This document shows positions 1 to 64,000 of a DNA stretch of 64,000 bases, in pieces; positions within the stretch are counted from its first letter, which is position 1; the number at the start of each line of letters is the position of its first letter. A program made the position numbers and the translations under genes. The DNA is from an uncultured Bacteroidota bacterium (GTDB taxonomy: Bacteria; Bacteroidota; Bacteroidia; Bacteroidales; UBA12481): NCBI GenBank assembly GCA_903851365.1, contig CAINOB010000001.1, forward strand, positions 1 to 64,000, given 5' to 3'. Under the pieces are notes generated by a model. It made no database searches and was not told where the DNA came from. It was given only the letters and a program-made list of their open reading frames with translations.

Positions 1-138
1 ATCTTTGTTTATCAAGAAAATAAGAGAAACTATTGAAGTTGAGAATAACTCTCCGAGTTATTTCCCAACTTCAACAGTTCAACATCATCATCAATATGTT
101 TAATTTGTAATAAAACGGTCAACCCTATTCAGGCATTG

Positions 139-212
139 TCAGACTGCCGACTTCAGACTGCCGACTGCAAACTGCCTACTTCAGACTCTTCCGATCTTCT
201 TCTTCGTCCCCC
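139..212. repeat. Dispersed repeat, class R1 plus R2 tail
   Basis: A run of degenerate 11-mers of the form ACTGCCGACTGC/CAGACTGCCGACTTC covers 139-188. It is followed by GATCTTCTTCTTCG at about 192-205, a motif that recurs (either strand) near 4292, 43805 and 51832. The repeat overlaps the 3' end of the DUF2339-like gene and encodes its last residues, an acidic-basic tail. Positions 1-138 show no gene or recognisable signal. Confidence 0.7.
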
Positions 213-1861
213 GCTCTTCTTCTTCGACTATTCGTATAATAAAGCGATCCGCCCAACGTGATTGCGGCAACGATCAAGAGTGCAACTACCCGGAACCCGA
301 TATCCATCGTTTTAAGATCGAACAAAAACAGGTAGATGATTGCCAGAATTAAAGTCCCGATAGCCATCCAGCGGTATTTCCTGATTTTCAATAAAAAGCT
401 CAGTCCGAAAAACAGGGCGGCAGCACCTACCCACGACAGGGTGACAAACTGCTTTGGTAATGCATGGTATAGTGTAAAGGGAACCAGGAAAAAAGCGGAG
501 AGAAGATAAAAATTCCTTAAAACTTCGCTCTGCAGGGTCAGTCGCTCCTTCTGCCAGTTCAGGATTCGCGCAGAAATAAGGGCCACCAGCGAAAAAATTA
601 TATCGATAGAGTCGATCGGTTTGGTTTGTATCAGATAGAAAACCATCAGTCCGGCAAAGAGAAAAACGTTAACGATTACGATGAGTTTTAACCGGAACCA
701 AAGAGCCACCGAAACCACGAAAATGCTCTGGAGGGCCAGCCACAGATAGGAACCAGGCAAACCGGCATAACCATAAATGGTAATACTGATGGCCACAAAA
801 CTGATGCAGGCATAAAAGGCGATGATCAATGCATTCTTATTCTGCGTTTTCAGCAACACTGAATAGGTAAGGGTAAAAACAGCAATTACCGTAAAGAAGA
901 GCATGTAATCATCTTTGTAAAACTTAGTGATCTGCATCAGGAAAATGCCGGAAAAAAGCAGGGCGTTCCAGATATTTACCGAGACCACAAAATTGGCCGC
1001 TGCCTCTTTGCGTTGAAAAAAGAGCGATCCGAGGGAGAAAAGTATGCCATAGGAAAACAGGAAAAGGTAGTTAGACTGCGGCGTTGAAACCATCTGAAAA
1101 GTATGGCCGGCAACCGGATTTCCGAACAGCCAGATCAGGTGATTCAAGTAAACCAGAAAAAGAGCGAACATCAGCTGACCGGACCAGGACGACCGGATAA
1201 AGAGGGCCACCGAAATAATGGAAGTCACCGTGCCCGCCAGGAGGATCACCGGGGTGCTGTCCGAAAGCAGTCCCGCCGAGACGAGCATCAGCAGACCGAT
1301 GGATACCTGCAGCTGTGATTGATTTTTCAGGGCAAAAACAAACTGGGCTGTCACAGGAATTATCAGGAGGATCATTGCCAGGGCACTGCTGGCGATGACC
1401 GGCGTATCTGAAAAAAAGTGCATTCGCAATACCACATAAAATAGCAGGAGAAAAGCGCCCATCCGGATACGGTAAACCTGCGTGGGAAATTTTACGCGCA
1501 GAAACCAGGTAAGGATAAATACGCCGCCGGTGGACACCAGGCCCGTAATTGTAGCTGAAAGGGAACCCACCTTTTTTTGGAAGAGCACCATCAGAAAAAT
1601 TACAAAGAACATGATGATGAAGCTGCTCAGCCAGGCAAAACCATCCTCCCCGATCGTGGATTCAAGTCCTTTTTGTTCCACTTTCGGTTCGCGGGAATCC
1701 TCTTCTTCGTCGGGTTCATAGTACTGAATATATCGCTTGAGCGGCGAAGCTTCGAGTCGTGAAAACTTACGTTCCAGCTCTGCGATTTTTGATCCCATGG
1801 AATCGACCGACGATCGCAATTCCTGAATTTCGTTCAGCAGATCTTGATCAGATTTTTCCAT
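176..1861 (-). CDS. DUF2339-like polytopic membrane protein
   Basis: A 561-residue integral membrane protein. Residues about 5-45 look like a coiled coil (heptad-like Leu/Ile with many Glu/Lys), followed by an acidic linker (about 48-70) and then, from about residue 72 to 545, some 15 hydrophobic helices separated by very short loops. An N-terminal coiled coil followed by dense short-loop helices is typical of the DUF2339 family of unknown function, and the first helix pair (FAWLSSFIIMFF...) resembles that family's start. No catalytic motif was seen. The last residues (DEEEDRKSLK) come from a dispersed repeat rather than from conserved protein. It is a single gene facing the window edge, divergent from the hydrolase gene. 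Family assignment is by overall architecture, so moderate confidence. Confidence 0.6.
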   Translation of the reverse strand: MEKSDQDLLNEIQELRSSVDSMGSKIAELERKFSRLEASPLKRYIQYYEPDEEEDSREPKVEQKGLESTIGEDGFAWLSSFIIMFFVIFLMVLFQKKVGSLSATITGLVSTGGVFILTWFLRVKFPTQVYRIRMGAFLLLFYVVLRMHFFSDTPVIASSALAMILLIIPVTAQFVFALKNQSQLQVSIGLLMLVSAGLLSDSTPVILLAGTVTSIISVALFIRSSWSGQLMFALFLVYLNHLIWLFGNPVAGHTFQMVSTPQSNYLFLFSYGILFSLGSLFFQRKEAAANFVVSVNIWNALLFSGIFLMQITKFYKDDYMLFFTVIAVFTLTYSVLLKTQNKNALIIAFYACISFVAISITIYGYAGLPGSYLWLALQSIFVVSVALWFRLKLIVIVNVFLFAGLMVFYLIQTKPIDSIDIIFSLVALISARILNWQKERLTLQSEVLRNFYLLSAFFLVPFTLYHALPKQFVTLSWVGAAALFFGLSFLLKIRKYRWMAIGTLILAIIYLFLFDLKTMDIGFRVVALLIVAAITLGGSLYYTNSRRRRAGDEEEDRKSLK

Positions 1862-1931
1862 AATTAATTCCTCCGTGAATTAAATAACACCAAATCAATC
1901 GATTACACCCTGATATTACAAAAAAAATAAA

Positions 1932-1975
1932 TCAATTCGACAATTCGACAATTTAGGGCAGATGGCAAAGGGCAG
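1932..1975. repeat. Short tandem repeat and R1b element before hydrolase gene
   Basis: CAATTCGACAATTCGACAAT (9-bp tandem unit) is followed by GGGCAGATGGCAAAGGGCAG, a class R1b element (GGCAGA-GGCAAA units). An ATG inside this repeat (1962) creates an in-frame 17-residue extension of the following gene that looks unlike a signal peptide, so the downstream ATG at 2013 is preferred. Confidence 0.6.
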
Positions 1976-2012
1976 AATTTTAATAAATTTGAGAACCCTA
2001 CTCAACCTCCTG

Positions 2013-3032
2013 ATGAAACGAACAACCCTATTTTTCGCATTATGGGGCTTAATGCTGATATTATTAGTGGCGCCATCGTGCAATCAAGCGAAGAATAAAC
2101 AGGCTGTGGTGTCGGCCGATACGTCGCTGATGCTGCCGTTGAATGGTGTGGATCAATATGTGGAGATCCATGGTAAATCAACCAAAAATCCGGTATTGCT
2201 GTTTATTCATGGTGGCCCGGCATGGCCCGCAACGCCGATGATCAGGTCGAGAAATCAAAATCTTTTCGAAGATATTACGGTCGTATGCTGGGACCAGCGC
2301 AATTGCGGTAAATCGAAATCGGATACGCTGGTACCTTTGAATATCGATCTGTATATCAGTGATGCACATGAGCTTACCCAATTCCTGAAATCCAGGTTCC
2401 ATACCGATAAAATCTATATTGCCGGACACAGCTGGGGATCTGTTATCGGGCTCAACCTCGCAAGGAAATATCCCGAGGATTATGCTGCTTATATTGGAAT
2501 GGGCCAGGTCATTAATTTGAAAAAGGGAGATCAGATTGCCCGGGATCGCATGTGCCAACTTGCAAAAGAGGCCGGCGATGAAGGAACGGTAAAAGCTGAG
2601 GAAGCGATTCCTTTTGATTCCGAAAAAGGATATACCGGCGGATGGAACGATATGATAAAACACCGGATCCTGATGGTAAAATACAGGATCAATGATCATG
2701 ATACCATTTACGAGAATCAGGCGATCGCAAAGTATGACGATTATAAGGCGCTCGACTGGGTAGGGCCGGTTTTTCGCGATGGCAACAAGCTCTTTTCCGC
2801 ACTGATGGGAACCGATTTCACCCGGGTAACAGAATTCAAGATTCCGATGTATATCATGGCCGGCAGATATGATTATAACACTGCCAATCCATTGGTGGCA
2901 GAATGGTTCAAGACAATTTCAGCCCCGAAAAAAGAATTTTTCTGGTTCGAAAACAGCGGTCATTCACCGCAATGGGAGGAGCCGGAGCGGTTTGGAGAGG
3001 CTGTGAGGAAGATTGTCAGGAGTACTAATTGA
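2013..3032 (+). CDS. Alpha/beta hydrolase lipoprotein (S33-like)
   Basis: A secreted or envelope alpha/beta-fold hydrolase, probably an esterase or proline-iminopeptidase-like enzyme. Starting at 2013 gives a basic-hydrophobic signal ending LLVAPSC, a plausible lipobox with Cys as residue 23. The fold is marked by HGGPAWP (oxyanion-hole HGGP motif), CWDQRNCGKS (the DQRG-like motif of S33 peptidases), the nucleophile elbow GHSWGS with Ser140, an acid in MAGRYDYN and the catalytic His in NSGHSPQWEE near the C-terminus. The complete triad suggests an active enzyme; the substrate cannot be read from sequence. An in-frame ATG at 1962 lies in a dispersed repeat and would bury the signal peptide, so it was rejected. 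Confidence 0.85.
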   Translation: MKRTTLFFALWGLMLILLVAPSCNQAKNKQAVVSADTSLMLPLNGVDQYVEIHGKSTKNPVLLFIHGGPAWPATPMIRSRNQNLFEDITVVCWDQRNCGKSKSDTLVPLNIDLYISDAHELTQFLKSRFHTDKIYIAGHSWGSVIGLNLARKYPEDYAAYIGMGQVINLKKGDQIARDRMCQLAKEAGDEGTVKAEEAIPFDSEKGYTGGWNDMIKHRILMVKYRINDHDTIYENQAIAKYDDYKALDWVGPVFRDGNKLFSALMGTDFTRVTEFKIPMYIMAGRYDYNTANPLVAEWFKTISAPKKEFFWFENSGHSPQWEEPERFGEAVRKIVRSTN

Positions 3033-3040
3033 AATAGGAA

Positions 3041-3162
3041 GGTCGAGATTCCAAATTAGAATTCCGAATTCCGAAATTACAGATTCAAGCGTGCCTGAAG
3101 TACCCTTATTTCTTAAAACTTGATTCCTGGAACTGATTTTTGCCCTCTGCCCTCTGTCCTAT
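3041..3162. repeat. R8 element, left copy of an inverted pair
   Basis: Begins GGTCGAGATTC, contains AATTCCGAATTCCGAAATTAC and ends in a GCCCTCTGCCCTCTGTCC block. The reverse complement of 4361-4490 matches it along almost its whole length, strongly at both ends and about three quarters in the middle. It sits between convergent genes (hydrolase and cold-shock protein) and runs into the 3' end of the latter. Confidence 0.75.
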
Positions 3163-3656
3163 TCTTCGGCCGCCGGAGGCGTGGCTGCCGGAGCCGTTGC
3201 AACCGGTTCAGCCTTGAAGAGTTTCACATTAACGGCGGCTGGGCCGCGCTGACCGTTTTCAATCTCAAAGCTTACAATATTGTCCTGTTGAATGTCTTCC
3301 TGAAAATTATTGACATGGACAAAAACACTTTGCTGTGTCTCAAGGTCCCTGATAAAACCGAAACCCTTAGAGTCATTGAAAAAGGTGAGAATGCCCTTTC
3401 TGATCGGGCTGGCCATTTGTGAAGCATCACGTTTCGGGATGCTGATTTCGATATCTTCGAGTTTTGTCTGCTTTCTTCTGTCAAATTCGGGTGGAGTCGA
3501 TGAGAGCATGCCGAATTCATCGACATACGCAATCATATTATTGGTGTTGCCACCATCTTCTTTTCTGAGAATACGCTTCTTTTCCTTGTCCTTACGCTTC
3601 TTATCCTGTTTACTTCGTACTTCTTTTTTGTTGCTTGTTTCCTGCGACCTACCCAT
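3159..3656 (-). CDS. Cold-shock-domain protein with basic N-terminal extension
   Basis: A nucleic-acid-binding protein of 165 residues. The cold-shock domain lies at about residues 83-150, with RNP1-like KGFGFI and RNP2-like VFVHV motifs that form the single-stranded RNA/DNA-binding face. Residues 1-35 are almost entirely Lys/Arg/Glu/Asp, probably a disordered basic arm. Residues 40-80 form a linker seen in Bacteroidota cold-shock proteins of this size, which are longer than the usual 65-70-residue Csp. The C-terminal Ala/Pro/Glu tail is low complexity. Likely role: RNA chaperone or post-transcriptional regulator. Its 3' end abuts the R8 repeat and it is divergent from the lipoprotein gene at 3743. 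Confidence 0.85.
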   Translation of the reverse strand: MGRSQETSNKKEVRSKQDKKRKDKEKKRILRKEDGGNTNNMIAYVDEFGMLSSTPPEFDRRKQTKLEDIEISIPKRDASQMASPIRKGILTFFNDSKGFGFIRDLETQQSVFVHVNNFQEDIQQDNIVSFEIENGQRGPAAVNVKLFKAEPVATAPAATPPAAEE

Positions 3657-3742
3657 AAATTACTTATTTTAATCAAATTGAATCGGGCGACAAGGTAGGC
3701 TTAAAAAACGTAAGTTTGCTCTTTGTCCTAAAATTCAGCAAC

Positions 3743-4255
3743 ATGAAAGCAAGATACGGCCTCCTTCTATTACTTATCACATCGATGATGCTGTCGTGCT
3801 CCAAGGAAAAGGCAGACATCCTGATCGGCCTGAACGAGCCTATTCATCACGATGATTTTGAATACTCCGTCACCGGTTATACCATCGAAAGGCAAATAGG
3901 CGACGGACCGTCCGCGATTGTGGCTGACGGGAATTTTTATATCGTCACATTCCTCGTGCGGAACAATGCCAGGCGGGTAAATCATTCCTGGGATAACACC
4001 ATAGCTTATCTGGTTGACGATGCCGGAAAAACTTATGAAAATAATACAAACGCTCAGGTCAACCTTAATAAATCCGATCCCTTCGGATATCGAGAAAAAT
4101 ACACAACCACCTATCAATCTTCTGATTCCACCCGGTTAATTTTTGATTTGCCGAAAAACACCATCAAACCCTGCCTGATGGTGAGAGGCGAAACCCTGAT
4201 GGGTGATTTTTTTGACGGAGGCAAGTTTAAAAGGACGAAGATCAGGCTGTATTAG
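3743..4255 (+). CDS. Small lipoprotein, DUF4352-like Ig fold
   Basis: A 170-residue predicted lipoprotein. Starting at 3743 gives a Lys/Arg N-terminus, a Leu-rich core and the lipobox MMLSCSKE. The rest is beta-rich, with the pattern ADGNFYIVTFLVRNNAR followed by LVDDAGKTYENN and a closing LIFDLPKN. This resembles DUF4352/telobox-type immunoglobulin-like domains, which typically sit on lipoproteins and have no enzymatic role. The 9-residue upstream extension from 3716 lacks signal-peptide character. It is followed directly by dispersed repeats. Function unknown. Confidence 0.65.
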   Translation: MKARYGLLLLLITSMMLSCSKEKADILIGLNEPIHHDDFEYSVTGYTIERQIGDGPSAIVADGNFYIVTFLVRNNARRVNHSWDNTIAYLVDDAGKTYENNTNAQVNLNKSDPFGYREKYTTTYQSSDSTRLIFDLPKNTIKPCLMVRGETLMGDFFDGGKFKRTKIRLY

Positions 4256-4335
4256 AAGACGGATAGACGAAAGACGAGTGAAAGATCGATAGACGAAGAA
4301 GAAGATCGGGGGACGAAAGACGGAAGACGATGTAG
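4254..4335. repeat. Dispersed repeat, class R2
   Basis: A tract of degenerate GACGGATAGACGAAAGACG units with an internal GACGAAGAAGAAGATCGG motif that recurs at 43805-43823 and, on the other strand, near 192-205 and 51832-51845. It starts at the stop codon of the lipoprotein gene. Confidence 0.7.
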
Positions 4336-4357
4336 GGGAGGACCCGCGTGTCCTCCC
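4336..4357 (+). terminator. R10 hairpin, possible terminator
   Basis: A perfect 8-bp stem, GGGAGGAC / GTCCTCCC, around the loop CCGCGT, followed by ATTTAA rather than a clean T run. It lies 80 bp past the lipoprotein stop. A second element of the same GGG-GGAC...GT-C-CCC design (43339-43368) does carry eight Ts, so this is a repeat family with terminator-like structure. Confidence 0.45.
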
Positions 4358-4360
4358 ATT

Positions 4361-4490
4361 TAAGGCAGAGAGCAGAGGGCAGAAGGCAAAAATCAGTGAC
4401 AAGAATACTGTTATAAGAATTAAGTGCACTTCGAGCACACATGAATTTGTAATTTCAGAATTCGGAATTGGTCCTCGAATCTCGACCTTT
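4361..4490. repeat. R8 element, right copy of the inverted pair
   Basis: The reverse complement matches 3041-3162: GGCAGAAGGCAAAAATCAGT at the left end, AATTCGGAATT in the middle and a GAATCTCGACC right end. It occupies the convergent gap between the lipoprotein and carboxypeptidase genes, so the pair encloses the cold-shock and lipoprotein genes. Confidence 0.75.
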
Positions 4491-7391
4491 TCACTTGATC
4501 AATGCCATCCTCTTCGTCTTCACCGTCTTGTCAGACTTCAGTCTATAAAAATATACCCCCGAAGGAACCGGCTGCCCGCTCTGGTTCTTCCCGTCCCAGA
4601 CCGTTTCATGTTGACCTGAGGTCTGGATCCCGGTTGATAGCATCCGGATTTTATTACCATTCTGATCATAAATTGCCAGCTCCAGGAATCCATCGTCAGG
4701 AGTATAATAACGGATGGATGCCTGTGAGAAGAACGGGTTTGGCCAGGAGTTATACAACATGACCTGATCTGTAACCGGGATCGCCTCCACAGCTGATGCC
4801 CCTGCGGCAATGCCATCGCCGACAACCACATCATCGATGTTCCAGCCGCCCAACGTGCCCGTGCTATTGCTTTGAAGTTCGAAGGTGATGATCACCTCCG
4901 GATTATTATCCGCAATAGCCGAAATATCCAACACCTGCCTGTTCCAGGAGGTATCGAGGATGCTCGACTGCCCGTTTTCCCAGACCACCTGTCCATTCAC
5001 CTTTATCCGCGCAAAATCGCCCAGCCTGATATTCAGCCATCTCATGAACTTCAGGCCCACATTCTTCATTCCGGTACAATTGATCGCAGGGCTCCTCAGG
5101 AAATTATACTGATTGGCCTGATAAAACCCATCCCAGCTGGTGCCCGCATAGGAATCCCATCCCATGTCGTTTCCCCAGCAATTAAGCCCTGAATAAGCAT
5201 GATCGGGATCGCTTGCTTTTCCAGCCGGGGTACCCAGCTGCCAGTCGTCGTGGTTGTTTGAGGTTGTACCATAAGATGCATGCAACCAGCCGTTTACACC
5301 CTTTTCAAAATCATCGTAAAATCCAAAAATATTGCTCAATTGAAATCCAAGGGTCGATTCATATCCCTCCGCCGAAGTGATTGCGGCGTTAAAACCGGCA
5401 AAATAACCCTGGGGGGCATCCGCCGGAAGAGATAGCTGAAAGATAAATGGATGTTCCTGACCATGAATCAACTGGCTGGTTTCATCCTGACCCGTATCTA
5501 TCTTGAAATACTTGTCCGATGTTCCGATTACAGCCGACAGGTCATGTATATCCTGCCTTCCGATATTTGCGACATTCACCTCCACCGAAACCGATTCTCC
5601 ATTATTAAATACCCCGTTATGGTTCCCGCTTAGATCATCGATTTTGATGCCGGTGACCTCCAGTTTTGGTGTGAATGCCTCCAAACCGGTATGGTCAAGC
5701 CAGCCGAAACCGGCAGAATCAGAAATAAATATCCTCACATCAATAGAATCGCCATCCTGAGTTCGGGGATCGATCCGGAAAAGAACAGTATCAGCGGATG
5801 ACATGCTTTCATGCCCTTCGATAGTTCCGAAATACAGGCTGTCACTGATAAAACGGATTTTAGGGTCGGGTGATCCGATTCTGGCGTACACCTTCGATGC
5901 CGTCCTGGCCTGGACATTATTGAGGGTCAGACTAAAACCGATCGTTTCGCCAATATTGACATGCCCATCGCCATTGCCGGAGGTGATATTGGTTTTTCTG
6001 TCGGTGAGAGCCACCCTGCCGACCTCAAGAAAAGCCGACCGGTCCATTTTTACATTCCAGTGCGTGAGACTGTCGGGTGAGATGGTTACTTCGCTGATTA
6101 CAGTGCGGTAACCTGGGGCGGATATCTGAAAGGTGTATGTTCCGGGTTGCAGATAACGGTAATATCTTCCGTACTTGCTATCAGCCCGCCGTTCCAGCAG
6201 TTTTCCCTGGCTATTTATCGATGGAATATCAACAATAGCCGGAACAGGCAAACCTGACCCGGCGTCGGTGATCAGTCCGGTTACTCCCGCCTTTTCAACC
6301 TGCCGCAGCATGGTTTTCCATCCTTTAAGATTCGCCTCATTCATAGCCGGTATCACGCTGTAATCCGGCGCCTGGCTGGTCCCCAGCTCAACGGTATAGG
6401 CAAGGGTATTATGGTTGACATACATATAATCGCAATACTCTCCGGCGGTAAAATACCAGCGTCCACCCTGCACCAGCTGGTAATGCCCACCCGGCACTGT
6501 GATGGATTCACTGATCATATTACCCACATAAACCAGAGCTGCAGAATCGGGCGCCCCCGCATCGGAATAGGTCCATGAATAGAGCACGTATTGCGCCGAA
6601 GTGTGATACGAAATGCTCATTATGGGAGGGAATGCTGCGGTAAAATCGCGGATGGCCCGGGTTTCGGGTTCCGAAAATGCCGACGTACCATGGTCACCGC
6701 CGGGGGTATATCCGAAAGAATAATTCCGGTTCAGGTCGACCCCGTGATAGTTTCCCCTTTGCATTGCCTCGCGGCCATCCGGATTAACCATCGGAATATA
6801 CCAGATTTCCATGTTATTGACCCAATTGGTAACCTCCTGATCCACACCGTAATTATTAACGAGATAATTGATCTGGTAAAAAGGAATCTCCACACTATGC
6901 ACCTCATTTCCATGATGATTACCTAAAAACAACAACGGTGGTTCATCTTCATCCACATTTGGATTATCAGAAATCTTGAGGCAGAGGATGGCCCTTCCCT
7001 GCACTGAAAAACCAATGGTATCGAGCCGTGTAATATCCTTATGATGAGCTGCTATGCTGACAAGTTCATCCAGGGTATTCTGATATCCATGGAATGGGGG
7101 GATCGATTTTTGGCTTAACTGGTCATGATACAGTTCACTGAAACTATTGGCGATAAATTCGATGGTTGTCCCATCAATATTCAGATTTTGTATCTGTTCT
7201 GGTTGCGCCATCACCTCGATATAGGAGCCGGGCTTACGGTTATAAACTGTTATGCCCTGATTCTCAATAGTCTTTATCAGATTAAAATCCTTTACATAGA
7301 TCCTGTAAAGTTTCTGCTTCGATTCCTGGGCCATGGTCGACAAGGTCAGGAAAGACAGGAAGAGCAGGATGAGGATAGCAGTTTTTTTCAT
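4491..7391 (-). CDS. Secreted M14 zinc carboxypeptidase with T9SS sorting domain
   Basis: An extracellular metallopeptidase of about 966 residues. The preferred start (ATG, 7391) gives the signal peptide MKKTAILILLFLSFLTLS...MAQ; an ATG seven codons upstream is possible. The N-terminal prosegment is followed by the M14 domain (about residues 100-370 of the longer form) with the zinc ligands HHGNE (HxxE), substrate-binding NPDGRE and DLNRNYSFGY, a later His (SISYHTS) and the catalytic Glu in YTVELGTS. Next come a carboxypeptidase-regulatory-like Ig domain (GLITDAGSGLPVPA), two CARDB/Ig-like domains, a jelly-roll-like segment and a C-terminal type A T9SS sorting domain (SWPNPFFS...GVYFYRLK...KRMALIK). 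It is expected to be exported by SecYEG, passed through T9SS and attached to the surface or released. It is divergent from the Cache lipoprotein. Confidence 0.93.
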   Translation of the reverse strand: MKKTAILILLFLSFLTLSTMAQESKQKLYRIYVKDFNLIKTIENQGITVYNRKPGSYIEVMAQPEQIQNLNIDGTTIEFIANSFSELYHDQLSQKSIPPFHGYQNTLDELVSIAAHHKDITRLDTIGFSVQGRAILCLKISDNPNVDEDEPPLLFLGNHHGNEVHSVEIPFYQINYLVNNYGVDQEVTNWVNNMEIWYIPMVNPDGREAMQRGNYHGVDLNRNYSFGYTPGGDHGTSAFSEPETRAIRDFTAAFPPIMSISYHTSAQYVLYSWTYSDAGAPDSAALVYVGNMISESITVPGGHYQLVQGGRWYFTAGEYCDYMYVNHNTLAYTVELGTSQAPDYSVIPAMNEANLKGWKTMLRQVEKAGVTGLITDAGSGLPVPAIVDIPSINSQGKLLERRADSKYGRYYRYLQPGTYTFQISAPGYRTVISEVTISPDSLTHWNVKMDRSAFLEVGRVALTDRKTNITSGNGDGHVNIGETIGFSLTLNNVQARTASKVYARIGSPDPKIRFISDSLYFGTIEGHESMSSADTVLFRIDPRTQDGDSIDVRIFISDSAGFGWLDHTGLEAFTPKLEVTGIKIDDLSGNHNGVFNNGESVSVEVNVANIGRQDIHDLSAVIGTSDKYFKIDTGQDETSQLIHGQEHPFIFQLSLPADAPQGYFAGFNAAITSAEGYESTLGFQLSNIFGFYDDFEKGVNGWLHASYGTTSNNHDDWQLGTPAGKASDPDHAYSGLNCWGNDMGWDSYAGTSWDGFYQANQYNFLRSPAINCTGMKNVGLKFMRWLNIRLGDFARIKVNGQVVWENGQSSILDTSWNRQVLDISAIADNNPEVIITFELQSNSTGTLGGWNIDDVVVGDGIAAGASAVEAIPVTDQVMLYNSWPNPFFSQASIRYYTPDDGFLELAIYDQNGNKIRMLSTGIQTSGQHETVWDGKNQSGQPVPSGVYFYRLKSDKTVKTKRMALIK

Positions 7392-7426
7392 TTTAAGCAC
7401 AATTGGTACCAATATACTAAACCTGA

Positions 7427-7457
7427 TTGTTAAACCTTGCGGAGTTTACTATCTTTA
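7427..7457 (+). promoter_or_regulatory. Probable Bacteroidota-type promoter
   Basis: TTG at 7427-7429, a 20-bp spacer and TATCTTTA at 7450-7457 approximate the Bacteroidota consensus (TTTG / TAnnTTTG). It places a start about 15 nt upstream of the ATG at 7479. Confidence 0.4.
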
Positions 7458-7478
7458 GAGAAGATTAAAGCCCAAACC

Positions 7479-8273
7479 ATGAAAACGAAATTGTTATACC
7501 TGACGATCAGCCTGACCATTCTGCTTGGCGGCTGCAAGAAAGAAGTTTTCGAATTACCTGGTGAGCTGGAAACCGCTAAAACAAACCTGGCTGCGGAATT
7601 CAACGTATTGAACCAGCACCTGGCAAGTGCCGTTGTGAACACAATGGCGATATATCCCGATACGGTTTTAATCAGGGAGGAGATAAAGAATTTAGTAAAA
7701 TCGTCTGATTTTGTAACTGAATTTTCGTGGATTACGCCGTCGGGAATCCTGCAGATCATTGAACCGCCGATATATTATGCAAGTCAGGGAATCGACATCA
7801 GCGGACAGGATCATATCATCAAAACATTTGCCACTAAATTGCCGGTGCTGAGCCATCAGTTTTACGCGGTTGAAGGCTTCTATGCTTCTGTTGTCATACA
7901 TCCGGTTGTTAAAAACAATATCATTTTGGGAGCAGTCGATGCACTTTTTTATCCTGAGCAGCTATTGGAAAATGTGTTGAAACCCATTTTTGAAGGGAAG
8001 GACTTTGAGATGTGGGTGATGGAAAAAGGTGGGAAAACCTTATATGATCAGGATGCCGGAGAGATCGGTCGCAACTTGTTTACCGATCCGCTGTACGCTG
8101 GTTTTCCTGAATTGCTTGTTGCCGCCAGAAAGATTGATACCGAGGAGAGTGGCACCACCACTTACTCATTTTATAAGGCCGGAACCAATCAAACGGTCAC
8201 CAAACTTACTTATTGGGATACTTTCGAGCTTTACGGCACCCAGTGGAAGCTAGTCTGGGTGAAGGCCCAGTAA
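7479..8273 (+). CDS. Lipoprotein with Cache/PDC-like sensor domain
   Basis: A 264-residue lipoprotein. The start at 7479 gives MKTKLLYLTISLTILLGGCKKE with a clear lipobox (LGGC). The mature part opens with a long helix (about residues 30-75), then alternates strands and helices in the order of an extracellular PAS-like Cache domain: FSWITPSGILQIIEPP, a GIDISGQDHIIKTF segment resembling the dCache D-I-S-R-Y motif, FYASVVIHPVVKNN, then GAVDALFYPEQLLENV. No transmembrane helix or signalling output domain is present, so it would bind a small ligand at the membrane surface and act through a partner, or be a stand-alone binding protein. A longer reading frame from 7437 overlaps the proposed promoter. 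Confidence 0.65.
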   Translation: MKTKLLYLTISLTILLGGCKKEVFELPGELETAKTNLAAEFNVLNQHLASAVVNTMAIYPDTVLIREEIKNLVKSSDFVTEFSWITPSGILQIIEPPIYYASQGIDISGQDHIIKTFATKLPVLSHQFYAVEGFYASVVIHPVVKNNIILGAVDALFYPEQLLENVLKPIFEGKDFEMWVMEKGGKTLYDQDAGEIGRNLFTDPLYAGFPELLVAARKIDTEESGTTTYSFYKAGTNQTVTKLTYWDTFELYGTQWKLVWVKAQ

Positions 8274-8379
8274 TTCTTGGCATACGGATTGTTAAATCTT
8301 ATGGTTTTTCACTTTATGTTAAACCTAGATAATCTATTATTCTGATTATCTGTATTTTACATTATGGTTCCTTGACGTC

Positions 8380-8415
8380 TTTGTATTCTTTTTCGGAAAT
8401 AATTTCCTAAATTTG
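8380..8415 (+). promoter_or_regulatory. Possible promoter of the AraC-type gene
   Basis: TAAATTTG at 8408-8415 is a full match to the Bacteroidota -7 element TAnnTTTG. The best upstream TTTG (8380-8383) is 24 bp away, longer than the usual 19-21, so only the -7 half is convincing. Confidence 0.35.
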
Positions 8416-8476
8416 TGCGGAAGTTGGCAAACTTCAGTTTTTAATAATCAAAAACCTAAAGATATTGGTCAAATAG

Positions 8477-9682
8477 ATGAGTGATCTTTTAGGATACATT
8501 TCGCTGACCGGGCTTTTCCTTTCATTGGTGGTTTTCTTTTACAACAGGGGTTACATAGGGTCCAATCGTTTTCTTGGTTCATTCTTCTTTTTCGCGTGCC
8601 TGTACACTTTTGGCCTGTGCATAGGTATGTATGGGGATTCCCTTAAACTAACAGCTTTATTCGGACCCACCACCATACCGTTTTTCTACCTGCTGGGACC
8701 TTTTTCCTATTTATATGTTAGAAGCGTTTTAAGGGATAGTGCGAAAATATCCAGATCTGATTACCTGCATTTTTTGCTTTTTTTTATTCAGGTAGGTGGG
8801 CTATTGCCATTTTACCTGAGTTCCTGGGAGCACAAACTTGAAATTGCAAGGATCATTCATTCTGAAAATTGGACACTACCTTTTCTTTCAGTCAACGTCA
8901 TTCCTGCCAAAATTAATTATGTTATCAGGCCCCTGCAGATGAGCATTTACCTTATCATTCAATGGTACCTGGTATTGAAATACAATTGGAAGGACCGGCC
9001 ATGGATACCATCAGCACAGCTCAAGACAACCAGGCGATGGCTGGTTATTTTTCTTGGGGTAACGACTTTATGGTTCATAAATACGATTAACATCGTCATT
9101 GACCATATTAGATACAGTACACGTTCCGTATTTCTGCAGCACATTGGTCCGGCCCTGATTCTTGCCGGAATTATTCTAATCATTTTAATTATATGTTTGT
9201 TGCTATACCCTCAGGTCCTGTATGGGTTACCCAGGGTAATTGCAGTCACGGTGCCGGAACCAAACCAAAAAGACCTGACAGAAAGACCAATTAAGGAGCC
9301 TCCACAGGATTTGGTCACAAAGCTTCCGGAACTAAATGCACGGCTTGAATCGCTGGTGAAAAAGAACAAACCATTTCTCGATCCTGATTTCTCCATAAAC
9401 TCGCTTTCGGCTGAACTTAAGGTGCCGGTGCATCACCTCCGGTACTATTTCGGACAATATCTGGATATATCTTTCACCACCTACAAAAACCGACTCCGCG
9501 CTGAATTTGTCAAGAAGCTGATTCAGGCAGGGGAAAGTGATAAGCACAGTGTTGAAGGGTTGGGGCATATGGCTGGATTTTCATCTAAATCGACCTTTTT
9601 CTCTGCTTTCAAAGCAGAAACCGGAATGTCGCCGCTCGAATATCTGCGGACTTTCAGGCAAGGTCCGGATATGTTATCCTAA
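8477..9682 (+). CDS. Membrane-anchored AraC-family regulator
   Basis: A 401-residue fusion. Residues 1-250 form about seven transmembrane helices (e.g. YISLTGLFLSLVVFFYN, TIPFFYLLGPFSYLYV, ILAGIILIILIICLLLY). A cytoplasmic linker (about 255-295) leads to a C-terminal AraC/XylS DNA-binding domain (about 300-395) with paired helix-turn-helices: FSINSLSAELKVPVHHLRYYFG and a second half containing GHMAGFSSKSTFFSAFKAETGMSP, the diagnostic AraC signature. Bacteroidota have many such 7TM-AraC proteins, thought to sense envelope or periplasmic signals and act on nearby genes. The next gene on the same strand, 372 bp downstream, is the giant adhesin; a regulatory link is inference only. Confidence 0.9.
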   Translation: MSDLLGYISLTGLFLSLVVFFYNRGYIGSNRFLGSFFFFACLYTFGLCIGMYGDSLKLTALFGPTTIPFFYLLGPFSYLYVRSVLRDSAKISRSDYLHFLLFFIQVGGLLPFYLSSWEHKLEIARIIHSENWTLPFLSVNVIPAKINYVIRPLQMSIYLIIQWYLVLKYNWKDRPWIPSAQLKTTRRWLVIFLGVTTLWFINTINIVIDHIRYSTRSVFLQHIGPALILAGIILIILIICLLLYPQVLYGLPRVIAVTVPEPNQKDLTERPIKEPPQDLVTKLPELNARLESLVKKNKPFLDPDFSINSLSAELKVPVHHLRYYFGQYLDISFTTYKNRLRAEFVKKLIQAGESDKHSVEGLGHMAGFSSKSTFFSAFKAETGMSPLEYLRTFRQGPDMLS

Positions 9683-10054
9683 AAACAATCACTCCCGTTT
9701 TTTAATTTTTAGGAGTGCTTGAACTAAAAAAAAATCAAAAAATCCTCTTTTTTTGAACACTTTTGTTTAGTTAGGCGTTCTACGCCTGATTACGCACCTA
9801 TTGGAAAGGGATTACAAGGATCTTAACGAACTCTGTTGTTCGAATTATATACCTATGAATAATAAGACTATAAATGAATAGTGCCATGTATACAAGATTA
9901 AAAAACGGTTTTCGGCTGTCTTTTCTACTCATTTTGTTGCAGCGGTTACTCAGAACGGTCTGGAGCAGTTTTATATTCGGACAGTCTCGGGCTTGAGAGC
10001 ATCCGCTTATAATCCTAAATTAAAAATTGCCTGATTTAAAAGAAAGTAATTCAA
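9683..10054. other. 372-bp gap before the adhesin gene
   Basis: AT-rich at first (9715-9760), with no strong terminator or TAnnTTTG promoter that I can support. It contains a 40-codon open frame at 9874-9996, described separately. The length fits a 5' regulatory region for the adhesin. Confidence 0.4.
9874..9996 (+). CDS. Possible 40-residue peptide upstream of adhesin
   Basis: ATG at 9874, stop TGA at 9994. The peptide begins MNSAMYTRLKNGFRLSFLLI and continues hydrophobic, so it resembles a signal peptide or small membrane peptide. It ends with a FIFGQ segment reminiscent of the adhesin's own signal-peptide end. It could be a small membrane peptide, a leader, or the remnant of a decayed adhesin start. 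No ribosome-binding or conservation evidence is available. Confidence 0.2.
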   Translation: MNSAMYTRLKNGFRLSFLLILLQRLLRTVWSSFIFGQSRA

Positions 10055-13000
10055 ATGGCCAAAAGCAGAGTTTCAATATTCAGAGCATTAATTATCGTAT
10101 TAATGACCATGTTTTTCCTGTTGCCTTTTGGTAAAGTTTCCGGGCAAAACTGTTCAGTTAATGCCGGGATTCCTCAGACGATATGCGCCAATGATCCATT
10201 GATACTATATGGCAGCAAATCAGGCTCTTTCCCTGGTTCACCGGTTACCTTATGGACACAGGTTTCCGGGCCGGCTGCATCGATTGCCTTGCCAAACAGT
10301 TTAGTTACAGCAGTGACAAATATCACCGGTAACACCACTCTGACTTTCCGCCTGGAAACCACGTGTTTGGACGGATCATTAGTTTATCAGGACGTTACCT
10401 ATACCATTCTTCCGGTAGGCAATCCTTATGCCGGGCCTGACCGCACCTATTGTCCGGGGCAAACCGGGCCACTTGCCGCCACCCCTGCCGCAGCCGGCGA
10501 AACCGGACTTTGGACTGGTTCAGGCAATGGCATAACAGTAGATCATCCGGGAGATTACAATTCAACCCTGACTATTTCAGGTTCATCTGCAGGGTCAACC
10601 ACTTTGCGTTGGACAGTTACCAATAACACCAGCCACTGTTCCGCGTACGACGATGTGATTATTACCAATCTTGGGGGGATTACGGTAGATGCCGGCCCTG
10701 AGCAGACTCTGGCCAATTGTTATTCCACTACCCAATCTACAAGCCTTGAAGGTTCTTATGCCGGCACTTTCAGCAGCGGTCAGGGGGGAACCTGGACCGT
10801 TGTTTCCGGACCTAACGTGCCAACAATTGCAAATATCCACCAAAATAACACTGGAGTTTCAGGTTTGATTGAGGGTAACTATGTTTTCAGATGGGAAGTA
10901 GTCGGTCCGTGTACTTCAGGAAGCGACCTCGTTACGATCCACGTACCCGCTGCTACAGCGAGTGTCACCGGAACCGGAACTCAGGCCGGTCCCAATATCA
11001 GGGTGGAATACTGCGATGGCAGGACGTCTACGTTTTTAACCGGTCCGGTACCCTTATATGTCAATGAAACGGTTTTATGGACACAAGTACTGGGTGCCGG
11101 CCTGGGGCCGGCACTTCCGGCGGGATCCATAGTAAACCCGGCTCTTTCAGTCACAGAAGTCAAAAACCTGAATCCGGCCTTTGACTACCGGTTCCAGTAC
11201 ACCATAACAAATCCGTTGTTTTCATGTGCTACTTTCGCATTAACCACGGTCGCCTATTACAGGTTTGCCCCAACCTTAACGATCAATTCAGTTGATCCCA
11301 TCGTTTTACCGTGCAACACCTCCACGGCATCGATCGATTATACCGAAGGTGGTTCGGGCACCACCGAATTCAGCGTGATCAGCGGTCCGGCCGGCACAGG
11401 ATATACCTATCCTTCAAACTGGCTTATTGCACCAAGTAATCCACTGAATATTACAGGTCTAACCAAATCAGGCACTTATGTCATCCAAATGCGGAGATAC
11501 ACCACTGAAAATGTGAGTTGTGTTACCCAATATGATCAAATCACGGTAGTCACCTCTTTCGCGGGGGAAGCAGCCAATGCCGGTACCGACCAGATCCTGG
11601 ACTGCAATGTTACCACCACCGCCCTTCAGGGAAACGACCCCTTGTTAACCGGAGTAGGTCAGGGAACCTGGTCGCAAGTCAGCGGTCCGAGTACCATTCT
11701 CATTGCACATCCCAGTCATCATAATCCAACATTAACTATTAATGGATTGATACCCGGTTCGCTATACGTTTTCCGCTGGATCGTAACAGGTGGTCCGGGT
11801 TGTCCGGATACGCAGGATGATGTTACCGTAATAACAGCTACTGCAGTTCCCCTTGCTGTAGATGCCGGTCCGAATCAAAGTGTTTGCACCAACACACCCG
11901 TTTTACTAAATGCTACTGCAAAAACACACATTTTTGAAATCGCAACCTGGACGGTAGTCCCCAGCGCAGGTGTTGTATTTTCGGATATTCATGACCGGAA
12001 AGCCACTGTAACCGGACTGCAACCCTTTACAACCTATACATTTACTTGGACGATCAGTAACGGTTGCGGATCTGCCAGCGATTTTTTGACGATTGATGTA
12101 AGCGACACTAATGGACCAAAGGCATCTATTGCCGGTCCCGATCAGTGTTTGGCCACAGCGCCTGCACTTTTCACGCTTACCGGAAATGATCCTTCTCCGG
12201 GTACTGGTCAATGGAATCAGCTTGCCGGCGGGCCAAATATTGCAACCATTAGTAATACAACACTATACAATGCGACCATCAATAACATGGTTGTTGGAAC
12301 CTATACTTTTGAATGGGTGATTTCACGCGGTGGCTGTGTTCCAACACGCGACACGGTGGTGGTCACAGTTAACCCGCCTGGCGTTACTCCCGCCAATGCC
12401 GGAGCCGATAAATTTGTATGCGGATCCACTACTACTCTTAGTGCCTCCGGTAGTAACCCGGCGGCAGGATCAACAGCAGTCTGGACACAAACCGGCGGTT
12501 CCGGAGGGGTGACTATCGTTTCCCCAACAAGTGCAACCACCAATATTACCGGGTTGCAGGCCGGTGGAGAATCATCTGCAGTTTACCGTTTTCAATACAC
12601 CATTACCAATGGTGCCTGTGTTTCCTCGGATGAAGTCACAGTTTTTGTTTCAGACCCGGGTTCGCCGGCAGTCATTCCCCTGGCTTCGGCTACTGTTTGC
12701 GGCGCTTCGTCAGTGGTTTTAACCGCGGACGCTATCACCGCCGGAACGGGAATCTGGGAAGTTGTTTCCGGACCGAATACCCCTTCTTTTGCTGCCGGGA
12801 CGCGTACTTCAGCAACCACAACAGTTAACAACCTGATTACCGGGAGTTATCGGTTTAGATGGACAGTAACCGGTGGGACATATTGTACCCCATCATCAGA
12901 TGAAATCGATGTTACCGTAACGATGAATGCCAATGCAGGAGCCGATCAAAGCTATTGCGAATCAGTAACTTCAGTAAACCTGTCCGGAACTACCTCAAGT

Positions 13001-16000
13001 GTCGGAACCTGGACCCAGGTTGGCTCAACACCAAAAGCAGCGACTATAACCACCACTTCCACCAATACAGCCACGGCATCCGATCTGACATTACCAGGCG
13101 TTTACACGTTTCAATATGCTATCTCGGTTGCCGGATGCACATCAACTGATCAGATGACTGTTACGATCTATTCCCCGCCAAGTATTGCAAATGCAGGTAC
13201 CGACCGTTCGCTCTGTAATCAGGCAGCTATTACTATGGCCGCTGATGTACCACTTTCAGGGACCGGCACCTGGAGTGTTCTCTTACGGCCTGCCGGCGAT
13301 ACCGGAACCTTTACCAATGTGAATGTCAATAATACAACCTATACACCAACCGCCGGAGTATTTGGCTTATATGTATTCCAATGGACTGTTGCCAACTCCA
13401 CCTGCAGTAATGCCGACCAGGTACGAATCAACAATTATGCAGCCCCATCACCTTCAGTGCCAGGCGCCAACCAAAACGTGACCTGTTCAACCAGCACAGT
13501 TATGGCAGCCACCAATCCGGCAAGTGGAACCGGAACCTGGACCTTTGATTCGAAAACCGGTAGCGGACCCACACCCGTGATTTCAAACCCACTTTTATAC
13601 AATACAACCATCACCGGGTTAGGTCCAAAAGCGGATTTCACACCTGAAACCTATACATTCAAATGGACCGTAACAAACGGAAGTTGTCCACCGAATGAGA
13701 GCACTATGACGATTACCGTTTATCAAACCCCAACTATAGCTACTGCAGGGCCCGATCAGGCATTATGTAATCAAACTTCAGTACTTCTGGCTGGAAATAA
13801 TCCGACGGTAGGTACCGGAACCTGGACTCAGATCAGTCCGGCTCACCATCTTGAAACCTTTGCCCCGAATGCAAACACCAATAATGCCACAGTAAACAAT
13901 CTGGATCCCGGAAAAACTTATGTTTTCCGATGGACAACTGCAACTGCTTCCTGCTCAACCTTTGACGAGGTCACCATCGTTAATTCTGCCCTTCCAAGTA
14001 CAGCCGATGTGAGTGCAACGGTTACCTCCTATTGTACACTGGTGCCCATTGCTTTAGTTGGAAATGCACCTGTTACCGGAACCGGATCCTGGGAGCAGAT
14101 ATCCGGACCCACGTTGAGCATCCCCTCACCAAACGCTGCAAGTACCTATGCCTATGGCGGAACTGTTGGTAACGCTTATCAATTCCGTTATAGCATCAGC
14201 AACGGAACCTGCACCCCCAGTACAGCTGATGTGACGGTGAATATTTATGCTCTGCCAAGCCAGGCGCTCGCTGGTTCTGACCAAATGGTTTGTGATGTTA
14301 CTCCGGCAACAACGATAACGATGAATGGAAACGCTCCGGTTGCCCCAATAACCGGAGAGTGGACCAAAGTTAGCGGTCCGGCCAGCTATGACATCCATAC
14401 ACCAACGTCGCCAACTACAGTGATCGACAATCTTCAACCCGGAACTTATGTGTTCAGATGGACCCACATTAATGGAACCTGTACCAAAAGTGATGATATG
14501 CAGGTTACTGCGTACGGTGCAACAACTGTATCCAATGCTGGCATCGCGCAAACCAGATGCAATGTTACTACCTTTACTATGGCAGCCAATACGGCAGGAT
14601 CGGGTGAAACCGGAACCTGGGTCAGGATCAGCGGTCCGAATAACCCGACCATTACAGCTGTCAACTCCCCCACAACAACCATAACAGGAACCATTCCAGG
14701 TACTTATGTTTTCCGTTGGAGAATAACTAGCGGAACCTGTCCTACCTATTCTGAAAGTTTTGTGACAATTACGAACCGGACGGCTATCAGCTTGACAGGT
14801 CCTTCGAGTGCCTCAGTCTGCGAAGATGGAACACAGACATTATCGGTATCAGCCTCTGGTGGTACCGGTTCCTATAATTATCAATGGCAATACTTTAGTG
14901 GAGCCTGGACGCCGGTTGGACCTAATTCCAATAGTTATACCCCGCCAACATTCCCTGCTCACGGCACTTATGATTACCGGGTGATTGTAACCGATCAGGT
15001 TCCATCGGATGAAGGTGGTTGCTCAACCACATCAGCCACTGCCACTATTACGGTGGTTGTTGATCCGACCATTACCGGTCAACCTTCAAGCCCTGCAGCT
15101 ATTTGCGTGGGAGGTACAACAGCCAATATGACGGTAACGGCAACAGGCGGCACACCCCTGCTCACCTATCAATGGCAATATTTTAACGTAACCTGGGGTA
15201 ATGTATCCGCCGGAGTACCTGCTGGTGCCACCTATACAGGAGGTACCAGCGCCAGTATGTCAGTGGCGGGCATCACCTCTGCCACCACTCATGATTACCG
15301 GTGTTTGGTGTCGGCTACCGGAAACCATTGTGTTACAGCTATTTCCAATACGGTAACTGTAACTGTGATTCCTGATCCTGCAATCAGCAGCCACCCGGCC
15401 AGTATAACCATTTGCAGCGGGTCAACTACCACACTTACGGTTACTGCCACCGGAGGTACCCCAGCCCTTCATTATCAGTGGCAGTCATCGGCCAATGGTA
15501 CTTCAGGGTGGACCAATGTGGGGACTGACAGCCCTTCCTACCTGACAGCAGCCTTAACAGTTACAACCTATTATCATGTGATTATTACAGCCATAGGAAG
15601 TGATTGCAATACAATAACCTCCAACACCGCAAAAGTCTCTATTCCGCATGTCACTACTCAGCCTGTTGCTACTACCAATATCTGTGATGGTGGAACTGCA
15701 ACGCTTTCTGTTGTTGCAGGATCTGATGGTGGTACAGCTTCATATACCTATCAATGGGAATATTTTAACGTAACCTGGGGCAATGCACCGGGTGTCTCTA
15801 CTAACAGTAATTATACAACCCCGGTTCTCGCATCTCCGGTAACCTATCAATATCGGTGTATTATCACCACTGCTACGCCAAGTTGTACAATTACATCCAA
15901 CACAGCAAACGTTGTGGCAGTGGCCGACCCGGCAATTCCAATTGTGGCCGACAGAAGTATCTGTGTTGGTGGAACCACCATATTAACTGTGGCTCCTACC

Positions 16001-19000
16001 GGAGGGGTGGGTGCCTTCTTATATCAGTGGGAAAGTGCCGCAAACTGCGGTGGAGCTTTTGCTCCGATTGCCCTCGCAACCAGCGCCAGCTATACCCCGC
16101 CTGGAGCAACATTGGGAACCGCAGGAACTTATTACTATCATTGCGTTGTTACCCAAACGGCTTCGGGCTGTTCAACAACATCCAACTGTATTACCTTAAC
16201 CGTGGTGCCCAAACCGGCCATAACCGTTCAACCGGCTTCCTTCACCACCATCTGCAGCGGTACAACAACCACCTTGTCAGTTACTGCTACCGGCGGCACC
16301 CCGTCGCTGGATTACCAGTGGCAGTACAACACAACCGGTTGCGGCGCCGGATCTTGGAATAATATCCTTGTCGGAGGCAATTCGAGCACTTATACGACAG
16401 CCCACAACACACAAACTTATTACTACCGTGTATTGGTTTCCGCGACCGGTAGCGGTTGTACTACGATAATATCCGATTGTGCCACGGTATATATGCCCCG
16501 GATTACCACCGAACCCAGTGCCAGCAATCCTGAGATTTGCGTTGGCGGGACCTCAACCTTGTCGGTCGTTACAGAAACCGGCAATCCTGCCATTGGATAT
16601 TCTTACCAGTGGCAATATTACAATAGTACCACTAGCACCTGGAACAATGTGGCTGACGCGACTCCAGCCGGGGCCCTCTATACCAATGCAACGACCGCCA
16701 GCATGACTGTTGCCGGGATGACTCCCTCTGCTGCACACCTTTTCAGGGTGGTCATTCAGGTTACCTCTCCGGCGTGCACCGAATTAACTTCTTCTTCGGT
16801 TACCGTGACAGTGAAGAACGATCCCGGCATTTCGGGACCACCGGTCGAGGGTACGGTTTGCAACGGAAGTACCTATGCCCTTCATGTTACAGCAACCGGA
16901 GGCACTCCCTCACTGAATTATCAATGGCAGGTTTCCTCCTCGGATTCTCCTTACGTTTGGGCTGATGTTTCCACTGGAACCGGCGGACAAACTAAAGATT
17001 ATACGACGGCTGGCCTTACGACCAATAAATGGTACAAAGTTAACATTACCGCCACCGGTAGTGACTGTAACACAATCAGTTCCACGCCGGTAAAAGTAAC
17101 AGTCAATAATTTATCCCCCGGAACTATCGGGGGTGCCCAAACGATCTGTGAAAACGGTACACCAACCGGGTTAACCAATACCGGAGATGCAACCGCTGTT
17201 GAAGCCGGCGCGGTCATTAGTTATCAATGGCAGAGTCATGTTTTGTCCGGTAGTTATTCAGATATTCTTACCGCAACTAACGCAACTTATTCCCCCGGTC
17301 CGCTTACCGTGGATACTTGGTACCGCAGGGTAGCCACCTCTACGCTCAATGCAGTTGCCTGTTCGTCCAATTCAAATGAAATAATTGTTACAGTTAACAA
17401 TCTGACTGCCGGTGTAATCGCAGCCGATCAAACCATTTGCAGCGGTTCTGATGTTGCAGCCTTTACGGTTTCCACCGCGGCAACAGCCGATGGAATAATC
17501 TCCTATCAATGGCAGATCAGTACCGACGGAGCTATTTATTCTAATATTCCGGTTGGGGGAACATCAGCAACTTATGATGAAGGTACTTTAACATCCGACA
17601 GGTGGTATCAACGCATTGCCACCTCCACACTGAACACGGTAGCTTGCTCGAAAACATCCAATGTCATCCATGTATTCGTTAACAATCTCGATCCGGGATC
17701 GATTTCCGGAGGTGAAACCATCTGCTCCGGCGGTGATCCGGCAATTATTAATTCAGCAGGTGCTTATTCTGGCGACGGAACTCTCAGCTATACATGGTAT
17801 TACAGAACCTCAGCCACCGGACTCCCGCCAACGGGCTGGACTGCAATTGGCTCAAGCAATACTGCATCGTATGACCCACCGTCCGGCTTAACAGCCGACC
17901 GGTTCTACAGCCGTTTAACCACCTCGGTTTTAAACACGGTTTCCTGTACAGCCGCTTCAAACATCATTGCCGTTTATGTAAACAACCTCACTCCCGGAAC
18001 CATTCAATCCGCACAAACCATCTGCGACGGAGGAACCGCAAACCTGTTAACGACTGCCACCGCACCAACAGCTGATGGGACTATCTCTTATCAGTGGGAA
18101 ATCAGCACAACCAGCGGAGTAGCAGGATTCAGCGACATTGCGCTTAACGGAACCAATGCCAGTTATCAGCCTCTTTCGCAAACCCAGGACACCTGGTACC
18201 GGAGAAGGATAATATCAACATTCAACACAATTCTCTGTACGGCAACCTCACCAGCCATCCAGGTTACGGTAATCAATTTTACATCTACTAATACCATCGG
18301 AACCGCACAGACCATTTGTAACGGTACCACAGCCTCCCTAACCGGGAACGCAGTGACCGGCGATGCCGCTGCCGCCTATGTATGGCAATTCAGTACCGAC
18401 AATGCTACCTATAACCCGGTAGTTCCAGCAGGAACCTCACAGAATTACACAACCAATTCACTCACTCAGAATACTTGGTTCCGAAGGGTTGCCACGATGA
18501 CAGTAAACACCGTACCGTGCTCGATAACCAGTGCTCCTCTGTTGGTAACGGTCAACAATCTCTCCCCCGGAACTATCGGGGGTGCCCAAACTATCTGTGA
18601 AAACGGTACACCAACCGGGTTAACAAATACCGGAGATGCAACCGCCGTTGAAGCTGGATCGGTCATTACCTATCAGTGGCAGAGCCATGTTGCTGCCGGG
18701 AGCTATGCAAATATTCTCACCGCAACTAATGCAACCTACTCACCCGGTGCGCTTACGGTTGACACCTGGTACCGCAGGGTAGCCACTTCCACCTTAAATA
18801 GTGTTGCCTGCTCCTCCAATTCAAATGAAATCATTGTTACGGTTAATAATCTGACTGCCGGCACCATATCGTCTGCTCAAACCCTTTGCGAAAATTCATC
18901 GGCCTCTTTAACCGGCACCCTTCCAACTTTTGACGGCACGGTAACTTACCAATGGCAAAGCAGCCCGGATAACAGTACCTGGAGCAATGCAGCCGGCACA

Positions 19001-22000
19001 AGCACTAACCAAAATTACACCACGGCTGCTCTAACTGCCGACACCTACTTCCAACGTATCGTCAAATCCACTCTCTCAGCAATAGAGTGTACCAAAACCT
19101 CTCCTTCGATACTTGTAACCATCATCAATTTCGATCCGGGTTCCATAGCGGGCGATCAAACCATCTGCAGCGGAACAAACAATGCTGTTCTAACCAGCAG
19201 TGCCACGGGAACCGGCGATGGAACATTCTCCTATCTCTGGGAGCGGTCCCTCATCGATTCACCTTACTCCTGGACCTCAACCGGAGTTACAACGGTTACC
19301 TATCCCGCCACGGCTCACACCGCGGATACCTGGTACCGCCGAAGGACCAGGGCCAACCTGAACAGTACGGACTGCGACAAATACTCCAACGTCATCCGGG
19401 TTACGGTTAACAACCTTACCTCCGGAACTATTCAATCCGCGCAAACCATTTGCGAAGGTGACATTCCTGCCCTGTTAACTACGGCAATTGCAGCCACCAA
19501 CGACGGAACGTTGACCTATCAATGGGAAATCAGCACAACCAGTTCATCCTCAGGTTTTTCTGATATTGCGCTCAACGGAACCAACGAAACTTATCAGCCC
19601 CTGCCACTGATTCAGGACACCTGGTACCGGAGAAGGGCAATCTCAACTCTTAACCTGATAGCCTGCAGTGCAACGACCGCTGCGATCCAGATCACGGTGA
19701 ATAACTTTACCTCTGCGAACACTATTTCCGCGGATCAAAATATATGCTACAACACAACTGCCTCATTAACAGGGAATATTGTTGCAGGCGACGGGAGCAT
19801 TACCTACCAATGGAAAAGCAGCACCGACAATAATTCATTTAGTAATGTTGCAACTGGTGGAACCTTGCAAGACTACACAACAAGTGCCCTTACTCAGGAC
19901 ACCTGGTTCCGGAGAGTCGCTACTTCGACCCAAAATTCAGTTGCTTGTACATTAACCAGCACTTCCATCCTGGTTAGCGTAAAACCTATACCTTCAGTAA
20001 CCTCCGGCCTTGTTCAAACTATCTGCACCAATACGGCAGCAAGTCTTACCCTGACAACTTCTCCTGATGTTCCGGGAACAACATTCTCGTGGCCGGCACC
20101 AACCATTTCCGGTGTCCCAGGAAATATTACAGGCGGAACGGCAAGATCGGCACCGGGAACCACTTCTCCTATTAGCAATACTTTGGTAAATACCACCTCG
20201 ACACCGCAAACTGCAACCTATATAGTAACGCCTACCGGTCCTACCGGTTGTGTAGGGACAACCCGAAATGTGGTTATCACTGTCAACCCTTCGGCCCAGG
20301 TCAATATCCCGGCCAATCAGGTCGTTTGCAATAATGCCTCCACCACTTTGGTTACATTCGGTACCACGCGTACAGGTGGAACTACCACCTATACCTGGGC
20401 AAACGACAATACAGCCATCGGCCTGGCAGCCGCCAGCATCGGCAATGTCACTGGTATTCCGTCCTTTACTGCCACCAACAGCGGAACTTTGCCTATCACA
20501 GCCAACATTACGGTTACCCCGACCTTTACCAACGGATCGGTCAGTTGTTCGGGCACCTCACAAACTTTTACGATCACTGTAAATCCATCGGCTCAGGTCA
20601 ATATCCCGGCTAATCAGGTCATCTGCAATTCGGGTTCCACTACTTCAGTCACATTCAGTACCACCCGTACCGGAGGCACAACCACTTACACCTGGGCAAA
20701 CGACAATACCGCTATCGGTCTGGCTGCCAGCAGTGCTGGCAATTCCACCGGCATTCCATCCTTTACCGCCACCAACAACGGCACTGCACCCATCACAGGT
20801 ACCATTACCATAACTCCAACCTTTACCAATGGGTCCGTCAGTTGCAGTGGTACAGCGCAAACTTTCACCATCACGGTCAATCCGACGGCTCAGGTGAACC
20901 AGCCGACCAGTCAGGTAGTCTGCAATAACTCAGGTACCTCTACCGTAACCTTCGGTACAGGAAACAGTGGTGGAACAACCACCTATTCCTGGACCAATGA
21001 CCAGCCTTCAATCGGTCTGGCTGCCAGCGGGACCAACACTCCGACCATTCCGTCCTTTACTGCCACCAACAGCGGATCAACGCCGGTTGTTGCCACGATT
21101 GTGGTCACCCCAAGCTTTACTAACGGATCAGTAAGCTGCACCGGATCTTCGAAAACTTTTACCATTACGGTGAATCCAAGCGGTCAGGTCAATGTCCCGG
21201 CTAATCAGGTCGTTTGCAATGGGGCCTCCACCTCACTGGTCACCTTCGGCACCACCCGTACAGGAGGCACAACAACCTATACCTGGGCAAACGACAATAC
21301 CAGCATCGGGCTGGCTGCCGCCAGCGTTGGCAATGTCACGGGTATTCCGTCCTTTACTGCCACCAACAGCGGAACTTCGCCCATTTCAGGCACTATCACC
21401 ATCACTCCGACCTTTACGAACGGATCAGTCAGTTGTTCGGGCACCGCACAAACATTTACGATCACGGTGAACCCATCGGCGCAGGTAAATATCCCGGCAA
21501 ATCAGGTCGTCTGCAACGGGGCCGCTACCTCACTGGTCACGTTCGGAACCACGCGTACCGGGGGTACCACAACCTATTCATGGACCAACGACCAGACTTC
21601 AATCGGCCTGGCAGCTGCCAGCGTCGGAAATGCCACCGACATTCCGGTATTTACTGCAACCAACAACGGAACTTCACCGATCACAGCAAGCATAACGGTC
21701 ACACCGACCTTTACTAACGGATCGGTAAGTTGCAGCGGTACCGCACAAACATTTACCATCACGGTCAATCCAACGGCTCAGGTCAATATCCCGGCCAATC
21801 AGGTCGTCTGCAATTTGGGTTCCTCCTCCCTGGTCACTTTCAGCACCACACGTACCGGAGGCACAACAACCTACACCTGGGCAAATGACAATACCGCCAT
21901 CGGACTGGCAGCATCAAGCTCTGGAAATGTTACCACCATTCCGGTATTTACTGCCACCAATAGCGGCACTTTACCCATCATGGCTAACATTACCATTACA

Positions 22001-25000
22001 CCGACCTTCACCAATGGTTCCGTCAGTTGTTTGGGCACCGCACAAACTTTCACCATCACGGTGAATCCTACTGCTCAGGTGAATGATCCGGCAGACCAGG
22101 TCGTTTGCAACGGGGCCTCCACCTCACTGGTGACCTTCGGAACCACTAATACCGGCGGTACCACTACCTATACATGGACCAACGACAACACGACTATCGG
22201 TCTGGCAGCAAGTGGCTCAGGAAATATTTCAGCATTTATCGCTACAAATATGAGTTCTGCCACAGTGACAGCAACCATCACTGTTACCCCTCATTTTGAA
22301 AATGGATCAATATCCTGCACAGGATCTGCACAAACATTCACGATCACTGTTAAGAGCGGACTTGCACCGATTATAACCGGGAATATTCCTGAAACTTCAA
22401 TTGAAGGCTGTTCTTCATCAGTCGTGCCATCGCCAGTAACCACAGCAGCTGCTTTGGAATCGATGGGCTTAATTATCAATGATGCAAGCACACCCGATAC
22501 CGGCCTCGTCATCACCAGTCACGATATCGCTACGGGAACCTGCCCTGTTACAGTGATAAGGACCTATACTGTCACTAACGATTGTGGCCTCTCAAGCACG
22601 GTAATACAAACGTATAAAGTGACGGACAATACGGCGCCTGTCGTTTCATGCCCTGTTGGACAACAGATCAGAGAAACCTCGGGATTAAATACTTTTTACT
22701 TTGCTGCCGGATCAGAATTTGACGCTACTGCTTTTTCAGATAATTGCGTAATTGTCAGTATTTCAAACAATCTGAACCACCTGGCGACTCTGAACGGTTA
22801 CGCATTTCCTGTCGGACCAACGCAGGTTATCTGGACAGCGACCGATTTATGTGGCAATCAGGCAACTTGCTCATTTTATGTTACCGTCAGTCAATTGGTA
22901 GCCGACCTTGCCATTACCAAAACAGCCAGCCCGCACACAGTAAGTGCCGGTGACCTGGCTTCATTCCTCATCGTAGTAACCAACCTTGGGCCTGGTGATG
23001 CCCTAAGTGTTTCGGTAACTGATGCCGGCAATGCCAATATCCTGAATCCGCAATTCAGCCTGAACAATGGGGCCACATGGAGCAACTGGACCGGCACCTA
23101 TATTTATGGCAATTTGGCGGCAAATGGCACTTTTACCCTGCTGATGCGCGGTTCGGTAAGCCCATCGCTGCCGGTTGGCACAATACTGCCGAATACTGCC
23201 ACAGTTTCCAGCCCGACCAGAGATCCGGTTCCCGGCAATAACACCTCAACCGATCATGCAACCGTCACCGGAAGCGCAGACCTCAGCATTGTTAAACAAG
23301 GCACGCCTCATCCGGTTGCCGCAGGACAGGTAATTACCTATACTATATCGACAACCAATAACGGTCCGAGCGACGCACTTAATGTGGTCACAACGGATGC
23401 TGTACCTTCCACCATCCGCAATCCGGAATTCAGCATCAATGGCGGAATCTCCTGGAGCGCATGGACCGGCAGTTACAACTGGGGAACCCTTGCCGCATTG
23501 GCAAACCACTATTTAGTGATTCGTGGTACGGTGAGCCCCGACCAGATCAACGGAACATTAATCAGAAATACCGCAACTGTTTCGAGTCCGACTCCGGATC
23601 CTGTTCCTGGCAATAATACTTCGGTCGACGAAGCCCCGGTGAACACTAACGCAGACCTGAGCATTACCAAGGTGAGTACCCCTAACCCGGTGCTTGCCGG
23701 TCAAGTGATTACCTATACGATCACGGTGACCAACCCCGGATATTCCGATGCTCAGGGAGTGCAGATAACAGATATGGTTCCGGGATCCATCCTTACTCCG
23801 GAATATTCGGTTGATAACGGATCATCGTGGAGAGCATGGGTGAGTCCATACAATGCTGGTACAATTGCTGCAGGTAACCATTTTGTCCTCCTGATCCGGG
23901 GTGTTGTGATTCCTGATGCGGTAAGGGGATTGGTGGTGGCAAATACCGCTTCGGTTTCCAGTTCCACGGCTGATCCGAATCCGGTTAATAATACGGTCAC
24001 TGACCAGAATACCATTACGGTTCCCCATCCGAACCTGTTGGTAACCAAATCGGCCCTCGACAACATATTCAGCGCTGTGGGCGATATCGTACACTATCGG
24101 ATTATAGTGTATAACAACAACATCGAGAATCTTTACAATATCACCGTCAGCGATTCGAATGCAATCATCACTTCCGGAAGTCCGATAGCCAGACTGGATG
24201 CCGGTAAAACTGCTGAAGTCTTTGCATCCCATACTGTTACCCAAAGTGATATCGATGCAGGCGAAATATTGAATACCGTTACAGCTAACGGAAACAACGT
24301 TAATGCGGTAAGCGTCAAGGACAAGAGTAATCTGGTCTCTATCAAGGGTACGCAACGACCGCAGATTACGGTAACCAAATATGTTGCCGAAACACGGTTC
24401 AAATCAGTCGGGGAAACAATTCACTATTCCATGGAGGTATTCAACTGCGGTAACGTAACACTGAAAAATATCCTGGTATACGATCCGAATGCTACCATCA
24501 TTGGTACTAAAACGTTTGCCAGCCTGGCCCCGAGAGCAACCGCTACGGTGAATGCGGTTCACATAGTGACACAGGCAGATGTGGCTGCCGGTAAGATTTC
24601 GAATACCGCATATGTGGAAGGATTCGATCAGAATAACTTGTCAGTCAAAGATGACAGTAACGTTGTGACCCTTTTCTCCAACCAGCCCGATCAACTTTCG
24701 ATTGTCAAACTGGCTAAGGAAACCACTTTCAAAAAGATCGGAGATACCATACATTATGAAATGACCCTGAAAAACTACAGGAGCACTTATCTGTCCAATA
24801 TCTGGGTATATGATGCAACTGCAGTTATTACTACACCGATACCGATTTTCAGAATCGAAACTGATAATTCTGTATTGGTCAAGGCTTACCATGTTGTTAC
24901 CCAAAAGGATCTGGATGCCGGTAAGGTGGTGAATATTGCGGTGGCCAGAGGAACCGATTATTTCGGATATGTCGATCAGGAATACAGCAACGAGGTCACT

Positions 25001-27577
25001 GTTTTTGCCGGGCAGCAACCAGGGTTGATCCTGACCAAAACTGCCGATGAAAGCTCCTATCAGAATGTTGGCGACCTGATTCACTATTCCAACGAAATCC
25101 GCAATGAGGGTAATGTTAAGATCACTGGAATTGTTCTGACCGATCCTGATACACATTATACCGGAAGTAACCAGGTGAGTGAATTAAATCCGGGGGATAG
25201 TGTGACTATCCGGACAGTCCATACCGTAACACAAACTGACCTGAACATCGGAAATATTGAACAAACGGCAACTTTATCCGGATTGGATGTCAACAGCCAG
25301 CCCATCAGAATTAGTAGTAATTCGCTGATTGTTAATGGAATTCAGACTGCTGATATTTCAGCAAACCTGACAGCTGCTGAAAATACCTTTAAAAACCAAG
25401 GCGATGTGATCCATTATACCGTGAGCATACGGAACACGGGAAACATCACCCTTACTAAACTCGGGATATCAGCAGCGGGTGCGATCATTCAAAGCGGGTC
25501 AACGATCAATGATCTGCTTCCGGGTTATTCGGCAATATTTACTGCCGAACATCTGGTTTCCATTGCCGACCTGACAGCCGGAAAGCTTTCGGGACAAGCA
25601 ACAATTACCGGATTAAAACCCGATGGCAGCCAGATTACCCGCGCAACCAATGAGTTGACTTTAGTAGCCGGTCTGGTTCCGGGACTGTCAGTGACAACCG
25701 TTGCAACAGAATCTTCGTACCGGGCAGCTGGTGAAACAATCCACTATGCCATCACGGTAAGGAATACCGGAAACGCAAATCTGACCAACATCCGCGTAAC
25801 CGATCTGAATGCTCAGATAACCGATCCGGTAATCAGTCTTGCACCTTTTGGCAGTGCAACGGTTTCCGCTACTCACACTGTGACCCAGTCTGATATTGAT
25901 TCCGGCGAAATTGCTAATATGGCAACCATAACCGGACAATATCCTGATGGAACGCCTATCGATCATTCAACCAATCCGGTTACGATTTATGCAGTATCCG
26001 AACCCAGGCTCAATGCTACCATTTATCCGGTGGAATCCTCCTACCATACTGCCGGTGACCTCGTGAATTTCACCATTGAGGTAACTAATACGGGAAATTT
26101 AACCATTTCCAATATTACACTTGCGCCACTTGGTGAACTGACGATCACCGGAACTCCGGCCGACGGACTAACCCCTGGCCAGAAAGCCTTATGGTCAGGA
26201 GTTTATGAGGTTAAAACAAGTGATCTTGATGCCGGGAAAGTAGCACGGTCGGTTGATGTAACCGGTACTGATCCGCACAGCCAGCCGCTGAGGGTATCGA
26301 GCAACCAGACCATCGTTGCTGCAGTCCAGATTCCGGAACTCTCGGCAACTTCAACTGCAACGGAGGCTGCATTCACAGCGGCCGGTGATATTTTACATTA
26401 CAATATAGTGGTAACAAACACCGGTAATGTAAGTATCATAAGTACTTCGGTGACTGACCCGAATGCGGTGATTATCAGTGTTCGTCCTAATGTTATCCTG
26501 ATGCCCGGCGAATCGTTCCCGGTACTGGCAACACATTTAGTTACCCAGGAAGACATGGATGCAGGTAAGGTGGTTACGATGGCAAAAGCTGAAGGGTTCG
26601 ACCTGGCGGGACACACCATCGGAAAGCTCGCCAACCAGGTTACCATCGCAGGGTTGCAGCGTACTGAACTTGGAGTAACATCAACGGCTTCAAGCCTCAT
26701 TTACAACAAAGTGGGTGAGTTGGTCAATTATCATATCGAGGTTAAGAATACCGGAAATATCTCCTTGTATAATGTTGAAGTCACGAACCCGGGTGTGGTA
26801 ATCGATGCCAACAATACGGCAACTTCGCTGCTGCCGGGTGAATCGCTGATTACTACAGCTTCGCACACTATTACGCAGGACGACCTGGATGCCGGCGAGT
26901 TTGTCAATACCAGCAAGGCAACGGCTACAGATAGCAATGGTAAGCCAATCATCAAAATAGCCGATCAGCAAGTTGTTACAGGAGTTCAGCAACGAGAGCT
27001 GACAGTTGTCACGGCTGCATCCGTCCCGAATTATAAAAATGAAGGCGATGTAATCCGATATACTGTTGTGGTGAAAAACACCGGTAATGTGACCATGAAA
27101 AACGTGAGCGCAACGGATGTCAAAGACCTGCTGAATTTCAACCGTACACTACCTTCGCTGGCTCCGGGCGAGATGGATTCACTGACTGCCGATCATACAG
27201 TTACCCGGGCAGATATCAATGCCGGCCGTATCGTAACCGCAGGTATCGCCATTGGATTTTCCAATTCCCGTAAGTTCAGCTTTACCGGAAATGAAACCAC
27301 GGTCAAGATCACAATCGAGAATTACAACCTGGCTAACTATCCGAACCCGTTTGCCTACGAAACGACCATTACTTTCGATCTGCCTGAAAAAGGCAAGGTG
27401 ATCCTGAAAGTCTTCGATATTACCGGCCAGGAGGTCGGACAGGTCGACCAGCAGGACTTCAACCAGGGCCGCAACTATGTTACCTGGAAAACCAGGAACG
27501 AGCAGAAGGGCCAGTATATATTGAAGATGTACTATAATGGGCAGACTGCAGTGAAGATGGTGACGATCATTAATTAA
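10055..27577 (+). CDS. Giant T9SS-secreted multi-repeat adhesin (5840 aa)
   Basis: An extracellular protein expected to run through Sec and T9SS to the cell surface. Residues 1-31 are a signal peptide (hydrophobic core ALIIVLMTMFFLLPF, ending VSGQ). The body is modular: about 17 PKD/Ig-like repeats with NAGxxQ openings (residues 31-1577), 8 Ig-like YQWQ repeats (1578-2349), 10 NNLxxGTI repeats (2350-3308), one PKD-like domain (3309-3409), 7 near-identical 99-residue PKD-like repeats (3410-4098), an HYR-like region (4099-4281), 3 DUF11 domains (4282-4655) and about 10 DUF7507-like repeats (4659-5754). A type A sorting domain closes the protein (about 5758-5840: NYPNPFAYETTITF ... GQYILKMYYNG). 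Ser/Thr/Asn-rich composition and domain types match SprB-like gliding or biofilm adhesins, but no PorP/SprF partner gene lies beside it. No enzymatic domain was seen. Confidence 0.92.
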   Translation: MAKSRVSIFRALIIVLMTMFFLLPFGKVSGQNCSVNAGIPQTICANDPLILYGSKSGSFPGSPVTLWTQVSGPAASIALPNSLVTAVTNITGNTTLTFRLETTCLDGSLVYQDVTYTILPVGNPYAGPDRTYCPGQTGPLAATPAAAGETGLWTGSGNGITVDHPGDYNSTLTISGSSAGSTTLRWTVTNNTSHCSAYDDVIITNLGGITVDAGPEQTLANCYSTTQSTSLEGSYAGTFSSGQGGTWTVVSGPNVPTIANIHQNNTGVSGLIEGNYVFRWEVVGPCTSGSDLVTIHVPAATASVTGTGTQAGPNIRVEYCDGRTSTFLTGPVPLYVNETVLWTQVLGAGLGPALPAGSIVNPALSVTEVKNLNPAFDYRFQYTITNPLFSCATFALTTVAYYRFAPTLTINSVDPIVLPCNTSTASIDYTEGGSGTTEFSVISGPAGTGYTYPSNWLIAPSNPLNITGLTKSGTYVIQMRRYTTENVSCVTQYDQITVVTSFAGEAANAGTDQILDCNVTTTALQGNDPLLTGVGQGTWSQVSGPSTILIAHPSHHNPTLTINGLIPGSLYVFRWIVTGGPGCPDTQDDVTVITATAVPLAVDAGPNQSVCTNTPVLLNATAKTHIFEIATWTVVPSAGVVFSDIHDRKATVTGLQPFTTYTFTWTISNGCGSASDFLTIDVSDTNGPKASIAGPDQCLATAPALFTLTGNDPSPGTGQWNQLAGGPNIATISNTTLYNATINNMVVGTYTFEWVISRGGCVPTRDTVVVTVNPPGVTPANAGADKFVCGSTTTLSASGSNPAAGSTAVWTQTGGSGGVTIVSPTSATTNITGLQAGGESSAVYRFQYTITNGACVSSDEVTVFVSDPGSPAVIPLASATVCGASSVVLTADAITAGTGIWEVVSGPNTPSFAAGTRTSATTTVNNLITGSYRFRWTVTGGTYCTPSSDEIDVTVTMNANAGADQSYCESVTSVNLSGTTSSVGTWTQVGSTPKAATITTTSTNTATASDLTLPGVYTFQYAISVAGCTSTDQMTVTIYSPPSIANAGTDRSLCNQAAITMAADVPLSGTGTWSVLLRPAGDTGTFTNVNVNNTTYTPTAGVFGLYVFQWTVANSTCSNADQVRINNYAAPSPSVPGANQNVTCSTSTVMAATNPASGTGTWTFDSKTGSGPTPVISNPLLYNTTITGLGPKADFTPETYTFKWTVTNGSCPPNESTMTITVYQTPTIATAGPDQALCNQTSVLLAGNNPTVGTGTWTQISPAHHLETFAPNANTNNATVNNLDPGKTYVFRWTTATASCSTFDEVTIVNSALPSTADVSATVTSYCTLVPIALVGNAPVTGTGSWEQISGPTLSIPSPNAASTYAYGGTVGNAYQFRYSISNGTCTPSTADVTVNIYALPSQALAGSDQMVCDVTPATTITMNGNAPVAPITGEWTKVSGPASYDIHTPTSPTTVIDNLQPGTYVFRWTHINGTCTKSDDMQVTAYGATTVSNAGIAQTRCNVTTFTMAANTAGSGETGTWVRISGPNNPTITAVNSPTTTITGTIPGTYVFRWRITSGTCPTYSESFVTITNRTAISLTGPSSASVCEDGTQTLSVSASGGTGSYNYQWQYFSGAWTPVGPNSNSYTPPTFPAHGTYDYRVIVTDQVPSDEGGCSTTSATATITVVVDPTITGQPSSPAAICVGGTTANMTVTATGGTPLLTYQWQYFNVTWGNVSAGVPAGATYTGGTSASMSVAGITSATTHDYRCLVSATGNHCVTAISNTVTVTVIPDPAISSHPASITICSGSTTTLTVTATGGTPALHYQWQSSANGTSGWTNVGTDSPSYLTAALTVTTYYHVIITAIGSDCNTITSNTAKVSIPHVTTQPVATTNICDGGTATLSVVAGSDGGTASYTYQWEYFNVTWGNAPGVSTNSNYTTPVLASPVTYQYRCIITTATPSCTITSNTANVVAVADPAIPIVADRSICVGGTTILTVAPTGGVGAFLYQWESAANCGGAFAPIALATSASYTPPGATLGTAGTYYYHCVVTQTASGCSTTSNCITLTVVPKPAITVQPASFTTICSGTTTTLSVTATGGTPSLDYQWQYNTTGCGAGSWNNILVGGNSSTYTTAHNTQTYYYRVLVSATGSGCTTIISDCATVYMPRITTEPSASNPEICVGGTSTLSVVTETGNPAIGYSYQWQYYNSTTSTWNNVADATPAGALYTNATTASMTVAGMTPSAAHLFRVVIQVTSPACTELTSSSVTVTVKNDPGISGPPVEGTVCNGSTYALHVTATGGTPSLNYQWQVSSSDSPYVWADVSTGTGGQTKDYTTAGLTTNKWYKVNITATGSDCNTISSTPVKVTVNNLSPGTIGGAQTICENGTPTGLTNTGDATAVEAGAVISYQWQSHVLSGSYSDILTATNATYSPGPLTVDTWYRRVATSTLNAVACSSNSNEIIVTVNNLTAGVIAADQTICSGSDVAAFTVSTAATADGIISYQWQISTDGAIYSNIPVGGTSATYDEGTLTSDRWYQRIATSTLNTVACSKTSNVIHVFVNNLDPGSISGGETICSGGDPAIINSAGAYSGDGTLSYTWYYRTSATGLPPTGWTAIGSSNTASYDPPSGLTADRFYSRLTTSVLNTVSCTAASNIIAVYVNNLTPGTIQSAQTICDGGTANLLTTATAPTADGTISYQWEISTTSGVAGFSDIALNGTNASYQPLSQTQDTWYRRRIISTFNTILCTATSPAIQVTVINFTSTNTIGTAQTICNGTTASLTGNAVTGDAAAAYVWQFSTDNATYNPVVPAGTSQNYTTNSLTQNTWFRRVATMTVNTVPCSITSAPLLVTVNNLSPGTIGGAQTICENGTPTGLTNTGDATAVEAGSVITYQWQSHVAAGSYANILTATNATYSPGALTVDTWYRRVATSTLNSVACSSNSNEIIVTVNNLTAGTISSAQTLCENSSASLTGTLPTFDGTVTYQWQSSPDNSTWSNAAGTSTNQNYTTAALTADTYFQRIVKSTLSAIECTKTSPSILVTIINFDPGSIAGDQTICSGTNNAVLTSSATGTGDGTFSYLWERSLIDSPYSWTSTGVTTVTYPATAHTADTWYRRRTRANLNSTDCDKYSNVIRVTVNNLTSGTIQSAQTICEGDIPALLTTAIAATNDGTLTYQWEISTTSSSSGFSDIALNGTNETYQPLPLIQDTWYRRRAISTLNLIACSATTAAIQITVNNFTSANTISADQNICYNTTASLTGNIVAGDGSITYQWKSSTDNNSFSNVATGGTLQDYTTSALTQDTWFRRVATSTQNSVACTLTSTSILVSVKPIPSVTSGLVQTICTNTAASLTLTTSPDVPGTTFSWPAPTISGVPGNITGGTARSAPGTTSPISNTLVNTTSTPQTATYIVTPTGPTGCVGTTRNVVITVNPSAQVNIPANQVVCNNASTTLVTFGTTRTGGTTTYTWANDNTAIGLAAASIGNVTGIPSFTATNSGTLPITANITVTPTFTNGSVSCSGTSQTFTITVNPSAQVNIPANQVICNSGSTTSVTFSTTRTGGTTTYTWANDNTAIGLAASSAGNSTGIPSFTATNNGTAPITGTITITPTFTNGSVSCSGTAQTFTITVNPTAQVNQPTSQVVCNNSGTSTVTFGTGNSGGTTTYSWTNDQPSIGLAASGTNTPTIPSFTATNSGSTPVVATIVVTPSFTNGSVSCTGSSKTFTITVNPSGQVNVPANQVVCNGASTSLVTFGTTRTGGTTTYTWANDNTSIGLAAASVGNVTGIPSFTATNSGTSPISGTITITPTFTNGSVSCSGTAQTFTITVNPSAQVNIPANQVVCNGAATSLVTFGTTRTGGTTTYSWTNDQTSIGLAAASVGNATDIPVFTATNNGTSPITASITVTPTFTNGSVSCSGTAQTFTITVNPTAQVNIPANQVVCNLGSSSLVTFSTTRTGGTTTYTWANDNTAIGLAASSSGNVTTIPVFTATNSGTLPIMANITITPTFTNGSVSCLGTAQTFTITVNPTAQVNDPADQVVCNGASTSLVTFGTTNTGGTTTYTWTNDNTTIGLAASGSGNISAFIATNMSSATVTATITVTPHFENGSISCTGSAQTFTITVKSGLAPIITGNIPETSIEGCSSSVVPSPVTTAAALESMGLIINDASTPDTGLVITSHDIATGTCPVTVIRTYTVTNDCGLSSTVIQTYKVTDNTAPVVSCPVGQQIRETSGLNTFYFAAGSEFDATAFSDNCVIVSISNNLNHLATLNGYAFPVGPTQVIWTATDLCGNQATCSFYVTVSQLVADLAITKTASPHTVSAGDLASFLIVVTNLGPGDALSVSVTDAGNANILNPQFSLNNGATWSNWTGTYIYGNLAANGTFTLLMRGSVSPSLPVGTILPNTATVSSPTRDPVPGNNTSTDHATVTGSADLSIVKQGTPHPVAAGQVITYTISTTNNGPSDALNVVTTDAVPSTIRNPEFSINGGISWSAWTGSYNWGTLAALANHYLVIRGTVSPDQINGTLIRNTATVSSPTPDPVPGNNTSVDEAPVNTNADLSITKVSTPNPVLAGQVITYTITVTNPGYSDAQGVQITDMVPGSILTPEYSVDNGSSWRAWVSPYNAGTIAAGNHFVLLIRGVVIPDAVRGLVVANTASVSSSTADPNPVNNTVTDQNTITVPHPNLLVTKSALDNIFSAVGDIVHYRIIVYNNNIENLYNITVSDSNAIITSGSPIARLDAGKTAEVFASHTVTQSDIDAGEILNTVTANGNNVNAVSVKDKSNLVSIKGTQRPQITVTKYVAETRFKSVGETIHYSMEVFNCGNVTLKNILVYDPNATIIGTKTFASLAPRATATVNAVHIVTQADVAAGKISNTAYVEGFDQNNLSVKDDSNVVTLFSNQPDQLSIVKLAKETTFKKIGDTIHYEMTLKNYRSTYLSNIWVYDATAVITTPIPIFRIETDNSVLVKAYHVVTQKDLDAGKVVNIAVARGTDYFGYVDQEYSNEVTVFAGQQPGLILTKTADESSYQNVGDLIHYSNEIRNEGNVKITGIVLTDPDTHYTGSNQVSELNPGDSVTIRTVHTVTQTDLNIGNIEQTATLSGLDVNSQPIRISSNSLIVNGIQTADISANLTAAENTFKNQGDVIHYTVSIRNTGNITLTKLGISAAGAIIQSGSTINDLLPGYSAIFTAEHLVSIADLTAGKLSGQATITGLKPDGSQITRATNELTLVAGLVPGLSVTTVATESSYRAAGETIHYAITVRNTGNANLTNIRVTDLNAQITDPVISLAPFGSATVSATHTVTQSDIDSGEIANMATITGQYPDGTPIDHSTNPVTIYAVSEPRLNATIYPVESSYHTAGDLVNFTIEVTNTGNLTISNITLAPLGELTITGTPADGLTPGQKALWSGVYEVKTSDLDAGKVARSVDVTGTDPHSQPLRVSSNQTIVAAVQIPELSATSTATEAAFTAAGDILHYNIVVTNTGNVSIISTSVTDPNAVIISVRPNVILMPGESFPVLATHLVTQEDMDAGKVVTMAKAEGFDLAGHTIGKLANQVTIAGLQRTELGVTSTASSLIYNKVGELVNYHIEVKNTGNISLYNVEVTNPGVVIDANNTATSLLPGESLITTASHTITQDDLDAGEFVNTSKATATDSNGKPIIKIADQQVVTGVQQRELTVVTAASVPNYKNEGDVIRYTVVVKNTGNVTMKNVSATDVKDLLNFNRTLPSLAPGEMDSLTADHTVTRADINAGRIVTAGIAIGFSNSRKFSFTGNETTVKITIENYNLANYPNPFAYETTITFDLPEKGKVILKVFDITGQEVGQVDQQDFNQGRNYVTWKTRNEQKGQYILKMYYNGQTAVKMVTIIN
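10145..14785 (+). repeat. Adhesin block 1: about 17 NAGxDQ PKD-like repeats
   Basis: Units of about 80-95 residues open with variants of NAGTDQxxC (ANAGTDQILDC, IAGPDQCLA, NAGADKFVC, NAGTDRSLC, TAGPDQALC) and contain GTWTQVSGP, then TYVFRWTV and a second Cys. Usually two Cys per unit suggest one disulfide per domain. Units are diverged from one another, so this is an old array. Confidence 0.8.
14786..17101 (+). repeat. Adhesin block 2: eight YQWQ Ig-like repeats
   Basis: Units of about 90-100 residues carry a C-x-G-G/S-T-T-x-L-T-V opening, TGGTPxLxYQWQ in the centre and a late Cys before the next unit's DPxI/xPxI. The pattern resembles bacterial Ig-like domains common in Bacteroidota adhesins. 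Confidence 0.75.
17102..19978 (+). repeat. Adhesin block 3: ten NNLxxGTI repeats in a 5+5 higher-order duplication
   Basis: Ten units average 288 bp and open with VNNLSPGTIGGAQTIC-type motifs. Units 1-5 (17102-18550, 1449 bp) and 6-10 (18551-19978, 1428 bp) match in register: unit 1 with 6 (nearly identical, both with CENGTPTGLTNTGDATAVEA), 2 with 7, 3 with 8 (DPGSI), 4 with 9 (QSAQTIC, YQWEISTT, YQPL) and 5 with 10 (NTI, TASLTGN). Confidence 0.8.
20282..22348 (+). repeat. Adhesin block 4: seven nearly identical 98-99-residue PKD-like repeats
   Basis: Unit starts are at 20282, 20579, 20876, 21170, 21467, 21764 and 22061. Five units are 297 bp, the third is 294 bp and the last 288 bp. Each starts VNPSAQVNIPANQVVCN and includes TTRTGGTTTYTWANDN, GLAA, PSFTATNSGT and TFTNGSVSC. 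High identity at DNA level suggests recent expansion or gene conversion. Confidence 0.9.
22898..24028 (+). repeat. Adhesin block 5: three DUF11 domains
   Basis: Three units of about 124 residues start ADLAITKTASP, ADLSIVKQGTP and ADLSITKVSTP and close with PVPGNNTS or a variant. ITYTI-TN-GPSDA is the classic DUF11 core. An HYR-like, Cys-containing segment precedes them (22349-22897, with DNTAPVVSCP and TDLCGNQATCSFYV). Confidence 0.8.
24029..27316 (+). repeat. Adhesin block 6: about ten DUF7507-like stalk repeats
   Basis: Units of about 105-112 residues contain F-x-x-x-G-D-x-I-H-Y ... VxNTGNxxLxN ... HTVTQxDxDAGxIxNTA. Almost no Cys occurs in this block (one in FNCGNVTL), in contrast to blocks 1-4. 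It lies next to the T9SS sorting domain, so it is probably the membrane-proximal stalk. Confidence 0.8.
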
Positions 27578-27643
27578 GGCAAAAGGCAGGAGGGCAGAAA
27601 GGCAAAAAGGAAAGGCACAAGGCACAAGGCACAAGGCACAAGG
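27578..27643. repeat. R1b tract after adhesin stop
   Basis: GGCAAAAGGCAGGAGGGCAGAAAGGC followed by four copies of GGCACAA. It starts directly at the adhesin stop codon. Confidence 0.7.
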
Positions 27644-27658
27644 GGTGCTATCAATAGG

Positions 27659-27714
27659 CCCCGGTTTTAACCGGGGTGATTGGTGGTTCAAAAGGAAAAT
27701 ATGGACTTTAGTCC
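27659..27714. repeat. R9 hairpin pair
   Basis: Two perfect palindromes, CCCCGGTTTTAACCGGGG (27659-27676) and GGACTTTAGTCC (27703-27714), are separated by 26 bp. GGACTTTAGTCC recurs at 53047-53058. The layout resembles REP/BIME-type paired hairpins; no RAYT transposase gene is in the window. Confidence 0.6.
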
Positions 27715-27717
27715 GAC

Positions 27718-27751
27718 AAAAAGAGCGATCCGGTTGGGTCGCTCTTTTTTT
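27718..27751. terminator. Rho-independent terminator for the adhesin gene
   Basis: An 11-bp stem AAAAAGAGCGA / TCGCTCTTTTT with a 10-nt loop (TCCGGTTGGG) is followed by more Ts. It lies 140 bp past the adhesin stop; the A and T runs make it potentially bidirectional for the convergent mtnA gene. Confidence 0.75.
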
Positions 27752-27767
27752 GATGCTATTAAATAAT

Positions 27768-27826
27768 TTCGTGGTTGGGGACGGGGTCCCGGCTTTCGCC
27801 GGGATGACAACTCTTACGAGGGTAAC
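27768..27826. repeat. R4 palindromic element, copy 1
   Basis: TTTCGTGGTTGGGGACGGG, then TCCCGGCTTTCGCCGGGATG, then ACAACTCTTACGAGGG. The full family consensus is about 58 bp with a central hairpin. It sits in the convergent gap between adhesin and mtnA. The rest of the gap up to 27888 shows no gene. Confidence 0.8.
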
Positions 27827-27888
27827 CTGTAGCCGGTCCTTCTTTGACCTTTGTTCCTGCAACTTAAAACTCTACTTATTCCTTATGC

Positions 27889-29091
27889 CTAGCGCCTACT
27901 GCCTTCTGTTAAGTACCCGGTTACCAGCCTCGCCGGGGTGACATCAAATCCGGGGTTATGAGCTTTGGTGCCTGGAACAGCGATTCGGGTTTGTTGGTCG
28001 ATAAAGAGGATTTCATCCGGGGAGCGCTCCTCGATAATGACATCGCTGCCAGTTGGTGTTGCCTGATCAAAAGTGGTCGATGGCGCTGCCACATAGAACG
28101 GCACACCATTATCATTTGCAGCTAATGCTTTCAGATAGGTTCCGACTTTATTCACCACATCACCGTTGGCAGTAATCCTGTCGGCACCCACAATCACCAT
28201 ATCCACCCTGCCCTGCTGCATCAGGAGTCCGCCGGCATTGTCGACAATTAAAGTATTTGGCACCCCATGACTGCTGAGTTCATAAGTGGTGAGTTTTGCC
28301 CCCTGATTCCGTGGACGGGTTTCATCAACCCAAACATGAACCGGGATGCCACTGTCGTGTGCCATATATATTGGGGCCAGCGCCGTTCCGTAATCCACGG
28401 TGGCCAGCCAGCCCGCATTGCAGTGAGTGAGAATATTTACTGGGATCCCTGGTTTACGGGCCGCGATCTCCTCAATAATTTTCAGGCCGTGTTCTCCGAT
28501 GCGGCGGCTGTAGGAAAGCTCGGCATTACGGATTGATAGGGCAGCTTCCAACAGTTTTGACGCGTGACAGGTGACGGGTGACGGCTCACTGGTGACAGGT
28601 GACGGGTGACAGGTGACGGGGTCCCCGCCTCCGGCTTCGCCTGCGTGGGGATGACAACTCTTCGAGTGGACTTGATTCTTATAACTTAAGTGCATTCCTT
28701 CTTGCCCTCTTGCCCTCTTGCCTTCTTGCCTTGTTATAGCGAGCATCCTGTTTACCGCAAAAGCAAGATTAACCGCTGTGGGCCGGGTGGCAATGAGCAG
28801 CTCCGCCATCCAGTTAAGTCGCTCCATCAGAGCATCTTCCTCCCCCTCCTTGCTAAGGAGGGGGTTGGGGGGAAGTACTTTTATTCCAACATAAAGCGCG
28901 AAAGCCGCAGCAACGCCAATCAGAGGCGCACCACGGACTTCCATATCACAGATTGCCCGAATGCCATCTTCAAAAGTCTTCATTTCGCGGATAACCAGCT
29001 CCCAGGGCAGACGGGTCTGATCGATATAGAAGACCTGATCAGTAGCGTGCTCGTACCAAATGGAGGTGTATGGTTTACCGGCAATTATCAT
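27889..29091 (-). CDS. mtnA: Methylthioribose-1-phosphate isomerase with in-frame repeats
   Basis: Methionine salvage enzyme converting 5-methylthioribose-1-phosphate to 5-methylthioribulose-1-phosphate in the cytosol. The MtnA/eIF2B-like signatures are MEVRGAPLIGVAAA near residue 50, the catalytic Cys in ILTHCNAGWLAT, VDETRPRNQGAKLT and the catalytic Asp in VGADRITANGDVVNK. At 400 residues it is 35-60 longer than usual because two stretches are translated dispersed repeats: about residues 73-86 (PPNPLLSKEGEED, class R5) and about 117-178 (R1b, then R4, then R3). The last residues (TEGSRR) are also repeat-derived. All catalytic motifs are intact and the frame is open, so the gene is probably functional. 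It is the 3' partner of the convergent adhesin. Confidence 0.9.
   Translation of the reverse strand: MIIAGKPYTSIWYEHATDQVFYIDQTRLPWELVIREMKTFEDGIRAICDMEVRGAPLIGVAAAFALYVGIKVLPPNPLLSKEGEEDALMERLNWMAELLIATRPTAVNLAFAVNRMLAITRQEGKRARGQEGMHLSYKNQVHSKSCHPHAGEAGGGDPVTCHPSPVTSEPSPVTCHASKLLEAALSIRNAELSYSRRIGEHGLKIIEEIAARKPGIPVNILTHCNAGWLATVDYGTALAPIYMAHDSGIPVHVWVDETRPRNQGAKLTTYELSSHGVPNTLIVDNAGGLLMQQGRVDMVIVGADRITANGDVVNKVGTYLKALAANDNGVPFYVAAPSTTFDQATPTGSDVIIEERSPDEILFIDQQTRIAVPGTKAHNPGFDVTPARLVTGYLTEGSRR
28557..28745. repeat. Composite R3-R4-R1b insertion inside mtnA
   Basis: From left to right: GTGACGGGTGAC units (28561-28620), an R4 palindrome (about 28613-28670, GGGGTCCCCGCCTCC ... GTGGGGATGACA), a TTCTTATAACTTAAGTGCAT segment like part of R8, and TTGCCCTCTTGCCC units (28698-28737). 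The whole composite is in frame with mtnA. Confidence 0.8.
28838..28880. repeat. R5 element inside mtnA
   Basis: CCCCCTCCTTGCTAAGGAGG followed by GGGTTGGGGGGAAGTAC. It is a hairpin with G-rich flank and the same design as copies at 39232-39345 and 39966-40013; read in frame as PPNPLLSKEGEE. Confidence 0.75.
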
Positions 29092-29166
29092 GACATATCT
29101 TTAATAGACAAAAGACAGGCTAAAAGACTTTCTGTCGGTCTAATAGTCTTCTGTCTTCCGTCTTTT
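29092..29166. repeat. R2 tract between mtnA and HAD gene
   Basis: Degenerate AGACAAAAGACAGGC / TCTTCTGTCTTCCGTC units fill almost the entire gap between the HAD stop and mtnA start and leave little room for a separate mtnA promoter. Confidence 0.65.
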
Positions 29167-29787
29167 TTAATACGGTGCAAGGGCCTCGATTAACGTAAAC
29201 TCCGGCGTAATATGGATTGCATGCAAACCCACCGAGGCAGCCACCTTGACATTCAATTCGCTATCGTCGAGAAATAAAGTTTCTTCGGGAATTAAATGAC
29301 TTGCCTTAAGCACCTTATGAAAAATTCGCTCATCCGGCTTACGATAGCCAAGATTGTGCGAATACCAAGCCTTATCAAGCAAATGATCGAGCGACTCAAT
29401 GCCAAAATGCTTGTCCAGCTCGCCATTGAAGTACCTGGCATGTATCGGATTAGTATTACTTAACAGATAAGTTTTGTACTTCATTGCGATTTCCTCGACA
29501 CGCTTGATCCGTTCGGGCGGAAAATCGATCAGGAGAGCATTCCAGGCTTTATCAAACTGAGCATCATTGCAAACAAAACCCGTTATTTCCCGAAATTTCC
29601 GCCGCAGCTCGATGGAGCAATACACGCCGGTCTCAAAATCCATGCACAACTGGTTGATTTCCGGCTCCTGAAACCATCTTTCCGCACCCCTGAATCCGAT
29701 CACTTCAAACGCGGTAAATGTCCGCTGAAAATCGATGTTCATCAGTACGCCGCCCAGGTCGAAAATTATGTTTTTGATATTATTCAT
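29167..29787 (-). CDS. HAD-family phosphatase (YihX-like)
   Basis: A 206-residue HAD-superfamily subfamily IA hydrolase. The motifs are: I, IIFDLGGVLMNID (FDxGGV rather than the usual DxDxT; the first Asp is the nucleophile, as in YihX-like enzymes); II, LLSNTNPIH; III, a Lys in GYRKPDERIF; IV, LFLDDSELNV. A four-helix cap follows motif I. The YihX group includes a glucose-1-phosphate phosphatase, so a sugar-phosphate substrate is plausible but not shown. It lies upstream of mtnA on the same strand, 75 bp away with a repeat between. Confidence 0.85.
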   Translation of the reverse strand: MNNIKNIIFDLGGVLMNIDFQRTFTAFEVIGFRGAERWFQEPEINQLCMDFETGVYCSIELRRKFREITGFVCNDAQFDKAWNALLIDFPPERIKRVEEIAMKYKTYLLSNTNPIHARYFNGELDKHFGIESLDHLLDKAWYSHNLGYRKPDERIFHKVLKASHLIPEETLFLDDSELNVKVAASVGLHAIHITPEFTLIEALAPY

Positions 29788-29813
29788 CCTCTGTTCTTGT
29801 AATTGCGCTCGCT

Positions 29814-29922
29814 AATATAACAAGAGCTGTCTTAAAATTAGTGAGCCGAAGGCGAACCAATTAGCGCGCAGCGCATATTAGGAGGCGAAGCCGACCTCTT
29901 AGCGGAGCGCAGCGACGCCTAT
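29814..29922. repeat. R6 cluster at the 3' end of the ABC gene
   Basis: Imperfect hairpin units such as TTAGCGCGCAGCGCATATTA and GGAGGCGAAGCCGACC, separated by TTAG/TTA. The last unit supplies the stop codon of the ABC ATPase gene (TAG within GCCTATTT read in reverse). Confidence 0.75.
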
Positions 29923-30626
29923 TTCGTCAGCTTCTGGAAGACCTTCTCTAAGGAACTCTCCTTCTTGCGCAAATCGGCGGTGGTTTCATCAGCCACGATC
30001 TTCCCCAGGTTGATAATGACTACCCGGTCGCAGATCGCCTCTACTTCCTGCATAATATGCGTGGAAAGAAGGATGGTCTTTTTCTTGGCCAGACCATGGA
30101 TGAAATTCCGGATCTCAATGATCTGGTTCGGATCCAGGCCTGATGTCGGCTCATCAAGTATCAACACCGAAGGATCATGGATCAGCGCCTGCGCCAGTCC
30201 CACCCGCTGACGGTATCCTTTTGAAAGTGCACCGATTTTTTTATTCTGCTCAGGTCCTAATCCAACCTGTTCAATCATGTCCTCCACCAATTTTTTGGCC
30301 ACTTTACCCTTTTTTTCATACAGATTGGCCACCATAGTCAGATACTCCTTGATGTACATCTCGACATAGAGTGGATTATTTTCCGGCAGATAACCGATCG
30401 TCTTCCTGATCTCCAGACTGTTTTCGAGAGTATTCAGATCATTCACCCACACATCGCCCTTTGTCTGAGGAATATATCCGGTGATAATTTTCATCATCGT
30501 CGATTTTCCCGCACCATTCGGGCCGATAAATCCTACCACTTCACCGGTTTTCACCGAAAAGGAGACTTCGTCAAGAGCACGTTGCTCTCCGTATAACTTT
30601 GTAATACCTTTTACCTTTATCGACAT
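29919..30626 (-). CDS. gldA: GldA-like ABC transporter ATPase
   Basis: A 235-residue ABC ATP-binding subunit. Walker A GPNGAGKST, Q-loop-like YLPENNPLYVEMY, signature LSKGYRQRVGLAQAL, Walker B VLILDEPTSGLDP and H-loop LLSTHIMQEVE are all present. The sequence around SIKVKGITKLYGEQRAL and IGYLPENNPLYVEMY is typical of the Bacteroidota GldA/NodI-like class, which pairs with GldF/GldG permeases for gliding or surface secretion. Those partners are not in the window. It is shorter than GldA as I know it (about 300 aa): the C-terminal region is compressed to ADLRKKESSLEKVFQKLTK, and the stop codon lies in a dispersed repeat. The GldA name rests on similarity in the ATPase core only. Confidence 0.7.
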   Translation of the reverse strand: MSIKVKGITKLYGEQRALDEVSFSVKTGEVVGFIGPNGAGKSTMMKIITGYIPQTKGDVWVNDLNTLENSLEIRKTIGYLPENNPLYVEMYIKEYLTMVANLYEKKGKVAKKLVEDMIEQVGLGPEQNKKIGALSKGYRQRVGLAQALIHDPSVLILDEPTSGLDPNQIIEIRNFIHGLAKKKTILLSTHIMQEVEAICDRVVIINLGKIVADETTADLRKKESSLEKVFQKLTK

Positions 30627-30639
30627 AACGCAAAATATT

Positions 30640-30945
30640 TATTATGCTCCCTGCGGTCGCTAAGAGGTCGCTTCGCTCATAAGAGGTTCGCCTGCGGCTC
30701 ACTAAAAGGCTCCGCTGCGCTCCGCTAATTATGCTCGGCTTCGCCTCGCTAAATATAGGACTGCTAAGATATACGATCTTTCTTAATTAGTGAGGCGCTA
30801 GCCGAACCTATTAGCGCGAAGCGCATATTAGGAGGCGAAGCCGACCTATTAGTGAGGCGCAGCCGAACCAATTAGCTGAGCGAAGCGAAGCATAGTTAGC
30901 GACCGCAGGGAGCATAATTAGCGGAGCGCAGCCGAGCCTATTATC
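30640..30945. repeat. Large R6 cluster between gldA-like and ispG
   Basis: About 300 bp built almost entirely from R6 units in both orientations, e.g. TTATGCTCCCTGCGGTCGCT, AATTATGCTCGGCTTCGCC, TTAGCGGAGCGCAGCCGAG. Start and end are near-mirror images (TTATTATGCTCCCTGCGGTC at 30640 and its complement at about 30900), so the block could fold into a long cruciform. A short non-repeat stretch (about 30758-30795) sits in the middle. The right end encodes the last residues and stop of ispG. No gene is in this gap. Confidence 0.8.
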
Positions 30946-32162
30946 TCCAGCAGCCTTTCTACGGCCTCCTCCTCAGCTACGTTCTTGAGAACAGCTATCT
31001 TCCCCGCATAAATATGTACTTTTCCCGGACCCGCTCCCACATATCCGTAGTCAGCATCAGCCATTTCACCCGGTCCATTTACGATGCAACCCATCACGGC
31101 GATCTTCAGTCCCGTGAGATGCGCCGTTGCCTCTTTGACTTTTTTCACTGCTTCCTGCAGTTTAAAGGTCGTTCGGCCACAACCCGGACAACTGATATAC
31201 TCGGTTCGTGTGATCCGGGCCCGCGATGCCTGCAAAATGCCATACGCCACAGGAATCTCAAATTCAGGATCTTCCGTCAACGAAACCCTGATGGTATCTC
31301 CAATTCCATCCACTAAAAGCGACCCGATCCCGATAGCCGATTTCAGCCTTCCGTCTTCCCCCTCGCCAGCCTCTGTCACCCCCAGATGCAGGGGGTAATC
31401 CATCTGCTCCTCATCCATCCTCTTAACCAGCAAACGCGTAGCTTCAACCATTATTTTTACGTTCGATGATTTCAGCGACAAAACGATATCATGAAAATTT
31501 TCTGCCTGGCAAATCCGCACCGCCTCCAGCGTAGCCTGCACCATGCCCTCGGGCGTATCCCCATATTGATCTAAAATTCTTTCCGATAAACTACCGTGAT
31601 TTGTCCCGATGCGCAGGACAGTTCCATACTCCTTACAGGTATCCAACAATGGGCGCATAATCGAGTGAAGCTGGTCCAGATAGGTATCCCCTTCAGTTGA
31701 CTTCGTGGTCAGCGACGGGGAACCCGCCTTCGCGGGGATGACAACCCTTCGATCAGACTTGATAAAGTTGCCCGGGTTGATGCGAACCTTAGCAGCAACT
31801 TTAGCTGCCTCGATAGCCACTTTTGGCGAAAAATGTACGTCGGCCACCAGTGGTATAACAACGCCCCCTCGGAGAGTTGTCATCCCCGCGAAGGCGGGGA
31901 CCCCGTCGCTGACTACGAAATCTTCCGGGTGCTCATTTATCTTTTCCTTGATCTTCTTTAACCATTCAACATCTGCCAGTGTTGGTGTTGTTATCCTGAT
32001 ATACTCCGCACCGGCCTCCACAGCACGGCGAATCTGCTCCACCTGTCCCTCGATGTCTGACGTTGGCAGATTGGTCATAGTCTGCACCCGCACCGGAAAG
32101 TTCCCGCCAAGCGGCACGCCTCCGATATTCACGACACGGGTAAGTCTTCTTGTAAAATTCAT
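30918..32162 (-). CDS. ispG: 4-hydroxy-3-methylbut-2-enyl diphosphate synthase with two in-frame R4 elements
   Basis: Fe-S enzyme of the MEP isoprenoid pathway (MEcPP to HMBPP). Start chosen at 32162 (MNFTRRLTRVVNIGGVPLGG); 13 upstream codons are not conserved-looking. Signatures: PVRVQTMTNLPT, VADVHFSPKVA, KVRINPGNF, IRVSLTEDPEFEIP, and the [4Fe-4S] site from SCPGCGRTTF (two Cys) plus VMGCIVNGPGEMADADYG (third Cys and Glu). The length is about 414 aa and the large central insertion domain expected in Bacteroides and plant enzymes is missing: EIPVAYGILQ runs straight into ITRTEYISCPGC. Two stretches, VVSDGVPAFAGMTTLRGG and RRVVIPAKAGSPSLTTKS, are translated R4 elements in opposite orientation, located before VIPLVADVHF and after INPGNF. 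The C-terminus (GSAALR-stop) comes from an R6 element. Confidence 0.92.
   Translation of the reverse strand: MNFTRRLTRVVNIGGVPLGGNFPVRVQTMTNLPTSDIEGQVEQIRRAVEAGAEYIRITTPTLADVEWLKKIKEKINEHPEDFVVSDGVPAFAGMTTLRGGVVIPLVADVHFSPKVAIEAAKVAAKVRINPGNFIKSDRRVVIPAKAGSPSLTTKSTEGDTYLDQLHSIMRPLLDTCKEYGTVLRIGTNHGSLSERILDQYGDTPEGMVQATLEAVRICQAENFHDIVLSLKSSNVKIMVEATRLLVKRMDEEQMDYPLHLGVTEAGEGEDGRLKSAIGIGSLLVDGIGDTIRVSLTEDPEFEIPVAYGILQASRARITRTEYISCPGCGRTTFKLQEAVKKVKEATAHLTGLKIAVMGCIVNGPGEMADADYGYVGAGPGKVHIYAGKIAVLKNVAEEEAVERLLEIIGSAALR
31697..31762. repeat. R4 element inside ispG, copy a
   Basis: TTCGTGGTCAGCGACGGGG, then AACCCGCCTTCGCGGGGATG and ACAACCCTTCGATCAG. It is in frame with ispG and falls in a loop after RINPGNF that varies between homologues. 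Confidence 0.85.
31862..31925. repeat. R4 element inside ispG, copy b (opposite orientation)
   Basis: The reverse complement reads TTTCGTAGTCAGCGACGGGG, TCCCCGCCTTCGCGGGGATG and ACAACTCTCCGAGGG. It is 100 bp from copy a and inverted relative to it; in frame. Confidence 0.85.
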
Positions 32163-32207
32163 GAAAATATTGATTGACCAATCAAAAGTACAACAATTCA
32201 ATCTACT

Positions 32208-32942
32208 TCAAAGTTCACCATTAAGCAGTGTTCCACTGTTTACCAGCTTTGCGAAGTGGCTGTTTTGCAATGCTTTCTGCAACTCGGTAATATGACCCAT
32301 ATAGTGCGCATCCGATCCCGCAAAGCTGATCATCCCGGCATCAATCAGCTGATGGGCCGCATATTTCGAAGGAAATCCATATAAACTGTTAAGCGAATTG
32401 ATGTTGAGCTGGAAAAGTACGCCAAAATCTTTCAGTCGCTGGTACAGTTTCATATTTCCCATCATCCAACCGTATCGCTCCGGATGAGCAATAACCGGCA
32501 TATACCCAAGTATCTGGATTTCACGCAGAATCTCCTCATATGAAAATCGCGGCTTCTCCCACGGCAGTTCAATCAGCAAATAATTCCGCTGCCCAAAAGG
32601 TATCACCTCACTCTTCTGCACCAAGCCTAAAAGTTCATCATCCATATGATACTCGCCTGACCCTTCGATTAAAATATCAAGTTTTAGATCGAAAATAACT
32701 TCCTGTAAATGAAACACCTGCCCCTCAATCTGATCCCTTGTGTTCGGGTAGAGCGAAGAGATAACATGCGGCGTCGCAATGATCTTGCTGAAACCGAGCC
32801 GGGCCATCTCCGTGAGCATACGGATCGATTCGTTCATTGTTGAAGCACCATCGTCCATGCCGGGTAACACATGGCAATGCAGATCAGTGCCAAGTGGCGA
32901 AAAATCTGGAAAACCAATATTTCTTGAGTGGAATAATCCCAT
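32208..32942 (-). CDS. CpsB/YwqE-type PHP tyrosine-protein phosphatase
   Basis: A 244-residue metal-dependent PHP-domain phosphatase that in other bacteria dephosphorylates the Wzc/CpsD tyrosine kinase and so tunes capsule polymer export. Metal-ligand motifs: TDLHCHVLPGMDDGA near the N-terminus, IIATPHV, EGSGEYHMDD, VIAHPERYG and the C-terminal FAGSDAHYMGH. This order is the classic CpsB set. No partner kinase gene is in the window, but the gene opens the polysaccharide region. It is divergent from the wbpB-like gene, with 63 bp between starts, so the two may share a regulatory interval. Confidence 0.88.
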   Translation of the reverse strand: MGLFHSRNIGFPDFSPLGTDLHCHVLPGMDDGASTMNESIRMLTEMARLGFSKIIATPHVISSLYPNTRDQIEGQVFHLQEVIFDLKLDILIEGSGEYHMDDELLGLVQKSEVIPFGQRNYLLIELPWEKPRFSYEEILREIQILGYMPVIAHPERYGWMMGNMKLYQRLKDFGVLFQLNINSLNSLYGFPSKYAAHQLIDAGMISFAGSDAHYMGHITELQKALQNSHFAKLVNSGTLLNGEL

Positions 32943-33005
32943 GGCGCAAAAGTATAATGTAACTTACATTGTATCGTTATCTTTACGGAACTTTACCGAA
33001 TTAAT

Positions 33006-33890
33006 ATGAAAAACTTTGCCCTAATTGGTGCTGCCGGGTATATTGCGCCCCGCCATCTGAAAGCCATCAAGGAAACCGGCAACAATCTATTATGCGCCCT
33101 TGATCCGCACGACAATGTTGGGATCCTTGACCAATTTTTCCCAAAAGCCGATTTTTTCACCGAATTTGAGCGATTCGACCGGCATGTTGATAAGCTGCGC
33201 AGAAATCCGCCATCTGTTGATTTTGTCTCGATATGTTCACCTAATTACCTCCACGATGCCCATATACGCTGGGCCCTGCGGTCCGGCGCCGATGCCGTCT
33301 GCGAAAAGCCGCTCGTCCTAAATCCCTGGAATATTGATACACTCGAGCAATTTGAACGCGAAACCGGCAAACGTATTTGGAATATTCTTCAACTCCGACT
33401 GCACGATGCCATAACCAGCCGAGAATTCAATTTCACCCATCGGCCAAAAGTCAAACTAACCTATATCACCCCCCGGGGGTCGTGGTATCATCACTCCTGG
33501 AAGGGCGATGAGTCGAAATCCGGCGGTATTGCCACCAATATCGGAATACACTTTTTCGATTTGCTGATTTCACTTTTTGGCACTCCCGAGCAGAGCAAAG
33601 TTCTTTTATATCAGTCCGATAAAGCCCAGGGCGAGTTGATATTAAAAAATGCGGATGTCGAATGGTTCCTCTCAATAGACGAAACCGATCTGCCATGCAA
33701 GCTGCGTGAAAAGGGCCAACGCACATTCCGTCAGCTCACAATCAACGACGAACAGCTTGATTTTTCAGACGGCTTTACCGATTTACACACAAAAAGCTAC
33801 GCTGAGATTCTTGCGGGCAGAGGGTTTGGGATAGGCGCTGCAAGAGCGGCGATCGAATTGGCTCACAATATTCGTCTAAAGCCTCACTAA
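33006..33890 (+). CDS. wbpB: UDP-GlcNAcA 3-dehydrogenase-like oxidoreductase (WbpB/WlbA type)
   Basis: Gfo/Idh/MocA oxidoreductase, 294 residues. The N-terminal Rossmann start FALIGAAGYIAPRHLKAIKE, ALDPHDNVG, a FFTEFERFDRHVDKL stretch and the CEKPLVLNPWN motif are nearly diagnostic of WbpB/WlbA, which oxidises C3 of UDP-N-acetylglucosaminuronic acid on the way to UDP-diacetamido-uronic sugars. A small C-terminal alpha/beta domain follows, with GGIATNIGIHFFDLL. The UDP-sugar 6-dehydrogenase that would make its substrate is 470 bp downstream on the same strand; a DegT aminotransferase and wecB occur later. Its last codon and stop (KPH-stop, CCTCACTAA) lie in an R6 repeat, so the terminal residues may have been replaced. 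Confidence 0.82.
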   Translation: MKNFALIGAAGYIAPRHLKAIKETGNNLLCALDPHDNVGILDQFFPKADFFTEFERFDRHVDKLRRNPPSVDFVSICSPNYLHDAHIRWALRSGADAVCEKPLVLNPWNIDTLEQFERETGKRIWNILQLRLHDAITSREFNFTHRPKVKLTYITPRGSWYHHSWKGDESKSGGIATNIGIHFFDLLISLFGTPEQSKVLLYQSDKAQGELILKNADVEWFLSIDETDLPCKLREKGQRTFRQLTINDEQLDFSDGFTDLHTKSYAEILAGRGFGIGAARAAIELAHNIRLKPH

Positions 33891-33970
33891 TAGGCTTCGC
33901 TGCGCTCAGCTAATTGTCGGCTGCACCTCCTAATTGGGTCGCCTGCGGCTCACTAATTGACAGGATGCGC
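33880..33970. repeat. R6 cluster in a convergent gap
   Basis: Units CCTCACTAATAGGCTTCGCT, GCGCTCAGCTAATTGTCGGC and GTCGCCTGCGGCTCACTAAT lie between the 3' ends of the wbpB-like gene and the small membrane-protein gene. Confidence 0.75.
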
Positions 33971-34323
33971 TAAATTAATGCAGGTTTCATTGCAGTCCTG
34001 CGGTCCCCGACAATATAGCCGAACATAAAAAGGAATAAAGTGGTCAGAATGCCGAATCCTCCGTAAAAAAGTTTCTTGATGTCATCGAGCTTTCGTTGCT
34101 GACTTTCAAATTTAACTTCCATTTTGGTGTCGAGTGAATTCACCTTCGCTTCAGGTAGTATTGCCCGATCTCTATCAGCAAGTGTATACGGAACAATTAC
34201 CTGCTGCTCCTGTGCCCTTAAAGGAAAGCTTGGCAGGAAAAGGAAAAGTATTGTCAAATAATTAAAATCAGTAGTAATGGGTAAGCGAAGCGAAGCATAA
34301 TTAGCGAGGCACCAGCCGAGCAT
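33970..34323 (-). CDS. Small membrane protein with periplasmic coiled coil; start disturbed by repeat
   Basis: The C-terminal 100 residues look genuine: a signal-like hydrophobic stretch (LTILFLFLPSFPLRAQ), a periplasmic segment, a charged helix (SLDTKMEVKFESQQRKLDDI) and a transmembrane helix GILTTLFLFMFGYIVGDRRTA. I have the impression that Bacteroidota encode small proteins of this layout ending GYxxxDRRTA; function unknown. The 5' end runs into an R6 repeat (34281-34326) which supplies the only plausible ATGs (34323 or 34371), giving an unconvincing N-terminus (MLGWCLANYASLRLPIT). The original start may have been destroyed or a non-ATG start may be used. Confidence 0.5.
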   Translation of the reverse strand: MLGWCLANYASLRLPITTDFNYLTILFLFLPSFPLRAQEQQVIVPYTLADRDRAILPEAKVNSLDTKMEVKFESQQRKLDDIKKLFYGGFGILTTLFLFMFGYIVGDRRTAMKPALI

Positions 34324-34326
34324 ATT
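34281..34326. repeat. R6 element between divergent genes
   Basis: GTAAGCGAAGCGAAGCATAA followed by TTAGCGAGGCACCAGCCGAG and CATATTTATTA. It lies directly upstream of the UDP-sugar dehydrogenase and at the start of the small membrane-protein gene, so it may have displaced the native promoter region. Confidence 0.75.
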
Positions 34327-34357
34327 TATTATATTTACGTTTAAAATTAGGTACATA

Positions 34358-35674
34358 ATGACCCCGCTCATAGAAGATCTTTTAAAACACCGAAGTACGT
34401 TGGCAGTTATCGGCCTGGGATATGTAGGTCTGCCACTGGTACTGGCATTTGGGAAAAAGATGTCCGTAATAGGTTACGATGTTAACAATGAGCGTGTTGC
34501 TACCCTCCGGAAAGGTCTTGATCCATCGGGAGAAAGTGCTCCGGAAAAATTTAAGGGCATATCTGCTGATTTCACTACCCTGCCCGATGTACTCAAATCA
34601 GCCCGGGTTTTCATCATAGCCGTGCCAACACCGGTCGACGATCATAATGTTCCTAAGCTCGATGCGCTTCGTTCAGCGACCGAAACTGTTGGGCACGCCC
34701 TGAAAAAAGGCGATCTGGTAATCTATGAATCAACGGTTTATCCCGGATGCACCGAGGAAGAGTGCATCCCCATCCTGGAACAGGCATCGGGATTAAAATA
34801 TATCAGCGATTTTAAGTGCGGGTTCAGTCCGGAGAGGATCAACCCGGGCGATCAGGTGCATCAGCTGGAAAATACAGTGAAAGTTACCGCAGGATGCGAT
34901 GAGGATTCATCACGCACCATCGCTGCATTATATGGTCTGGTGGTCACGGCTGGCGTTTACCCGGTGTCAACCATCAAAGTGGCTGAAACTGCCAAGATCA
35001 TCGAAAATACCCAGCGCGATCTGAACATCGCCCTAATGAATGAGCTGTCTATTATTTGTAACAAGATGGGCGTCAATACATATGAAGCCATCGAAGCTGC
35101 AGGCAGCAAATGGAATTTCTTGAAATTCTCGCCTGGATTGGTCGGTGGACATTGCATCGGGGTCGATCCGTATTACCTAACCTATAAAGCGCAAAAACTG
35201 GGCTACCACCCGCATGTGATTCTCGCCGGTCGATACGTCAACGACTCGATGGGGTTCTATGTTGCCAAGCAAACTGTTAAGCGAATTCTTGCTAAGGGCC
35301 TCGATATCAGGCAATCTAAAATTCTGATTCTCGGATTTACCTTTAAAGAGGATATCTCGGATATACGCAACACCCGCGTGGCCGACCTGATCCGGGAGTT
35401 GCAATCGTACCAGGTTGCCGTCACCGTGGTGGATCCCCATGCCGATCCGGCTGAGGTAAAAAAGGAATACAATATTGATATCGATAAATCGTGGGATGCC
35501 AAGGCAGCACCACAGCATGAATTCGATGCAGTGATTATCGCGGTATCGCACAGGGAATACCTCGGTCTTACAGAAGCCGATTTTCAGAAGTGGCTCAGGC
35601 CCAACGGTCTGATCGTGGATGTTAAAGGGATTTACCGGGAAAAGGTGGGGAATTTAGATTACTTTTCGCTTTAA
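34358..35674 (+). CDS. UDP-N-acetyl-hexosamine 6-dehydrogenase (TviB/WbpO-like)
   Basis: A 438-residue nucleotide-sugar dehydrogenase that oxidises C6 of a UDP-HexNAc twice to the uronic acid with NAD. N-terminal Rossmann VIGLGYVGLPLVLAF, IIAVPTPVD, VIYESTVYPGCTEE, the family-specific GFSPERINPGDQVH, AETAKIIENTQRDLNIALMNE and the active-site region FSPGLVGGHCIGVDPYYLT with catalytic Cys are present, followed by the C-terminal domain ILGFTFKEDISDIRNT. The pattern is closest to Vi-antigen TviB / WbpO (UDP-GalNAcA or GlcNAcA). With the adjacent WbpB-like gene it probably acts in uronic-sugar synthesis for the surface polysaccharide. Confidence 0.88.
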   Translation: MTPLIEDLLKHRSTLAVIGLGYVGLPLVLAFGKKMSVIGYDVNNERVATLRKGLDPSGESAPEKFKGISADFTTLPDVLKSARVFIIAVPTPVDDHNVPKLDALRSATETVGHALKKGDLVIYESTVYPGCTEEECIPILEQASGLKYISDFKCGFSPERINPGDQVHQLENTVKVTAGCDEDSSRTIAALYGLVVTAGVYPVSTIKVAETAKIIENTQRDLNIALMNELSIICNKMGVNTYEAIEAAGSKWNFLKFSPGLVGGHCIGVDPYYLTYKAQKLGYHPHVILAGRYVNDSMGFYVAKQTVKRILAKGLDIRQSKILILGFTFKEDISDIRNTRVADLIRELQSYQVAVTVVDPHADPAEVKKEYNIDIDKSWDAKAAPQHEFDAVIIAVSHREYLGLTEADFQKWLRPNGLIVDVKGIYREKVGNLDYFSL

Positions 35675-35703
35675 AACCGGCTTGCGAAAATAATATTTGC
35701 AAA

Positions 35704-37464
35704 ATGAATCGATACCTCATCCTGTTGATTTCAATCATGATCGCTGGCGCGATGCAAGCGCAGGACTTGAGGCATTATGAGTATCTGAGGGAAAGCATGG
35801 GAGGTGAGGAGCAGCGGAGCCGAAAGGAGGCAGATACATTAAATCATGCATCGGTCCGCGACCTGTATTTTTTTACTCAGTTGCCGCCGACTTCACCGAC
35901 CTCCATCTCGAAGAATAAATGGGTTAACAAGCTATATGACAAGGTGTTTCAGGAAAATCTGGTCCTGATTAAGCGACCAGGCTACCTGATCACCGCTGAT
36001 CCGCTGTTCGATTGCGAGCTCGGCAGCGCAAGCAATAAGCCCAACAATACCTGGTTGAACGTTAGAGGGTTTCAGGTTTACGGGAAAATAGACCTGAAGT
36101 CGGGAGACGGAAAACAATCGGAACACGTGACGCGTAACACGGAAGAAATTCCTAGTGGAGGAGCCATTACTCCTCCATTTAGACCCTCGTTCGAGTTTTA
36201 TTCAAGCTATTATGAGTCACAGATCAGGCCGCCGCGGTTTTTGGATTCCCTGGCGAGCGTGTATGGCGGGATACCGGGTCAGGGCTCTGTTTTCGTGAAA
36301 AACGGGATTTATGAGCACAGTTATGCAACGGCCTGGGTACGATATAATGCCAATAAATATTTTACGTTTGAGGCTGGCACGGGAAAGAATTTTTTCGGAA
36401 ACGGATACCGGTCGATGCTGCTTTCAGATAATGCCCGCAATGCCCCCTATTTCCGAATCGATACCAAAATCTGGCGCATTCATTATACCAATCTGTGGTG
36501 CGAATATCAGGATAACAATTATTTCGATGGGCCCCTGGGATCCTATCAGAAAAAGTACGGAGCCTTCCATTATTTATCCTATTCCGTCACCAAGCGCCTG
36601 GAAGTGGCTTTCTTTGAGGGAATTATATGGCAAGGTCGCGATAGTCTGCATAACCGGGGATTCGAAGTAGCCTACCTGAATCCGGTAATCTTTCTCCGGC
36701 CAGTGGAATGGACGCTGGGTTCCCCCGACAATGCTGTGGCCGCTCTCAACCTCTCCTATCGCTTTTTCGACGACACTTATCTCTACGGCCAATTTCTGGC
36801 CGACGACTTTCCCTTGAATCACATCAAAGCCCACGACGGATACTGGGGCAATAAGTTTGCCGGTCAGATTGGTGCGAAAACGCTTATTAAGATTCGTGAC
36901 GCGATACACGTGACCCGTGACACGAAACCCCAAGAAACACCTTCTTCCGGGTCTCACGTTACGAGTTTCGAAACGCCGAATTTTACCCCCAGTGCCCTAT
37001 ATCTGCAAACCGAACTGAATTTTGCCCGTCCGTATACCTATTCGCACTGGTCGACAAAGGAAAATTACGGACATCTGGGCCAGCCTTTAGCGCATCCCCT
37101 GGGAGCCAACTTTGTGGAATGGGTCAATTTTGCCCGTCTCAACTGGAACCGGGTTACTTTGGAAGGCCGTTACAGCCTGCTGAAATTTGGCGCCAATTAT
37201 AACGGTCAGAACTGGGGCCAGGATATTTTTCTCTCCTATGACAACCACGTGAATGAGCTCGGCAATTATATCGGTCAGGGATTAGCCACCACCGTAACCT
37301 ACAAAACCATCACCGCCTCCTACCTGCTCAATCCGGCATCCCTGCTGAATATCTTCCTCTCCTTATCAGATCGTAATCAAGTCTCCGAGGCAGGCACCAA
37401 CCATAGTTTGTGGTTCACTTTCGGCGTTAGGAACTCGCTGAGAAATTTGTACTATGATTATTAG
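35704..37464 (+). CDS. RemB-like outer-membrane beta-barrel protein with in-frame repeats
   Basis: A 586-residue protein with signal peptide (MNRYLILLISIMIAGAMQAQ) and alternating aromatic/polar beta strands. AGTGKNFFGNGYRSMLLSDNARNAPYF and IWRIHYTNLWCEYQD resemble the Bacteroidota family that includes the gliding/capsule protein RemB and is related to Wzi capsule-assembly proteins. It is 29 bp after the UDP-sugar dehydrogenase, so probably co-transcribed. Two stretches are translated repeats: about residues 139-161 (HVTRNTEEIPSGGAITPPF, R3 plus a GGAGGAG hairpin) and about 398-423 (VTRDTKPQETPSSGSHVTS, R3). Both would fall in loops between strands. Confidence 0.7.
   Translation: MNRYLILLISIMIAGAMQAQDLRHYEYLRESMGGEEQRSRKEADTLNHASVRDLYFFTQLPPTSPTSISKNKWVNKLYDKVFQENLVLIKRPGYLITADPLFDCELGSASNKPNNTWLNVRGFQVYGKIDLKSGDGKQSEHVTRNTEEIPSGGAITPPFRPSFEFYSSYYESQIRPPRFLDSLASVYGGIPGQGSVFVKNGIYEHSYATAWVRYNANKYFTFEAGTGKNFFGNGYRSMLLSDNARNAPYFRIDTKIWRIHYTNLWCEYQDNNYFDGPLGSYQKKYGAFHYLSYSVTKRLEVAFFEGIIWQGRDSLHNRGFEVAYLNPVIFLRPVEWTLGSPDNAVAALNLSYRFFDDTYLYGQFLADDFPLNHIKAHDGYWGNKFAGQIGAKTLIKIRDAIHVTRDTKPQETPSSGSHVTSFETPNFTPSALYLQTELNFARPYTYSHWSTKENYGHLGQPLAHPLGANFVEWVNFARLNWNRVTLEGRYSLLKFGANYNGQNWGQDIFLSYDNHVNELGNYIGQGLATTVTYKTITASYLLNPASLLNIFLSLSDRNQVSEAGTNHSLWFTFGVRNSLRNLYYDY
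36120..36185. repeat. R3 plus GGAGGAG hairpin inside the RemB-like gene
   Basis: AACACGTGACGCGTAACACG is followed by TGGAGGAGCCATTACTCCTC. The second part resembles 45929-45975. In frame. Confidence 0.65.
36893..36972. repeat. R3 element inside the RemB-like gene
   Basis: CGTGACGCGATACACGTGAC and CCGTGACACGAAACCCC, then GTCTCACGTTACGAGTTTCG: inverted R3 units (GTGACxCGxxACACG / CACGTTACGAG) with in-frame coding sequence. Confidence 0.7.
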
Positions 37465-37482
37465 AACGCACACCTGATGAAT

Positions 37483-38008
37483 GCCGCGGTACGGGACGGG
37501 GTCCCGACTTTCGTCGGGATGACAAGGCTTCGAGGGACGAACAATGTTTGGTTAAGAAGTCAGAGGGATGAAGTCAGGTCTCGCCTATCAGGGTTGGCTT
37601 TATCAATTAAGCAATCTTTCCAAGCACGTCTCCATTCTTTCAGTTGTTTTTCTCTTGAAATAGCCTTATCGCAGTATTGAAAAAATTCATAATAAACCAA
37701 TTTGGTTAAGTTATATCTGGAACAATAGCCAGGATTCAATTTTTCGCGATGTTCAATTACCCTTCGCTTAAGATTATTTGTAATGCCAATATACAAGACC
37801 CGGTTATTTTCTGTGGCCATTATGTAAACATAAAACTGATAGATTTTCATTTATTCCTTTTTCAAGCATAGATGCATAAATGCACCCTAAAAGGAATTTT
37901 TCACTATTTTTTTTTGAAGCAGATGCTGTGCACCGCAATACTTCGTCACAATCAAAGCCTTGTTATCCCGACGAAAGTCGGGACCCCGTCCCTGACCACG
38001 AAAGTAAA
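37483..38008. mobile_element. Candidate GIY-YIG / R4 palindrome cassette
   Basis: Two R4 elements in opposite orientation lie at about 37483-37542 and 37950-38008. The core GGGACGGGGTCCCGACTTTC plus GTCGGGAT-ACAAGGCTT matches at 36 of 37 positions between them, closer than either is to any other copy in the window. They bracket a single gene for a GIY-YIG nuclease. No DDE, HUH or recombinase gene is present, so this is not a normal insertion sequence. The reading as a mobile cassette is inference. Confidence 0.5.
37560..37850 (-). CDS. GIY-YIG single-domain endonuclease
   Basis: A 96-residue stand-alone GIY-YIG domain (UPF0213/YhbQ-like). Catalytic features: YQFYVYIM (first motif), RVLYIGITNNLKRRVIEHRE (YIG motif with Tyr, Gly, downstream Arg and His), a conserved YYEFF and the metal-binding Glu in ISREKQLKEWRRAWK. 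Such proteins nick or cut DNA, but their physiological role is largely unknown. It is flanked on both sides by R4 palindromic elements in inverted orientation. It is not obviously co-transcribed with the NagB-PIG-L gene upstream on the same strand (168 bp away with an R4 between). Confidence 0.88.
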   Translation of the reverse strand: MKIYQFYVYIMATENNRVLYIGITNNLKRRVIEHREKLNPGYCSRYNLTKLVYYEFFQYCDKAISREKQLKEWRRAWKDCLIDKANPDRRDLTSSL

Positions 38009-38018
38009 ACAGAGCAAT

Positions 38019-40403
38019 TTACTCCGTCCTCCGCGCCAGCTCCGAAGCCTCTATTAAAAACTCGTCAACCGTGAGCTCCTTGTAAAAGATCAACCCATGC
38101 GTTGCCCGAACCAGCGGACTCTGGTTCTCGTAGAAATAATCCTTGCCAAGCAACAGCTGGATCTCCTTTAGCTGGTCCACCCAAACTTTCTGGGCCAGAT
38201 CGCAGAATGGCCCGTCAAACTCCGGACTTGGAAACGAAGCATCCACCTGGCTCAGATAACATTGCCTGAAACTATTTTTGAGGACTGCCAGACTGTTCAG
38301 CGATACCGGCAGGTAAACATTTGCCTCCGCCGGATGATACCGGTACCACACATTCCGATAGCCGATAATCCTCATGCCTTCCGTCTCTCGATCTTCTGTC
38401 TCTCGTCTCTCTTCGTCTCTCAGTCTTTTTAAAGCGGCCGCCGTCGCCTGTAACACCTTGTAATGTGTATCCGGACCGCTCCCCTCGGGATCCATGGTCA
38501 CACTGATGATATCCGGCTTAATCGACTTCAGCAGATCGAGAATAGGCTTAACATCGCGCTCCTCCTCCGGTTGTTCCGTGAAGATATCGCCCTTGTAAAA
38601 TCCAAGCCTCAGATGATGAACATCCTTTACCTGGATGCCCGAATGTGCCCATACCAGCTCCTCCTCAAATTCACGGATCATCCCCTTGAGCTGCTGTATT
38701 TCAGGCGGATTTTTCTCCCCGTCGTAACTGTGATGCATCAGTTTTATCACATCACCAATTGTTTTTTTAAGCTGATCAATATCTGATAATTGCCAGATCT
38801 TCACCATACAACGAACGATGCGGTGACTGAGTCCGCGGTATTTTCCCAATTCATCTCGTGCCGCCACTTTATTCAGATAATGACTCACATCCTTGTCCCA
38901 TTTAAACAGATATCCGCTGGTAAAAAAGTTGGGATAGCTGAGCATCTGCACCTCGCCCTTTTCAATCAGCTTCAATGTAAACTCCAAACGATCAATCAGA
39001 TATCGATTGCTTAAGGCAGTAAATCCTGATGTGGCAACGGCAAAATGCACGCTGTTTCCGGCCGAACGCAGCTGCCTGTTCACCAATGGCATCAGGCCCA
39101 GCATAATATCATCGTGATGCGGACCGGTGTGGAGGATGACTTTATTCTCATGACGTTGCAAGCCGCGGGCCAGACGGAGCTTGGCTTCTTCGATCACGGA
39201 AGGGATTCGAAGGAGAAGATCGGACTCAGAAGGTACCCACCCCCCGGCCCCCTCCCTTAAAAAGGGATGGGGAGTCTGCACTGAATTTTCCTCGGTGCCT
39301 CTTGCCCTTCCTTGTTTCAGGGAGGGGTTGGGGTGGGTACTTCCCAGGATTTTGTGCGCATAGATATTGTTCTCCTCGCAGTACTTCAGCACCGTCCGCA
39401 TACTCTTCCCGATCGTCCACTCTCCCGAATTAAAGTATCGTTCCTGCACATCCCTCAGCTGGCTGGCTGCACCTGCCGTAAGGTAGAATCGTGCATTGGG
39501 CAGTTTCTGCAGCACCGAACCCGGATATTGTACCGATGGTTCGTGTTCGATAGCCGCTTTGACAATCGGGGCCTTGGTTTCACCGGCAGCAAAAATGATC
39601 GCAACTGCATCGGGATTCATGGTGATAGTTCCCAAACCGATAGTAATCACGTGCCGTTTCCCGGATACTTCGATACCACCCAGATCGCCTGCTGCGGCCG
39701 CCTGAGTAGAATAATTAGTCGGGCTCAGACGGGTGGTTGAATGATGATCGCTCCCCTTGATATTAAATGCGATATGCCCATCGGGACCGATCCCGCCCAG
39801 AAAAAATCCGATGCCGCCCAGATCGCGGATCTGCTGCTCCCGGTCCATGCACCACGAGTCGATCATGAATATTGCCTTTTGCTGCATCTCTTCTAGATGG
39901 CTGGCCGGCTCACGATGTCTCAGCGTGAGGTCGATAGTGAGGTCGGGAAAAATTTGAGAGTAGTGGCAAGGTACCTCCCCATTTATAAAGGGGGGGTTGG
40001 GGGAGGTCAATGGAATCTCATCTGAGTTGATCAGCAAAGCCTTATCCAGATCTAGTACTAACTCTTTGATATAGTATTCTTTAACATAATGACAAAAGCT
40101 GTTATGCTGATTGGGATTGATCGGATAGAAATCATCCATCTGCACAAAGGTGAGGCCATGGAGCGAGGGTGCTCCCTTTTCCTGTAGCAGTTTTTTTGTC
40201 CAGCTGATAAAGTGCTCGGGCGTTTTGCCTGTTGGTAAAGAGATCACGCCATTCGGGTTTTCACTTACCCACTCCAGGAATCGCCGCGCAGTGAGCAGTC
40301 CTAGCTCGGGGAAATTGTCGACGACGATGTAGGGGATACGGCCGGTTTGGTTAAGATACCCTGAGCGAGCCAGGTATTCGGATTCAACTTTTGAGCTTTT
40401 CAT
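38019..40403 (-). CDS. NagB-like deaminase / PIG-L deacetylase fusion with three in-frame repeats
   Basis: A 794-residue bifunctional-looking protein. Residues about 20-345 form a glucosamine-6-phosphate deaminase/isomerase domain (SLPTGKTPEHF, FVQMDDFYPI with catalytic Asp, GGIGPDGHIAFN with His). Residues about 415-790 form a PIG-L/LmbE-type deacetylase domain with zinc motif TGPHHDDIMLG and later DPEGSGPDTHYKV. Bacteroidota have this fusion, about 660 residues as I recall; the extra length is largely three translated repeats: PLTSPNPPFINGEVP (R5), HPNPSLKQGRARG...PFLREGAGGWV (two R5), and DEERRETEDRETEG (R2). All catalytic residues are intact. Likely role: amino-sugar catabolism or recycling, supplying fructose-6-phosphate and interlinked with the amino-sugar polysaccharide genes around it. 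Confidence 0.85.
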   Translation of the reverse strand: MKSSKVESEYLARSGYLNQTGRIPYIVVDNFPELGLLTARRFLEWVSENPNGVISLPTGKTPEHFISWTKKLLQEKGAPSLHGLTFVQMDDFYPINPNQHNSFCHYVKEYYIKELVLDLDKALLINSDEIPLTSPNPPFINGEVPCHYSQIFPDLTIDLTLRHREPASHLEEMQQKAIFMIDSWCMDREQQIRDLGGIGFFLGGIGPDGHIAFNIKGSDHHSTTRLSPTNYSTQAAAAGDLGGIEVSGKRHVITIGLGTITMNPDAVAIIFAAGETKAPIVKAAIEHEPSVQYPGSVLQKLPNARFYLTAGAASQLRDVQERYFNSGEWTIGKSMRTVLKYCEENNIYAHKILGSTHPNPSLKQGRARGTEENSVQTPHPFLREGAGGWVPSESDLLLRIPSVIEEAKLRLARGLQRHENKVILHTGPHHDDIMLGLMPLVNRQLRSAGNSVHFAVATSGFTALSNRYLIDRLEFTLKLIEKGEVQMLSYPNFFTSGYLFKWDKDVSHYLNKVAARDELGKYRGLSHRIVRCMVKIWQLSDIDQLKKTIGDVIKLMHHSYDGEKNPPEIQQLKGMIREFEEELVWAHSGIQVKDVHHLRLGFYKGDIFTEQPEEERDVKPILDLLKSIKPDIISVTMDPEGSGPDTHYKVLQATAAALKRLRDEERRETEDRETEGMRIIGYRNVWYRYHPAEANVYLPVSLNSLAVLKNSFRQCYLSQVDASFPSPEFDGPFCDLAQKVWVDQLKEIQLLLGKDYFYENQSPLVRATHGLIFYKELTVDEFLIEASELARRTE
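38374..38428. repeat. R2 element inside the NagB-PIG-L gene
   Basis: CTTCCGTCTCTCGATCTTCT then GTCTCTCGTCTCTCTTCGTC: degenerate GACGAGAGACAGAAGATCG units on the coding strand, read as DEERRETEDRETEG in frame. Confidence 0.75.
39228..39345. repeat. Tandem R5 pair inside the NagB-PIG-L gene
   Basis: Two R5 hairpins, CCCCTCCCTTAAAAAGGGAT (about 39250) and TTCCTTGTTTCAGGGAGGGG (about 39305), in a shared GGTACCCACCCC / GGGGTGGGTACTTCC frame; the outer flanks are themselves complementary. The element lies in the linker between the two enzyme domains. Confidence 0.8.
39966..40013. repeat. R5 element inside the NagB domain
   Basis: GGTACCTCCCCATTTATAAA followed by GGGGGGGTTGGGGGAGGTC. In frame, read as PLTSPNPPFINGEVP. 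Confidence 0.8.
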
Positions 40404-40414
40404 GGCTTTTCTTT

Positions 40415-40452
40415 TTTCGTGACACGTAACGCGTGACGCGTGACAAGTGACG
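40415..40452. repeat. R3 element between NagB-PIG-L and AbiEii genes
   Basis: CGTGACACGTAACGCGTGAC followed by GCGTGACAAGTGACG. It fills the gap right up to the stop codon of the AbiEii gene. Confidence 0.7.
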
Positions 40453-41319
40453 CTATACGTACTTTATTCGTTTGGCAGCTTCGCGGAACAGATCTGGTGA
40501 CCAGCTATCGAGGCTTCGGAAATCATAGACAAACGGCCGGACCTCATCGCGTGCCGAATTAATATCAATCCCCTCAATTTTCGAAATCAGCATATCATTT
40601 AGTACTTCTTTCGTAAGATGATCGGGAGTATCGTAATTACCGGATTGCCTCATCCGTTGCTCAAGATGCGACAAATTCAACTCGGGGTGAAAGGAAGAGT
40701 ACCAGATAAAATCATACCAGTCGCGCCCCTTGATCCGGCTTTTCCAGTTCCGGAACAGCATGGCATGCATCTTTCCGGCAAAAAGATCAGGTAAGGTGTA
40801 TGTCCGGACCGGAAACTGCAGCGGGTTGAAAATATATTTCATCTCCGTATCAAATCCCGATGGCGGATCTGTATCAACCTCAATCTTGATTTTCAACGTT
40901 TTCTGACGGTCGATACCTGCCAACAAATCAACAGGCGTTTCAATAACCAGCAATTGCTGATAGGGATTGGTTTTTAAAAATGCCGATTTAACTTGCGAAT
41001 CTTTCGATTTTTCTCTGGCCTGAAAGCTCACCTGAAATCCGAATGCCTCCAACTCTTTTTGCAGATATTCTCCGAAATAAAGAAAATTAAAATCTTTTGA
41101 GGGTGCCAATAAGGAAAAATCCATATCCTCCGAAAACCTGCCTAACCCATGCAACAGCCTTAAAGAGGTATCACCGTAAAAGGCAGCCTTTTCAAAAAAC
41201 TTCGCACGCCACAAACCCAGCAAGGCAAGATTCTGCATGGCCTCCCTCAAAACAGAAACCATCCCCTCCCCTGATTTTGGCAGCGGATCAGGCAACAAGG
41301 TCCTTAATAGCGTATTCAT
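40453..41319 (-). CDS. AbiEii-type nucleotidyltransferase toxin
   Basis: A 288-residue nucleotidyltransferase of the AbiEii/AbiGii (DUF1814) family, the toxin of type IV toxin-antitoxin and abortive-infection modules, which in characterised members modifies tRNA. Motifs: AAFYGDTSLRLLHGL (GG/GxTxLR-type motif I), RFSEDMDFSLL (DxD, metal binding), KIKIEVDTDPP (third acidic motif) and KGRDWYDFIWY (motif IV). The start overlaps the AbiEi-like gene by four bases (ATGA type), so the pair is translationally coupled. The first 20 residues (LLPDPLPKSGEG) resemble a translated R5-like repeat rather than conserved protein. Confidence 0.85.
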   Translation of the reverse strand: MNTLLRTLLPDPLPKSGEGMVSVLREAMQNLALLGLWRAKFFEKAAFYGDTSLRLLHGLGRFSEDMDFSLLAPSKDFNFLYFGEYLQKELEAFGFQVSFQAREKSKDSQVKSAFLKTNPYQQLLVIETPVDLLAGIDRQKTLKIKIEVDTDPPSGFDTEMKYIFNPLQFPVRTYTLPDLFAGKMHAMLFRNWKSRIKGRDWYDFIWYSSFHPELNLSHLEQRMRQSGNYDTPDHLTKEVLNDMLISKIEGIDINSARDEVRPFVYDFRSLDSWSPDLFREAAKRIKYV

Positions 41320-41966
41320 ATCAGGTTATAAAAGGATTTTAGAAACTCTACCAGCCAGGAAATTTTCCGGGCGGCATAATTTTTCTCGAGGTCGACGAGA
41401 TCCGCCTTCTTGCATAGATCACCAAGTAACTTTTCATCGATACGTAAATCTTCAAAAATATAGTCAGGATAAGCCCCCCTGGAAGTGGGATTGAATCGTT
41501 TATCGGTCCAGACTTTATCAGCCAGCGCCTTAACCGGTTCACACATAATCCAGTTCCCCGCGGGCCTTTTAACAATAGTCGCCCCATAAGCCATTCTGAT
41601 GGGTGAAACCTGATGATAGCTGTACCTTCCAACCGGCGTATCAAACCTCCTCGATCGACCGGTTGAAATGGAGGTAATCTCGTATACCCTTTCAGGAATA
41701 AGCCCATACCATGAAAGAGCAAAATCCAGACTGATCAGCGAAGGGCCATAAATCAGGTTAGCCAGCATTTCTGTCGGAATAGGGCTGCGCCGATAAGCAT
41801 CTCCAAAAATATATAACCCTTTACGAATCCTGATTATTCTTCCCTCTTGCATTAGCGATGTGAGCAGATCACGGGGTTTCCGATAATCTGTCAGCGCCAA
41901 CATCAGTTGAGTGTAATCGAATACTTCCTGATCAATAACGTTTCGGACATGTTCAATCGAATTCAT
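41316..41966 (-). CDS. AbiEi-type antitoxin / transcriptional repressor
   Basis: A 216-residue partner of the AbiEii toxin. The N-terminal winged helix (residues about 15-60, DYTQLMLALTDYRKPRDLLTSL and IIRIRKGLYIFGD) is typical of AbiEi antitoxins; the rest (IYGPSLISLDFALSWYGLIPE, MCEPVKALADKV) matches the AbiEi C-terminal domain as found in Bacteroidota. It is first in the operon and overlaps the toxin by 4 bp. AbiEi proteins usually autoregulate by binding inverted repeats near the promoter: ACATGTTATGTCCGGAAATA and the TCCGGA region near 41965-41995 lie just upstream of its start and could be such a site. Confidence 0.82.
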   Translation of the reverse strand: MNSIEHVRNVIDQEVFDYTQLMLALTDYRKPRDLLTSLMQEGRIIRIRKGLYIFGDAYRRSPIPTEMLANLIYGPSLISLDFALSWYGLIPERVYEITSISTGRSRRFDTPVGRYSYHQVSPIRMAYGATIVKRPAGNWIMCEPVKALADKVWTDKRFNPTSRGAYPDYIFEDLRIDEKLLGDLCKKADLVDLEKNYAARKISWLVEFLKSFYNLI

Positions 41967-42037
41967 TTTTTACATGTTATGTCCGGAAATAATGGACATT
42001 GAATGCAAAAATAAAGAAAAATTATGACAAGAAACAA

Positions 42038-42175
42038 ATTTCGTGGTATGCGACGGGGTCCCGACTTTCGTCGGGATGACACTTCTATCGATGGTTCTTT
42101 CGTTTTTCGATCTTTCTTTTGTAAATCGATCTTCGTCTTCTGTCTTCTGTCTATTGTCTTTCTTTCGTTCTCGGT
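42038..42175. repeat. R4 element followed by an R2 tract
   Basis: R4 copy at 42038-42098 (TTTCGTGGTATGCGACGGGG, TCCCGACTTTCGTCGGGATG, ACACTTCTATCGATGG). Then pyrimidine-rich R2-like sequence (TCTTCGTCTTCTGTCTTCTG) up to the stop of the next gene. No gene is in 41967-42175. Confidence 0.8.
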
Positions 42176-43327
42176 CTACATCAGTCCCGGTCGGCGTATC
42201 TTAACCCGCATCGTTCCCGGGATCTGCTTCTCAGCTATGAGGGCCAGATATCCCCCGCCGCCTGCGCCGGCAAGTTTCCAGGCGAGGGCATGCTTGCGGT
42301 AGCTGTTCACCACCTTAGCGATATCATCGTTATACATTAATGGAAAAAGCTTCACCTGCGCATCAAAAGAGGCCCTGTAATATTTGGCAAAACTTTGCAG
42401 GTCGCGATTCAGAATGGCCGGCCAGCATTGCTCGGCAGCAGCCGTTAAAGCTTTAACGTTTTCCTCATTGATCTGCGAACCGACCAGCGGACTGAAACCA
42501 GCCGGCCGTGGCCATAGCAATACCATAAACAGATGGTCCTCGATCCACGAAAGCACCTTTTCGTCGTGACAGGTCTCGATCTTCTTCGGCCAATAGCCGG
42601 TATCGTAGTAATGGCGGGCTAATCCGGGAACACAGATCCCGATGGAATCCTGGGCGCCCGACACTTCGGTTCGTCCGGGCTCATTTTCATATCGGAATAA
42701 AATCTCAGCCAGCTTCTCCGGCTTTTCAGGTGGAAGCTGATAGGGCCACAACTTGCGGGCTGCGTTGCGGGTGCTGGTCGACATGCCGCTCCGCTCATTA
42801 TAATCAATGATCGGCTCAAGCGACATCGTAATCGCCCATCCCGGTCCGAATTTATTCACATAAGGCTGATCGATCCAGGTGCCGGCCAGATCGAGACGAT
42901 AAGGCAGCTGGCACGAATCGGCACGGCGCAGACTGGTGGTAGACCGCGGCGGCAGACCGGCCTCGGGGATGCGCTCCAAAACGACATATTCAATACCCAG
43001 CTCTTCACACAACTGCTCCTTGGCTGGGGAGTTCCCATCCTCGTTTACCAAAAAAATATCCGGTTTAAAATTCCTCAGGTCCTCCTCAAAATCCATGATC
43101 CCCGATCCGCGGTTAATCCAAGCGCCGGTGACGTGCCTCACCGATTTAACCATGTATAGACGTTCCTCCTGACTGTTAACCGTATCGCGGCCCTTCAGCT
43201 CCCGAATTGTGTTATCGGAACCGATTCCTACATAGAGATCTCCCAACTGTGCAGCCTCTTTAAAAAACGCCACATGACCGCTGTGAAGCAGGTCGTAGCA
43301 ACCCGAAACAAATACCCGTTTATTCAT
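42176..43327 (-). CDS. Cytidylyltransferase-like / GHMP-kinase-like fusion
   Basis: A 383-residue two-domain protein. Residues 1-130 form a cytidylyltransferase fold with SGCYDLLHSGHVAFFKEA (the HxGH motif) and an RxxxLxxxxxxxF-like segment, as in HldE/RfaE nucleotidyltransferases and TagD. Residues about 145-383 form a compact GHMP-kinase-like region: PYRLDLAGTWIDQPY (substrate loop), the degenerate GMSTSTRNAA in place of GLGSSSA, GAQDSIGICVPG (a GGxQD-like motif) and KLAGAGGGGYLALIAE (GHMP motif 3). At about 240 residues the kinase half is shorter than normal. Its location beside GDP-fucose genes suggests activation of a sugar-1-phosphate or heptose-like sugar. The product is unknown. Confidence 0.7.
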   Translation of the reverse strand: MNKRVFVSGCYDLLHSGHVAFFKEAAQLGDLYVGIGSDNTIRELKGRDTVNSQEERLYMVKSVRHVTGAWINRGSGIMDFEEDLRNFKPDIFLVNEDGNSPAKEQLCEELGIEYVVLERIPEAGLPPRSTTSLRRADSCQLPYRLDLAGTWIDQPYVNKFGPGWAITMSLEPIIDYNERSGMSTSTRNAARKLWPYQLPPEKPEKLAEILFRYENEPGRTEVSGAQDSIGICVPGLARHYYDTGYWPKKIETCHDEKVLSWIEDHLFMVLLWPRPAGFSPLVGSQINEENVKALTAAAEQCWPAILNRDLQSFAKYYRASFDAQVKLFPLMYNDDIAKVVNSYRKHALAWKLAGAGGGGYLALIAEKQIPGTMRVKIRRPGLM

Positions 43328-43338
43328 GTAGTAAATTT

Positions 43339-43368
43339 AAAAAAAAGGGCGAACACACTGGTCCGCCC
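43339..43368 (-). terminator. Rho-independent terminator after fcl (R10 hairpin)
   Basis: On the minus strand, GGGCGGACCAGTGTGTTCGC then CC forms a stem of about 8 bp and runs into eight Ts. It is 57 bp past the end of the fcl C-terminal frame and just upstream of the cytidylyltransferase start. It has the same repeat design as 4336-4357. Confidence 0.65.
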
Positions 43369-43424
43369 CTACGAATTTTCACCGAGGCAACCTTGCCTCT
43401 TCTTTCTTATTTCTTCATACTAAT

Positions 43425-44539
43425 TTATGCCTTCTGCCTTTTGCCATCTGCCTTATCCAGATACCACTGATAGTATTTACCTACCCCCTCCTCCAAATCT
43501 ATTTTGTGCTTCCATCCTAGGGAATGCAATTTCGTTACATCCGTCACCTTCCGCATGGTGCCATCGGGTTTCGATGCATTAAATACCAGTTCCCCGCCGA
43601 ACCCAACAATTTTCTTAACCAGATGAGCCAGGTCGCAGATGGAGATTTCGATGCCAGTACCAATGTTTACAGAAGAAGTGCCGCCACTGCTTCGAACTTC
43701 CCTTTCCATCAAGTACACGCACGCATCGGCCATGTCCTCGCTCCACATGAACTCACGCATCGGAGTGCCCGAGCCCCAGATCTCAACGGTGACAGGAGAA
43801 TCGGTAGACGAAGAAGAAGATCGGGGGCCGCTTGACGAAACCCCAATACCGGCTAAAGTCGATCGTATCTCGTCTTCCGTCTTCCGTCATCCGTCTTCCG
43901 TCTTTCGTCTTCCGTCTTTAGGTCTTCAGCCAGCGCGTCGAAGTTGCTTTCCTCGAGCAGCTTGCCTAAATGTACCTTTCTTAAAAGTGCCGGCAGAACA
44001 TGCGATTTCTCCAGGTCAAAATTGTCGTTCGGACCATACAAATTAGTAGGCATTACGCTGATAAAGTTGGTGCCATACTGTATATTATAGCTTTCGCAAA
44101 GTTTGATACCGGCGATCTTTGCAATCGCATACGGCTCGTTGGTCGATTCCAGCGGTCCGGTCAACAGGTATTCCTCTTTCATCGGCTGGGGAGCCTCCTT
44201 CGGATAAATGCAGGTGGATCCAAGAAAAAGCAGCTTCTTCACTCCATTCATGTATGCCTGGTGGATTACATTATTCTGAACCATCAGGTTTTCATAAATA
44301 AACTCACCCCGATAAACATTGTTAGCCATGATCCCGCCAACTTTGGCCGCTGCGAGAATGACATATTCGGGTTTCTCAGCTGCAAAGAAATCTGTCACGG
44401 CCTGCTGATTCCGCAGATCCAGCTCAGCAAAGGTCCTGCCAATTAAATTAGTATAACCCTTCGATTGTAAATTTCTCCAGATCGCCGAGCCCACTAAGCC
44501 GGTGTGACCGGCCACATATATTTTAGAGTTTTTCTCCAT
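43425..44539 (-). pseudogene. fcl: GDP-L-fucose synthase, disrupted by a repeat and frameshift
   Basis: Epimerase/reductase of the GDP-mannose to GDP-L-fucose pathway. The N-terminal 208 residues (43853-44539) are normal: [11 protein letters not shown] (NAD(P) motif), [14 protein letters not shown] (catalytic Ser/Cys region), YAIAKIAG (YxxxK) and [12 protein letters not shown]. The C-terminal portion (from about 43790 down to 43425) has VEIWGSGTPMREFMW, NIGTGIEISI, ASKPDGTMRKVTDVTKLH. Between them, about 43797-43925, lies an R2/R3 repeat tract. The upstream frame reads repeat-encoded [16 protein letters not shown] and stops at TAG; the downstream frame has a TGA further into the repeat, so no single frame crosses it. 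Either a true pseudogene, two separately translated parts, or an indel error in a repeat. The final residues (KADGKRQKA) are also repeat-derived. Confidence 0.8.
43797..43925. repeat. R2 tract at the fcl disruption
   Basis: GACGAAGAAGAAGATCGGGG (43807-43826) and CGTCTTCCGTCTTCCGTCAT-type 9-mers (43870-43918) flank a short unique stretch. The 9-bp period makes slippage a plausible source of the frame change. Confidence 0.8.
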
Positions 44540-44567
44540 ATCCTAAAAAAATAAAAGATAAAATATC

Positions 44568-44695
44568 TCCACAGATGTCACAGATGTCACAGATAAACTC
44601 AGAGCCATCTGTGTAATCTGTGTCATCTGTGGATAGTTTATTTGTGTTCATTTGTGCAACCATTTGTGTCCATTTGTGGTTATCTCTTGATTCTC
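44568..44695. repeat. R7 palindromic repeat, CACAGATGTCACAGAT class
   Basis: CCACAGATGTCACAGATGTC ... CCATCTGTGTAATCTGTGTC: inverted arms around AACTCAGAG form a long imperfect hairpin, followed by TTTGTGTTCATTTGTGCAAC units. It lies between the fcl start and the 3' end of gmd and fills the intergenic gap. A second copy is at 51047-51118. Confidence 0.8.
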
Positions 44696-44696
44696 T

Positions 44697-45887
44697 TTAT
44701 TCGAAGTAATTCAAGGTCTTGAACCCACCCTCTTTCAAATACGCATCACGCTTGAAAATCTGAATATCTGACTCCATCATCTCCTTGACTAGATCTGCTA
44801 AAGAATACTCCGGCACCCACCCAAGCTTTTCTTTTGCTTTGGCAGGATTACCAATCAGCAGCTCAACTTCCGAAGGACGGAAATATTTGGGATCTACGTG
44901 AACCAGTGACGGGTGACTGCCCTCTGCCGGCTGCCGACTGCCTACTGCCAACTGGTGACGGGTGACGAGTGATGAGAGATATTGAGCTCCCACCTTTTCT
45001 GAGAAGAGTTTTTCATTAATATCTGTGATATGACCTGATTCATCTACTCCTGTGCCTTCAAATACAATAGTAATGCCGATTTCGGCAAAGGCCATTTTTA
45101 CAAAGTCGCGGATGGTGGTGGTTACACCGGTGGCAATTACATAATCATCAGGCACATCCTGCTGAAGCATCATCCACATGGCACGCACATAATCCTTTGC
45201 ATGGCCCCAGTCGCGCTGAGCGTTGAGGTTGCCAAGCCACAGCGAATCCTGCAGTCCTAGAGCGATCCGCGCAACGGCCCGGGTGACTTTACGGGTTAAA
45301 AAAGTTTCTCCCCGGATAGGAGATTCATGATTGAACAGGATACCATTCGATGCATGCATTCCATAGGCCTCACGATAGTTCTTCATGATCCAGAAACCAT
45401 ATAGTTTTGCCACCCCGTAAGGCGATCGCGGATAAAATGGTGTCGTTTCCGATTGCGGAACCTCCTGAACCAATCCATATAATTCAGATGTTGAGGCCTG
45501 ATAAATTCTGGTTTTGGCAGATAATCCAAGCAGTCTCACTGCTTCCAGCACACGCAGCGTTCCCATGCCATCAGCATCGGCTGTATACTCAGGGCTCTCA
45601 AAGCTGACCTTTACGTGACTCATGGCACCCAGATTATAAATCTCATCGGGCTGAACCTCCTGAATAATTCGTGTCAGGTTCATGCTGTCGGTCAGATCGC
45701 CATAATGCAAAACGAACCGCTGATTCTCCACGTGCGGATCTTCGTATATATGATCGATCCTCTCGGTATTGAACATCGAGGCACGGCGCTTGATCCCGTG
45801 AACTGTATATCCCTTTTTTAAAAGGAATTCACTCAGGTAAGCGCCATCCTGACCGGTAACGCCGGTGATTAATGCAATCTTTGACAT
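44697..45887 (-). CDS. gmd: GDP-mannose 4,6-dehydratase with in-frame repeat
   Basis: A short-chain dehydrogenase-fold enzyme making GDP-4-keto-6-deoxymannose, first step to GDP-fucose and related deoxysugars. Signatures: [62 protein letters not shown] (YxxxK) and [19 protein letters not shown]. Near residue 306 a stretch of about 25 residues ([20 protein letters not shown]) is translated R3/R1 repeat, placed just before [16 protein letters not shown]. Downstream conserved sequence is intact, so activity is probably preserved. It pairs with fcl directly downstream on the same strand. Confidence 0.93.
44903..44978. repeat. Composite R3-R1-R3 element inside gmd
   Basis: CCAGTGACGGGTGACTGCCC, CTGCCGGCTGCCGACTGCC, TACTGCCAACTGGTGACGGG and TGACGAGTGATGAG: R1 units enclosed by R3 units. 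In frame with gmd. Confidence 0.8.
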
Positions 45888-45928
45888 ATAATTAAGCTGA
45901 TATTTCTTCGATTGTTAATATTAAACTT

Positions 45929-46012
45929 CCTCCCCATCTGAAGATGGAGGCTATTGATATCGCTCCTCCGTTCATTCGTCTCCTGCCTTCGGCCCTCTAT
46001 CCTCTGCCTTAA
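45929..46012. repeat. GGAGGAG hairpin and R1b tract
   Basis: CCTCCCCATCTGAAGATGGA forms a hairpin of about 9 bp; GATATCGCTCCTCCGTTC follows, with the same flank as 36153-36182. Then TGCCTTCGGCCCTCTATCCT runs up to the stop of the next gene. Confidence 0.6.
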
Positions 46013-46014
46013 TA

Positions 46015-49000
46015 TTAATCCCAATCACAAATTCCCTCAATATATTCTTTTGAACCATCCCTCGACCACCCATCTAACTGAGCTACATCCTTCAGCTGCT
46101 GACCGCGCATCCGGCTAACATTAATGTAGGCACACGGAAGTTCCGGCAATGAGGTCATGTCACCCCAGAGTTTTTCGAATTGGGTTACCGGGTATACATC
46201 TTCCTGACCCTTTCCCCACCGTTTCTTGACATCCTTGATAATTACATAAGTGGGCATTCTTGAGGCTACCTTAAAAACTCCCGATTCAACTTTCTGGATA
46301 TCAGATAATTCATCGCGGGTTAATCCAAAAGAAGCCAAAAGCTTATCAATGTTGATCCAGAAGGTATTGGTATTATAATAGCTCAGGTTAAACTCGATTT
46401 TATCATCCGGAAGAGCTAATCCTTCAACCAGTCGCATCTGCCCGTTTATTTTTGCCAGTCCACCACCCCGGTCATCCAGCTTGCGCGTTATAACCTCAAC
46501 AGTCATAGACTTTTGCTGGTCGATGTGATATCCCAGCAAAGCGGGATCAGCACTTGCTCCCAGGGTATCAATATTGTGGACCAACAGATGTTTTAAGTTT
46601 GGATTATCCTTAATCATCTTCCGAAGGGTTCCATTGAGTATCAGGTTCGGTATTTCATACCAGTGACCCACCGGATGGATACACTGCTCAGGCAGATTAT
46701 CCCGGTAATCCTCCCCCTCGCCTGCTCCTTTGGCCCAATTAATCAATGCTGCATGAAGGCTTTGCTGAATTTTCTGCGACTGCTCATCAAGCACCTGATG
46801 AGGAATCTCTTCCCATAAAAACCGGAGATCCCGCTCTGTTGGAATCAATCTCAAACCAATAACTTTTCCTTCTGATATATGTATTTCTGGCTTTTGAGGC
46901 CTTCCGTTTGTACCATCTAAAAATGTTGATATTGCAGGATTCGTCAGGTAGCTGGTCGTAAAAACATGTTGCAATTTTGTTGAGTAGGATAAATTCGCTT
47001 TTTCTGTTTTAGCCAGATGTATTTCCACGAAATTGCGATGCCTGCCATCCATTTTGACAAATGGATTCAGTGACTTAACTACCCCTGCGCCTTTTGTCCA
47101 CCGACTCCCAACCCCGCCTGCTAACGAAACGATGGCCAGTTCCCGGTTTCGAAGTGAATTCAGTCCCAAATCAATCAGACGCTGATCCTCAAGCACCTCT
47201 TGTCCGGAAATCTCTGAGGTCGACACATCTTCGATGGTTGTACTGATTGGCAACCTGTTTTTGGATAATCCTATTCGTCCGGATTTTAACTCTTTCTTTA
47301 TCTTTTCATGCTGATCAGGATTAAACCCCAGCTCTTCCAAAAGTTTGTTAAGTGGTTTCTGACGGTTATTACTCTCCCGCTCCTGGGGGATCATACGGTC
47401 GAAAAGATTGTTCACAAAACCGGAATATTGATCGTCCAGCTTATAAGCCTGACCTATAATTCCCAATTCGAGGCGCTGACATTCGGTTAACGATAACAGG
47501 TCTTTTTTCAAAATCCCTGGTAATAGCAGCGTATAATATTCCATTGGCATTAACGCATTCAAACCAGTGCCTAAATCCGCGATTGTTCCGTTCTCATTGA
47601 TACTGAAGTCGTATACTACCGGCTCCATGGCAAAAGGAATGGCATGCTCGAATTTCTTTTTTGTTTCAGACATCAGCTGCTGAAGGCGATCCTGTGCCTT
47701 TTGTTTATAAGCGGGGTCAAAAATAAAGCCCATACCACCGCCCGACATTCCGCCCATCATCCAGAAACCCCAGAACTTATCCTTAAACTCTTCGGTAATC
47801 CGATTTATTAATGTCTCGGTATAAAGATTCGAGGCCCAGGGTATGATATCCTGAATGGGACCTTCAAAATTCTTATGAGTAAAGTCTCCGATCCCTTTAA
47901 TATCGCCATTCTTGAGCTTTTGCACCACCTCCTCAAAATAAGCGATGGCATTATTTCGGGCTTGCCATTCATTTTTCGAGCGAAGCAGATATTTTTCAGT
48001 GACCATTTCCAATACCGGGCCCACATCCTGCGCCATACCCCCGTGAACCATCACCAGACTATCCTGCAATTTTTTCCTGGTCAGCTGGTTAACTGTATCT
48101 GTATCAAGAATAGTATGTTGTGGCAGCAAGCGTCCCTTGCTGATTCCATATTCAGGATCACCGACAGCTGCTTCAACTCCTTTAATCAGTTTCATCCCGG
48201 GCCACACACCTCCGGAATCCTGCCAACCTCCACCTGAACCAGCCAGCCATTCTCCCAAAATCGCTTTGGCTGCTACCAGGCGCCGTTCTTCTTCGTTCAA
48301 TATTCCGGTTAACTTTTCAGTCTGGCAGGTAGCCCGCATGCACAATGATATCAGCGATGCCAAAAGATTTGTCGAAACGGCCAGACGAGAGCCTTTGGGA
48401 ATATTATTCACCTTGCTTGAAATCTCGATCCCTTTGCCCTGACCCACCATATTATCCAATAAAGCGCTTAAAGGCAGACCGGCACCTTCCATGCCCGGAG
48501 GAACAATGCCTGATGCAATCAAAGCTGCTTTCAATAACCCGAGGTAATCCTTGGCAAAGTCAAACACTTCGGGCAAACTTGTGATATCCGAGGAAGTGGC
48601 CAGGTCAATACTGGTAAGCCTTATCACGGGTTCATCAATGATTCGGAACCAGGTTTCAATCGGAGGTTTTGGTTCCGTGTTTTTTAGGGGATTCCTGATG
48701 CAAAGGTTAACCGAGATATTCAAAACCTTAGCGCCTTCAGGATAATCCATGCCCAAAAAGAAGATGTCGCTCCAGCCACTGTGGCTCAGATCCATCCTTA
48801 CCGGAGTTGTCTCGTGCAAACAAGGATAAATGCCCGTTTGTTCATCATGACGAAGCAAGGCGGAATTGATTTTTAAAGGCTGATCAAGAGGATGACCAAC
48901 CCTGAACATCCATTTATTACCGGCGGTCGACCGGACGCTCAGCTTAACCTGGTCAGCAAGTGTTTGAAAAGCAAGCTGATGGTAAGCATCTGCCAATCCG

Positions 49001-49341
49001 CTGGATATGCCTTCATTGGCACCCTTGCTATCCTGAACGGTTAAAAACAGCGTAATAGCTTCCTCGAACCTTCTGTTTAAGATATGCTCATACGCTTCGA
49101 AGGGGATAATTCCTTCCGTGCCAATTTTTCCTTTCACCGGGATATAAAAGCGGTGGATAGCATATAGGAAAAACAAGGCCCTCACACGGTTGTACAGATT
49201 TGTTTCCTCCTTACGGTAGAGCTCAAGTTCCCTGGTGGCAGTCAACAATTCCCCGAGGCTGGCTTGATTACAGAATTCGTCGAGCGACCGGTTTTTGATC
49301 GACGGGTCGGATGAACAAATGATGTTGATTAATGTGCTCAT
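46015..49341 (-). CDS. GHMP-kinase-like / UDP-sugar pyrophosphorylase-like fusion
   Basis: About 1108 residues (start ATG 49341; an in-frame TTG at 49356 overlaps the upstream stop). The N-terminal part contains GHMP-kinase signatures in order: VRMDLSHSGWSDIFFLG (like the VRxDLAGGWSD of fucokinases), KGSRLAVSTNLLASLISL (motif 2, degenerate), SGGGWQDSGGVWPG (matching the GGGWQD of the fucokinase/Fkp group) and WMMGGMSGGGMGFIFDP (motif 3). From about residue 690, ELAIVSLAGGVGSRWTKGAG starts a UGP/UDP-sugar pyrophosphorylase-like domain (AGGxGTR-type loop) with HLLVHNIDTLGASADP. Likely role: phosphorylate a free sugar, then transfer UMP (or another NMP) to it, a salvage route to a nucleotide sugar. 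The domain order is the reverse of Fkp. Substrate unknown. Confidence 0.75.
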   Translation of the reverse strand: MSTLINIICSSDPSIKNRSLDEFCNQASLGELLTATRELELYRKEETNLYNRVRALFFLYAIHRFYIPVKGKIGTEGIIPFEAYEHILNRRFEEAITLFLTVQDSKGANEGISSGLADAYHQLAFQTLADQVKLSVRSTAGNKWMFRVGHPLDQPLKINSALLRHDEQTGIYPCLHETTPVRMDLSHSGWSDIFFLGMDYPEGAKVLNISVNLCIRNPLKNTEPKPPIETWFRIIDEPVIRLTSIDLATSSDITSLPEVFDFAKDYLGLLKAALIASGIVPPGMEGAGLPLSALLDNMVGQGKGIEISSKVNNIPKGSRLAVSTNLLASLISLCMRATCQTEKLTGILNEEERRLVAAKAILGEWLAGSGGGWQDSGGVWPGMKLIKGVEAAVGDPEYGISKGRLLPQHTILDTDTVNQLTRKKLQDSLVMVHGGMAQDVGPVLEMVTEKYLLRSKNEWQARNNAIAYFEEVVQKLKNGDIKGIGDFTHKNFEGPIQDIIPWASNLYTETLINRITEEFKDKFWGFWMMGGMSGGGMGFIFDPAYKQKAQDRLQQLMSETKKKFEHAIPFAMEPVVYDFSINENGTIADLGTGLNALMPMEYYTLLLPGILKKDLLSLTECQRLELGIIGQAYKLDDQYSGFVNNLFDRMIPQERESNNRQKPLNKLLEELGFNPDQHEKIKKELKSGRIGLSKNRLPISTTIEDVSTSEISGQEVLEDQRLIDLGLNSLRNRELAIVSLAGGVGSRWTKGAGVVKSLNPFVKMDGRHRNFVEIHLAKTEKANLSYSTKLQHVFTTSYLTNPAISTFLDGTNGRPQKPEIHISEGKVIGLRLIPTERDLRFLWEEIPHQVLDEQSQKIQQSLHAALINWAKGAGEGEDYRDNLPEQCIHPVGHWYEIPNLILNGTLRKMIKDNPNLKHLLVHNIDTLGASADPALLGYHIDQQKSMTVEVITRKLDDRGGGLAKINGQMRLVEGLALPDDKIEFNLSYYNTNTFWINIDKLLASFGLTRDELSDIQKVESGVFKVASRMPTYVIIKDVKKRWGKGQEDVYPVTQFEKLWGDMTSLPELPCAYINVSRMRGQQLKDVAQLDGWSRDGSKEYIEGICDWD

Positions 49342-49345
49342 TGTA

Positions 49346-50200
49346 CTATCTGCCAATCGAATTCATATTTTTCATGACAAAAAACTCAAGCAATTCGGCC
49401 ATAACCTGGTCCCGATCGGAACCACTCAAAGCTAATGCCAGCTGGGCTTTCAATAACCCATAGCGTGATCCTGTATCAAATCGCCAGTCATTCTTTTCCA
49501 ATGCCAGATATTGTTCTTTTGTCGCCAGTTGATTTAATGCCTCGCTCAATCCTATTTTTCTGCCATCGGATTTTTCCAGATTTTGCTTCAAGATTTGCAT
49601 AAGTCCCGGAGATAAGACATGCATTCCAAAAAAGCACAGGTAATGCCCGGTTCTTAATCCCGGCACGATCAATTTTTGCTCAGCCAGGGTCGGAGTCGGT
49701 TTCTCTATAACTTTATCGATCACGTAGAGATCTTTAGTCCTTGGAACCCTTTTACCGCCAACCGTTCCATAATTCGGGATCAGATTTTCACGCGTGGGAG
49801 TAACCGCTGAAACCGAACAATTATTTTGAGAGGCTATTTCGACCAGATGTTTCGCACAAGGGATATCTGACTTATTCACATATAAATGATCACCAACCAG
49901 ATGCAAAAAATAGTCCTTCCCGGTAAATGGAAGTCCGCACAAAATAGCATGTCCATATCCCAATGGTTGATCCTGTTCAATGAAATGAATCTGTTGGTCC
50001 ATGGATATCAATCCCTTATATACATCCCGATCCCCGGCATGAATGATAACCGCAATTTCTTCAATGCCTGCCTGACGGACTTCATCAATCAGGATTTCGA
50101 GTACCGTTTTACGATTTCCGTCACGGTCCACCAGGGTTTGCATTGCTAGTTTTCGCTGATCAGCACCGGCTGCCGTAATCAGCGCTTTTTTAATTTGCAT
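49346..50200 (-). CDS. GalU-like sugar-1-phosphate nucleotidyltransferase (atypical)
   Basis: A 284-residue protein of the GalU/RfbA nucleotidyltransferase fold. It begins KKALITAAGADQRKLAMQTL where GalU normally has PAAGxGTRxLPxTK, so the glycine-rich nucleotide loop is altered and the GTR is missing. Later parts are GalU-like: LVDRDGNRKTVLEILIDE, FIEQDQPLGYGHAIL, FLHLVGDHLYV, YGTVGGK, VIDKVIEKPTP and WRFDTGSRYGLLKA. Likely UTP:glucose-1-phosphate or related transferase. It ends 5 bp before the ATG of the kinase/pyrophosphorylase gene on the same strand, so the two are almost certainly one operon and may feed one pathway. Confidence 0.72.
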   Translation of the reverse strand: MQIKKALITAAGADQRKLAMQTLVDRDGNRKTVLEILIDEVRQAGIEEIAVIIHAGDRDVYKGLISMDQQIHFIEQDQPLGYGHAILCGLPFTGKDYFLHLVGDHLYVNKSDIPCAKHLVEIASQNNCSVSAVTPTRENLIPNYGTVGGKRVPRTKDLYVIDKVIEKPTPTLAEQKLIVPGLRTGHYLCFFGMHVLSPGLMQILKQNLEKSDGRKIGLSEALNQLATKEQYLALEKNDWRFDTGSRYGLLKAQLALALSGSDRDQVMAELLEFFVMKNMNSIGR

Positions 50201-50287
50201 ATATTATGGTATATGGTTGATTTTCACAATTCGTGGAATCAATGTTGATAAATGAATGCTCTATTCGTCAAATGTCTGATAACTTAT

Positions 50288-50319
50288 TTTGCTGTCGCTA
50301 TTCCGAACAAGTAACTTTG
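50288..50319 (+). promoter_or_regulatory. Strong Bacteroidota-type promoter for the OMP pair
   Basis: TTTG at 50288-50291, a 20-bp spacer, then TAACTTTG at 50312-50319, an exact TAnnTTTG match. The ATG follows 20 bp downstream (50339), giving a very short leader. Confidence 0.65.
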
Positions 50320-50338
50320 GGCGCAAGTTGGCTAGTGA

Positions 50339-51043
50339 ATGAAATTGAAGTTCCTCATATTCTGCTTATTACTATCTATTATCCCGGCTTTATCGCTTAA
50401 TGCCCAGATGAAGACTTACTGGTATAAAGAAGTTGAGGCTTTCCTTGGAGGTGGAACTTCGAGCTATTTTGGTGATGTTGGGGGTACGGATTCAAAAATC
50501 ACTGGGGTTCAAGCCGTATTCGACCATCTCGATATCGATCTCTGGCAAACCCGGTTCGCACTGACCGGTGGAGCACGCATTATGCCAAAACAATATCTGG
50601 CCATCAGTGCACAGATCTCTCCTATCCTACTGAGCGGCAACGACCTGCGCTCAAACTATGCCTACCGCGGATACGCCTTCAATACCACAATTCTGGAAAT
50701 CAGCGCACAGGCGGAATATTATATCGCAAACCGTATGACCGGTTTCGCCCCCTATGTTTTTGGCGGGGTGGGCGGAATGGTATTCGGATATAAAAACAAT
50801 CAGGGGGATAAGCGAAAATGGGATACCGGTAATACCTTTATTCTTGGCCTCGGCAGCCGCTTTCCTGAAACACGGCGCATCACCCACTCCATCGATTTTG
50901 CCTTCCATTTCACCACCACCGATTACCTCGATGGCTTCCCTACCCCTCGAAAAAGTCCGGATTTATTCTTCCTGATATCATATAAAGTCAATTTTAACGT
51001 TTTTACGCTGTTGACATATGATTACAGAGGACGCGTAAAATAA
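50339..51043 (+). CDS. Outer-membrane beta-barrel protein, first of tandem pair
   Basis: A 234-residue small outer-membrane porin-like protein. Signal peptide MKLKFLIFCLLLSIIPALSL-NAQ. The mature part has about eight amphipathic strands starting EVEAFLGGGTSSYFGDVGG, with short turns and Asn/Gly/aromatic pattern, ending in a hydrophobic strand (FLISYKVNFNVFTLL). It resembles the Bacteroidota outer-membrane families of the OMP_b-brl/DUF6089 kind. It is 35-40% similar by eye to the next gene. Role unknown; a place among polysaccharide genes makes an envelope role likely. Confidence 0.75.
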   Translation: MKLKFLIFCLLLSIIPALSLNAQMKTYWYKEVEAFLGGGTSSYFGDVGGTDSKITGVQAVFDHLDIDLWQTRFALTGGARIMPKQYLAISAQISPILLSGNDLRSNYAYRGYAFNTTILEISAQAEYYIANRMTGFAPYVFGGVGGMVFGYKNNQGDKRKWDTGNTFILGLGSRFPETRRITHSIDFAFHFTTTDYLDGFPTPRKSPDLFFLISYKVNFNVFTLLTYDYRGRVK

Positions 51044-51046
51044 AAA

Positions 51047-51118
51047 CTATCAACAGATGACGCAGATTTCACAGATAAGAACCGAGCCATCAGTGAAATC
51101 TGTGACATCTGTGGAGAA
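51047..51118. repeat. R7 element between tandem OMP genes
   Basis: CAACAGATGACGCAGATTTC ... GAAATCTGTGACATCTGTGG: inverted arms around AAGAACCGAGCCATCA. An ATG inside it (51057) creates a false 23-residue extension of the downstream gene. Partner copy at 44568-44695. Confidence 0.8.
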
Positions 51119-51125
51119 AAAAGGT

Positions 51126-51812
51126 ATGAACATCAAAAAGCTAATTATTATTTTACTCATTCTGAGCACTACCGGTATTTCGGCTAACGCTCAGATTCAG
51201 CGCAATTACTTTAAAACGCTGGAGTTTTTCGCAGGTCCCGGAGCCACCCTTTACTTCGGCGATATCGGCGGCAGGGATTCAAATGTTAAAGGGGCCCAGA
51301 TATTTTTCGATAATCTCGATATCGATCTATGGCGCGCCAGGCCCCTGGTAACCGCCGGTCTTCAGTTCAGCCTGTTCAAACGCTTCGCCGCGAGTCTCCA
51401 GGTTACCCCGATGTTCCTCTCGGGCAGCGATCAGCGGTCTAATAAAAGGGAACGTGATTACTCCTTCACCACTTTTGCCAGTGACATTCACCTTCAGGTG
51501 GAATACTACCTCGCCAACCGGCTAAACAGTTTTGCTCCGTATGTTCTGGCTGGAGCAGGTGAACTCCTCTATACTTTCAAAGCCAGTACCGTTGGCAAAT
51601 ACAGCAAGTTCTACAATACCAACACCTGGATCTTTGGGGCCGGCTTTCGCTTACCCCCAAAATATGGCATCTCACAAAGTATAGAATTCGCCTACCATTT
51701 CGCCAATACCGATCTGCTCGATGGGTTCAAGGACCCGGGCACCAATAAAGATGTGATATTTACAACGACCTACAAGATCAACTTTGAGCTGACAACAGGG
51801 CGGAAACAGTAG
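51126..51812 (+). CDS. Outer-membrane beta-barrel protein, second of tandem pair
   Basis: A paralogue of the preceding gene, about 228 residues from the ATG at 51126 (signal peptide MNIKKLIIILLILSTTGISANAQ). Shared features: LEFFAGPGATLYFGDIGGRDSNVKGAQ, FDNLDIDLWRARP, PMFLSGSDQRSN, VEYYLANRLNSFAPYVLAGAG and a C-terminal TTYKINFEL strand. The gap between the pair holds an R7 repeat. The longer reading frame from 51057 begins in that repeat (MTQISQIRTEPS) and would mask the signal peptide. Tandem duplication probably gave two related barrels or heteromeric partners. Confidence 0.75.
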   Translation: MNIKKLIIILLILSTTGISANAQIQRNYFKTLEFFAGPGATLYFGDIGGRDSNVKGAQIFFDNLDIDLWRARPLVTAGLQFSLFKRFAASLQVTPMFLSGSDQRSNKRERDYSFTTFASDIHLQVEYYLANRLNSFAPYVLAGAGELLYTFKASTVGKYSKFYNTNTWIFGAGFRLPPKYGISQSIEFAYHFANTDLLDGFKDPGTNKDVIFTTTYKINFELTTGRKQ

Positions 51813-51872
51813 GCAGTTGGCAGTCAGCAGTCGATCTTCTTCTTCGTTTCCCGGTCACCCGTCACTTCTCTT
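51808..51872. repeat. R1-R2-R3 composite between convergent genes
   Basis: CAGTAGGCAGTTGGCAGTCA (R1), CGATCTTCTTCTTCGTTTCC (R2) and CGGTCACCCGTCACTTCTC (R3) follow one another. The composite contains the stop codon of both the second OMP gene and wecB and encodes the last residues of WecB (VTGDRETKKKIDC). Confidence 0.75.
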
Positions 51873-52975
51873 AAATGTTGTACGATAAGCCAGCTGGCCT
51901 CCCCGTTTCCATAAGGATTATGCACCTGGCTCATCCGATGGTAAAGGTCTGATTCATACAACAAATCATGGCAGCTGCTCACAATCTTCGCAGTATCGGT
52001 ACCCACCATGATAACATTGCCCGATTCCACAGCTTCCATACGTTCAGTGGCATCGCGCATCACAAGAACCGGTTTGCCAAGTACCGGAGCCTCCTCCTGA
52101 ATACCTCCGCTGTCAGTAAGAATAAGGTAGCATCGCTTCATCAGCCAGACAAACGCCGGATAGGATAATGGCTTTAACAGGTGAATATTGGGCTGGTTAT
52201 CCAACCGTTCGTGAACCAACCTCTGAACCTTTGGATTGAGATGGACCGGATAGATAATTTTTACATTTTCATTCTGCGCAACCTCTTTGATCGCCCGGCA
52301 GATATTTTCGAAACCATCCCCGAAGTTTTCCCTTCTGTGACCGGTGACTAAAATAATTTTCTCCTCCCCTTCCGAAAGTTTTTTAACCCGATCAATATCC
52401 GGATCCTCTGAGGTCTCCACCTTCTCCAAAGCCAACAATAATGCATCAACCACGGTATTCCCAGTAACCAGGATCCTCTCATCGGGAATATTCTCTTGCA
52501 GCAGATTTTCCCGGGCCGATTGGGTCGGGGCAAAGTGATAATCCGCAATTACACTGGTGAGCCTCCGGTTGATCTCTTCCGGAAATGGGGCCAGCTTATT
52601 GTGGGTACGCAGACCTGCCTCCACATGACAGACTTTTATTCCCAGATAAAATGCGGCCAATGCAGCAGCAGCGGTGGTTGTGGTATCACCCTGAACAATA
52701 ACAAAATCCGGCTTAAAATCTTCCAGAACCGGCTTCATGGCAGTGATTACCGATGACGTTAATCCGTGAAGGTCCTGGTCCGGCATCATCAGATTCAAAT
52801 CATAATCGGGCTTGATATCAAAAAACTCCAATACCTGATCGAGCATCGCCCGGTGCTGCGCGGTAACACAAACCCGGGTCTGAAACTGGTCAGGATATCT
52901 GAGCAGCTCCCTTACCAGTGGTGCCATTTTGATGGCTTCGGGCCGGGTACCAAAAACTAGGAGGATCCGTTGCAT
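51824..52975 (-). CDS. wecB: UDP-N-acetylglucosamine 2-epimerase (non-hydrolysing)
   Basis: A 383-residue cytosolic enzyme interconverting UDP-GlcNAc and UDP-ManNAc, donor for ManNAc or ManNAcA residues in surface polysaccharides. Signatures: LLVFGTRPEAIKMAPLVREL at the start, VQGDTTTTAAAALAAFYLGI, CHVEAGLRTHNKLAPFPEEINR, LVTGHRRENFGDGF and LTDSGGIQEEAPVLGKPVLVMRDATERMEAVESG. All are conserved and the length is normal, except that the final dozen residues derive from a composite repeat. Together with WbpA/WbpB-type genes it fits synthesis of a diacetamido-uronic or ManNAcA-type sugar. Confidence 0.95.
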   Translation of the reverse strand: MQRILLVFGTRPEAIKMAPLVRELLRYPDQFQTRVCVTAQHRAMLDQVLEFFDIKPDYDLNLMMPDQDLHGLTSSVITAMKPVLEDFKPDFVIVQGDTTTTAAAALAAFYLGIKVCHVEAGLRTHNKLAPFPEEINRRLTSVIADYHFAPTQSARENLLQENIPDERILVTGNTVVDALLLALEKVETSEDPDIDRVKKLSEGEEKIILVTGHRRENFGDGFENICRAIKEVAQNENVKIIYPVHLNPKVQRLVHERLDNQPNIHLLKPLSYPAFVWLMKRCYLILTDSGGIQEEAPVLGKPVLVMRDATERMEAVESGNVIMVGTDTAKIVSSCHDLLYESDLYHRMSQVHNPYGNGEASWLIVQHLREVTGDRETKKKIDC

Positions 52976-53000
52976 GTTTCAGGGTTTCATTACTAATTGC

Positions 53001-53126
53001 AATGGCTTTTAAGCCGTGGGTCAAGTAGCCTCCAAACTATATCATAGGACTTTAGTCCAATCCAAAAGGCCAGTCAAATAATTTCTAAATGGATAGCTCT
53101 TCCCTTTAAGCTGTGAGTTAAGGAGC
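53001..53126. repeat. R9 element pair with hairpin
   Basis: GGCTTTTAAGCCGTGGGTCA (53004-53023) and CCTTTAAGCTGTGAGTTAAG (53103-53122) are diverged direct repeats; GGACTTTAGTCC at 53047-53058 lies between. The right copy supplies the stop codon of the HEPN gene. The layout resembles paired REP elements (BIME). The gap 52976-53117 holds no gene. Confidence 0.6.
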
Positions 53127-53519
53127 AACAATCAAAGTTGCCTGATTCATCAGATCCTCAATTTCACTGAAATAATCCAATGCAGATATTAAATCATCGT
53201 GAAGTATCGAGTATCGACCTTCTATTGCAAAATCGTTCAATTCGATTAAAAGATCCCGATCCACTACTATTTTCATCGTGGATTGATCAACCAGATTAAG
53301 GAGTAATTCCAGGTCATGTACTCTTGGAAAATCAATCGATTTTTCGGAGAGTATTGCTTTGAGGCTTTTCTCTGCACATTGCTGTAAATGAAAGCATACC
53401 ACTTCAATATCGATTTCAACACTTCCGGAAATGAAGTTTTCATGGAGCAATTTGGCCGCCATAAAGTCGGTCTTTGCCTTGTTCAACAAAATAATTGACT
53501 GCCTTAGGAATTCGGCCAT
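53118..53519 (-). CDS. HEPN-domain toxin
   Basis: A 133-residue HEPN protein, the RNase toxin half of HEPN-MNT modules. A helical bundle with the RX4H motif RYSILHD (Arg and His spaced by four residues), HLQQCAEKSLKAIL and FPRVHDLELLL are typical. It overlaps the MNT gene by 16 bp on the same strand, which indicates translational coupling. In studied pairs the MNT partner AMPylates or di-adenylates the HEPN Tyr next to the motif; RYS here provides such a Tyr. Confidence 0.88.
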   Translation of the reverse strand: MAEFLRQSIILLNKAKTDFMAAKLLHENFISGSVEIDIEVVCFHLQQCAEKSLKAILSEKSIDFPRVHDLELLLNLVDQSTMKIVVDRDLLIELNDFAIEGRYSILHDDLISALDYFSEIEDLMNQATLIVAP

Positions 53520-53845
53520 AAGACAACTCCTTTTTTGTTGATATCCATGTAAACGGAACCAATCTGCTGACTGTAAAAATCATATTCCTTTTCAGAGGAT
53601 ACCAAAATATCTTTGGCAATCAATATATCCTTCAGCAGATTACGGATCTCCCTTTTCTCTATCGCCTTGGACTTCAGTTCTTTCTTAATAACACAAATAT
53701 CGAGGTCACTGTCAACGGAAGGTACTCCATAAGCATAGCTTCCAAACAAAATAATTTTTGTCGGACGAAGCGACTTTAGCTTGCTTACAATAATCAATTT
53801 TAACTCTTCAATATCGAACTGATTGGACATCATTAACTGATTCAT
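53504..53845 (-). CDS. MNT-type nucleotidyltransferase antitoxin
   Basis: A 113-residue minimal nucleotidyltransferase. ILFGSYAYGVPSVDSDLDICVI contains the GSxAxG motif and the paired acidic residues (SDLD) for Mg binding; a third Asp may lie in LLKDILIAKDILV. It is the first gene of the HEPN-MNT pair and overlaps the HEPN start by 16 bp. Likely neutralises the HEPN toxin by nucleotidylation, as shown for HepT/MntA. Start chosen at 53845, with a possible alternative at MMSNQFD, four codons downstream. Confidence 0.88.
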   Translation of the reverse strand: MNQLMMSNQFDIEELKLIIVSKLKSLRPTKIILFGSYAYGVPSVDSDLDICVIKKELKSKAIEKREIRNLLKDILIAKDILVSSEKEYDFYSQQIGSVYMDINKKGVVLWPNS

Positions 53846-53892
53846 TGATAATTAATGTCAAAGGTACGGAATTTTGCCAAAGTCAGACATCT

Positions 53893-54045
53893 CCCTTTTG
53901 CGCCTTGGCGTCTTGGCGAGAAATTAGTGTCTCCCCTATTCCGGAATGCCTTTGTGTAATTTCAAAATCACATTCCGGTAAACCGTAAACTTATTTTAGG
54001 ACGGGTCATCAAGACAACCCTGAAACCCTGAAACTCTGAAACATC
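53893..54045. repeat. Tandem repeats 3' of metK
   Basis: TTTGCGCCTTGGCGTCTTGG (53897-53916) is a 10-bp-period repeat; CCTGAAACCCTGAAACTCTG with CATCAG (54018-54045) is a 9-bp-period repeat ending at the metK stop. A related GTTTCAGGGTTTCATTAC lies at 52976-52993. No gene in 53846-54043. Confidence 0.6.
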
Positions 54046-55363
54046 AGAAGAACAACTTCTTCAGATCAGCCACCAGGTCAAGTTTCTCCCAGGTGAAAAG
54101 CTCTACGGTAAAATTTTTAGTACCATGGCTGCTCGATTTGATAGTCTTGGTGATCACTTGAGGAGTACGGCCCATATGACCGTAAGCAGCTGTCTCAGAA
54201 TAAATGGGATTGCGCAATTTCAGACGGCGCTCGATAGCCTTTGGCCTGAAATCATAAAAAGTATCAATCTTTTCAGCAATCTCCCTGTCGTTCAGCTTCA
54301 CGTTGGATTTGCCATAAGTATTCACATATACATTGAGTGGTTTGGCTACGCCGATTGCATACGAAACCTGGACTAACACCTCGTCTGTGATACCCGCTGC
54401 GACTATGTTCTTGGCGATATGCCTTGCTGCATAGGCTGCCGAACGGTCAACTTTCGAAGGATCTTTTCCCGAAAAAGCGCCACCGCCGTGAGCCCCCTTG
54501 CCACCATAAGTATCCACGATGATTTTGCGGCCGGTGAGGCCGGAGTCGCCGTGAGGACCGCCGATCACGAATTTACCGGTTGGGTTGACATGGAGAGTGA
54601 CTGATTCGTGACGCGTAACGCGTGACGCGTGACTGTCTTCCGTGTCACGTGTTACGAGTTTCGATAGGTAATCTTCCAGCATGGTATGCATATTACCACC
54701 AATACTGGAGATTACGCGGGGGAGAAGGATGTCAATAACGTCCTGACGAATCTTGGCTAACATGGCTTCGTCGGTGGGACCAAAGTCGTCGTGCTGGGTA
54801 GAGACCACAATGGTATGCAGACGGACTGGCTTGTTGTCGTCACCATATTCAACAGTTACCTGCGATTTGGCATCGGGGCGCAGGTAGGTCATTACCTTGC
54901 CTTCGCGACGAATCTCCGCCAAAACCATCAATAGTTTATGTGATAATTCGAGCGAAACCGGCATATAGTTTTCGGTCTCGTTGGTGGCATAACCAAACAT
55001 CATGCCCTGGTCGCCGGCACCCTGCGATTCCGGATCTTCGCGCTCCACACCCATGGATATATCGGGAGATTGCTCATGAATGGCGCTGAACACGCCACAG
55101 GAATCTCCATCAAAACGATATTCTGCTTTTGTATAACCAATGCGGTTGATCACTTCACGCGCAGTTTCCTGCACATCAATATAAGTCTCAGTTTTCACTT
55201 CCCCGGCAATGACTACCTGACCGGTGGTTACCATGGTTTCGCATGCCACCTTTGATTTCGGGTCAAAAGCAATCATTTTATCCAATATTGCATCGGAAAT
55301 CTGGTCGGCCACTTTATCCGGATGGCCTTCGGAAACGGATTCGCTCGTGAATAAATAGCTCAT
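54044..55363 (-). CDS. metK: S-adenosylmethionine synthetase with in-frame repeat
   Basis: Essential enzyme forming S-adenosylmethionine from ATP and methionine. Signatures: [21 protein letters not shown] (ATP-binding), [64 protein letters not shown] (P-loop-like and K+ site). 439 residues. Just before [11 protein letters not shown] the sequence [18 protein letters not shown] (18 residues) is translated R3 repeat (54603-54662). It falls in a loop region that varies in length between Bacteroidota and proteobacterial enzymes, which may explain tolerance. As this gene is normally single-copy and essential, the altered form is presumably functional. Confidence 0.95.
54603..54662. repeat. R3 element inside metK
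   Basis: ATTCGTGACGCGTAACGCGT, GACGCGTGACTGTCTTCCG and TGTCACGTGTTACGAGTTTC. Left and right arms are partly complementary; length is a multiple of three and the frame is kept. Confidence 0.82.
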
Positions 55364-55407
55364 TAGTAAGTGCTTAATATTAAACTTTTGTTATGTTTCA
55401 ATTTAGT

Positions 55408-55462
55408 TTCGTTGTTAGGGACGAGATCCCCGCCTCCGCGGGGATGACACCTCTGACGATGG
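55408..55462. repeat. R4 element at the 3' end of the GT2 gene
   Basis: TTTCGTTGTTAGGGACGAGA, TCCCCGCCTCCGCGGGGATG, ACACCTCTGACGATGG. It supplies the stop codon and last residues of the glycosyltransferase. Confidence 0.8.
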
Positions 55463-56347
55463 TAACCAGGTAATTCTTAACATCTTCTTCAGGCTGTAAT
55501 GAAACTTGCCAACATGAAATAACAAAGAAAAGGTCTGAAAAGTTTTTGCCCAAAAAACTGAACATGCACCGTGGTTCTTTGCAAAGTAAATATATTTACT
55601 CTTCTCCATCAACGCATATTTCGAATAATTGAAGGAGCCGTCAGCATCATTTGTTGCACTGCCAATATGGGTGATACTTACCTGCGGCAACAGCCATGAC
55701 TGATACCCAGCCTTGTGCAACCGGTAAAACAGATCGGTATCCTCGTAATACATGAAATATCGCTCGTCGAACCCGCCAATTTTTTGGAAAACATCTTTTC
55801 TGATCAGGATATCGGCACCGGAAAGATATCCAACGGGCTTCGGGTCCATGAAGTTGCATGGAGGAGATATTGAAAGCTTTCTATCGTAATACCTTTTGTA
55901 GAGTGCCCTAAAGCCTATATCACTGAACTGCTGAAACAGAGTCGGAAAATTGCCGAAGGAAACGGAATAGGAGCCATCCCGGTTTTGAAGCCGGGCTCCG
56001 CAGGCAGCTACCCTATTATCTGCAGATTCAAGAAATTGATACATGGCTGAGATCGCATCATCCGCCAATAATATGTCTGGATTGAGAAAGAGAAGATATT
56101 TTCCGGATGCATGACTGACGCCTATATTGTTTGCAGCACTAAAACCGAGATTTTCTTTATTCTTTAATCCACAAATGGACGGAAAATCTTCTCGAATTTT
56201 CTCAAAAGATCCATCAGTGGAGGCATTGTCGACCAGGATAATTTCAAAGGAAACGCCTTTGGTGCAATTATAAATGGATTCAAGACAATTCTTAAGGTAT
56301 TGCCCTGAGTTAAAGTTGACAATTACAATGGATACGTCAATAGTCAT
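55415..56347 (-). CDS. Family 2 glycosyltransferase
   Basis: GT-A-fold inverting glycosyltransferase, about 310 residues from the ATG at 56347, which overlaps the stop of the upstream gene as ATGA. Features: VSIVIVNFNSGQYLKNCLESI, ILVDNASTDGS, LGFSAANNIGVSHASGKYLLFLNPDIL (DxD-like NPD), GADILIRKDVF and FDERYFMYYEDTDLFYRLHKAG (ED catalytic-base motif). This pattern is that of WbbL/rhamnosyltransferase-type enzymes, acting at the cytoplasmic membrane face to extend the polysaccharide unit. The C-terminal VSSPRRRGSRP is translated R4 repeat, indicating the original C-terminus was truncated or replaced. Confidence 0.87.
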   Translation of the reverse strand: MTIDVSIVIVNFNSGQYLKNCLESIYNCTKGVSFEIILVDNASTDGSFEKIREDFPSICGLKNKENLGFSAANNIGVSHASGKYLLFLNPDILLADDAISAMYQFLESADNRVAACGARLQNRDGSYSVSFGNFPTLFQQFSDIGFRALYKRYYDRKLSISPPCNFMDPKPVGYLSGADILIRKDVFQKIGGFDERYFMYYEDTDLFYRLHKAGYQSWLLPQVSITHIGSATNDADGSFNYSKYALMEKSKYIYFAKNHGACSVFWAKTFQTFSLLFHVGKFHYSLKKMLRITWLPSSEVSSPRRRGSRP

Positions 56348-57612
56348 TTGTAGATCAACCACTTCCATGCAGGAACCAGCCGTATAGCCGATCCTCTTTC
56401 TTGTATTACTTCTTCTCTATCCCAGGTAATGAGCAGCAAATCCGTGCAAGAAAGTTCGGTAGAGGCTTCTACTAATGAGTCAATCTCTCGTTTCAATGTC
56501 CTTGGGTTTGAAATATCATAACACACCTGTATTAACTCCTCAACCCGATGACCATTCCTGCACACAAAATCTATTTCACGGTCGTTGCGCGTTCTGTAAT
56601 AAAACAAATCTAATTCGGGTTGAAAATTTCGGCGGAGCAGCTCGATGAACACTGCATTTTCGAGCAAACGCCCATAATTTGGTGAAAGCTCAAACGAGCG
56701 TGCCTGGATAAATCCATTATCTATAATATAACTCTTCCTGTTGGATTTCTGCTGAAGCTTGATTTTGGTATCGTACCGGGTTAAGTTTACGAACAGGTAA
56801 GGCTCGGCCAGGTACCCGACAAATTTTTGAACGGTAGCCACACTTTTAAAGTTCTGATCTAGCTTTAATTGACTATAGGAATACAGATTGGTGTAGTTTG
56901 CCAATAAATAATTTGATAAATCATAGAGTTGTTGCGACTGGCGTATTCGAAAGCGTCTGATGATATCTTTCAAAAGAATTGAATCGAACAAAGTGGACAA
57001 ATAATTTCTCAGAATTGATGGGTTCAATGCAACTTCAGGAAACCCTCCGTTCAGCAACCATGTATTCAGATAATTAAGCATTGTGCCCATCTGGGCAGGC
57101 GTCAAGGGCTCCTCATCAGTTTTGCCTGCCTTTTGAAAAGCCAGTTGTTCCGCAAAGCTAAACGGGTAAACAGGTATCTGCAGGTATCTCCCGGTAAGCG
57201 AAGTGGCCATCTCACGCGAAAGAAGTTTGGCATTTGAACCAGTGACTATAAGATTTACTCCCCTGCGATACAATTTACTAACCCACAATTCCCAACCAGG
57301 TAAATTTTGAATTTCATCAAGAACAAGATATTGATAACCAGGATATAACTCATTTAGCGTTTGGACAACAGCATCTTCATCGAAGCTCTTTAAAAGCTGA
57401 TCATCATCGAAATTGAGGTATGCAAAATTTTTACCCTTCAGCAGCTGAAGAGCGATTACAGATTTACCAGCTCGTCTGGGACCGGTAATGAGTTTAATGA
57501 GGCCGGTCGTAAGATAATCGGCCTTGATAACGACATCCACCCGCTCCAGATAATCTCTGTTCAGTAAACCTGCAAGCTCTTCCTTTTGCTGTTGAAGTAC
57601 TCTTTTAATCAT
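56344..57612 (-). CDS. AAA ATPase with DUF4143 domain
   Basis: A 422-residue protein of the archaeal-type ATPase/DUF4143 family. Walker A ITGPRRAGKSVIALQLL and Walker B YLVLDEIQNLPGWE (DEIQ) are followed by VTGSNAKLLSREMATSLTGR (sensor region). The C-terminal DUF4143 nuclease-like domain contains FYYRTRNDREIDFVC (REIDFV). Such genes are widespread in Bacteroidota accessory regions and often behave as single mobile genes; function is not established. It overlaps the glycosyltransferase gene by 4 bp, so it is now translationally coupled to it, and it interrupts the glycosyltransferase-flippase order. Confidence 0.88.
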   Translation of the reverse strand: MIKRVLQQQKEELAGLLNRDYLERVDVVIKADYLTTGLIKLITGPRRAGKSVIALQLLKGKNFAYLNFDDDQLLKSFDEDAVVQTLNELYPGYQYLVLDEIQNLPGWELWVSKLYRRGVNLIVTGSNAKLLSREMATSLTGRYLQIPVYPFSFAEQLAFQKAGKTDEEPLTPAQMGTMLNYLNTWLLNGGFPEVALNPSILRNYLSTLFDSILLKDIIRRFRIRQSQQLYDLSNYLLANYTNLYSYSQLKLDQNFKSVATVQKFVGYLAEPYLFVNLTRYDTKIKLQQKSNRKSYIIDNGFIQARSFELSPNYGRLLENAVFIELLRRNFQPELDLFYYRTRNDREIDFVCRNGHRVEELIQVCYDISNPRTLKREIDSLVEASTELSCTDLLLITWDREEVIQERGSAIRLVPAWKWLIYK

Positions 57613-57667
57613 TATAATGACTTATATTGAACAAAATTATCCTTTTTTATTCAATACAGCAAATTTA

Positions 57668-59083
57668 TTACCGCCATTTGCGCTGAATGAGTTCGAGTAA
57701 ATGTCTCTCGCGGAGTACGAAAATCAGGATAGCGAAATAAAGTCCTGCACATGAAGTAACGGCAACGAGCAGTCGAATCAATGGTTTTGTATCCCAGGAG
57801 CGGACCAGCCAGGCCACCGGGAGAAAAAGCAAACAAATTCCGATCGCCTGCACCACCAAAGTCCAGTTGAATTTGATCGGGATCCTTTTCCTTATATAAT
57901 AAAACGAGACCCCTGCCACTCCGGTCTCGGCAGCCATCATCGCAACCGCAGCACCGTTTTGACCATAGGGGCCAATCAAAAGAGTGTTCAAAACCAGACT
58001 CAACCCTACTCCAACAAGGGTAGCGATGAGGTACTGCTTACGAAATCCGCCGGGTATCAAAAGCTGCAGTCCGAAAATATTACCTAATCCAATTACAAAG
58101 GCCAATCCTGCGGTGATCTGCATAGCAGTTTTGGCATCGCCAAATTTCGGACCGGTAAATACCATTAAAAACTCAGGGGCAAAAACGAGCAGTCCGGCTG
58201 AGACGGGTATTCCAAGCAGACAGATAAAAGCGAAGGAGCTGTCCATCATCTTTTCGAGCGATAGCTTATCCTGTCCGGCTATGCTGCGGCTGATTCCCGG
58301 GATAAGTACCGTGGCCAGGGAAATGATAATCGGAATCACCATTTTGTTCAGCTTGATAGCCGCGGTGTAAAGTCCAACTGTATGATCCCCGGCAAGGAAA
58401 CCAACCAACAAAACATCCCCGAAGGTATAAATACACACAGTCATCGTGGTGGTCCACAAAATAAGGAGTGCCGGAATATGCCTCCGCAAGTCAAGATCTT
58501 TAAACAAGATATTTACCTTGCCTCGTAAATTAAAAAGGTACCAGATATTGGTGGCAACGATTGTCAGAACATTAATTGACAGATAGGCGACCAGATCATT
58601 TTGAGTACGGACCAGAGCGATCAGTGCAATCAGCGAAATCGATCGGATGACCAGTGTCCGGAAAGCCAGAAACCTGAACTGTTCACTACCGGTATAGTAC
58701 CATTCGATTGTAGTAAAACTGATAAAAACCAATCCGCCACCAATAAGAAACAGCCTGAGATCGTGGTGATACTGTTTGACTAAAAATATAACAGCCAGAT
58801 AAACAACCAGCATGAAGGCAGTAGTAATGAAGTTGATTACTACCAGTTCAGAGAAAAGCTTGCTTAGTTTAATTTTATCCTTTGCAACCTTAGCCACTTC
58901 CACAACCCCGTAAATCGGAATCCCGATCGCTGCAATCAATACAAAATACTGAGCCAGCGTCAGCACAGTCTGCGCCTTGCCTATCACATCCACGCCCAAC
59001 ACCCGGTTCGACCAGGAGAAGGTCACCACGGTGAAGAGGATGTTGGAGAGAACGTAGACGAGGTTGCTAAGGTACTTTTTCAT
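57668..59083 (-). CDS. wzx: Wzx-type oligosaccharide flippase
   Basis: MATE/MVF-superfamily lipid-linked oligosaccharide flippase, 471 residues from ATG 59083 (MKKYLSNLVYVLSNILFTVV). Around 12-14 transmembrane helices, including LYLFNLRG-like loops, GLYTAAIKLNKMVIPIIISLATVLIPGI and FAPEFLMVFTGPKF. Moves undecaprenyl-linked repeat units across the inner membrane. The 22-residue extension in the longer frame (from 59149) is a translated R3 repeat (MTRDEPQYALPRHALRVSR) and is rejected as a start. No Wzy polymerase is evident in the window, so polymerisation or ligation enzymes probably lie beyond the right edge. Confidence 0.9.
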   Translation of the reverse strand: MKKYLSNLVYVLSNILFTVVTFSWSNRVLGVDVIGKAQTVLTLAQYFVLIAAIGIPIYGVVEVAKVAKDKIKLSKLFSELVVINFITTAFMLVVYLAVIFLVKQYHHDLRLFLIGGGLVFISFTTIEWYYTGSEQFRFLAFRTLVIRSISLIALIALVRTQNDLVAYLSINVLTIVATNIWYLFNLRGKVNILFKDLDLRRHIPALLILWTTTMTVCIYTFGDVLLVGFLAGDHTVGLYTAAIKLNKMVIPIIISLATVLIPGISRSIAGQDKLSLEKMMDSSFAFICLLGIPVSAGLLVFAPEFLMVFTGPKFGDAKTAMQITAGLAFVIGLGNIFGLQLLIPGGFRKQYLIATLVGVGLSLVLNTLLIGPYGQNGAAVAMMAAETGVAGVSFYYIRKRIPIKFNWTLVVQAIGICLLFLPVAWLVRSWDTKPLIRLLVAVTSCAGLYFAILIFVLRERHLLELIQRKWR

Positions 59084-59170
59084 AAAATCGAAACGCGAAA
59101 CGCGTAACGCGTGACGCGGAAGAGCGTATTGGGGTTCGTCTCGTGTCACGTGTTTCGTGTCACGTTTATT
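59084..59170. repeat. R3 element upstream of wzx
   Basis: AATCGAAACGCGAAACGCGT, AACGCGTGACGCGGAAGAGC and TCGTGTCACGTGTTTCGTGT: inverted R3 arms covering the whole gap between wzx and the Wzi-like gene. Confidence 0.8.
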
Positions 59171-59175
59171 GAGGG

Positions 59176-60837
59176 TTAATTAAAGCGATAAGTGACCCCT
59201 AATTGTGCCTGAAAATTGAAAACATTCACCCCCGGGTTCCACCAGGAATCAATGATCTCACTGGGGACATAAAGGTGTTCGTAGTTGTAAGAGTTGATGA
59301 AGCTCAGTTGGGTGAAGAAGAGGAAATTCTTATAGGCATATTGGCCATTGAGCGTGGCCATAAAATCTACCCAGTGAGCCCTGATATCGTGTATCGCCAG
59401 ATAATGAAAATCATTATTATGCACATAACGCTCCAACCGTAAGCCAACTAGAACTAACCTCCTAACCTCTAGGCTCCTAGCCTCTCTTTGATTAACCCAG
59501 GAGATGTCCAAAGTTTGCAAATTACTCCCAGGCCCGATCCCTGCACCTAACAGCTGTCCTTGCTGCGTATACCCCACTTTAACATTGGAATGCAGATACC
59601 ACGGACCAGAAGAGCGATACAGCATCCCTACCCTGGAATTCTCCATATGAGTGAGTTCCAGTCCAACCTGAATAAACTGATCAGTTTTGTGATTAAAGGG
59701 AATCATTTTCTTAAAGCCGGTTATCCATGCAGAGGAGTGCTCCGGTTCTAAAAAGAAATCCCGGAAGTTCCAGGCATGATCATCGCGACCGAACTCCAGA
59801 TAAATTTCTGCCCTTTCCTTTTGCCAGAGCCAGCGCATAAACACCGAAGCCAGCTGGTTCGATTTTGCTTCTTCTGTTGTAGTATTGCCGGCATCCTTTT
59901 TAGTCAGCGGAGTAATTACCGGAAGATAATCTGAGAAACTGGTGCCCTGATCTTTATGATATACCTGAAAAGCACGTGTGGCGCCAAGGAACAAACCCTT
60001 CACCCAACGGGGTTGCCAGGTTATCGCCAAACCATTGAAATAGGTCCAGTCGTTGGGTTTTGGATGGTTGTAATAACTTTTATAACCCGGATTTGCCGTA
60101 TCGGGCACTGCCTGATAAAATCCGGAGGAGTCCAAACGGCCAACAACCAATTGAACTTCAAATGAGCCGATCGGTGTTTTAACAGGCTTGGTCGTATTCA
60201 GTGTTATATGCTTGAATCCTGGAGCGGTGTTGGTCATCAGCAAGGAGTTATGATAACCTGGGCCCCACCATAGGTTTTCATTGGATATCCCCAATGAAAC
60301 CGGACCTGCATTGAGCCGTACGCTGCTCTGGCCCCAGAACAATCTTGAATAAGGTTTATCCCCGAACCGTTCAGGCAGATCGATATTCGCGTTAAACTCA
60401 TACCAGGCCGACCACACATTTACCGGATGCTCCGCCGGGAATGTTTCGAACGGTTTGTTCTCGGCATATACGTATTCAGGTCTGAGCTGAACAGTAAGCG
60501 GACCTAATTTGGCAAACACCCCGGCACTTGCTATCGACTCAAATCCCCGGGCGGGAATCATGGCTCCATCATTCATGCTGTAAGGATGATGTGTGGTATA
60601 CTGAGTCAGCAGGGTTACCGGCAATATCTTAAATTGAAATGGCTTACCCTTGGGAAATGCAGTATCCGGAAAAAGGGGCCGGAGGCAAAACGATACCAGG
60701 GAATCATTCTGGCCCGCAAGTTGTCCTCTCCGGAAAGCATCTTCCAATACAGGGGTTCCAACCGGCAGGGTTTGACTGATGCCAAACAGCGGCAGAAGGA
60801 TTATCCAAACAAGAATTGATACTTTCAAAAGCCTCAT
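59176..60837 (-). CDS. Capsule-assembly Wzi-like outer-membrane protein
   Basis: A 553-residue protein with signal peptide (MRLLKVSILVWIILLPLFGISQ) and beta-barrel architecture typical of the Bacteroidota Wzi/PF14052 family: RGFESIASAGVFAKLGPLTVQLRPEYVYAEN, RLFWGQSSVRLNAGPVSLGISNENLWWGPG and ITWQPRWVKGLFLGATR. In Gram-negative capsules Wzi anchors or organises the polymer at the cell surface. Adjacent wzx and glycosyltransferase genes support this. The C-terminal strand (FQAQLGVTYRFN) ends in an aromatic residue followed by Asn. No in-frame repeats were noticed in this gene. Confidence 0.85.
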   Translation of the reverse strand: MRLLKVSILVWIILLPLFGISQTLPVGTPVLEDAFRRGQLAGQNDSLVSFCLRPLFPDTAFPKGKPFQFKILPVTLLTQYTTHHPYSMNDGAMIPARGFESIASAGVFAKLGPLTVQLRPEYVYAENKPFETFPAEHPVNVWSAWYEFNANIDLPERFGDKPYSRLFWGQSSVRLNAGPVSLGISNENLWWGPGYHNSLLMTNTAPGFKHITLNTTKPVKTPIGSFEVQLVVGRLDSSGFYQAVPDTANPGYKSYYNHPKPNDWTYFNGLAITWQPRWVKGLFLGATRAFQVYHKDQGTSFSDYLPVITPLTKKDAGNTTTEEAKSNQLASVFMRWLWQKERAEIYLEFGRDDHAWNFRDFFLEPEHSSAWITGFKKMIPFNHKTDQFIQVGLELTHMENSRVGMLYRSSGPWYLHSNVKVGYTQQGQLLGAGIGPGSNLQTLDISWVNQREARSLEVRRLVLVGLRLERYVHNNDFHYLAIHDIRAHWVDFMATLNGQYAYKNFLFFTQLSFINSYNYEHLYVPSEIIDSWWNPGVNVFNFQAQLGVTYRFN

Positions 60838-60866
60838 TGCAAAATTTCTTTCATTGGCTCCCCCAG

Positions 60867-62018
60867 TTAAAACTGGCGGTTATTAATAATCTTCCTTAGC
60901 GAATCCGCAACAAATTGGCGTTCCTCATCAGTGATGCATGTACTGGAAGGCAAGCACAGCCCAATATTGAACAGGCGTTCTGAGGTTCCGTCGACATACG
61001 CCGGGCAATCTTTAAAAACAGGTTGCAGATGCATTGGCTTCCAAAGTGAACGGGTTTCTATATTGAGTTTTTCTAATTTTTTGCGGATTTTTTCAGGTGC
61101 CAGCCTGTCCGTTTTTTTGGGATCGATCAAAATGGTCGTCAGCCAGTGATTTGAATAAAACCGGTCATCCGGTTCTTCCAAAAAGGTGATACAGTCCATA
61201 TCCTTGAGAGCTTCTTTGTAGAAAAAGAAGTTTTCCCGCCGCTTTGAGATCCGCTCATCAAAAACATCCATCTGGCCTCTTCCGATGGCTGCACAAATAT
61301 TGCTCATCCGGTAATTATAACCGATCTCGGTGTGCTCGTAGTGGGGAAAATCATCACGCGCCTGGGTCGAAAGAAAGTATGCCTGATTGCAGTACTCCTC
61401 ATTATTGGATATAAATGCCCCGCCTGCAGAGGTGGTTATAGCTTTGTTCCCGTTAAAGGACAAGATCCCGATTTCGCCAAAAGTACCGCAAGCCTGACCG
61501 TTGAATTTCGAACCGATTGCCTCTGCTGCATCTTCGATCACGGGGATTTCATATCGGTTGGCAATCTCCATGATTTCGTCCAACCGTGCCGGCATACCAT
61601 AAAGGTCAACGGCAATAATTGCTTTTGGTTTCTTGCCCTTTTTAATACGGTCCCTTATCGCTTCTTCAAGCATCGCGGGTTGCATGTTCCAGGTTGCAAG
61701 TTCAGATTCAATAAATATCGGGAGTGCTTTCTGATAAACGATGGGATTTGCCGAAGCAGAAAAAGTGAAACTTGAGCAGATAACTTCGTCACCCTGCTCA
61801 ACACCCAGAATGATCAGAGCAAGATGAATTGCTGCTGTTCCGGAGGAAAGGCAGCTCACATATCCGACGCCGGTAACACGTTTCAGGTCTTCAGCAAAAG
61901 CTTCAACATTTGCCCCATTCGGAAAGATCTGATTCTTTCGGAATGCATCCTCGATATAGAGCATTTCGCGGCCCGACATATGTGGTGTGGAGAGAAAAAT
62001 TAGTTTCCGTTTAAGCAT
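60867..62018 (-). CDS. DegT/DnrJ/EryC1/StrS aminotransferase
   Basis: A 383-residue PLP-dependent sugar aminotransferase. LSSGTAAIHLALIILGVEQGDEVICSSFTF binds PLP phosphate, VIEDAAEAIGSKFNGQACGTFGEIGILSFNGNKAIT contains the PLP-binding Lys (NGNK) and the Asp contacting the pyridine nitrogen. The C-terminal ETRSLWKPMHLQPVFKD is typical. Sequence type resembles PglE/WbpE-like enzymes that make 4-amino-4,6-dideoxy or 3-amino sugars on UDP. It could complete a diacetamido-sugar pathway with the 6-dehydrogenase and WbpB-like genes, or bacillosamine synthesis feeding the PglC-type transferase nearby. No 4,6-dehydratase for UDP-GlcNAc is in the window. Confidence 0.9.
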   Translation of the reverse strand: MLKRKLIFLSTPHMSGREMLYIEDAFRKNQIFPNGANVEAFAEDLKRVTGVGYVSCLSSGTAAIHLALIILGVEQGDEVICSSFTFSASANPIVYQKALPIFIESELATWNMQPAMLEEAIRDRIKKGKKPKAIIAVDLYGMPARLDEIMEIANRYEIPVIEDAAEAIGSKFNGQACGTFGEIGILSFNGNKAITTSAGGAFISNNEEYCNQAYFLSTQARDDFPHYEHTEIGYNYRMSNICAAIGRGQMDVFDERISKRRENFFFYKEALKDMDCITFLEEPDDRFYSNHWLTTILIDPKKTDRLAPEKIRKKLEKLNIETRSLWKPMHLQPVFKDCPAYVDGTSERLFNIGLCLPSSTCITDEERQFVADSLRKIINNRQF

Positions 62019-62063
62019 GGTCTTTTATACAAGTATTCGGCAGCCCTAGCAACTTTTAGGAAT

Positions 62064-62504
62064 TCAATCAATTGGATTCAGAACCTGATATCCCAATTCC
62101 TTAACAACTTCGCATAAAGTTTCATCGCTGCAGACGAACAACCATTTTTTTTCCGCTACCAAGGAGAAGGTAGCAATATGGATTGCATCTAAGGTTCGTA
62201 ATCCATGGACCTTACCAAATTTTTGAAGCATATTAGCTGCTTCGTCAAGTATTAACTGGTTCAAACTTTCAAGATTGAAACGGTTTAACTGATCATTAAA
62301 TCCTGAAACTGCATCTTTTAACTGAACATTGTCAATTTGATGGTTCCGGTATTTCCGGTAAAATGCACTTATTATTTCGAGGCGTGCCAACTCTGAAATA
62401 AAAATTTGATTGCGTTGGTTCACAATCAATTGTGTCACACGATCAGTTCCTTGTTCAATATTAAAAAACTTAACAAGAGCTGATGTATCAAAAAAAACAT
62501 TCAT
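62064..62504 (-). CDS. PIN-domain toxin (VapC type)
   Basis: A 146-residue PIN-fold RNase. Conserved acidic residues: FFDTSALVK (Asp), ISELARLEIISAFYR (Glu), LRTLDAIHIAT (Asp) and FVCSDETLCEVVKELG (Asp). Typical VapC order and length. It overlaps the 71-residue gene upstream by 4 bp and is probably coupled to it. It lies between the aminotransferase and sugar-transferase genes. Confidence 0.87.
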   Translation of the reverse strand: MNVFFDTSALVKFFNIEQGTDRVTQLIVNQRNQIFISELARLEIISAFYRKYRNHQIDNVQLKDAVSGFNDQLNRFNLESLNQLILDEAANMLQKFGKVHGLRTLDAIHIATFSLVAEKKWLFVCSDETLCEVVKELGYQVLNPID

Positions 62505-62716
62505 AATGTCTCCCTGCGTTCCTGAATAATTTCATTCGAAAGGTTGCCTATACCTTTTAATGCCTCTCTTACTTTCAGATAGGGAGAATTCACGTGGGAA
62601 ACCCGAATTCGCAATTTCTTTTTTTCATGAAGCCAAAGAATAATATCGTGCAGTTTCATTAATTCATGTGGACTAAGCTGTGATATCTCTTTGTCTATCT
62701 TTTCTTTAACTGTCAT
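62501..62716 (-). CDS. VapB-like antitoxin
   Basis: A 71-residue small charged protein directly upstream of the PIN toxin with a 4-bp overlap. IDKEISQLSPHELMKLHDII resembles an N-terminal dimerisation or DNA-binding helix region, and the C-terminal basic part (LRIRVSHVN, ALKGIGNLSNEI) could wrap the toxin. No clear AbrB or RHH motif; the assignment rests mainly on size, overlap and position. Confidence 0.65.
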   Translation of the reverse strand: MTVKEKIDKEISQLSPHELMKLHDIILWLHEKKKLRIRVSHVNSPYLKVREALKGIGNLSNEIIQERRETL

Positions 62717-62754
62717 ATCTAAATACTATTGATCAAACAAAGTTACAAAAAACA

Positions 62755-63342
62755 TCACCTTCTACCCAAAACCGTAAGAATGATTATTTTGATATCCAAT
62801 AGAAACGAGCGATTCTCGATATATTCCAGATTGATCCTCACCTTATCCGGGAATAGCACTTCATCATTGAATTTAACGGGTTCTGATTGCTGTGCCAGCA
62901 GTTCTTCCTCATTTGAATACTTCAATGTAGCAAGTCCGGTAATGCCTGGCCTTAAATTCAGGATCCTTCTGTCGTTTCCGGTCAGCTTATCGGCATATCC
63001 GGGAACATCCGGCCGCGGACCTACCAAACTCATTTCACCAATCAAAACATTCCAAAGCTCAGGCAACTCATCCAGTTTATATCGGCGAAGGAATCTTCCA
63101 ACCGTTGTAATCCGGCTCTCGCCAGCCACAGTAATAGAATTCCCTCCATGACCAGGTTTCATCGTGCAAAACTTGACCAATGTGAACAATTTTCCATGTC
63201 GGCCGACTCTTATCTGACGGAAAAATACGGGATTGTCCGGTATGGCTAACCTTAGCCATATCGCAATAAAAAGCAAAACCGGGCTCAAAAGGATAAGTCC
63301 GGCAAATGATGCTGTGATATCGAATAAACGTTTGCTAAACAC
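62755..63342 (-). CDS. Initiating sugar transferase (PglC/WcaJ-type)
   Basis: Membrane-bound phosphoglycosyl transferase, the first step of polysaccharide unit assembly on undecaprenyl phosphate. One N-terminal membrane helix (ITASFAGLILLSPVLLFIAIW) is followed by FFRQIRVGRHGKLFTLVKFCTM, RRYKLDELPELWNVLIGEMSLVGPRP (the catalytic Asp-Glu pair in LDELP) and RPGITGLA. A GTG start at 63342 (VFSKRLFDITASF) overlaps the upstream glycosyltransferase by 8 bp and fits family starts better than the ATG at 63399, which overlaps by 65 bp. Short PglC-like form without the large N-terminal domain of WcaJ. Confidence 0.88.
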   Translation of the reverse strand: MFSKRLFDITASFAGLILLSPVLLFIAIWLRLAIPDNPVFFRQIRVGRHGKLFTLVKFCTMKPGHGGNSITVAGESRITTVGRFLRRYKLDELPELWNVLIGEMSLVGPRPDVPGYADKLTGNDRRILNLRPGITGLATLKYSNEEELLAQQSEPVKFNDEVLFPDKVRINLEYIENRSFLLDIKIIILTVLGRR

Positions 63343-64000
63343 CGATAGAATCCAGTATTTTTTGTGCAATGGAGGTATACCCAAGCTCCTTTTCTGCATA
63401 TACTTTCCCCTTCATTCCCATGTCTGTTCGTTCCGATGGTTTCAGAATTGCGAGTTGAGTAATAGCGGCAGCAATTTCATTTGTCCGTTCGGCAGGAACA
63501 CGAAGACCGCAGCCTACCTGTTCAACCAGACTATTCGGATCGTCGACTGCAAAAACGATCGGTTTTCCGGCAAGCATGTAATCAGTCACCTTATTAAAAG
63601 AAGTGCCGTAAGTGTGTAAAATACTACTGATACCGCCAGCAAATAATATGTCGCATCGACTTAAAAAATCAGGGATAGCAGATTTAGAAATGGATGGAAG
63701 AAAGTAAATATTCTCCAGATCTTTTACCAGCTCAGTTAACCTTTCTTTTTCAGATCCGTTCCCCACCATAACGATAGCAAAATTCAAACTCGCAGGAATC
63801 AACCGGGCTGCTCCAATCAGGCTCGCCAAAGCATTGGAGGGAGCATATCCCCCGGCATAACCAACAATAATTTTCGATTGACTTTTTAAATTCTCAAACA
63901 TTGCTGATGCTCCAAAGGAACAGGCATGGAGCCTGCAGATTGATCATCCACTGAGTATCCGTTAGGGATATAAATAAATTTTTCCGGTTTCATTCCATGA
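63335..64000 (-). CDS. Family 4 glycosyltransferase, partial and apparently frameshifted
   Basis: C-terminal half of a GT-B-fold retaining glycosyltransferase: IIVGYAGGYAPSNALASLIGAARL, FAIVMVGNGSEKERLTELV, KSAIPDFLSRCDILF, SFNKVTDYMLAGKPIVF. The reading frame from about 63901 to 63335 is open. Upstream, the preceding conserved segment (PEKFIYIPNGYSVDDQSAG, to the window edge at 64000) lies in a different frame, which stops at 63886-63888. A single missing base near 63900 would join them with the spacing expected between the IPNG and GYAG motifs. A start at 63901 alone would give only a C-terminal domain. Gene continues beyond the window. Confidence 0.8.

Follow-up and report, generated by a model that had tools for sequence, protein, structure and literature searches.

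The window analysed here is a stretch of 64,000 nucleotides from an uncultured Bacteroidota bacterium of the lineage UBA12481 (contig CAINOB010000001.1). At 37485-38000 it carries a small gene enclosed by two inverted copies of a palindromic repeat, R4. The left copy (37485-37533, core 37495-37524) is on the forward strand and the right copy (37952-38000, core 37961-37990) on the reverse strand, each with its TGTC "head" pointing toward the gene. The two arms, 49 nt each and 418 nt apart, are 90% complementary, and their cores are identical at 36 of 37 positions; the opposite-orientation pair of the original prediction is thus recovered by a comparison of inverted arms. The sole plausible gene within this bracket is an open reading frame of 96 aa on the reverse strand (37560-37850), which matches the GIY-YIG domain PF01541 with E = 2.4e-17 and contains no other recognised domain, in agreement with the earlier statement that the bracket encloses only a 96-residue GIY-YIG nuclease. 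The gene is preceded on its own strand by a conserved leader, TTCC(A/T)TTT..GCATCTAT (37868-37896). This leader, TTTCCATTT...GCATCTAT, occurs in eight of nine nuclease genes of the genus and in four of the 11 four-helix-bundle genes examined, with its last part 24-30 nt upstream of the start codon; a promoter-like leader of one kind is therefore common to two unrelated bracketed genes. The left neighbour of the bracket (35704-37464) has no Pfam match, and the right neighbour (38019-40403) has a sub-threshold match to PIG-L.

In an alignment of 13 sequences, Tyr9, Tyr20, Arg30 and Glu67 of the nuclease are invariant and Gly22 is nearly so; we take the four invariant residues to be the catalytic positions of the GIY-YIG family. 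The AlphaFold model of the protein (pLDDT 90.5) has as its best match in PDB the UPF0213 protein BH0048 (E = 7.8e-4), followed by Slx1 (E = 0.025 or worse), and the domain with its Tyr, Arg and Glu residues, together with the fold match, places the protein in the GIY-YIG superfamily. UPF0213/COG2827 proteins, which include YhbQ of E. coli and YazA of B. subtilis, and Slx1 are thus the closest solved folds, yet by sequence BH0048 is not a significant match (E = 0.38), and Slx1 is far longer, with a second domain that the window protein lacks. The GIY-YIG nuclease fold is known from group I intron enzymes and from UvrC. A group I intron homing endonuclease was considered and rejected, the only subfamily match being weak (18.1 bits vs a cut-off of 56.05 bits). 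Phage cargo was likewise rejected, as the phages collection contained no relative of the nuclease.

The original prediction had six other R4 copies in the window, all standing alone. A search with the 24-nt core and up to 7 mismatches finds five, at 27786, 31720, 31878, 42058 and 55426 (27780-27809, 31714-31743, 42052-42081 and 55420-55449 on the forward strand and 31878-31907 on the reverse strand), and a looser rule might add one. Three of these are solitary; the copies at 31714-31743 and 31878-31907 form a second inverted pair inside the ispG/gcpE gene (30918-32201, reverse strand). Both are translated in frame (DGVPAFAGMTT and VIPAKAGSPS) and resemble the intragenic REPs that have been described; a further R4 within an open frame was seen elsewhere in the same genome (G000:C33).

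In the complete set of 5,229,094 bases of this genome, the R4 pattern with up to 2 mismatches has 77 matches, and the same pattern read backwards has none. Five GIY-YIG genes are present, three of them stand-alone (open frames of 96-100 aa) and two long (608 and 459 aa). Each of the three stand-alone genes sits inside an inverted head-in pair of R4 copies, and the stem type is identical at both ends of each unit and different between the three units; no R4 is found within 1.5 kb of either long gene. Under uniform placement, the probability that a gene has both correctly oriented R4 neighbours within 150 bp is 1.2e-6. There are four head-in R4 pairs with a spacing of 300-700 bp, where uniform placement expects 0.11; three of them hold the stand-alone GIY-YIG genes, and the fourth, with unmatched stems, holds another gene, presumably FKBP/SlyD-like by our reading of its sequence. 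Copy number, these placement odds and the random-placement controls given below rule out a chance pairing of nuclease and R4. Three R4 copies folded as single-stranded DNA each give a hairpin with a 7-bp stem and a 4-nt loop, whose stability exceeds that of shuffled sequences only modestly (z of -1.5, -2.9 and -1.7). The stem itself covaries: among 43 distinct R4 sequences, 38 cells are changed on both sides vs 15.2 in shuffles, and 0-3 cells when the pairing is slid as a control.

The original prediction had suggested testing whether R4-like palindromes flank stand-alone GIY-YIG genes more often than expected, and comparison across bacteria shows that such repeats do. In a first look at 60 related genomes, 15 of 26 loci whose open frame was shorter than 320 aa had an inverted flank-to-flank match with a score of at least 28. 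Another 26 gene places yielded 15 with an inverted flank match, and 30 further Bacteroidota loci yielded 14 at the same score; of nine stand-alone GIY-YIG genes that belong to other clades and come from repeat-rich genomes, six had such a match. Long GIY-YIG genes gave none (0/8 in the first look and 0/12 elsewhere), and a link of the repeats to any GIY-YIG domain is thereby rejected. A protein-only search over many phyla was then represented by the best 80 of at least 532 relatives, 77 of which had flanks long enough for comparison (3 were too short): a score of at least 30 was reached by 39 of the 77 loci vs 15 of 2528 random placements of the same size in the same loci, and 27 of the 39 have YGTCA in both copies.

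The typical repeat of these relatives starts with YGTCAT and continues into a hairpin with AT(C) as its closing sequence. Under a strict definition of this hairpin, the density is 3.0 per kb within 150 bp of the gene and falls below 0.1 per kb at distances over 600 bp, compared with 0.01 per kb in shuffled DNA. A looser YGTCA-hairpin rule was applied to 107 of 120 loci, namely those with 300 bp of flank on both sides (two genomes being represented twice, L060/L012 and L100/L222). Under this rule hairpins lie on both sides of 67 of the 107 genes and on at least one side of 93, vs 9 and 186, respectively, of 1864 random placements, and their density falls from 8.1 per kb within 100 bp to 0.22-0.25 per kb beyond 2 kb. 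Related genes with no such repeat nearby, the first kind of counter-example named in the original prediction, do exist. At 40 of the 107 loci one flank or both have no hairpin inside 300 bp, and at 14 neither flank has one; nine of the 40 and six of the 14 belong to the genus of the window, and these nine are counted as misses because the rule demands an outer A-T pair, which R4 lacks. Outside this genus the corresponding numbers are 31/98 and 8/98. Of the 67 loci with both sides occupied, 40 have their nearest repeats head-out, 8 have them head-in and 19 are mixed; the genus of the window is head-in, and the unit thus has no single fixed polarity.

It might be argued that nuclease and repeat have no specific link, and that small genes and palindromes simply end up in the same intergenic space or at the same recombination hot spots. 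Inverted repeats also surround four-helix-bundle genes (21 of 27 loci at a score of at least 28), and one of these genes occupies the window site in a related genome, G006. Their repeats nevertheless differ in kind, being short-period arrays, and only 1 of 25 such genes has YGTCA hairpins on both sides and 2 on any side; the figures for 20 long GIY-YIG genes (frames of 459-689 aa, taken as UvrC or DNA polymerase III epsilon by length alone) are 0 and 3. Together with the random placements within the nuclease loci, of which 9 in 1864 were bracketed, this makes such an incidental association highly improbable, and we return to a specific pairing of nuclease and repeat.

Several other bracketed genes were noticed in the course of the comparison. 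The four-helix-bundle genes of relatives (PF05635; L268-L296) have inverted arrays of imperfect 7-10 bp units on both sides. At one locus (L046, G034:C20) three GIY-YIG genes follow one another in tandem at a spacing of 354 bp; each has palindromes and, as judged by eye, a sequence like the 3' end of a tRNA. Four loci from other GIY-YIG clades (L035, L036, L039 and L043) have exact or near-exact inverted 16-25-mers, for example TTTACCCCGTGAGATA, near both gene ends. At four more loci from other GIY-YIG clades of the order (L018, L020, L026 and L042), the bracketing palindromes could be terminators.

For the bracket repeats of the nuclease family, plain terminator hairpins are not favoured, because the two ends of a locus tend to be alike and the repeats vary from one locus to the next. 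The two ends were compared at 75 loci bearing hairpins left and right (L209 was left out, and all repeats start with a paired A by rule): the nearest left and right repeats have a mean similarity of 0.48, vs 0.19 (sd 0.02) after permutation of the right flanks. Repeat and nuclease also vary together. Among 74 of these loci (L222 was left out as well), assigned by their titles to 17 groups that are phyla or proteobacterial classes, nuclease identity and repeat similarity rise together between groups (rho = 0.21); this value is reached in 0 of 5000 free permutations and in 80 of 5000 permutations within groups, so that part of the signal may be phylogenetic. Near-identical repeats are found in 6 of 337 locus pairs with nucleases less than 50% identical and in 8 of 26 pairs with nucleases more than 70% identical. 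The nucleases of a Zixiibacteriota record (L087) and a Chloroflexales record (L092) are 88% identical and have related repeats, and some locus pairs such as this one point to a possible transfer between phyla. The left/right, covariation and interphylum comparisons all cover loci from outside the genus of the window, as R4 falls outside the hairpin rule.

The original prediction had also called for a search for empty orthologous sites, and two were found. On plasmid AZO_p3 of Azospirillum lipoferum 4B, a GIY-YIG gene whose product is 48% identical to the window protein separates sufB from sufC and has a dimer of CGTC hairpins at either end. In A. ramasamyi, A. oryzae and Azospirillum sp. B510 (95-97% identity) sufB adjoins sufC with no such unit, the gap in B510 holding a different short palindrome. 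A different GIY-YIG gene with matched head-out hairpins lies between sufB and sufC in Shinella sp. PSBB067, and it seems that this gap takes up different small genes. On a Sphingomonas parapaucimobilis plasmid (NZ_CP155753, H69) a DUF559 gene is annotated under the match that spans sufB to sufC. The second empty site is in the genus of the window: at site 3 of G001, an R4 and the truncated tail of an inverted R4 lie between two genes, and this dimer is missing from G004, where both flanks can be aligned. The left flank of the same site in G000, the genome of the window, carries R4, a nuclease and R4; the right-hand gene there differs from that of G001 and G004, so that this is not a clean empty-site comparison. 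No clear target-site duplication is seen at the A. lipoferum or the G001/G004 junctions, which have diverged. In a Sinorhizobium meliloti record (CP090106, L363), the left flank of the gene contains the end of a second, near-identical GIY-YIG frame and the same hairpin, which by eye looks as if units were joined in tandem.

The contents of a site also change. At the window site the nucleases of G000 and G001 are only 60% identical and their R4 stems differ, despite 89-90% identity of the adjacent PIG-L protein, and the G001 nuclease is closer (73%) to a gene at another site in G004. In G006 the place is taken by the four-helix-bundle gene mentioned above, among inverted repeats of another kind (G006:C173). 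At a second site the nuclease is nearly the same in G000 and G001 (88%) and different in G006 (52%). R4 positions are fairly stable between congeners: the copy at 42058 is kept at the orthologous place in G006 with a different stem sequence, and of the two in ispG/gcpE the one at 31878 is kept in G004 and the one at 31720 is absent from the same place. Several R4 sites are thus old, being conserved between congeners, and movement would accordingly be slow.

Such fairly stable positions are what one might see if the nuclease were of the Ssn type reported from Neisseria and had no mobility of its own. It would then be kept for cutting single-stranded DNA at the repeats, whether this DNA is incoming or being replicated, thereby shaping recombination or transformation; the repeats near the gene would be sites of the nuclease or serve self-regulation, and the repeats would have spread by other means. 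The gonococcal homologue of the window protein (51% identity over 88 aa), encoded among dRS3-like repeats and with the function reported for Ssn, would fit the same idea. Less easily accommodated are the presence and absence of whole units as discrete inserts, the different nucleases at the same place in different species and the patchy distribution of the gene, which at E <= 1e-15 is found in 141 of 296 Bacteroidota genomes. We regard this explanation as unlikely, and continue with a unit that moves as a whole.

This distribution, obtained with a profile of 13 sequences and with up to 10 copies per genome, can be set against the number of repeats. Excluding the genome of the window, which leaves 295 genomes, the median number of matches to a generic repeat pattern is 23.5 in the 140 genomes with the nuclease and 8 in the 155 without it (Mann-Whitney, 2e-17), and among the 124 genomes of the 15 genera in which some members have the nuclease and others lack it, the difference is reached by none of 20000 permutations; because the generic pattern catches only some stem types, its matches are to be read as indices. 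In the genus of the window, five genomes with the clade nuclease have 73, 34, 21, 132 and 38 R4 copies (G000, G001, G003, G004 and G006), and two with no match to a stand-alone GIY-YIG gene have 0 (G002) and 2 (G005). Repeat-rich genomes without the nuclease, the second kind of counter-example foreseen, nonetheless occur, and the load follows the nuclease overall, not in every case. G007, a MAG that is 92% complete, has 190 R4 copies and only a GIY-YIG gene of another clade, and at least 30 generic matches each are present in 12 Bacteroidota genomes without a profile match. A search of seven of these 12 with PF01541 detected stand-alone GIY-YIG genes of another kind in four (G270, G073, G308 and G287), and in the repeat-rich G061, G192 and G302 no stand-alone GIY-YIG gene, only long ones. 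G061 (100% complete) has 413 matches to the generic CGTC pattern and none in two 20-kb stretches, so that the matches may be clustered. Conversely, five genomes with at least three nucleases have few matches (G116 and G128 one each, G168 and G247 two each, G234 11), and G010, from another genus, has a relative of the nuclease and one R4.

Those exceptions bear on the idea that the nuclease is a passenger, which homes into pre-existing repeats spread by another agent such as an HUH enzyme, the bracket being its homing target. Genomes rich in repeats and without the nuclease would be natural under that idea, as would different nucleases in the same bracketed site and the G001 orthologue of site 3, where R4 and the truncated inverted tail stand with no nuclease between them. 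It accounts poorly for a repeat load that tracks the nuclease within genera and for the tendency of each locus to have flanking repeats of a single matched type; moreover, a 2013 survey of CGTC repeats associates no transposase with them (PMC3733652). Homing into foreign repeats is, in our estimate, quite unlikely. We prefer to see 37485-38000 as a single insertion unit in which a gene for a small GIY-YIG endonuclease lies between inverted copies of its own target, R4, and we would put the probability of this at roughly 60%.

The way in which such a unit would work can be outlined. The nuclease would recognise the YGTC-tagged repeat, most probably once it has folded into a hairpin in single-stranded DNA such as arises on the lagging strand, in transformation or in repair intermediates, and would cut at the repeat or beside it. 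The unit could then be copied elsewhere, or the nuclease swapped between places, through repair or through recombination between repeats, and the short R4 copies would be non-autonomous or residual targets. As far as comparison of genomes goes, the bracket, the matching of its ends, the covariation, the presence and absence of units or repeat dimers at conserved sites and the higher load with the nuclease are all established, and because of them the picture of autonomous and non-autonomous copies appears to fit.

R4 is best compared with the CGTC-tagged REPs defined by Di Nocera et al. in 2013, which include dRS3 of Neisseriae and two elements of Rickettsia (PMC3733652). As described there, these repeats have a YGTC tag beside a hairpin, with TGTC as a listed variant, and are dispersed and partly intragenic, all of which is true of R4; it reads TGTCATCCC..., with the tag as an unpaired end. 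The stem and tail are different: CGTC REPs have a stem of 8-9 bp, a paired A/T at its start and a CCA-like tail, whereas R4 has a 7-bp stem, an unpaired first A and the tail CCCCGTC. We therefore call R4 CGTC-like, and not a member of the class, since the tag fits and stem and tail do not. Repeats beside the relatives from other genera, unlike R4, do have the paired A at the start, as the rule demands. According to the same paper, CGTC repeats "apparently lack a dedicated transposase", and the means of their spread is left open; CGTC-1 elements are equated with dRS3 in Neisseriae (PMC3733652). GIY-YIG has no occurrence in that paper (PMC3733652), and no connection of GIY-YIG genes with REPs appeared among the titles and openings of abstracts listed in a literature search.

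The gonococcal homologue introduced above is flanked on both sides by CGTCATTCCCGCG..CGGGAAT repeats that resemble the CGTC-1/dRS3 elements, so that the window nuclease is homologous to a Neisseria GIY-YIG gene among dRS3-type repeats, as expected for a member of the Ssn family. The gonococcal protein is presumably Ssn itself. Chenal and colleagues reportedly named this family from Neisseria in 2025 (Nat Commun) as site-specific single-strand GIY-YIG nucleases, whose repeats, NTS, reportedly occur in hundreds of copies and which reportedly have thousands of homologues with matching target sequences. Ssn is reported to act on transformation, and reportedly is not presented as a mobile unit. The Neisseria pair of Ssn and NTS is like that of the window, a GIY-YIG enzyme with a many-copy repeat, and the window unit is probably another Ssn-type pair. 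If this is right, the pairing of enzyme and repeat is probably already known and not new, and the evidence for a mobile unit (empty sites, turnover of sites and the link of load to nuclease) may be the advance over Ssn.

A broader reading, which we offer tentatively and hold at a little under even odds, is that CGTC-type REPs have a dedicated Ssn-like nuclease: this would form an autonomous intergenic unit, independent of HUH enzymes, that exchanges its nuclease, leaves lone repeats as offspring, passes between phyla and sometimes enters operons such as sufB-sufC. CGTC-type REPs and their relatives are found in many phyla, and with a nuclease inside matched repeats and with empty sites at hand, their spread becomes testable with a small protein and a synthetic hairpin. 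If true, a large class of short intergenic and genic repeats in many phyla would be explained, and the GIY-YIG fold would stand at the heart of a REP-like system.

The closest parallel in way of working is the RAYT/REPtron, to which the original prediction had likened the unit, with a different class of enzyme. In both, an enzyme gene lies between inverted copies of a short dispersed palindrome, and lone copies are scattered elsewhere. The likeness in bracket and dispersed copies holds for the window, and stops at the enzyme, which in the RAYT/REPtron is an HUH tyrosine transposase and here a GIY-YIG nuclease. Overall, the unit would work as a REP/RAYT system in which a GIY-YIG enzyme has taken the place of the HUH transposase.
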